Below are positions 1 to 18,290 of a stretch of 18,290 nt of DNA, one piece after another (position 1 is the stretch's first letter; each line of letters opens with the position of its first letter). Source of the DNA: a bacterium. Lineage in GTDB: Bacteria > T1Sed10-126. The notes beneath the pieces are model-generated. The model did no database searches. It had not been told where the DNA came from and saw only the letters and a program-made list of their open reading frames with translations. Made by a program: the position numbers and the translations under genes. Location of the stretch: contig PWHN01000113.1 in the NCBI GenBank assembly GCA_003554945.1, forward strand, positions 1 to 18,290, given 5' to 3'.

Positions 1-49
1 GACGGGCGTAGACCGCTGGATGAAACGGTTGAGCCAGAGCACGGGAAGA

Positions 50-1480
50 TTAATAATCGGAATCGGAGGTTTCGCCGGAAACAATGGCAACTCCAGCGCT
101 AGCGCCAATCCGGGAAGCTCCGGCAGCAATCATGTCGATAGCTTCCTCGAAGTTATGCACTCCACCGCTGGCCTTAACCCCCATCTCCTCGCCGACAACG
201 CGGCGCATGAGAGCGATATCGTTCATCTTGGCACCACCGGGGCCAAAACCGGTGGAAGTTTTAACAAAATCAGCACCGGCCTCCTTACAGATGCGTGAAG
301 CCTCCGCCTTCTGACTGTCGGAAAGCATACCGGTCTCCATGATGACTTTCAAAACGCGGTTGCCGGTCGCTTCTTTAACAGCGGCAATATCGCGGAGGAC
401 AAAGTCGTAATCACCCTCCTTGAGAGCGCCAATATTTAAAACCATGTCAATTTCATCAGCACCGTTGGCAATCGCTTCACGTGTCTCCTGGACCTTGGTA
501 GCGGTCGTCGTCGCACCGAGGGGAAAACCAATTACTGTACAGACTCGAACATCGGTCCCCTTGAGCAGTTCATTACAGAGACTGACCCAGGCGGGATTAA
601 CACAGACGGAAGCAAAACCGTATTCTTTGGCCTCTTTACAGAGCTGTACTATCTCATCGCGGGTGGCGTCGGGGTTGAGAAGTGTATGGTCGATATAGCC
701 GGCGACTTCCTGTTTAACGTCACGAACTCCAATAGTGGTTGAGAGACGCATGCCCTCGGCTTCAAGGACGGCTCCACAGCCTTCGTCGCCAGAAGCAATA
801 CTAACCCGGGGTTCTCCCGTGTCAGCGGTCTTCTCGCGACTGACGTTAACTTCGGTCAACTGGCCGGAGTCAACAGTTTCACGCAGCAGTTCATAAGAAA
901 GTTCGTGCAGAGGTGCGGTCTGCAGGCCGAGATTGGTTGCTTCGGCGAGCTTCTGCTCGTATTTATCCCTTATCCGGGCGTTTTTCATCGTAACCCCGCC
1001 ATCTTCGGGGACAAGCACGGTTTTACCCTGGCTAAGTGCTTCCACGGCCAGCCGGCCGGAGAGATCGTCACCTTCCATGGAATTGATCTGGTTCAATACG
1101 TCCATAGAAAGGGAAGGAATTAGAACACCTTCACAGCGGGAGACGAGACTGAAACAGCCCTGTTCGGGAAGCCCTGCCTCGTAAATTTCATCGACCGCCG
1201 GCAGATTCTTAAAACGCCGGCGCCAGTCTGAGTCGAGAGACTCGGAGAGGACAAGATCGATGACAACACCGCGTTCAGCAAGTTTTTTAAGCTGTTTTTC
1301 AACTTCGCTCAACTCGACAGCATCCGTGAGCAGCAGGACCAGAACGCGCTGTGTTGAAGCAGCGGCGCTGTCGCCCGGAACAGCAGGTTTCGCGGCGGAA
1401 CCGGCTGAGCTCTGTTCGCGGTTTTCAAGCTCATTTACCACCTGTTGAGTTATTTGTTTAATCAAATCCTTGTTAGCCAA
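50..1480 (-). CDS. deoC: Deoxyribose-5-phosphate aldolase (DERA) fused to targeting helix and flavoprotein-like domain
   Basis: Cleaves 2-deoxyribose 5-phosphate to acetaldehyde and glyceraldehyde 3-phosphate; here it probably acts inside a microcompartment. The DERA domain is about residues 255-470, with the Schiff-base lysine K407 in VKTSTGFG, the second active-site lysine K436 in VKASGGV, and the conserved Asp of EIDMVLNIG (D345). Ordinary DeoC is about 220-260 residues; this protein has 476. Residues 3-22 form an amphipathic helix like BMC encapsulation peptides, followed by an Ala/Ser/Pro linker (24-43). Residues 45-205 look like a Rossmann-type flavoprotein domain ([32 protein letters not shown]). 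The start is TTG, 5 nt after a perfect AAGGAGG. It follows the nucleoside transporter by 90 nt and is the last complete gene before the window edge. DERA activity is well supported; the role of the middle domain is inferred. Confidence 0.93.
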
Positions 1481-1570
1481 GGTAAATCCTCCTTATAAAT
1501 CAATAGTTATGTTTGTCATGTATTTTTGCGACCAATTCATCAGTAATCAGTGATCGGTTACATTTAATTT

Positions 1571-3409
1571 TTAGCCCAGGGTTACCAGGTCAATGCCTAA
1601 CTGATTGGCAATACCGATCATTATGCCGGCGACAGTGGCCGTCTGGTAAGAGGCCAGGGTGCCGGCAAACATAGTTTTTAAACCAAGTTGAGCCAGGTCT
1701 TCCTCACGGTTGGGAGCCAGCCCACCAATTCCACCGATCTGGATAGCAATGGAGCTGAAATTGGCAAAGCCACAGAGGGCGTAACTGAGCATAATAACGC
1801 TGCGAGGGGTCAACACTTCGATGGCTGCCTCATACTCAAGGAAGGCAACAAATTCATTGATAGCCATCTTGGTGCCGATAACCCAGCCAAATTCAACCAG
1901 GTCCTCCCAGGGAACTCCCATGAAGAAAGCAAATATTGAAAATATATAGCCGATAATACGTTCCAGCGTGAGCTCGGCCAGTATTGGTAGAAATTCAACG
2001 TTAAAGAAATAGACAAGTAAAACAGCCAGAAGAGCAACCAGGACGGAGACGGCAATCATTTTGACAAGTACGGCCGTGGTTGGGTTCTTCCAGAACCAGT
2101 AAGAAGATATTAAAAGAACACTAAAGCCGGCAAAAAGCCCGGCGCCGGCGATATGGGAGGCGGTGCCACCGACAAGATAAGTAATGAGACCAAAGAGAAG
2201 GACAAACAAGAGCTGAAAAATTAACGATTTAACAAGCAATTTAAGATTGTCCAGACAGAGGTAATATGAAATCGCCAGACCGCCCAGCAGACCAGCAGCA
2301 AAACCAAACTGAGCGACAATCGTATAAGGAATTACCTCAAGCACCAGAACATAGACAGCGAAGGGAAGCAGGAAGATGAGCAGGAGAACGGAAATCCATT
2401 TTTTTGTGAGTGTCTCCCGCCAGCCCCAGCGGCCGATATAAAATATCCCGAGGACGCTTCCGAAAACAGCTCCCGGCCAGAAAGAAGCAAGTCCACGAAC
2501 TTCGGTAATCAAGGTATGTAGACGGGTGCTGGCCAGACTAATCAGATGATTGCCAAGGTAGACAAGAGCAATGAAGGCAAGCAGCATGGCTCCTACATTC
2601 AAGGCCAGAGAAAGACCGGTTTTGGCCCCTTTGGCAGCGGCATCGATAAGGTTGGTCCCCTGCTCCTCAACGTCTACCCGAATTTCACCGCGTGTTTTCG
2701 GTATATCTTTCTCGGGGTAAACAAGTTTTGACATAACAATGGCGGCGGGCGCGGACATGACACTGGCAGTGATCAGGTGACCGGCGATAGCGGGAAAGAT
2801 TCCGCTCAACATACCGACGTAAGCAGCCATGACACCACCGGCGACAGTAGCAAAACCACCGGTCATAACGGTAGCCAGCTCGGATTTTGTCATTGTGCGC
2901 ACAAAAGGTTTGATGACCAGCGGCGCCTCGGTCTGACCGACAAAAATGTTAGAACTTACCGAGAGGGTTTCAGCGCCACTTGTGCCAAGCAGTTTCATCA
3001 TTATCCAGGCGATAAACTCGACCACCTTGCGCATGATACCGGTGAAGTAAAGAACAGCCATGAAGGAGGAAAAGAAAATTATTGTTGGCAGAACAGAAAA
3101 GGCAAATGTAGCACCGCGTTCAAAGCGGGAATCAGCAAGAACAGAGAGGTCGGAATCAACAAGTCGCCCGAAGAGAAAGGCGGCACCTTCGTTGGAAAAT
3201 TCAAGCAACCCTACAATAACGTCGTTTAACACCTGAAACAACTGCTGGCCGGGTTGAGTGAGCATAACCAGTGCTCCAAGAATTAGCTGAATACCGAGAC
3301 CGACAAGGACGGTTTTCCACATGACTTTATCCTTATCGGGGGAAAGCAACCAGGCGAAGAACGGCATGAAAAATAGTCCACTTATACCAACAAAAAATTC
3401 AATTCCCAT
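1571..3409 (-). CDS. NupC/CNT-family concentrative nucleoside transporter with extra membrane segment
   Basis: Cation-coupled nucleoside importer of the inner membrane. CNT hallmarks are present: GQTEAPLVIKPFV (158-170), the HLITASVMSAPAA segment, GVPWED (498-503), NEFVAFLEY (518-526) and SYALCGFANFSSIAIQIGG (542-560). Typical bacterial CNTs have about 400 residues; this one has 612. The surplus lies between the LNVGAMLLAF helix (270-279) and ELTLERIIGYIF (479-490), which are only about 30 residues apart in ordinary members. The insert (about 300-475) is strongly hydrophobic and could add five or six helices. ATG start with GGAGG upstream. Its place next to the aldolase suggests it feeds (deoxy)nucleosides to the microcompartment pathway; substrate specificity cannot be read from sequence alone. 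Confidence 0.92.
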   Translation of the reverse strand: MGIEFFVGISGLFFMPFFAWLLSPDKDKVMWKTVLVGLGIQLILGALVMLTQPGQQLFQVLNDVIVGLLEFSNEGAAFLFGRLVDSDLSVLADSRFERGATFAFSVLPTIIFFSSFMAVLYFTGIMRKVVEFIAWIMMKLLGTSGAETLSVSSNIFVGQTEAPLVIKPFVRTMTKSELATVMTGGFATVAGGVMAAYVGMLSGIFPAIAGHLITASVMSAPAAIVMSKLVYPEKDIPKTRGEIRVDVEEQGTNLIDAAAKGAKTGLSLALNVGAMLLAFIALVYLGNHLISLASTRLHTLITEVRGLASFWPGAVFGSVLGIFYIGRWGWRETLTKKWISVLLLIFLLPFAVYVLVLEVIPYTIVAQFGFAAGLLGGLAISYYLCLDNLKLLVKSLIFQLLFVLLFGLITYLVGGTASHIAGAGLFAGFSVLLISSYWFWKNPTTAVLVKMIAVSVLVALLAVLLVYFFNVEFLPILAELTLERIIGYIFSIFAFFMGVPWEDLVEFGWVIGTKMAINEFVAFLEYEAAIEVLTPRSVIMLSYALCGFANFSSIAIQIGGIGGLAPNREEDLAQLGLKTMFAGTLASYQTATVAGIMIGIANQLGIDLVTLG

Positions 3410-3429
3410 AGCTGTGCCTCCAGAAATTT

Positions 3430-3458
3430 AATTTATGGACCCGGCTGAACACGGACAA
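3430..3458 (-). promoter_or_regulatory. weak candidate promoter for the transporter-aldolase pair
   Basis: On the minus strand TTGTCC (3453-3458) and TAAATT (3430-3435) are spaced by 17 nt just upstream of the transporter start. Both hexamers match the sigma-70 consensus at 4 of 6 positions, and the leader would be only about 15-20 nt, so the call is tentative. A separate promoter here would make sense because 470 bp of repeats separate this pair from rpiB. Confidence 0.25.
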
Positions 3459-3578
3459 ACTTAGATTTTAATTTTAAAAAACAAAAAACCCTATTGTTTT
3501 GTACTAACGCTCTGCTTGAAAAGTGTGTTGACCAGTCCCGGTAACCGGGGAAGATTACTGAATGATAACCGTTTAAAA

Positions 3579-3790
3579 TTCAAGATGGATTCCGGCTCGG
3601 AGGCCGGAATGACGAACGTTAGGTCAAGTTCACAAGTTCAAGTTCCCCCCTCACCTTTATCCTCTTCCTCGGTGGGGAGAGCTCGACGAGGCGAGCTTGC
3701 GAACAGGCGAAGAGGCGAAAGACCAAAAGTCAAGGTCAAGTTCAAGATGGATTCCGGCTCGGAGGCCGGAATGACGAACGTTAGATCAAG
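3579..3790. repeat. composite dispersed repeat: two hairpin copies around a second hairpin module
   Basis: A 43-bp identical sequence occurs at 3579-3621 and 3741-3783, and the similarity runs on to 3628 and 3790 with one mismatch. Each copy has the stem ATTCCGGC / GCCGGAAT around the loop TCGGAG, preceded by TTCAAGATGG and followed by GACGAACGTTA. Between them, 3643-3681 is a second module beginning TTCCCCCCTCACC with a CTCTTCC / GGGGAGAG stem, linked by runs of GTCAAG/TTCAAG-type hexamers. A diverged composite with the same module order is at 6848-6968. No protein is supported here. The rest of the 3410-3879 gap holds only AT-rich sequence and a GTGTTTATCCGTGT-type phrase near 3851-3873. 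Confidence 0.85.
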
Positions 3791-3879
3791 CGACCACTAA
3801 ATCAGATAGAATTAAAAAAGTTAGTTCATTTATCAGTTTTTACATCAGCGGTTATCTGTGTTTATCCGTGTCCTCTATA

Positions 3880-4323
3880 TTACTCGAGGTCGAGCTGGTT
3901 AATTTTGTCGACGCGGCGCTGATGCCGGCCACCGGCGAAGGGAGTCTCCAGCCAGAGATCAACCAGCTTAACGGCCCTGTTCTCGCCCATCTGCTCGGCG
4001 CCAAGAACGAGCATGTTGCTGTTGTTGTGTTCCCGGCTACTGCGTGTTGTAAACTCGTTAGTGGGCGAAGTCGCCCGAACACCGGCAACTTTGTTACCAA
4101 CTATGGCGGAAGCAATACCGGTGGTATCGACCATGATAGCGCGGTCAAAACCATCGCCGGCAACTCCTTCGGCGACCAGGCGGGCATAATCCGGGTAATC
4201 ACAGGATTCTTCGCTGTAAGTTCCGAAGTCCACGACCTGGTGTGAAGTTTCACGGTCAAGGTGATTTTTGATCGTCTCCTTAAGCGGAAAGCCACCGTGG
4301 TCGGCGCCAAGAGCAATTTTCAT
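3880..4323 (-). CDS. RpiB/LacAB-family sugar-phosphate isomerase with altered active-site Cys
   Basis: The family interconverts ribose 5-phosphate and ribulose 5-phosphate or related sugar phosphates. Its 147 residues are the family's usual length. Conserved elements: D8-H9 in GADHGG, SxExxDYPDYA (37-47), NKVAGVRA (77-84), H99 in SREHNNSN, and phosphate-binding arginines in GGRHQRRV (131-138). The loop that carries the catalytic cysteine in E. coli RpiB (Cys66, ICGTG) reads VDTTG here, so position 66 is Asp and the following Gly is Thr. Some family members (mycobacterial type) use a different base, so it may still be active, perhaps on another sugar phosphate. It starts 17 nt after the small membrane protein. 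RpiB-like proteins are a marker of SPU-type BMC loci, so I place it in that pathway. Membership in the family is sure; the exact reaction is not. Confidence 0.88.
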   Translation of the reverse strand: MKIALGADHGGFPLKETIKNHLDRETSHQVVDFGTYSEESCDYPDYARLVAEGVAGDGFDRAIMVDTTGIASAIVGNKVAGVRATSPTNEFTTRSSREHNNSNMLVLGAEQMGENRAVKLVDLWLETPFAGGRHQRRVDKINQLDLE

Positions 4324-4340
4324 TTTGATATTACCTCAGA

Positions 4341-4637
4341 TCAAGAATTACTTTTCTTCTTTTGTTGCCGGTAGTTCCGGACAGAAACAAGCAGCCAGGC
4401 CATCATGGGAACAATTAGCAAAAAGACTATAATCCCTGTGACCCATAGGGACTGTATCCAGGTCAACCAACCACCGGTAAAGACACCGCCGGCAAAGAGT
4501 GTTGCGCCAACGATCATCTTCATGCCCCAGAGCAAGCGGCGGTACTGCCAGCGACTGCGTGTTTCAGCAGTCATTTTATCCAGCACCTGCTGGCGGTAGT
4601 CGGGATCATCCCGCAAACGGTCAGCGTCGTACTTCAC
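4341..4637 (-). CDS. small two-helix membrane protein of the BMC operon, unknown function
   Basis: I do not recognise this family. With a GTG start at 4637 it has 98 residues: a charged N-terminus (DADRLRDDPDYRQQVLDKM) that looks helical and cytosolic, two hydrophobic segments at about 39-60 and 64-86, and a basic tail ending QQKKKSNS. An alternative TTG start at 4670 would add 11 residues and overlap the dehydrogenase end by 8 nt, but has no ribosome site; the GTG has GGGGG about 7 nt upstream. It sits between the aldehyde dehydrogenase and rpiB with very short gaps, so it is surely co-transcribed. A membrane partner of the transporter or an anchor for the compartment are both possible guesses. 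Confidence 0.75.
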   Translation of the reverse strand: MKYDADRLRDDPDYRQQVLDKMTAETRSRWQYRRLLWGMKMIVGATLFAGGVFTGGWLTWIQSLWVTGIIVFLLIVPMMAWLLVSVRNYRQQKKKSNS

Positions 4638-4662
4638 TTTTGAGCCCCCGACCGGTCCCGAT

Positions 4663-6159
4663 TCAAACAATGCGGAAGTAGTCTACCAGAGCACAACGGC
4701 GGCGACGAACAAAAGTGCGTGCCGAAGTGATGCCTTCACCCGTTGGTGTGGTAATAGTCATTGATGTCCAGCCCTCACCGTCGTGTCCCATACCGTTGAG
4801 ATTACTGCCATTTTTAACAAAAATACTGGTATTAACCTCGACCGCCATGCGATGCATGTTCTCGATATTGCGGGAGTGAATAACGGCAGAGTGCTGACAG
4901 CCGTCTTCAAGTTCAACCGCCAGGTCAATAGCCCGATCGACGTTAGAAACCGTCACAAGTGGGACTACCGGCATAAGCTGTTCAACCCGGGCGAAAGGAT
5001 GATCAGGGCCAGTTTGGGGTACAAGCAGGCGAGTATCGTCAGGAACGGAAAAGCCCGCTTCCGAAGCGATATAAGCTGCATTCTGACCGACCCAATCGGT
5101 ATCAACCGACGGATTAGTGCCGGGATAACCCTCAAAGACCAGTCGAGCGACGGCTTCAGTCTGCTCCTCGTCAATACTGTGGGCACCGCTCTGTTCGAGA
5201 TGATAAAGCAGATCGTCGGCAATAGCTTCAACAGCGATGATCTCCTTTTCACAGGTACACATGACGTTGTTGTCAAAGCTGGCACCTTCAACAATCTTCT
5301 CGGCAGCGCGGGGAATGTCCGCAGTTTCATCAACAACAACGGGCGGATTACCAGGCCCGGCACCGAGAACACGTTTCGGAGCCTTCATCGCTTCCTCCAC
5401 CACTGCCTCACCACCGGTAACAGAAAGCAAGGGAATGTCTTCGTGATAGAAAATTTCCTGCGCTGTCTCCAGGGTGGGTTCAGAAATGATGGTTAGCAGA
5501 TCCGAAGGTCCACCAACTTCCTGTATGACACGATTCATGTGATGAATAGCGTCAACACAGACCTTTTTGGCGGCCGGATGCGGATTGAAGACAACAGCGT
5601 TACCGGCTGCTATCATGCTGAGGCTGTTGTTGACCATCGTCGCTCCCGGATTTGTGGAAGGGGTGATCGAGCCAATTACGCCCCAGGGAGCAAACTCCTC
5701 GAGTGTGAGGCCATGATCACCGGTAGTTACTTCGGGTTCAATGTCCTCCACGCCAGGCGTTTTGTTAGCGACAAGCGTGATCTTTGCTTCCTTGTCGTCA
5801 GCTCGACCAAAACCGGTCTCATCAACAGCCATTCTCCCCCACTCGGCTGCCTTATCACGAGCAAGCTGACGGATAGCCTCAACAATTCGCTTGCGAGTGG
5901 AGTAATTACCCTGACCACGGAACTGGCTGTAAGCCAGTTTTGCGGCATCAACGGCCCGGCTAACGTCCTCGTATGCACCCAGCTTACCACCGCGTGCGGG
6001 TGAACCGCTACCAGAAGTTCTGGATCGTGACGGAGAAATATCCGGACGACCGGCAGAACCAATAGTGGTTCGCCCTGAAGTAGTAGAAAAATCAGAACCG
6101 TTGACCTCATCCACCACTTCGCTGACTATCGAACGTAGTTCACTTTCTTCCTCTCTCAT
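4663..6159 (-). CDS. CoA-acylating aldehyde dehydrogenase, PduP/EutE type, with encapsulation peptide
   Basis: Oxidises an aldehyde (here most likely acetaldehyde from the DeoC reaction) with NAD+ and CoA to the acyl-CoA inside the BMC lumen. Family features: TPSTNPGATMVNNS (167-180), SVTGG (246-250), the nucleotide-site GAGPGNPPVVVD (266-277), the catalytic cysteine C301 in FDNNVMCTCEKE, and the C-terminal RTFVRRRRC stretch typical of PduP. The N-terminus (about 4-19, LRSIVSEVVDEV) is an amphipathic helix joined by a long Ser/Gly/Arg linker (21-58) to the catalytic domain at about 60, the usual layout of a cargo enzyme. 498 residues, ATG with GGAGGG upstream. It follows the shell gene by 49 nt. 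Confidence 0.95.
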   Translation of the reverse strand: MREEESELRSIVSEVVDEVNGSDFSTTSGRTTIGSAGRPDISPSRSRTSGSGSPARGGKLGAYEDVSRAVDAAKLAYSQFRGQGNYSTRKRIVEAIRQLARDKAAEWGRMAVDETGFGRADDKEAKITLVANKTPGVEDIEPEVTTGDHGLTLEEFAPWGVIGSITPSTNPGATMVNNSLSMIAAGNAVVFNPHPAAKKVCVDAIHHMNRVIQEVGGPSDLLTIISEPTLETAQEIFYHEDIPLLSVTGGEAVVEEAMKAPKRVLGAGPGNPPVVVDETADIPRAAEKIVEGASFDNNVMCTCEKEIIAVEAIADDLLYHLEQSGAHSIDEEQTEAVARLVFEGYPGTNPSVDTDWVGQNAAYIASEAGFSVPDDTRLLVPQTGPDHPFARVEQLMPVVPLVTVSNVDRAIDLAVELEDGCQHSAVIHSRNIENMHRMAVEVNTSIFVKNGSNLNGMGHDGEGWTSMTITTPTGEGITSARTFVRRRRCALVDYFRIV

Positions 6160-6208
6160 CAGAATATTCCCTCCTGCCTTTCAGTAGAATGGATATTGCG
6201 AAGTTAAA

Positions 6209-6496
6209 TTACTCTACTTCGCCTTCCAGGGCAATCGGGAATACATCCTCAAGTTCAGCGTGTGGACGTGGGATTACATGAACAGCAACCAGTTCGCCAA
6301 CTTTTTCAGCAGCGGCGGCACCGGCATCAGTTGCGGCCTTACAGGCGGCAACATCACCACGAACCATTGAGGTAACGTAACCTGCACCAATTTTTTCCTG
6401 TGCAACCAACTTCACCTTGGCAGCTTTGACCATAGCGTCGGACGCTTCGATCAGAGCGACAAGGCCTCGAGTCTCTATCATACCTAATGCTTCCAT
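6209..6496 (-). CDS. BMC-H hexameric shell protein, PduA/EutM type
   Basis: Single BMC-domain protein of 95 residues that forms the flat hexamers of a microcompartment facet. Sequence is close to PduA/EutM throughout: [21 protein letters not shown] at the start, [15 protein letters not shown] (35-49) at the pore, [14 protein letters not shown] and the AVHVIPRPH strand (71-79). The pore loop reads KIGAG where PduA has KIGSG, so the pore-lining Ser40 of PduA corresponds to Ala38; the pore may be less polar. Perfect AAGGAGG (6507-6513) upstream of the ATG. It is the only shell gene in the window, so pentamer and trimer shell genes must lie elsewhere. It opens the gene run to rpiB and has its own candidate promoter. 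Confidence 0.96.
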
Positions 6497-6556
6497 GAAC
6501 TACGAAACCTCCTTAAAAAAATAAGTTTGTTAATTTGCCTAATTACTGCGTATAGA

Positions 6557-6585
6557 ATAATAATAAAACTTTGCTTTGTCCACAA
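6557..6585 (-). promoter_or_regulatory. candidate sigma-70 promoter for shell-dehydrogenase-rpiB genes
   Basis: On the minus strand TTGTGG (6580-6585) and TATTAT (6557-6562) are separated by 17 nt, in an AT-rich stretch about 60 nt upstream of the shell protein start. The -10 matches consensus at 5 of 6 positions. A promoter is expected here because about 500 bp of repeats separate the shell gene from eutJ. Confidence 0.4.
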
Positions 6586-6700
6586 GTTTCTTACACGCCG
6601 GTAAATCGGCTGTTTGGGGCCTTCTTCGCCGTTTTTAATCGAACGTGTTAAAGAGAGGTCAGGGGAAAGCGACAGTAATACTGTTTTTGAAGAGGTAAGA

Positions 6701-6752
6701 GTGGGAAAGTGTGAAAGTTGGAAAGTGGGAAAGTGTGAAAGTTGGAAAGTGG
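6701..6752. repeat. 24-bp tandem repeat, two full copies plus a partial
   Basis: The unit GTGGGAAAGTGTGAAAGTTGGAAA occurs at 6701-6724 and, identically, at 6725-6748, followed by a GTGG start of a third. It continues to about 6805 as degenerate GGGAAACCG-like units. The purine-rich strand is the plus strand. An open frame runs through it on the minus strand and would encode Ser/His/Phe/Pro-rich repeats, but this is low-complexity translation rather than a gene. Confidence 0.85.
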
Positions 6753-6847
6753 AAAACCGGGAAACCGTAAACCGGAAAAATGGGAAACCGGAGAGCGGGA
6801 ACCGGTGATCGTAACATCGGAAGAACAAGGTCAAAACCACGGTCAAG

Positions 6848-6968
6848 TTCAAGATGGATTGCGGGTCGGAGCCCGCAATGACGGGCGGTAGGTCAAAGGC
6901 AAATTCAAAATCAAGATCAAAATCAAATTCCCCCCTCACCTTTTTCCTCTCCCTCGACGGGGAGAGGA
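6848..6968. repeat. composite dispersed repeat, second locus (two hairpin modules)
   Basis: Same module order as the element at 3579-3681: TTCAAGATGG, an 8-bp stem (ATTGCGGG 6858-6865 / CCCGCAAT 6872-6879) around the invariant loop TCGGAG, GACG, a run of TCAAAATCAAG-like hexamers, then TTCCCCCCTCACC and a 9-bp stem TCCTCTCCC (6945-6953) / GGGAGAGGA (6960-6968). Compared with the other locus, the first stem is changed on both sides so pairing is kept. Neither hairpin is followed by a T-tract on the minus strand, so they are not ordinary terminators. Together with the 24-bp tandem repeat it fills the 500-bp gap between eutJ and the shell gene. Confidence 0.85.
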
Positions 6969-6999
6969 GATAAATCAAGAGCGAGGCGGTGGGTGTGGG

Positions 7000-7872
7000 T
7001 TAGGTTGTATTGAGATTATTCAGGCCGGAGCAGGCGATGCCCAGGGGCGTTATCAGAATCGGGTTTGGAGGTTTGATGACGGTACGGTTTAGAACATCGG
7101 CGAAAATATCCTCCATCCCCTCAGGAATTACTGTGCCCCCAACAAGATAAACTTCTTCGACTTCGGGATAGGCCGTTATCTCCGTCTGAACAATGCTCGC
7201 CATTTTTTCTACGACCGGCTGAACAATACCCCGATAAGCGGAGAATGATTCGTTAAGTTTGAACTTTTCCGCCTGGTCATAAGTAAGACCACGGTTGCCG
7301 GCGATAGTCAATGTAAGGTGATGACCGCCGGTCGGTTCGTCGGCCGAGTGAACTATTTCACCTTTTTTCATAACCGAAATACCGGTAGTTCCACCACCAA
7401 TATCGACTATTATTCCCTTCTCTATTTCAAGTGCAGCGGCGGCTGCCGTCGGTTCGTCGGTTTCAGCAATTATTTCAAATTGACAGTCTTTAACAACGTT
7501 CGACTCCACCCAGGCCTCAGTCCCGGGGGGATAGCCAACAGCAGCATAATCAAGGCTAACCCCCTCGCCTAATTTTTGCTCGAACTCATTTTTAAATTGC
7601 ATGACTTTCTGGCGAGCGCCGTTGTAATCAAGTACGATTCCGTCACGGACGGACTCGTCCCAACAGAAACCGGCCAGCACAGGCTGAGCGGCCGAATCGA
7701 GCACGATAACCTGAATGTTAGAAGTGCCAAGATCAACACCGGCGACCAGGGGCGGTTCAAAGTTCTCCACCAGGTCACCCGTTTTTTGCAGCTGGCTGGT
7801 AAATTCCAGACGTTCGCGAACGGCTTCAAAAGTAAGCTCGTCCGCCGGTCTATCATCGACTTTCACAACCAA
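7000..7872 (-). CDS. eutJ: EutJ-like actin-fold ATPase/chaperone of microcompartments
   Basis: 290-residue protein of the DnaK/actin-like ATPase fold, as in EutJ of ethanolamine microcompartments (about 280 residues), which is thought to help assembly or cofactor handling of lumen enzymes. Visible nucleotide-binding motifs: phosphate-1 loop VAGVDLGTSNIQVIVLD (43-59), DEPTAAAAAL (about 139-148), phosphate-2 loop IIVDIGGGTTGISV (155-168), and YLVGGTVIPEG near the end. No peptide-binding DnaK C-terminal domain is present. The first start in frame is TTG at 7872; the nearest GGAG is 12 nt upstream, so initiation may be weak. It follows the CapA-like gene by only 35 nt, so it can be transcribed from the polysaccharide operon, while 500 bp of repeats separate it from the shell gene. 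Confidence 0.9.
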   Translation of the reverse strand: MVVKVDDRPADELTFEAVRERLEFTSQLQKTGDLVENFEPPLVAGVDLGTSNIQVIVLDSAAQPVLAGFCWDESVRDGIVLDYNGARQKVMQFKNEFEQKLGEGVSLDYAAVGYPPGTEAWVESNVVKDCQFEIIAETDEPTAAAAALEIEKGIIVDIGGGTTGISVMKKGEIVHSADEPTGGHHLTLTIAGNRGLTYDQAEKFKLNESFSAYRGIVQPVVEKMASIVQTEITAYPEVEEVYLVGGTVIPEGMEDIFADVLNRTVIKPPNPILITPLGIACSGLNNLNTT

Positions 7873-7907
7873 GACAACTCACTGCTCCTTTCAATGCAGG
7901 TAACTGC

Positions 7908-9020
7908 TTAGTGCCGCCGGCCGGGGTTTGAGCCCGTGAGGGTGACAGGGTCTTCATAAACCATATTAATTTCCGTATCATCCCAGGCCTCATATCTTTT
8001 TTCATCGTAAGCTAAATAATATCTTAACTCGGCAAAATTTTGGAACGTTTTTACAACTTGAGTGCGATAATTTACCTGGTAATTATTAACGTTGATAAGA
8101 TGATAGCCGGCAATTTCCACACCAGCGTCCGACAATTTTACCCGGGGGATTAAGCCGTATTGGACGTTATCGGTCAGGGTGGTAAAAAAGTAGTTACCAA
8201 GACTATAAAAGATAACCCCGTCCCCATACCTCTCCACGGGCTGTAGAACGTGCGGATGATGGCCAAAGACTACGTCTGCCCCGGCATCAATGGAAGCCCG
8301 TCCTAAATCTTTTTGATACTGGCGGGGCAGTTTGTAAAGCTCCCGGCCCCAGTGAAAAGAAACGATCACATGATCGGCGACAGAAGCCGCATCAGCAACC
8401 TGCTGCCGGACCCTATCTTTTTCGCCGAAAGCTGTCCCCGCTGTTTTTTCCGTAGCCCAAAAATCGGAGGGATAGGTGTTGGAAAAGGCAAGAAAGGCCA
8501 GTTTGCGACCCTTGCGTTCAAAAAATACAGGGCGTTCGGCGAGGGCACGATTGGGGCCGGCGCCGGCGTATTTTATTCCGGAATGGTCCAACCAGCTTAC
8601 GGTGGAAAAGAGTCCCTCTACCCCATAATCCAGTATATGGTTGTTGGCCAGGCTAACACCATCGACGCCCAGTTCTTTCAACAGAGGTAAAGTCAGGTCG
8701 GGTTTCTGCTTCAAGTGGTGCTGTTTATCGAGCCATTTGTCGGCGTCTTCTACTATGGGCGCCTCGAGGTTAACCAATTTTAAATCGACGGGATCCAGCT
8801 CCGAAATGACATCCTCGACCAGGTAAGACGCTCCGTGGGTATCGACCAGATCGGCGACGCGGTCGTCAAAAAAGACGTCGCCGGCCATCAATACGCTCAA
8901 GGGCTCAGCTCCGGCGACGAGCTCCTCCTCGATCTCATCGGCCTGGTGAAGAAGGTAAACAGAAAAAGCCAGAGCAAAGAGCAGCAGACCAACAAGGAGA
9001 TAGCCGGAGCGGCGGTTCAT
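7908..9020 (-). CDS. CapA/PgsA-like poly-gamma-glutamate capsule-type protein (membrane-anchored metallophosphatase fold)
   Basis: 370 residues. An N-terminal anchor (6-24) is followed by an outside-facing domain of the CapA family, a calcineurin-like fold. Conserved blocks: MAGDVFFDD (45-53), LVNLEAPI (82-89), SLANNHILDYG (123-133), SFHWGREL (221-228), FGHHPHVLQPVE (252-263) and FYSLGNYFF (271-279). In Bacillus, CapA/PgsA is needed for poly-gamma-glutamate export, but many homologues sit in unrelated polysaccharide loci, and no CapB/CapC partners are seen here. The ATG overlaps the stop of the preceding glycosyltransferase gene (ATGA), so the two are translationally coupled. The family is clear; its role here is inferred from the operon. 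Confidence 0.9.
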   Translation of the reverse strand: MNRRSGYLLVGLLLFALAFSVYLLHQADEIEEELVAGAEPLSVLMAGDVFFDDRVADLVDTHGASYLVEDVISELDPVDLKLVNLEAPIVEDADKWLDKQHHLKQKPDLTLPLLKELGVDGVSLANNHILDYGVEGLFSTVSWLDHSGIKYAGAGPNRALAERPVFFERKGRKLAFLAFSNTYPSDFWATEKTAGTAFGEKDRVRQQVADAASVADHVIVSFHWGRELYKLPRQYQKDLGRASIDAGADVVFGHHPHVLQPVERYGDGVIFYSLGNYFFTTLTDNVQYGLIPRVKLSDAGVEIAGYHLINVNNYQVNYRTQVVKTFQNFAELRYYLAYDEKRYEAWDDTEINMVYEDPVTLTGSNPGRRH

Positions 9021-10069
9021 TTTTGATCACGCTGTCTGTCGGGAAGCTGGCTGCTATATTCGAGCAGAACAATGATGGCAAAAACAGCGCCCCCATGAAG
9101 TAAAAGCAAAAGTGCGTCAGCGAGGTTAACCCGGGTAAGGAATACGGCAAGGATACCGACTGTGAAGGCGACGAGATAAATAATAAGGACGGCGGCACGC
9201 CGGCTGAGACCAAGTTCAACCAGCCGGTGAGAGAAGTGGCGGTTGTCGGCTTCCCAGACCGGACGGCCTTCAAGAATACGAATTATCATAACTGAAGCGG
9301 TATCAAAGAGAGGAACGGAGAAAATTAAAATCGGTGTAATTATGGGCAGGTGCTGAAGACGGGAGTATTGCAAATAATGGGCGGAAACTGCAAGAGAACC
9401 GAGAAAAAAACCGATAAAACCACTGCCGGCATCGCCTAAAAATAGTTCCGAGGGATCAAAATTAAAACGAAGGAAAGCAAGCAGAGAACCAACTAAGACA
9501 GAGGTCATGACGGCAGTATGACCGTCCTGCTGACGAAAAGCAATCATACTGAAAATCAAGGCACAAATAGCAGCAACGCCGCTGGTCAGACCGTCCATGT
9601 TATCAAGCATGTTAAAGCTGTTGGTAATACCGACAATCCAGATTATCGTAAGCAGGTAGGTTATTATATTTTCACCCAAAAATAGATCGATGGAGACGCC
9701 GTGAATTACAACAATCAGGGCCGCTCCAATCTGGACAATAAATTTAGGGGCGGGAGAAATTTCCTTAAAATCATCTACAAGACCCATAACGAATATAAGT
9801 GTTGAGCCAAGGAAAATGCCCTGCAATTCAAGTGACCAGGGAACAATCCCCTGATAGGCGGTCAGGCCAAGCGTCAACCAGACGGAGACAAAAACGGCCA
9901 GACCACCAAGCAGCGGCGTCGCTTCTTCATGCGCTTTGTGACCGCCGGGAACGTCGAGCAGTCCCAGATGGCGGGATAAAAATTTACAGAGCGGCACCAT
10001 TAAGTAACACAATCCGAAACTGAACAGACTTAAGAGAAAGAACAACCAGCCGTTTAAGGGCACATTCAC
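9017..10069 (-). CDS. WecA/MraY-like undecaprenyl-phosphate sugar-1-phosphate transferase (glycosyltransferase 4 family)
   Basis: Polytopic membrane enzyme of 350 residues that moves a HexNAc-1-phosphate from a UDP-sugar to a polyprenyl phosphate, starting a polysaccharide repeat unit. Family motifs: the Mg2+-binding GLVDDFKE (97-104), NSFNMLDNMDGL (150-161), ELFLGDAGSGFIG (208-220) and the basic DNRHFSHRL cytosolic loop, which in WecA-type enzymes helps bind UDP-HexNAc. About ten hydrophobic segments are visible. The GTG start overlaps the stop of the dehydrogenase (GTGA). MraY proper is normally in a cell-division cluster and lacks this context, so a WecA/TagO-like role in surface glycan or teichoic-type polymers is preferred. 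Confidence 0.93.
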   Translation of the reverse strand: MNVPLNGWLFFLLSLFSFGLCYLMVPLCKFLSRHLGLLDVPGGHKAHEEATPLLGGLAVFVSVWLTLGLTAYQGIVPWSLELQGIFLGSTLIFVMGLVDDFKEISPAPKFIVQIGAALIVVIHGVSIDLFLGENIITYLLTIIWIVGITNSFNMLDNMDGLTSGVAAICALIFSMIAFRQQDGHTAVMTSVLVGSLLAFLRFNFDPSELFLGDAGSGFIGFFLGSLAVSAHYLQYSRLQHLPIITPILIFSVPLFDTASVMIIRILEGRPVWEADNRHFSHRLVELGLSRRAAVLIIYLVAFTVGILAVFLTRVNLADALLLLLHGGAVFAIIVLLEYSSQLPDRQRDQK

Positions 10070-11370
10070 AGGTGAATCAGCTCCAGATCAGCGGGGATTT
10101 CAAAACCGGCCAGACCGTTGCGGGTATCGATAAGCAGGCTGAACTTAGGGAGTAAGTTATGCCAATCAAAATCGTCGTGGTCGGTAATAATAACGCCGGC
10201 GTCATACTCGTCAGCGATTATTTCAGACTGTTTTTTGGTAGATATTTCCTGTTCAGCGACCTCAAACTGATCGACGTAAGGGTCACAGTATTCAACCTGC
10301 GCCCCGGCGTCAAGTAACTGCTCGATAACATTAAAAGCCGGTGATTCGCGGGTGTCGGATACGCCCGGTTTATAAGCAACACCAAAGATACAGATGCGGG
10401 AGCCATTAACGCTTTTTTTAAACTTGTTCAGACCTTCGGTAATTTTCTTAAAAACATGTCCCGGCATGCCACGATTAATTTCATCAGCGAGCTCTATGAA
10501 GCGGGTTGTCGCATCCTCAAGGTTGGCGCGCCAGGACAAGAAAAGCGGATCAACCGGAATACAGTGCCCCCCCAGTCCGGGCCCGGGGTAAAAGGGCATA
10601 AAACCAAACGGTTTGGTGGCGGCAGCATGAATTACCTCCCAGACATTTATGCCCAGACGATCGCAGATAAGCGCCATTTCGTTAGCGAGACCAATATTTA
10701 TGCTGCGGAAAGTATTCTCCAGCAGTTTTACCATTTCCGCTTCGCGGGGCGAGGAAACGGTAACTACCCGGTCGGCGACCTGGCTGTAGATAAGTTCGGC
10801 AACGCGGGCGGCTTCCTCCGAATAACCACCAATTACCTTGGGTGTGTTGCGGATACCAAACTGCTCGTTACCGGGGTCAATTCGTTCCGGCGAAAAAGCC
10901 AGCAGGAGATCGTCTTCGAGATTCCAGCCTTGTTTTTCAAAAGCTTCAGCGACGACCTCCTCGGTCGTGCCCGGATAAGTTGTACTTTCCAGAATAACGA
11001 GACCGGGCGGCGTAAAATTTTCAGTTATTGTCTCAACGCTGGCTAAAATATAGGATATATCGGGATCGCGTGATTTGCGCAGTGGAGTCGGGACACAGAT
11101 ATGCAGGGTGTCGACGGCCTCCATTCGGCTCATATCGGTTGTTGCTTCCAGATGACCGCTGCCGTTGAATCGCTGTAGTTCCTCCGAATCAACGTCAGAG
11201 ACGGGAGATTGACCGGAGTTTATCTGCTCAACCCGTTCAGAATCAACGTCAAAACCAAGCACCTGAAACCCTTCTCGGGCAAAAGCGACGGCCAGCGGCA
11301 GACCGACGTAACCAAGACCAATTACTCCAACTCGCAACTGCTGTTCGTTAACTTTAGTTTTCCAGTTCAT
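10066..11370 (-). CDS. UDP-N-acetyl-hexosamine 6-dehydrogenase, WbpA/WecC type
   Basis: NAD-dependent four-electron oxidation of a UDP-HexNAc to its uronic acid. 434 residues: Rossmann motif GVIGLGYVGLPLA (15-27), VPTPLRKSRDPD (93-104), the substrate-binding helix LLENTFRSINIGLANEMA (216-233), catalytic C270 in GPGLGGHCIPVDP, and the C-terminal AYKPGVSDTRESPA. The ATKPFGFMPFYPGPG stretch before the active cysteine is typical of WbpA/WecC-like enzymes rather than UDP-glucose dehydrogenase. Next to a WbpP-like 4-epimerase gene, the likely product is UDP-GlcNAc or UDP-GalNAc uronic acid. Coupled to its neighbours by 4-nt overlaps on both sides; GAGGAG precedes the ATG. Confidence 0.94.
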   Translation of the reverse strand: MNWKTKVNEQQLRVGVIGLGYVGLPLAVAFAREGFQVLGFDVDSERVEQINSGQSPVSDVDSEELQRFNGSGHLEATTDMSRMEAVDTLHICVPTPLRKSRDPDISYILASVETITENFTPPGLVILESTTYPGTTEEVVAEAFEKQGWNLEDDLLLAFSPERIDPGNEQFGIRNTPKVIGGYSEEAARVAELIYSQVADRVVTVSSPREAEMVKLLENTFRSINIGLANEMALICDRLGINVWEVIHAAATKPFGFMPFYPGPGLGGHCIPVDPLFLSWRANLEDATTRFIELADEINRGMPGHVFKKITEGLNKFKKSVNGSRICIFGVAYKPGVSDTRESPAFNVIEQLLDAGAQVEYCDPYVDQFEVAEQEISTKKQSEIIADEYDAGVIITDHDDFDWHNLLPKFSLLIDTRNGLAGFEIPADLELIHL

Positions 11371-12341
11371 ATTAACTCCTCATTTGAACGAAAATAATCA
11401 ATTACTCTATCCAGAATAGCACTGGTGTCGTTTTCCGGTTTAAAACCAGTATATTCGTTAATTTTTGAGATATCGGGAGCGCGATGAATCATATCTTCAA
11501 AGCCCTCCTCGTAAGCCTCTTCATAAGGGATGTATTTTATTTCAGAATCACTGCCAACTTTTTTCTTAATTGTTTCGGCCAGTCGCTTGATACTTATCCG
11601 TTTCTCGCCACCAACGTTGAATACCTGGCCAAAGCAGTCGTCATTTTCCATCAAGGCCAGGATGGCACTGACCGCGTCTTTAACATCCATAAAGGCGCGA
11701 GTCTGCTCACCGGTGCCATGCACGGTCAAATCACGCCCGAGGAGGGCCTGTTTCACAAAACGGGGAATAACCATACCATAGCGACCCGTCTGCCGCGGGC
11801 CGACGGTGTTAAAAAATCTGCCAATAACCACGGGGAGCCGTTTTTCACGCCAGAAAGCGAGAGCTAAAAATTCGTCCAGCGCTTTTGTGCAGCTGTAGCT
11901 CCAGCGGGAAATAGTCGTGGAACCGAGTACTCGGTCGTCATCTTCCCGGAAGGGGACGTTTTCATTTTTACCATAAACTTCAGAGGTGGAAGCTAAAAAG
12001 ACAGGTTTCTTGTCCTGGTTGGCGGCGTGCAGGATGTTTTCAGTACCCTGGACATTAACTTCAATTGACTCAAGCGGGTTATCAATAATAAATTTCACGC
12101 CGACAGCGGCAGCCAGATGAAAAATACGATCAGAGTCAGCAACCGCCCGGCGCACCACCGCCTCATCAAGTATAGTATCCAGACGTAATTCGAAATCATC
12201 GCGTCCCTGCAGATGGGATACGTTTTCAAGCCGACCCGTGGAAAGATTGTCAAGGACGATCACCTCGTCCCCTTTTTCCAGTAAACGCTCAGCCAAATGT
12301 GAACCAATAAAACCGGCTCCACCGGTAACAAGACTTTTCAT
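11367..12341 (-). CDS. NAD-dependent nucleotide-sugar epimerase/dehydratase (extended SDR)
   Basis: 324 residues with the ATG start at 12341, which has GGGTGA 6 nt upstream; a GTG 9 nt earlier lacks a ribosome site. Extended SDR pattern: TGGAGFIGSH (6-15), DNLSTGR (31-37), HLAAAVGV (75-82), ASTSEVYG (117-124), catalytic Y149-xxx-K153 in SYSCTK, and RFFNTVGPRQTGRYG. These features are common to UDP-glucose 4-epimerases, UDP-xylose synthases and dTDP/GDP-sugar dehydratases, so the sugar cannot be fixed. First gene of the overlapping four-gene chain, with its own promoter and a hairpin leader. ATGA overlap with the dehydrogenase. Confidence 0.9.
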   Translation of the reverse strand: MKSLVTGGAGFIGSHLAERLLEKGDEVIVLDNLSTGRLENVSHLQGRDDFELRLDTILDEAVVRRAVADSDRIFHLAAAVGVKFIIDNPLESIEVNVQGTENILHAANQDKKPVFLASTSEVYGKNENVPFREDDDRVLGSTTISRWSYSCTKALDEFLALAFWREKRLPVVIGRFFNTVGPRQTGRYGMVIPRFVKQALLGRDLTVHGTGEQTRAFMDVKDAVSAILALMENDDCFGQVFNVGGEKRISIKRLAETIKKKVGSDSEIKYIPYEEAYEEGFEDMIHRAPDISKINEYTGFKPENDTSAILDRVIDYFRSNEELI

Positions 12342-12370
12342 TAATTTCACCCGTTATAGATATTTTAGCC

Positions 12371-12409
12371 CGGATAATGCCCGACAGCATAACTGTCGTG
12401 CATTATCCG
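12371..12409 (-). promoter_or_regulatory. 16-bp leader hairpin upstream of epimerase gene
   Basis: CGGATAATGC-C-CGACAG (12371-12387) pairs with CTGTCG-T-GCATTATCCG (12393-12409), one mismatch, 5-nt loop. It lies in the 5' leader about 30 nt before the ATG. No T-tract follows, so it is not a simple terminator. A competing short stem (TATCC / GGATA) can form just upstream on the RNA. It could stabilise the mRNA, control translation or be another dispersed palindrome. Confidence 0.6.
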
Positions 12410-12460
12410 TCCGAAGGATAGCCGTTTATAGGCTTCTTGTTGGGTATTAAACAAAATATT

Positions 12461-12489
12461 ATTATTGCAGTTATTTTCACAGACTGCAA
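12461..12489 (-). promoter_or_regulatory. candidate promoter with extended -10, overlapped by inverted repeat
   Basis: Minus strand TTGCAG (12484-12489), 17-nt spacer, AATAAT (12461-12466) preceded by TGC (extended -10). The promoter is overlapped by the inverted repeat TTGCAGT (12465-12471) / ACTGCAA (12483-12489), which could be an operator or a part of the neighbouring palindromic element. It would drive the epimerase-dehydrogenase-transferase-CapA-eutJ genes with a leader of about 110 nt. Confidence 0.5.
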
Positions 12490-12493
12490 CTTA

Positions 12494-12585
12494 CCAGTTG
12501 TTCTGTAAACGGCTGGGTTAACCCCGCCCATTTTACGAATGGGCGGCCCTTTGGGCGGCCTATGCATAGGGTTCATGCATAGGCC
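12494..12585. repeat. palindromic dispersed element, copy 1
   Basis: CCAGTTGTTCTGTAAACGGC leads into a 9-bp hairpin CCGCCCATT (12524-12532) / AATGGGCGG (12538-12546), a GGGCGGCC direct repeat, and an 11-bp hairpin GGCCTATGCAT (12557-12567) / ATGCATAGGCC (12575-12585). The first 55 bases match the reverse complement of 18211-18264 with few differences; the second hairpin has a wholly different sequence in the other copy. It lies just after the stop of the epimerase gene at 12594 and may also act as its transcript end. Confidence 0.75.
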
Positions 12586-12593
12586 GGGTTAGA

Positions 12594-13568
12594 TTAAACA
12601 GCCTGGCGAGCTATTTCGCTTTCCTGAATCCACTCCCATTGATTTTTCAATCCCTGCTTCAAATCTGTTTCTGGCGCCCAACCGGTTACGCTACTGATAC
12701 GTTCCGTATCGGCGGCGGTGTGGGGCACGTCACCTTTTCGCTCGCCATCATGTTCAAGCTGCAGTTCACGCCCGGTCACCTCTTCTATGATATCAAACAA
12801 TTCTTTCAGACTGATGCGCGTCCCGCCTCCCACATTGTAGGCGCGACCAAACGCCTCGGAGCGCAAAACCTCAAGGTTAGCGCTTACAGCGTCGCCGACA
12901 TAAGTAAAATCCCTGGTCTGGGAACCGTCGCCAAAGAGCGTTATAGGTTCATCGCGATAGAGCCAGGTTAAAAACCGGGTAAAAGCCATATCCGGACGCT
13001 GACGGGGGCCAAAGACGGTAAAATACCTTAAAGCAGCCACTGAGAGGCCAAAATTCTGTCCATAGAGCAGACCAAGATTTTCGGCCGCCAGCTTTGTCAC
13101 CCCGTAAGGACTGTAAGGTTTTTGACGCATAGTCTCAACCATGGGCAATTCATCTGGAATGCCGTAAACTGAGCTGCTGGAGGCGAGAATCAAGGGGATT
13201 TCGGGATTAATATTTTTTACGGCCTCCAGCAAAATTTGTGTGGATTTAACATTATCGGACAGGTAAATGTCAAATTCGTCACCCCAGCTCTCCCGCACGC
13301 CGGCCTGGGCGGCCTGGTGAAAAACAGCGTCCACTCGGGGAAGCAAGTCTTCATAATCGAGTTCAAGCATATTTTGCCGGATTAATTCAAACTCCTGCTG
13401 CTCCTCCAGACTGGCGAGATTTTCTTTCTTCAACCGGGTGTCGTAGTAATCGCTAAGACGGTCAACCCCAATCACCTGAGCACCTTCAAGAAGCAGACGT
13501 TCGGAGAGATGACTGCCGATAAAACCGGCGGCTCCAGTAACAAGAAAAGTTTTCCCTTTTAATTGCAT
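12594..13568 (-). CDS. UDP-sugar epimerase, UDP-glucuronate 4-epimerase-like (extended SDR)
   Basis: 324 residues from the ATG at 13568; an ATG 18 nt further upstream in frame has no ribosome site, while GGAGG lies upstream of the one chosen, whose A is shared with the preceding stop (TGATG). Motifs: TGAAGFIGSH (11-20), DRLSDYYD, HQAAQAGVR, ASSSSVYG, catalytic YGVTK, and RYFTVFGPRQRPDMAF, the last typical of UDP-glucuronate 4-epimerase relatives. The DYYD and GVRES segments also fit that subfamily. It belongs to a run of two coupled SDR genes, then the palindromic element and promoter before the third. Reaction beyond nucleotide-sugar epimerisation is inferred. Confidence 0.9.
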   Translation of the reverse strand: MQLKGKTFLVTGAAGFIGSHLSERLLLEGAQVIGVDRLSDYYDTRLKKENLASLEEQQEFELIRQNMLELDYEDLLPRVDAVFHQAAQAGVRESWGDEFDIYLSDNVKSTQILLEAVKNINPEIPLILASSSSVYGIPDELPMVETMRQKPYSPYGVTKLAAENLGLLYGQNFGLSVAALRYFTVFGPRQRPDMAFTRFLTWLYRDEPITLFGDGSQTRDFTYVGDAVSANLEVLRSEAFGRAYNVGGGTRISLKELFDIIEEVTGRELQLEHDGERKGDVPHTAADTERISSVTGWAPETDLKQGLKNQWEWIQESEIARQAV

Positions 13569-14521
13569 CAGTCGAGCTGCCTCCATTGATCGGGATTATT
13601 TTTATACCAGTGCACGGTCTTTTCCAGCCCTTCTTTAACAGTGTGTCCGGGACTGAAACCGGTGTCCTCTGCGAGCTGTTGATTGGCGCCGTAACTGCAA
13701 TCGACATCACCGGGTCGGGAGGGCTCATAGCGTGGTTCGATTTCAGAACCGGCAATGGATTTAATTAAATTGAGGAGCTGGTTAACTGTAGTCTTATCCT
13801 GGCGTGCGACGTTATAAACTTTTCCATTTTTGCCTTTTTCAGCTGCGACAAGGTTGGCTTCAACGACGTCTTTGACAAAAGTGAAATCGCGGCTCTGTTC
13901 ACCGTCGCCGTATATAACCGGCTGTTCCCCATTCAGCGTTGCAGTAATAAAAGCGGGAACAACGGCAGCATAATCAGAGGAAGGATCTTGATGGGGACCA
14001 AAGACATTGAAATATCGTAGGCCTACCGTCTCCAGCGGGAAATTAGAGGCAAAAACAGCACCGAAATACTCACAGCTTGCTTTGGAAGCAGCATAGGGTG
14101 ATTCCGGGGCGGGATGCATGTCTTCCGAACGAGGGAATCCGGGTTGATTGCCGTAAATTGAGCTGCTGGAGGCATAAACCACCCGGTCCACGCCGGCTTG
14201 AGCGGCGCAGGTAAAGAGGTTAACGGTGCCCATAAGTGTCGAATCAGTTGTTTCGACCGGTTTATTCATGGAAATGGGCACCGAAGGGGTGGCCGCCTGG
14301 TGAAATATTAGTTCGACGTCCTGAAGCGCTTCGTTCAGCAATTCAGGGTCGCGGACATCGCCTTCAATAAGCTCTATCTCAGCTTCCACCTGGCTGAGAT
14401 TTAGACGGCGACCGGTAGAAAAATCATCGAGGACTTTAACTTCGTAATCTTCAAGCAAACAACGTTTTACCAGGTTGGAACCGATAAAACCGGCTCCCCC
14501 GGTAACCATAACAGTTTTCAA
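13568..14521 (-). CDS. UDP-N-acetylglucosamine 4-epimerase-like, WbpP/Gne type (extended SDR)
   Basis: 317 residues. TGGAGFIGSN (7-16), DDFSTGRR, HQAATPSVPIS, ASSSSIYG, catalytic SPYAASK and RYFNVFGPHQDPSSDYAAVVP place it with WbpP-like 4-epimerases, which interconvert UDP-GlcNAc and UDP-GalNAc. Along with the WbpA-like dehydrogenase this suggests a route to UDP-GalNAc or its uronic acid. The start is TTG at 14521 with AAGGATG about 8 nt upstream; an in-frame ATG four codons in lacks the ribosome site. It lies 54 nt after the diguanylate cyclase gene, so likely co-transcribed, and shares one base with the next epimerase gene. Confidence 0.9.
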   Translation of the reverse strand: MKTVMVTGGAGFIGSNLVKRCLLEDYEVKVLDDFSTGRRLNLSQVEAEIELIEGDVRDPELLNEALQDVELIFHQAATPSVPISMNKPVETTDSTLMGTVNLFTCAAQAGVDRVVYASSSSIYGNQPGFPRSEDMHPAPESPYAASKASCEYFGAVFASNFPLETVGLRYFNVFGPHQDPSSDYAAVVPAFITATLNGEQPVIYGDGEQSRDFTFVKDVVEANLVAAEKGKNGKVYNVARQDKTTVNQLLNLIKSIAGSEIEPRYEPSRPGDVDCSYGANQQLAEDTGFSPGHTVKEGLEKTVHWYKNNPDQWRQLD

Positions 14522-14575
14522 TTACTTTCATCCTTTCATACTCTATATTTTCAGGAGATTCTGGATAATATTATT

Positions 14576-16033
14576 TCATTCTATCGCCATTACCTGTGGT
14601 ATTGCTTTGGGACGACGCCGGGCGTAAAGCAGGCGGCCGGCTGAATCCAGCATCAGCAAACGGTTGCGACGGGGCACTAATTCCCGAACAACAACACGGC
14701 GCTCGGTATTTACCAGCTCAAGCATTGCGCGGCGGCCATCCGCGGGTGAAAAGCGGTAAATGTTACCGGATTTGCCAAGGATGTAAAGAAGTTTACCATC
14801 AGCACTAACCTGGAGCGAATCTTCCGGCAACTCAGTAAGTATATTTTCTGACTGACCAGCGGGGAATATTTTATCATTCAAGAGACAATATGGTCGACCG
14901 GCAAAGGCCACCTGTTCCCAATTTTCCGGGAGCGAATTGTAATGGACAAGCCGACCGGAGTCAAAACTGTAGAGCTGATTATTAACTCCAACTGCAAAGA
15001 GATGCTCGCCGTTACCAAGCAGATCCACAAGTTCCGGAATCCGGTTACCAGCCGCCTTTTGCCAATCGTTTGGTCCCCGGCCATACCACAAGCAGCCGTC
15101 GGCATCGAGCAAATAGAATACCTTCCCCGCGGCTTCCAGCTTTCTAACCGGGAATTGCATCTGTTCGGGAAAAGAGACGGCTCGTGATCTGTTTTCGTGC
15201 CAGTTGTAAAAAGAGGCTTTTTCGTCGAACAGCAGCATTCGGCGTCCGTTAAAGGCAACCCGGCTACCTGTTCCCCACAAATACCGGTAGATCCCCCAGA
15301 CGTAATACGAGATTGAGCGGGACATATAGGGAGCATAGACCCGGATACAGTTGCGCCCGCTCGCCTTGGCCTCATAAAGGGCACAATCCGCTTTCTCTAC
15401 CAATTGTTCGACCTGAACCTGACTTCCAGAAAAAGAAGTAATGCCAACGCTTACCGTTACCGCTTCAGGTTGATTATCAAACAGTAAACTTTCGGCCAGT
15501 TTTTTGCGCAAAGATTCCAGACGATTGCGAAACTGCTTGACTGAGTCGCGGGAAGTCAGAAGAAATTCTTCTCCACCGTAGCGAACCGCCATATCCCCGG
15601 TGGCGAGCGCCTGGAATATTTCAGCGCCGACAGCTTCCAGAACCCGATCTCCCATCTGATGGCCATAAGTGTCGTTAAAATGCTTGAAATGATCAATGTC
15701 AATCAGAGCCAGCGAGCGGAGATCAGGAAAAGCCTTTCTTTTCAGTTCTCGCTCCCAGTAACTGCGCGTATAAAGGCCGGTAAGCTCATCACGTCTCTCA
15801 TCCTCAAGCCGGCGATAACGTTCAACCCAACTGGTTAAAAAATTTTGTAATGGCTGAATAGAATCTTCTTTAAATTTAAACCCGTCAGAACCAGAATATG
15901 TCAGCGCCAGGTCGGGGTCTTCCCGCACAAAGTCAACCGGCTCAAGACCAGCAAAAAGAGCCGGTAACTCCTCCCTTATTCCCCGGAGATCATTGCCCAA
16001 CAAATCAAGCAAGCGTGTGTAGATTTCAGTCAT
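14576..16033 (-). CDS. GGDEF diguanylate cyclase with unusual C-terminal domain
   Basis: 485 residues, no clear membrane segment. The GGDEF domain (about 80-235) begins RRDELTGLYTR, has the metal-binding IDIDHFKHFND (111-121), HQMGD, and the active-site loop GGEEF (153-157), so it should make cyclic di-GMP from GTP. The inhibitory RxxD site has lost its Arg (A144, D147 remains), so product inhibition is probably absent. The N-terminal 75 residues are short and unrecognised. The C-terminal 245 residues are rich in short beta-strand repeats (LYILGKSGNIYRFSPADG; LLMLDSAGRLLYARR; FYLLDADGCLWYGRG) that look like propeller blades. It sits upstream of the polysaccharide genes, fitting second-messenger control of surface glycan, though that link is inferred. 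Confidence 0.9.
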   Translation of the reverse strand: MTEIYTRLLDLLGNDLRGIREELPALFAGLEPVDFVREDPDLALTYSGSDGFKFKEDSIQPLQNFLTSWVERYRRLEDERRDELTGLYTRSYWERELKRKAFPDLRSLALIDIDHFKHFNDTYGHQMGDRVLEAVGAEIFQALATGDMAVRYGGEEFLLTSRDSVKQFRNRLESLRKKLAESLLFDNQPEAVTVSVGITSFSGSQVQVEQLVEKADCALYEAKASGRNCIRVYAPYMSRSISYYVWGIYRYLWGTGSRVAFNGRRMLLFDEKASFYNWHENRSRAVSFPEQMQFPVRKLEAAGKVFYLLDADGCLWYGRGPNDWQKAAGNRIPELVDLLGNGEHLFAVGVNNQLYSFDSGRLVHYNSLPENWEQVAFAGRPYCLLNDKIFPAGQSENILTELPEDSLQVSADGKLLYILGKSGNIYRFSPADGRRAMLELVNTERRVVVRELVPRRNRLLMLDSAGRLLYARRRPKAIPQVMAIE

Positions 16034-16066
16034 TGCCGCCCCCGGTTCAAAAGACTAATCGGTGGT

Positions 16067-16642
16067 TCAGAAACTCCAGTTAAAACCAATAAAGTGGGTG
16101 ACCGGAAATGAATAAGGCATTCCACGACCGGGCTCCATTTTTATATTAAGCAGTCCCAGCTGGACACCATGAAGTGTTTCGGTCCGATTATAGATACCAA
16201 GCTGGAGACCGGAAATATGATCGGCACTATTAAAGAGTCCCGCCTGAAGACCACGGTGATGACCGTTGGACATGTTAACCAGTCCAAACTGAACGCCGTC
16301 AACATCGCCGTCCGCTTCGTTCATCAAGCTAAGCTGGGCTCCGTCCACCCGACCACCGGCTTTATTGGTTATTCCGCTCTGCAGACCATAAAGATCACCG
16401 CTCAGCTCATTCATTATTCCAAGGTCAAGACCGGATAGATCTTCGTTTACCCCGTAAATGACGTTCAGGCGGACACCTCTTACTGAAAAAGAAGTGTGCG
16501 GATATTGAACAGGGCTGTAAATCGAAAGACCCAGCCAGGACTCATACGTCGCCTCTTCTCCATGACCTGCAGCATACCCTGCCGTCAGAGGTAGAGCTAA
16601 CAGAGATAAAACCAAAATCAAATAACCACATCTTTTAAACAT
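16067..16642 (-). CDS. secreted repeat protein, LA_2272 surface-repeat-like, possible outer-membrane protein
   Basis: 191 residues from ATG 16642 (GGGAGG upstream; a TTG directly before it is less likely). A signal peptide (1-25, ending GYAA) is followed by seven or eight consecutive 14-15-residue repeats from 71 to 168 with the pattern GLQxGLxNxxxGxxx, for example GLDLGIMNELSGDLY, GVQFGLVNMSNGHHR, GLQLGIYNRTETLH. The alternating hydrophobic pattern suggests a stacked or barrel beta structure. The end, FIGFNWSF, finishes on Phe as outer-membrane strands do. It resembles the surface-repeat proteins annotated as LA_2272 family, with unknown function. First gene behind the strong promoter at 16688-16716, 33 nt before the diguanylate cyclase gene. 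Confidence 0.85.
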   Translation of the reverse strand: MFKRCGYLILVLSLLALPLTAGYAAGHGEEATYESWLGLSIYSPVQYPHTSFSVRGVRLNVIYGVNEDLSGLDLGIMNELSGDLYGLQSGITNKAGGRVDGAQLSLMNEADGDVDGVQFGLVNMSNGHHRGLQAGLFNSADHISGLQLGIYNRTETLHGVQLGLLNIKMEPGRGMPYSFPVTHFIGFNWSF

Positions 16643-16687
16643 CAAAATCGCCTCCCAGTAAAAATAATTTGATTTTTTCTAAGTCTG

Positions 16688-16716
16688 ATTATTACACCGC
16701 TGGTAGAAACTGTCAA
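16688..16716 (-). promoter_or_regulatory. strong sigma-70 promoter of the large minus-strand operon
   Basis: Minus strand TTGACA (16711-16716, perfect), 17-nt spacer, AATAAT (16688-16693) preceded by TGT (extended -10). The predicted start near 16681 gives a leader of about 40 nt before the secreted repeat protein. It may serve the diguanylate cyclase and the first two epimerases too, since no other promoter is visible down to 12489. Confidence 0.75.
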
Positions 16717-16812
16717 CGAATTTTCTGGAGGAAGAGGGAGAAGCTTTTGAATCGGCTATCGACCTCCCTTTGTATTTTCCTCCTTTTAGTTGTCGTTTGG
16801 TCACAAAACCTT

Positions 16813-16916
16813 CCAACGTCATTCCGGGTAAGGGAACATAGTGACCGCAGACCCGGAATCTATGTTAACTTCAAAATGGATTGCGGGTCGGGGCCGGCAA
16901 TGACAGGGTTGTTGGA
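16813..16916. repeat. pair of dispersed hairpin repeats in inverted orientation
   Basis: ATTCCGGGT (16821-16829) / ACCCGGAAT (16851-16859) forms one hairpin with a 21-nt loop; ATTGCGGG (16880-16887) / CCGGCAAT (16894-16901) with loop TCGGGG forms a second one, with one mismatch. The second shares TTCAAAATGGATTGCGGGTCGG with the copies at 3579, 3741 and 6848, and the two are arranged head to head with outer CCAAC / GTTGG ends. They fill the gap between the promoters of the divergent genes; otherwise 16717-16960 shows no gene. Confidence 0.75.
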
Positions 16917-16964
16917 AGCTTCTGTTTAGCCGGGAGGAGTCTGGGCCAACACCAGTCTCTTTGC

Positions 16965-16970
16965 TATAAT
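16965..16970 (+). promoter_or_regulatory. extended -10 promoter of DUF2225 gene
   Basis: TATAAT preceded by TGC (TGn-TATAAT) on the plus strand; the -35 region (TGGGCC at 16942-16947) is poor, which extended -10 promoters tolerate. It is about 105 nt upstream of the plausible ATG of the gene at 17076. Confidence 0.5.
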
Positions 16971-17075
16971 ATTATTTCTATCGGAAGAAACCATACCCTT
17001 TCCCCCAGACCATCAGAGTAGAAATTTTAAGCAAGTTAGTTATATGAATAACTTTTAAAAACTTGGGTGAACAAT

Positions 17076-17756
17076 ATGGCCGGGCTGTTATACGACAAAG
17101 AACTGAACTGCTCCCTATGTTCTGCTGAATTTACGACCAAATACGTGCGCAGCTCAAAAACAATTCTGGACGACCGTGACAGTGATTTTTGTCCTTATTA
17201 TAAAAACGAAGAAAATCCGGTTTTTTACAAACCAATTATCTGCCCACGCTGCGGGTACGGTGCTCTGAAGAAAAATTTTAAAAAAATCACAGACGAGGAA
17301 AAGGTAAAAGTTCTCGACAAAATATCCCGCCACTGGAACGGACGAGACCACGGTGGTCTTCGGGATCTCGAAGAGGCTATTCGCTGCTACAAACATATCA
17401 AAAAGAACGCTGAGGTAATGGAGAAAAAGGCAAGCATCAAGGCTTCAATAAGTATCAGACTCGCCTGGTGCTACCGTTACAAAGGAAGCAGGCAGGAGAG
17501 CAAAGAATTAGAGACAGCTCTAAGCTACTATAAAAAAGCCTATATGGAGGAAAAACTTCCGATTGGAAACATGGATGCGGTTACCCTGCTTTATTTAATA
17601 GGAGAAATAAACAGAAAGCTGGGTAATATTGAAGAGGCCCGACGTTACTTCAGCGAAGTAATTGAACACCCCAAAAAAAATCGCAATCCCCGGATTGTAA
17701 AGCTAACTCGAGATCAGTGGCAAATGACAAAAAATGAACAAGAAGAGAGTACATAA
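17076..17756 (+). CDS. DUF2225 family protein, zinc ribbon plus TPR-like repeats
   Basis: 226 residues from ATG 17076, which has GGGTGA 6 nt upstream; a GTG 9 nt earlier would add MNN and has no ribosome site. The N-terminal part carries metal-ligand cysteines, C12-x2-C15 and C56-x2-C59, with the phrases YDKELNCSLC, RDSDFCPYY and PIICPRCGYGA that mark DUF2225. From about 85 to 215 it is helical with TPR-like spacing (AIRCYKHIKK; LAWCYRYKGS; ALSYYKKAYM; LLYLIGEINRKLGNIEEARRYF). Function of the family is not known; a protein-interaction role is likely. It is the only plus-strand gene and ends against the cold-shock gene across a shared terminator. Confidence 0.88.
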   Translation: MAGLLYDKELNCSLCSAEFTTKYVRSSKTILDDRDSDFCPYYKNEENPVFYKPIICPRCGYGALKKNFKKITDEEKVKVLDKISRHWNGRDHGGLRDLEEAIRCYKHIKKNAEVMEKKASIKASISIRLAWCYRYKGSRQESKELETALSYYKKAYMEEKLPIGNMDAVTLLYLIGEINRKLGNIEEARRYFSEVIEHPKKNRNPRIVKLTRDQWQMTKNEQEEST

Positions 17757-17761
17757 AAAAA

Positions 17762-17787
17762 CTCCCGCTCTCGGTTGAGAGCGGGAG
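17762..17787. terminator. bidirectional intrinsic terminator
   Basis: Perfect 11-bp stem CTCCCGCTCTC (17762-17772) / GAGAGCGGGAG (17777-17787) with GGTT loop. For the minus strand it is followed by seven Ts (17755-17761 read in reverse), a classic terminator for the cold-shock gene. For the plus strand the downstream AAGTTTATAG is a weaker U-tract, so it likely ends the DUF2225 transcript too. Confidence 0.9.
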
Positions 17788-17806
17788 AAGTTTATAGTCA
17801 AAAAAC

Positions 17807-18007
17807 TTAGACGGGCTGAACGTTTACGGCGGCAAGACCTTTATCGGTCTCTTCCAGTTCAAACTCAACTTCAGCGCCCTCGTCGAGGGTTTTGAAGCCT
17901 TCCGTCTGGATCTCGGAGTAGTGGACAAAAGCGTCCTCTCCGATTTCCTGTTCAATGAAGCCAAAACCTTTGTCTGCATTGAACCACTTAACGGTACCGG
18001 TAGTCAT
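17807..18007 (-). CDS. cold-shock protein (CspA family)
   Basis: 66-residue single cold-shock domain that binds single-stranded RNA/DNA and acts as an RNA chaperone. RNP1 is KGFGFIEQ (13-20), RNP2 is DAFVHYSEI (25-33), and the start [11 protein letters not shown] is canonical. Length matches the family. AAAGGAGG lies 8 nt before the ATG. A promoter at 18110-18137 gives a leader of about 95 nt that can fold over the start codon. Nearby genes have no obvious link to it. Confidence 0.97.
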
Positions 18008-18060
18008 TACGGTTACCTCCTTTGTTACATAGTGTTGCTCCTTAACCTCGGCAACCGTAA
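18007..18060 (-). promoter_or_regulatory. candidate translational switch: leader stem covering the csp start codon
   Basis: On the RNA, UUACGGUUGCC (18060 to 18050) can pair with GGUAACCGUAA (18017 to 18007), 11 pairs with one G-U wobble and no bulge. The lower arm spans from the last bases of the Shine-Dalgarno to the A of the start codon; two more wobble pairs could add the remaining AUG bases. The 32-nt loop holds most of the SD and an extra AAGGAG. This resembles temperature-responsive leaders of other csp genes. Confidence 0.45.
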
Positions 18061-18109
18061 CAACTGGTGTTGCTAATGTCGCCTACTACTAAAGAATCAT
18101 TTTCGAACT

Positions 18110-18137
18110 GTTATAGTCTAACTTATGTTTTTCACAA
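18110..18137 (-). promoter_or_regulatory. candidate promoter of the cold-shock gene
   Basis: Minus strand TTGTGA (18132-18137), 16-nt spacer, TATAAC (18110-18115). Predicted start near 18103 leaves the long leader expected for a csp gene. Confidence 0.5.
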
Positions 18138-18172
18138 TGCAAGGATAATCTTTGTGGCGCAGAATCTAGCCT

Positions 18173-18264
18173 GATTAATTCATCAGCTGATGAATTAATC
18201 ACCCGTAGGGCCGCCCATTCGTAGGAATGGGCGGGGTTAGCCCAGCTGTTTACAGAAAAACTGG
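18173..18264. repeat. palindromic dispersed element, copy 2 (inverted relative to copy 1)
   Basis: A perfect 28-bp palindrome (18173-18200, arms GATTAATTCATCAG / CTGATGAATTAATC), then a hairpin CCGCCCATTC (18211-18220) / GAATGGGCGG (18225-18234) with GTAG loop, then GGGTTAGCCCAGCTG and TTTACAGAAAAACTGG to 18264. From 18211 to 18264 it is nearly the reverse complement of 12494-12546. The terminal palindrome is not shared. No gene is seen between 18138 and the window end. Confidence 0.75.
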
Positions 18265-18290
18265 AAAATTACATTATGTAGAAATAGCCA

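Follow-up and report, generated by a model that had tools for sequence, protein, structure and literature searches.

A predicted nucleoside transporter gene in a candidate SPU-type microcompartment operon, and loss of the catalytic cysteine in the SPU-type RpiB proteins examined

Sugar-phosphate-utilizing (SPU) bacterial microcompartments (BMCs) are divided into seven subtypes and have been proposed to use DNA degradation products, according to the available parts of PMC4207490 and PMC8217296, which assign ribose-5-phosphate isomerisation to the RpiB-type protein. According to reports, few BMC types are as widespread as SPU, but its substrate was assigned from gene names. Such a locus combines DeoC (pfam01791), an RpiB-type protein (pfam02502), an aldehyde dehydrogenase (AldDh), and shell genes. 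All of these were found in the stretch of DNA analysed here (the window), which is an entire contig (C37) of 18,290 nucleotides from a genome of 2.2 Mb that is 93.5% complete (G000). The SPU/DNA idea is already published (PMC8217296; PMC4207490), and the window locus is a variant of SPU. The gene run, read from its first gene, is composed as follows.

7000-7872, minus strand: EutJ-family ATPase/chaperone-like protein, first in the run (NF011660, 295 bits; cut-off 182)
6497-6999: intergenic gap between eutJ and the BMC-H gene, with one copy of a palindromic repeat of ~64 nt
6209-6496, minus strand: BMC-H shell protein, EutM-like (PF00936, 94 bits; NF012018, 164 bits, cut-off 133)
4663-6159, minus strand: CoA-acylating AldDh of the PduP/EutE type (NF011927, PRK15398, 626 bits; cut-off 403)
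4341-4670, minus strand: 109-aa protein with two predicted membrane segments and without a family, overlapping the AldDh gene
3880-4323, minus strand: RpiB/LacA-like protein (TIGR01120, 143.7 bits, cut-off 138.65; PF02502, 163.9 bits, cut-off 24.7)
3410-3879: intergenic gap of 470 bp between rpiB and the CNT gene, with two copies of the palindromic repeat
1571-3409, minus strand: CNT (NupC-type) nucleoside:cation symporter, 612 aa (PF07662, PF01773, and PF07670 above cut-offs)
50-1480, minus strand: DeoC fusion protein, 476 aa (TIGR00126, 299 bits, cut-off 117; the match covers only residues ~259-467)

The Pfam and NCBIfam models used for these genes matched above their curated cut-offs, with the sole exception of nupC (TIGR00804), for which the window CNT scored 378, under the subfamily cut-off of 442. 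The earlier note on this DNA had placed BMC-H, EutJ, a PduP-type AldDh, DeoC, an RpiB-like protein, and a CNT in one run, and all of them are there at the coordinates listed above. It had overlooked the 109-aa membrane protein and the N-terminal extension of ~250 residues in DeoC. The palindromic repeat, of the GGATTCCGGCTCGGAGGCCGGAATGACG type, occurs at 3564-3627, 3726-3789, 6833-6896, and 16864-16907 of the window. Right of the run lie CapA and exopolysaccharide sugar-nucleotide genes, and an LA_2272-family surface-repeat protein is encoded at 16067-16645 beside a GGDEF protein and exopolysaccharide genes.

The phylum is barely sampled, and two genomes were compared: that of the window and G001, which represents another genus of the same family. 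The gene order in G001 is CapA-EutJ-BMC-H-AldDh-[99 aa]-RpiB-CNT-DeoC, matching the window, with identities of 97% for BMC-H, 81% for RpiB, 80% for AldDh, ~75% for the DeoC fusion, 72% for CNT, and 64% for EutJ. The gene run is not a chance assembly; its order is kept in a second genus. Three of the repeat copies lie within gaps of the BMC operon, and the equivalent gaps in G001 are far shorter (88 bp for rpiB-CNT and 197 bp for eutJ-BMC-H; CNT-deoC is 85 bp). The rpiB-CNT gap has thus grown in the window, but with its place in the order kept in G001, CNT is a fixed member of the run in this family. The G001 contig runs on past deoC into unrelated genes, including ArAE-type and ZIP transporters, and thus the operon ends at deoC. 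It was considered whether a BMC-P gene is hidden just past base 1 at the contig break of the window. This was rejected: the G001 contig has no shell genes after deoC, and in both genomes BMC-P lies instead beside fxsA/folC. When EutJ was used as a query against the genome contigs, no relative was found.

The BMC-H of the window is the only single-domain BMC protein in G000, and the shell genes of this genome are spread over three contigs. A tandem BMC protein (BMC-T) is encoded on contig C95 adjoining a PduS/RnfC-like gene. It scored 133.7 bits against the PduT model, under the cut-off of 250.3, and has a CPGKF motif, which I take to resemble the Fe-S site of PduT. The PduS gene and the PduT-type BMC-T gene form an isolated pair (L007, 8382-10294), surrounded by dnaE and an RNase H-like gene. 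Three BMC-P genes stand as a triplet next to folC on contig C63, and an equivalent triplet lies beside folC and fxsA on contig C84 of G001. The presence of BMC-H and BMC-P in one main locus, which was not found here, is a general criterion rather than an SPU-specific one in the available part of PMC8217296. Genes for purine-nucleoside phosphorylase (PNP), pyrimidine-nucleoside phosphorylase (PyNP), and phosphopentomutase (deoB; 479 bits, cut-off 341) are also encoded in G000. Since the transporter, the phosphorolysis enzymes, deoB, and DeoC are all present, the route from imported deoxynucleoside to acetaldehyde is encoded. A family search of G000 (93.5% complete) did not find PduL, and a search for Pta in the same genome was likewise negative; Pta was found in G001 only, split over two contigs and lacking an EP-like start. 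With neither PduL nor Pta found in G000, lumenal CoA recycling is the gap in the encoded system. The earlier note held that the run has only one shell gene and that the remainder is elsewhere, and the BMC-T and the three BMC-P genes agree with this. Its list of missing parts was largely recovered (BMC-P, BMC-T, PNP, PyNP, and phosphopentomutase), with the exception of PduL. It would have given up its reading if the genome held no more shell genes or phosphorolysis enzymes, and both kinds were found.

Could the scattered genes represent a degenerate or fragmented BMC set, like the FRAG types, that no longer forms closed shells? Shell genes in three places and a BMC-P triplet are features of FRAG types in the available part of PMC8217296. 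However, every frame is intact, both the dispersal and the sequences are kept in two genera (as seen in BMC-H and in the BMC-P triplet by folC), and signature enzymes, which FRAG types are missing, stand beside a shell gene in the window, so that the locus falls outside the FRAG definition. Decay of this sort is very unlikely. The reading that I prefer, with a probability of roughly 70%, is a dispersed SPU-type microcompartment with an operon for the enzymes and the major shell protein, whose fuel would be imported nucleosides, chiefly deoxynucleosides. The CNT would import nucleosides, as its family and conserved motifs suggest; PNP, PyNP, and DeoB, which are present, may carry the flux from deoxynucleosides to 2-deoxyribose-5-phosphate; and a co-encapsulated EutE-type AldDh would trap acetaldehyde as acetyl-CoA. 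The shell may be built of the EutM-like BMC-H, the BMC-P triplet, and the PduT-type BMC-T, while PduS and PduT, judged from their families, would export electrons from the lumen. The transport of deoxynucleosides and the encapsulation of the enzymes are both presumed in this scheme. The nucleosides may derive from DNA, and the locus may be induced by nucleosides.

The window CNT aligns to vcCNT (3tij/4pb1; E~1e-88), and the vcCNT motifs GQTEAP, MGVPW, and ANFSSIAIQIGG are present in the alignment. With NupC domains and the substrate-site motifs of vcCNT, it is probably a genuine CNT nucleoside transporter. Compared with vcCNT, a hydrophobic insertion of ~180 residues (residues ~291-477) lies between the two conserved halves, and the orthologue in G001, with 616 aa, is just as long.

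Is a CNT common at BMC loci? The comparison set consisted of 120 other BMC AldDh loci (80 + 40), whose neighbours in the fetched flanks were scored by tblastn. Those with DeoC and/or RpiB near AldDh were taken as SPU-like (42 loci, 30 of them with both genes), leaving 78 non-SPU loci. A CNT was found by tblastn in the fetched flanks of none of the 120 loci (0/42 of the SPU-like ones). In a sample of 386 genomes, a CNT relative was present in 96 and a BMC-type AldDh in 70, and no further genome had the two close together among the matches listed. The CNT inside a BMC operon appears to be new, and the transporter link is drawn from two related genomes; a literature search found no paper joining a microcompartment and a nucleoside transporter. 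Other nucleoside links were found near SPU-like loci. Nup-type ABC permeases lie near 4/42 SPU-like loci and 0/78 other BMC AldDh loci: Sutcliffiella, Bacillus horikoshii, and Paenibacillus N3.4 have Bmp-type ABC systems (PF02608, ABC, and two BPD_transp_2) 3-8 kb upstream, and one more genome has NupP/NupQ-like permeases near its SPU locus. The deoB gene is near three of the 42 (Riflebacteria, Muiribacterium, and G119) and none of the 78. On the control side, an EUT-type locus of a Rhodoferax MAG (L114) adjoins deoC, PNP, and PyNP genes; with this control hit counted, the nucleoside links of SPU-like and other loci differ with a Fisher p of 0.0026, which is only indicative, the loci being related.

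It is also conceivable that the CNT is a passenger and that the compartment handles acetaldehyde or sugar phosphate of other origin. The absence of a CNT from all other sampled SPU loci would agree with this, as would the resemblance of AldDh, EutJ, and BMC-H to ethanolamine-type systems. On the other hand, rpiB and deoC enclose the CNT gene in two genera, with spacings of 85-90 bp in G001; the operon has no EutBC gene, and its DeoC carries a fused BMC accessory domain. Moreover, deoC, CNT, and PNP are also clustered in a genome without BMC genes there (G333; L050, about 8848-12150), where deoC is next to CNT as in the window, although this cluster has no shell genes and its DeoC has neither an EP-like helix nor a flavoprotein domain. 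A passenger CNT is therefore improbable, and a nucleoside-fed SPU microcompartment is well supported as a reading of the gene content. The earlier note had proposed nucleosides as the fuel from the CNT in the run, and the operon order in G001 and the phosphorolysis genes argue for it. The transporter in the operon, together with the nucleoside permease and phosphopentomutase genes near other SPU loci, makes the DNA-sugar idea directly testable by growth and induction; the carriers of SPU loci include Bacillaceae/Paenibacillaceae isolates of Sutcliffiella, Aquibacillus, Pseudogracilibacillus, and Paenibacillus. As a separate observation, triosephosphate isomerase is encoded in 12/42 SPU-like loci and 0/78 others, and it has an N-terminal extension in six Bacillaceae/Paenibacillaceae SPU loci (L140, L142, L143, L164, L167, and L172).

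The AldDh was called PduP-like in the earlier note. The PduP/EutE type is confirmed, but its placement has to be corrected. In a quick tree of 105 rows without bootstrap, the AldDhs of the window and G001 fall in a clade of 35 rows with EUT and unassigned rows (SH-aLRT 100), away from the sampled SPU AldDhs. Their companions are EutE of ethanolamine loci and AldDhs of Calditrichota, Desulfobacterota, and Gemmatimonadota loci. The catalytic cysteine column (C300) is invariant. Grouping with SPU AldDhs is a subtype feature that lies outside the published SPU definition. The placement suggests that an EUT-like chassis was combined with SPU enzymes, and an EutE-clade position fits acetaldehyde as the probable AldDh substrate.

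The DeoC fusion consists of an EP-like helix (~2-26), a flavoprotein-fold domain (~42-205), and the deoxyribose-phosphate aldolase (~256-476); residues 1-255 are not aldolase. The aldolase part matches solved DERAs (E 1e-84) and keeps the Schiff-base lysine region VKTSTGF. AlphaFold2 predicted the helix at residues 2-26 in the N-terminal part, with a mean pLDDT of 73.5 overall and blocks of residues 41-190 between 75 and 92. The predicted fold of the N-domain matches FMN enzymes, the top VIA-align hit being TvaF (Z 17.2), followed by DmrB, CoaBC, EpiD, and UbiX. It was revealed by hhalign that the fused domain is related to stand-alone proteins of ~245 aa (probability 99.2, E 9e-20, 215 columns), which sit by BMC-P/AldDh genes in Bacillaceae and other SPU loci. 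These stand-alone proteins match TIGR02536, an 'ethanolamine utilization' family ('eut_hyp'), weakly and under the cut-off. The TIGR02536 accessory proteins likewise have an N-terminal helix and a flavoprotein-fold core, whereas that of the window is fused to DeoC. G270 encodes an equivalent fusion beside a BMC-P gene. A protein of ~100 aa between AldDh and RpiB in G001 (99 aa) and in the G270/G133 lineage holds only both ends of the stand-alone accessory protein, namely the N-terminal helix and an IITPxA tail; its place is occupied in the window by the 109-aa membrane protein. The simplest reading may be that the flavoprotein core moved onto DeoC from the accessory protein. The N-termini of AldDh (an EP-like extension and linker) and DeoC are putative encapsulation peptides (EPs), based on their resemblance to the N-termini of other BMC cargo proteins and on the predicted helix; a hydrophobic-moment test of the putative helices against shuffled controls was not significant (0.07-0.22).

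The earlier note took DeoC plus RpiB as the mark of SPU. Both families are present, but the 'RpiB' lacks the catalytic cysteine. The catalytic-site motif is ICGTG or LCGTG in solved RpiBs (3he8, 1o1x, 1nn4, and 2vvr) and VDTTG in the window, where Asp66 stands at the position of Cys65/66 and Ser72 at that of Glu75 of the Mycobacterium tuberculosis (Mtb) enzyme. Is this peculiar to the window? Outside the window, aspartate replaces the cysteine in 39/39 SPU-type rows, G001 among them, and in 40/40 with the window (two of the rows, L155 and L191, are identical). The only cysteine row among SPU loci comes from L206, which has a second and divergent paralogue. The cysteine is present in the controls, namely the plasmid-borne RpiBs of Alicyclobacillus, Sinorhizobium, and Rhizobium, and the LacB subunit. 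The SPU-type RpiBs keep Asp8 (with one exception), His9, Tyr43, Arg133, and Arg137, and also the ring-opening His99, for which the L206 paralogue is the only exception. Hence the family label RpiB fits the window protein, which has His99, Arg133, and Arg137, while the residue that defines RpiB chemistry is absent from its sequence. Neither PMC4207490 nor PMC8217296 mentions the Cys-to-Asp change in the available parts, and a literature search found no paper discussing RpiB residues in BMCs. Since the cysteine is lost in every SPU-type case examined, the assumed isomerase job is doubtful; one of the two class-defining SPU enzymes was assigned a reaction that its active site may not perform.

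Within the same organelle, the RpiB-like protein might still be an active isomerase with the aspartate as general base, in which case the compartment would also handle the ribose-5-phosphate that ribonucleosides yield, or some other aldose phosphate. One specific residue kept in 40/40 rows implies function, the substrate-binding residues are kept, and MtRpiB can use another acid, Glu75, as the base (PMC3755991). However, all SPU-type rows have Ser or Met where the Mtb enzyme has its Glu, and 33 of the 40 tallied have Ala or Val in place of the neighbouring proton-transfer residue Thr67/68. Moreover, LacA, with the same Asp motif, is inactive without the cysteine of LacB. I regard an active isomerase as possible, though doubtful.

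LacA, a subunit of galactose-6-phosphate isomerase, shares with the window protein the RpiB fold, a ring-opening histidine, and Asp (IVIDAYGAG) where RpiBs and LacB have Cys, while the two are ~33% identical and the operon has no LacB partner. Neither LacA nor LacB is active on its own, the C65A exchange in LacB makes LacAB inactive, and His96 of LacA serves ring opening (PMC3755991). The RpiB-like protein may be such a half-site subunit, which needs a Cys-type RpiB partner for a heteromeric active site. In L206 (G213), Asp-type and Cys-type RpiBs are encoded close together (at 13505 and 14436), as in LacA/LacB, which would favor a heteromer; on the other hand, ~37 other sampled SPU loci and the window operon have the Asp type only. 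A half-site subunit is rather unlikely.

2-Deoxyribose-5-phosphate has no C2 hydroxyl and cannot be a substrate of an aldose-ketose isomerase. Tentatively, the RpiB-like protein may be no isomerase and may act as a ring-opening half-site that feeds open-chain 2-deoxyribose-5-phosphate to DeoC in the shell; I know of no such catalytic role described for the RpiB family. With its proton-transfer cysteine lost, the protein would most likely handle the ring form of the sugar phosphate; instead of isomerising ribose-5-phosphate, it would open the furanose ring or use the aspartate as base on another sugar. More generally, SPU RpiB-like proteins may not be ribose-5-phosphate isomerases and may instead open sugar rings or serve as LacA-like subunits.

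Among known systems, the window locus resembles EUT1-type ethanolamine BMCs in its EutM-like BMC-H, EutJ, and EutE-clade AldDh. In contrast to these, it has DeoC, RpiB, and CNT instead of EutBC, with a PduT-type BMC-T and PduS elsewhere; no ORF for EutBC ethanolamine ammonia-lyase was found within the window operon or the G001 operon. It differs from described SPU loci in the CNT within the operon, the DeoC-flavoprotein fusion, the EutE-clade AldDh, the BMC-P genes outside the main locus, and the lack of PduL. The Cys-to-Asp change in RpiB, on the other hand, is common to all SPU loci examined, and this loss of the catalytic cysteine is the more surprising result.
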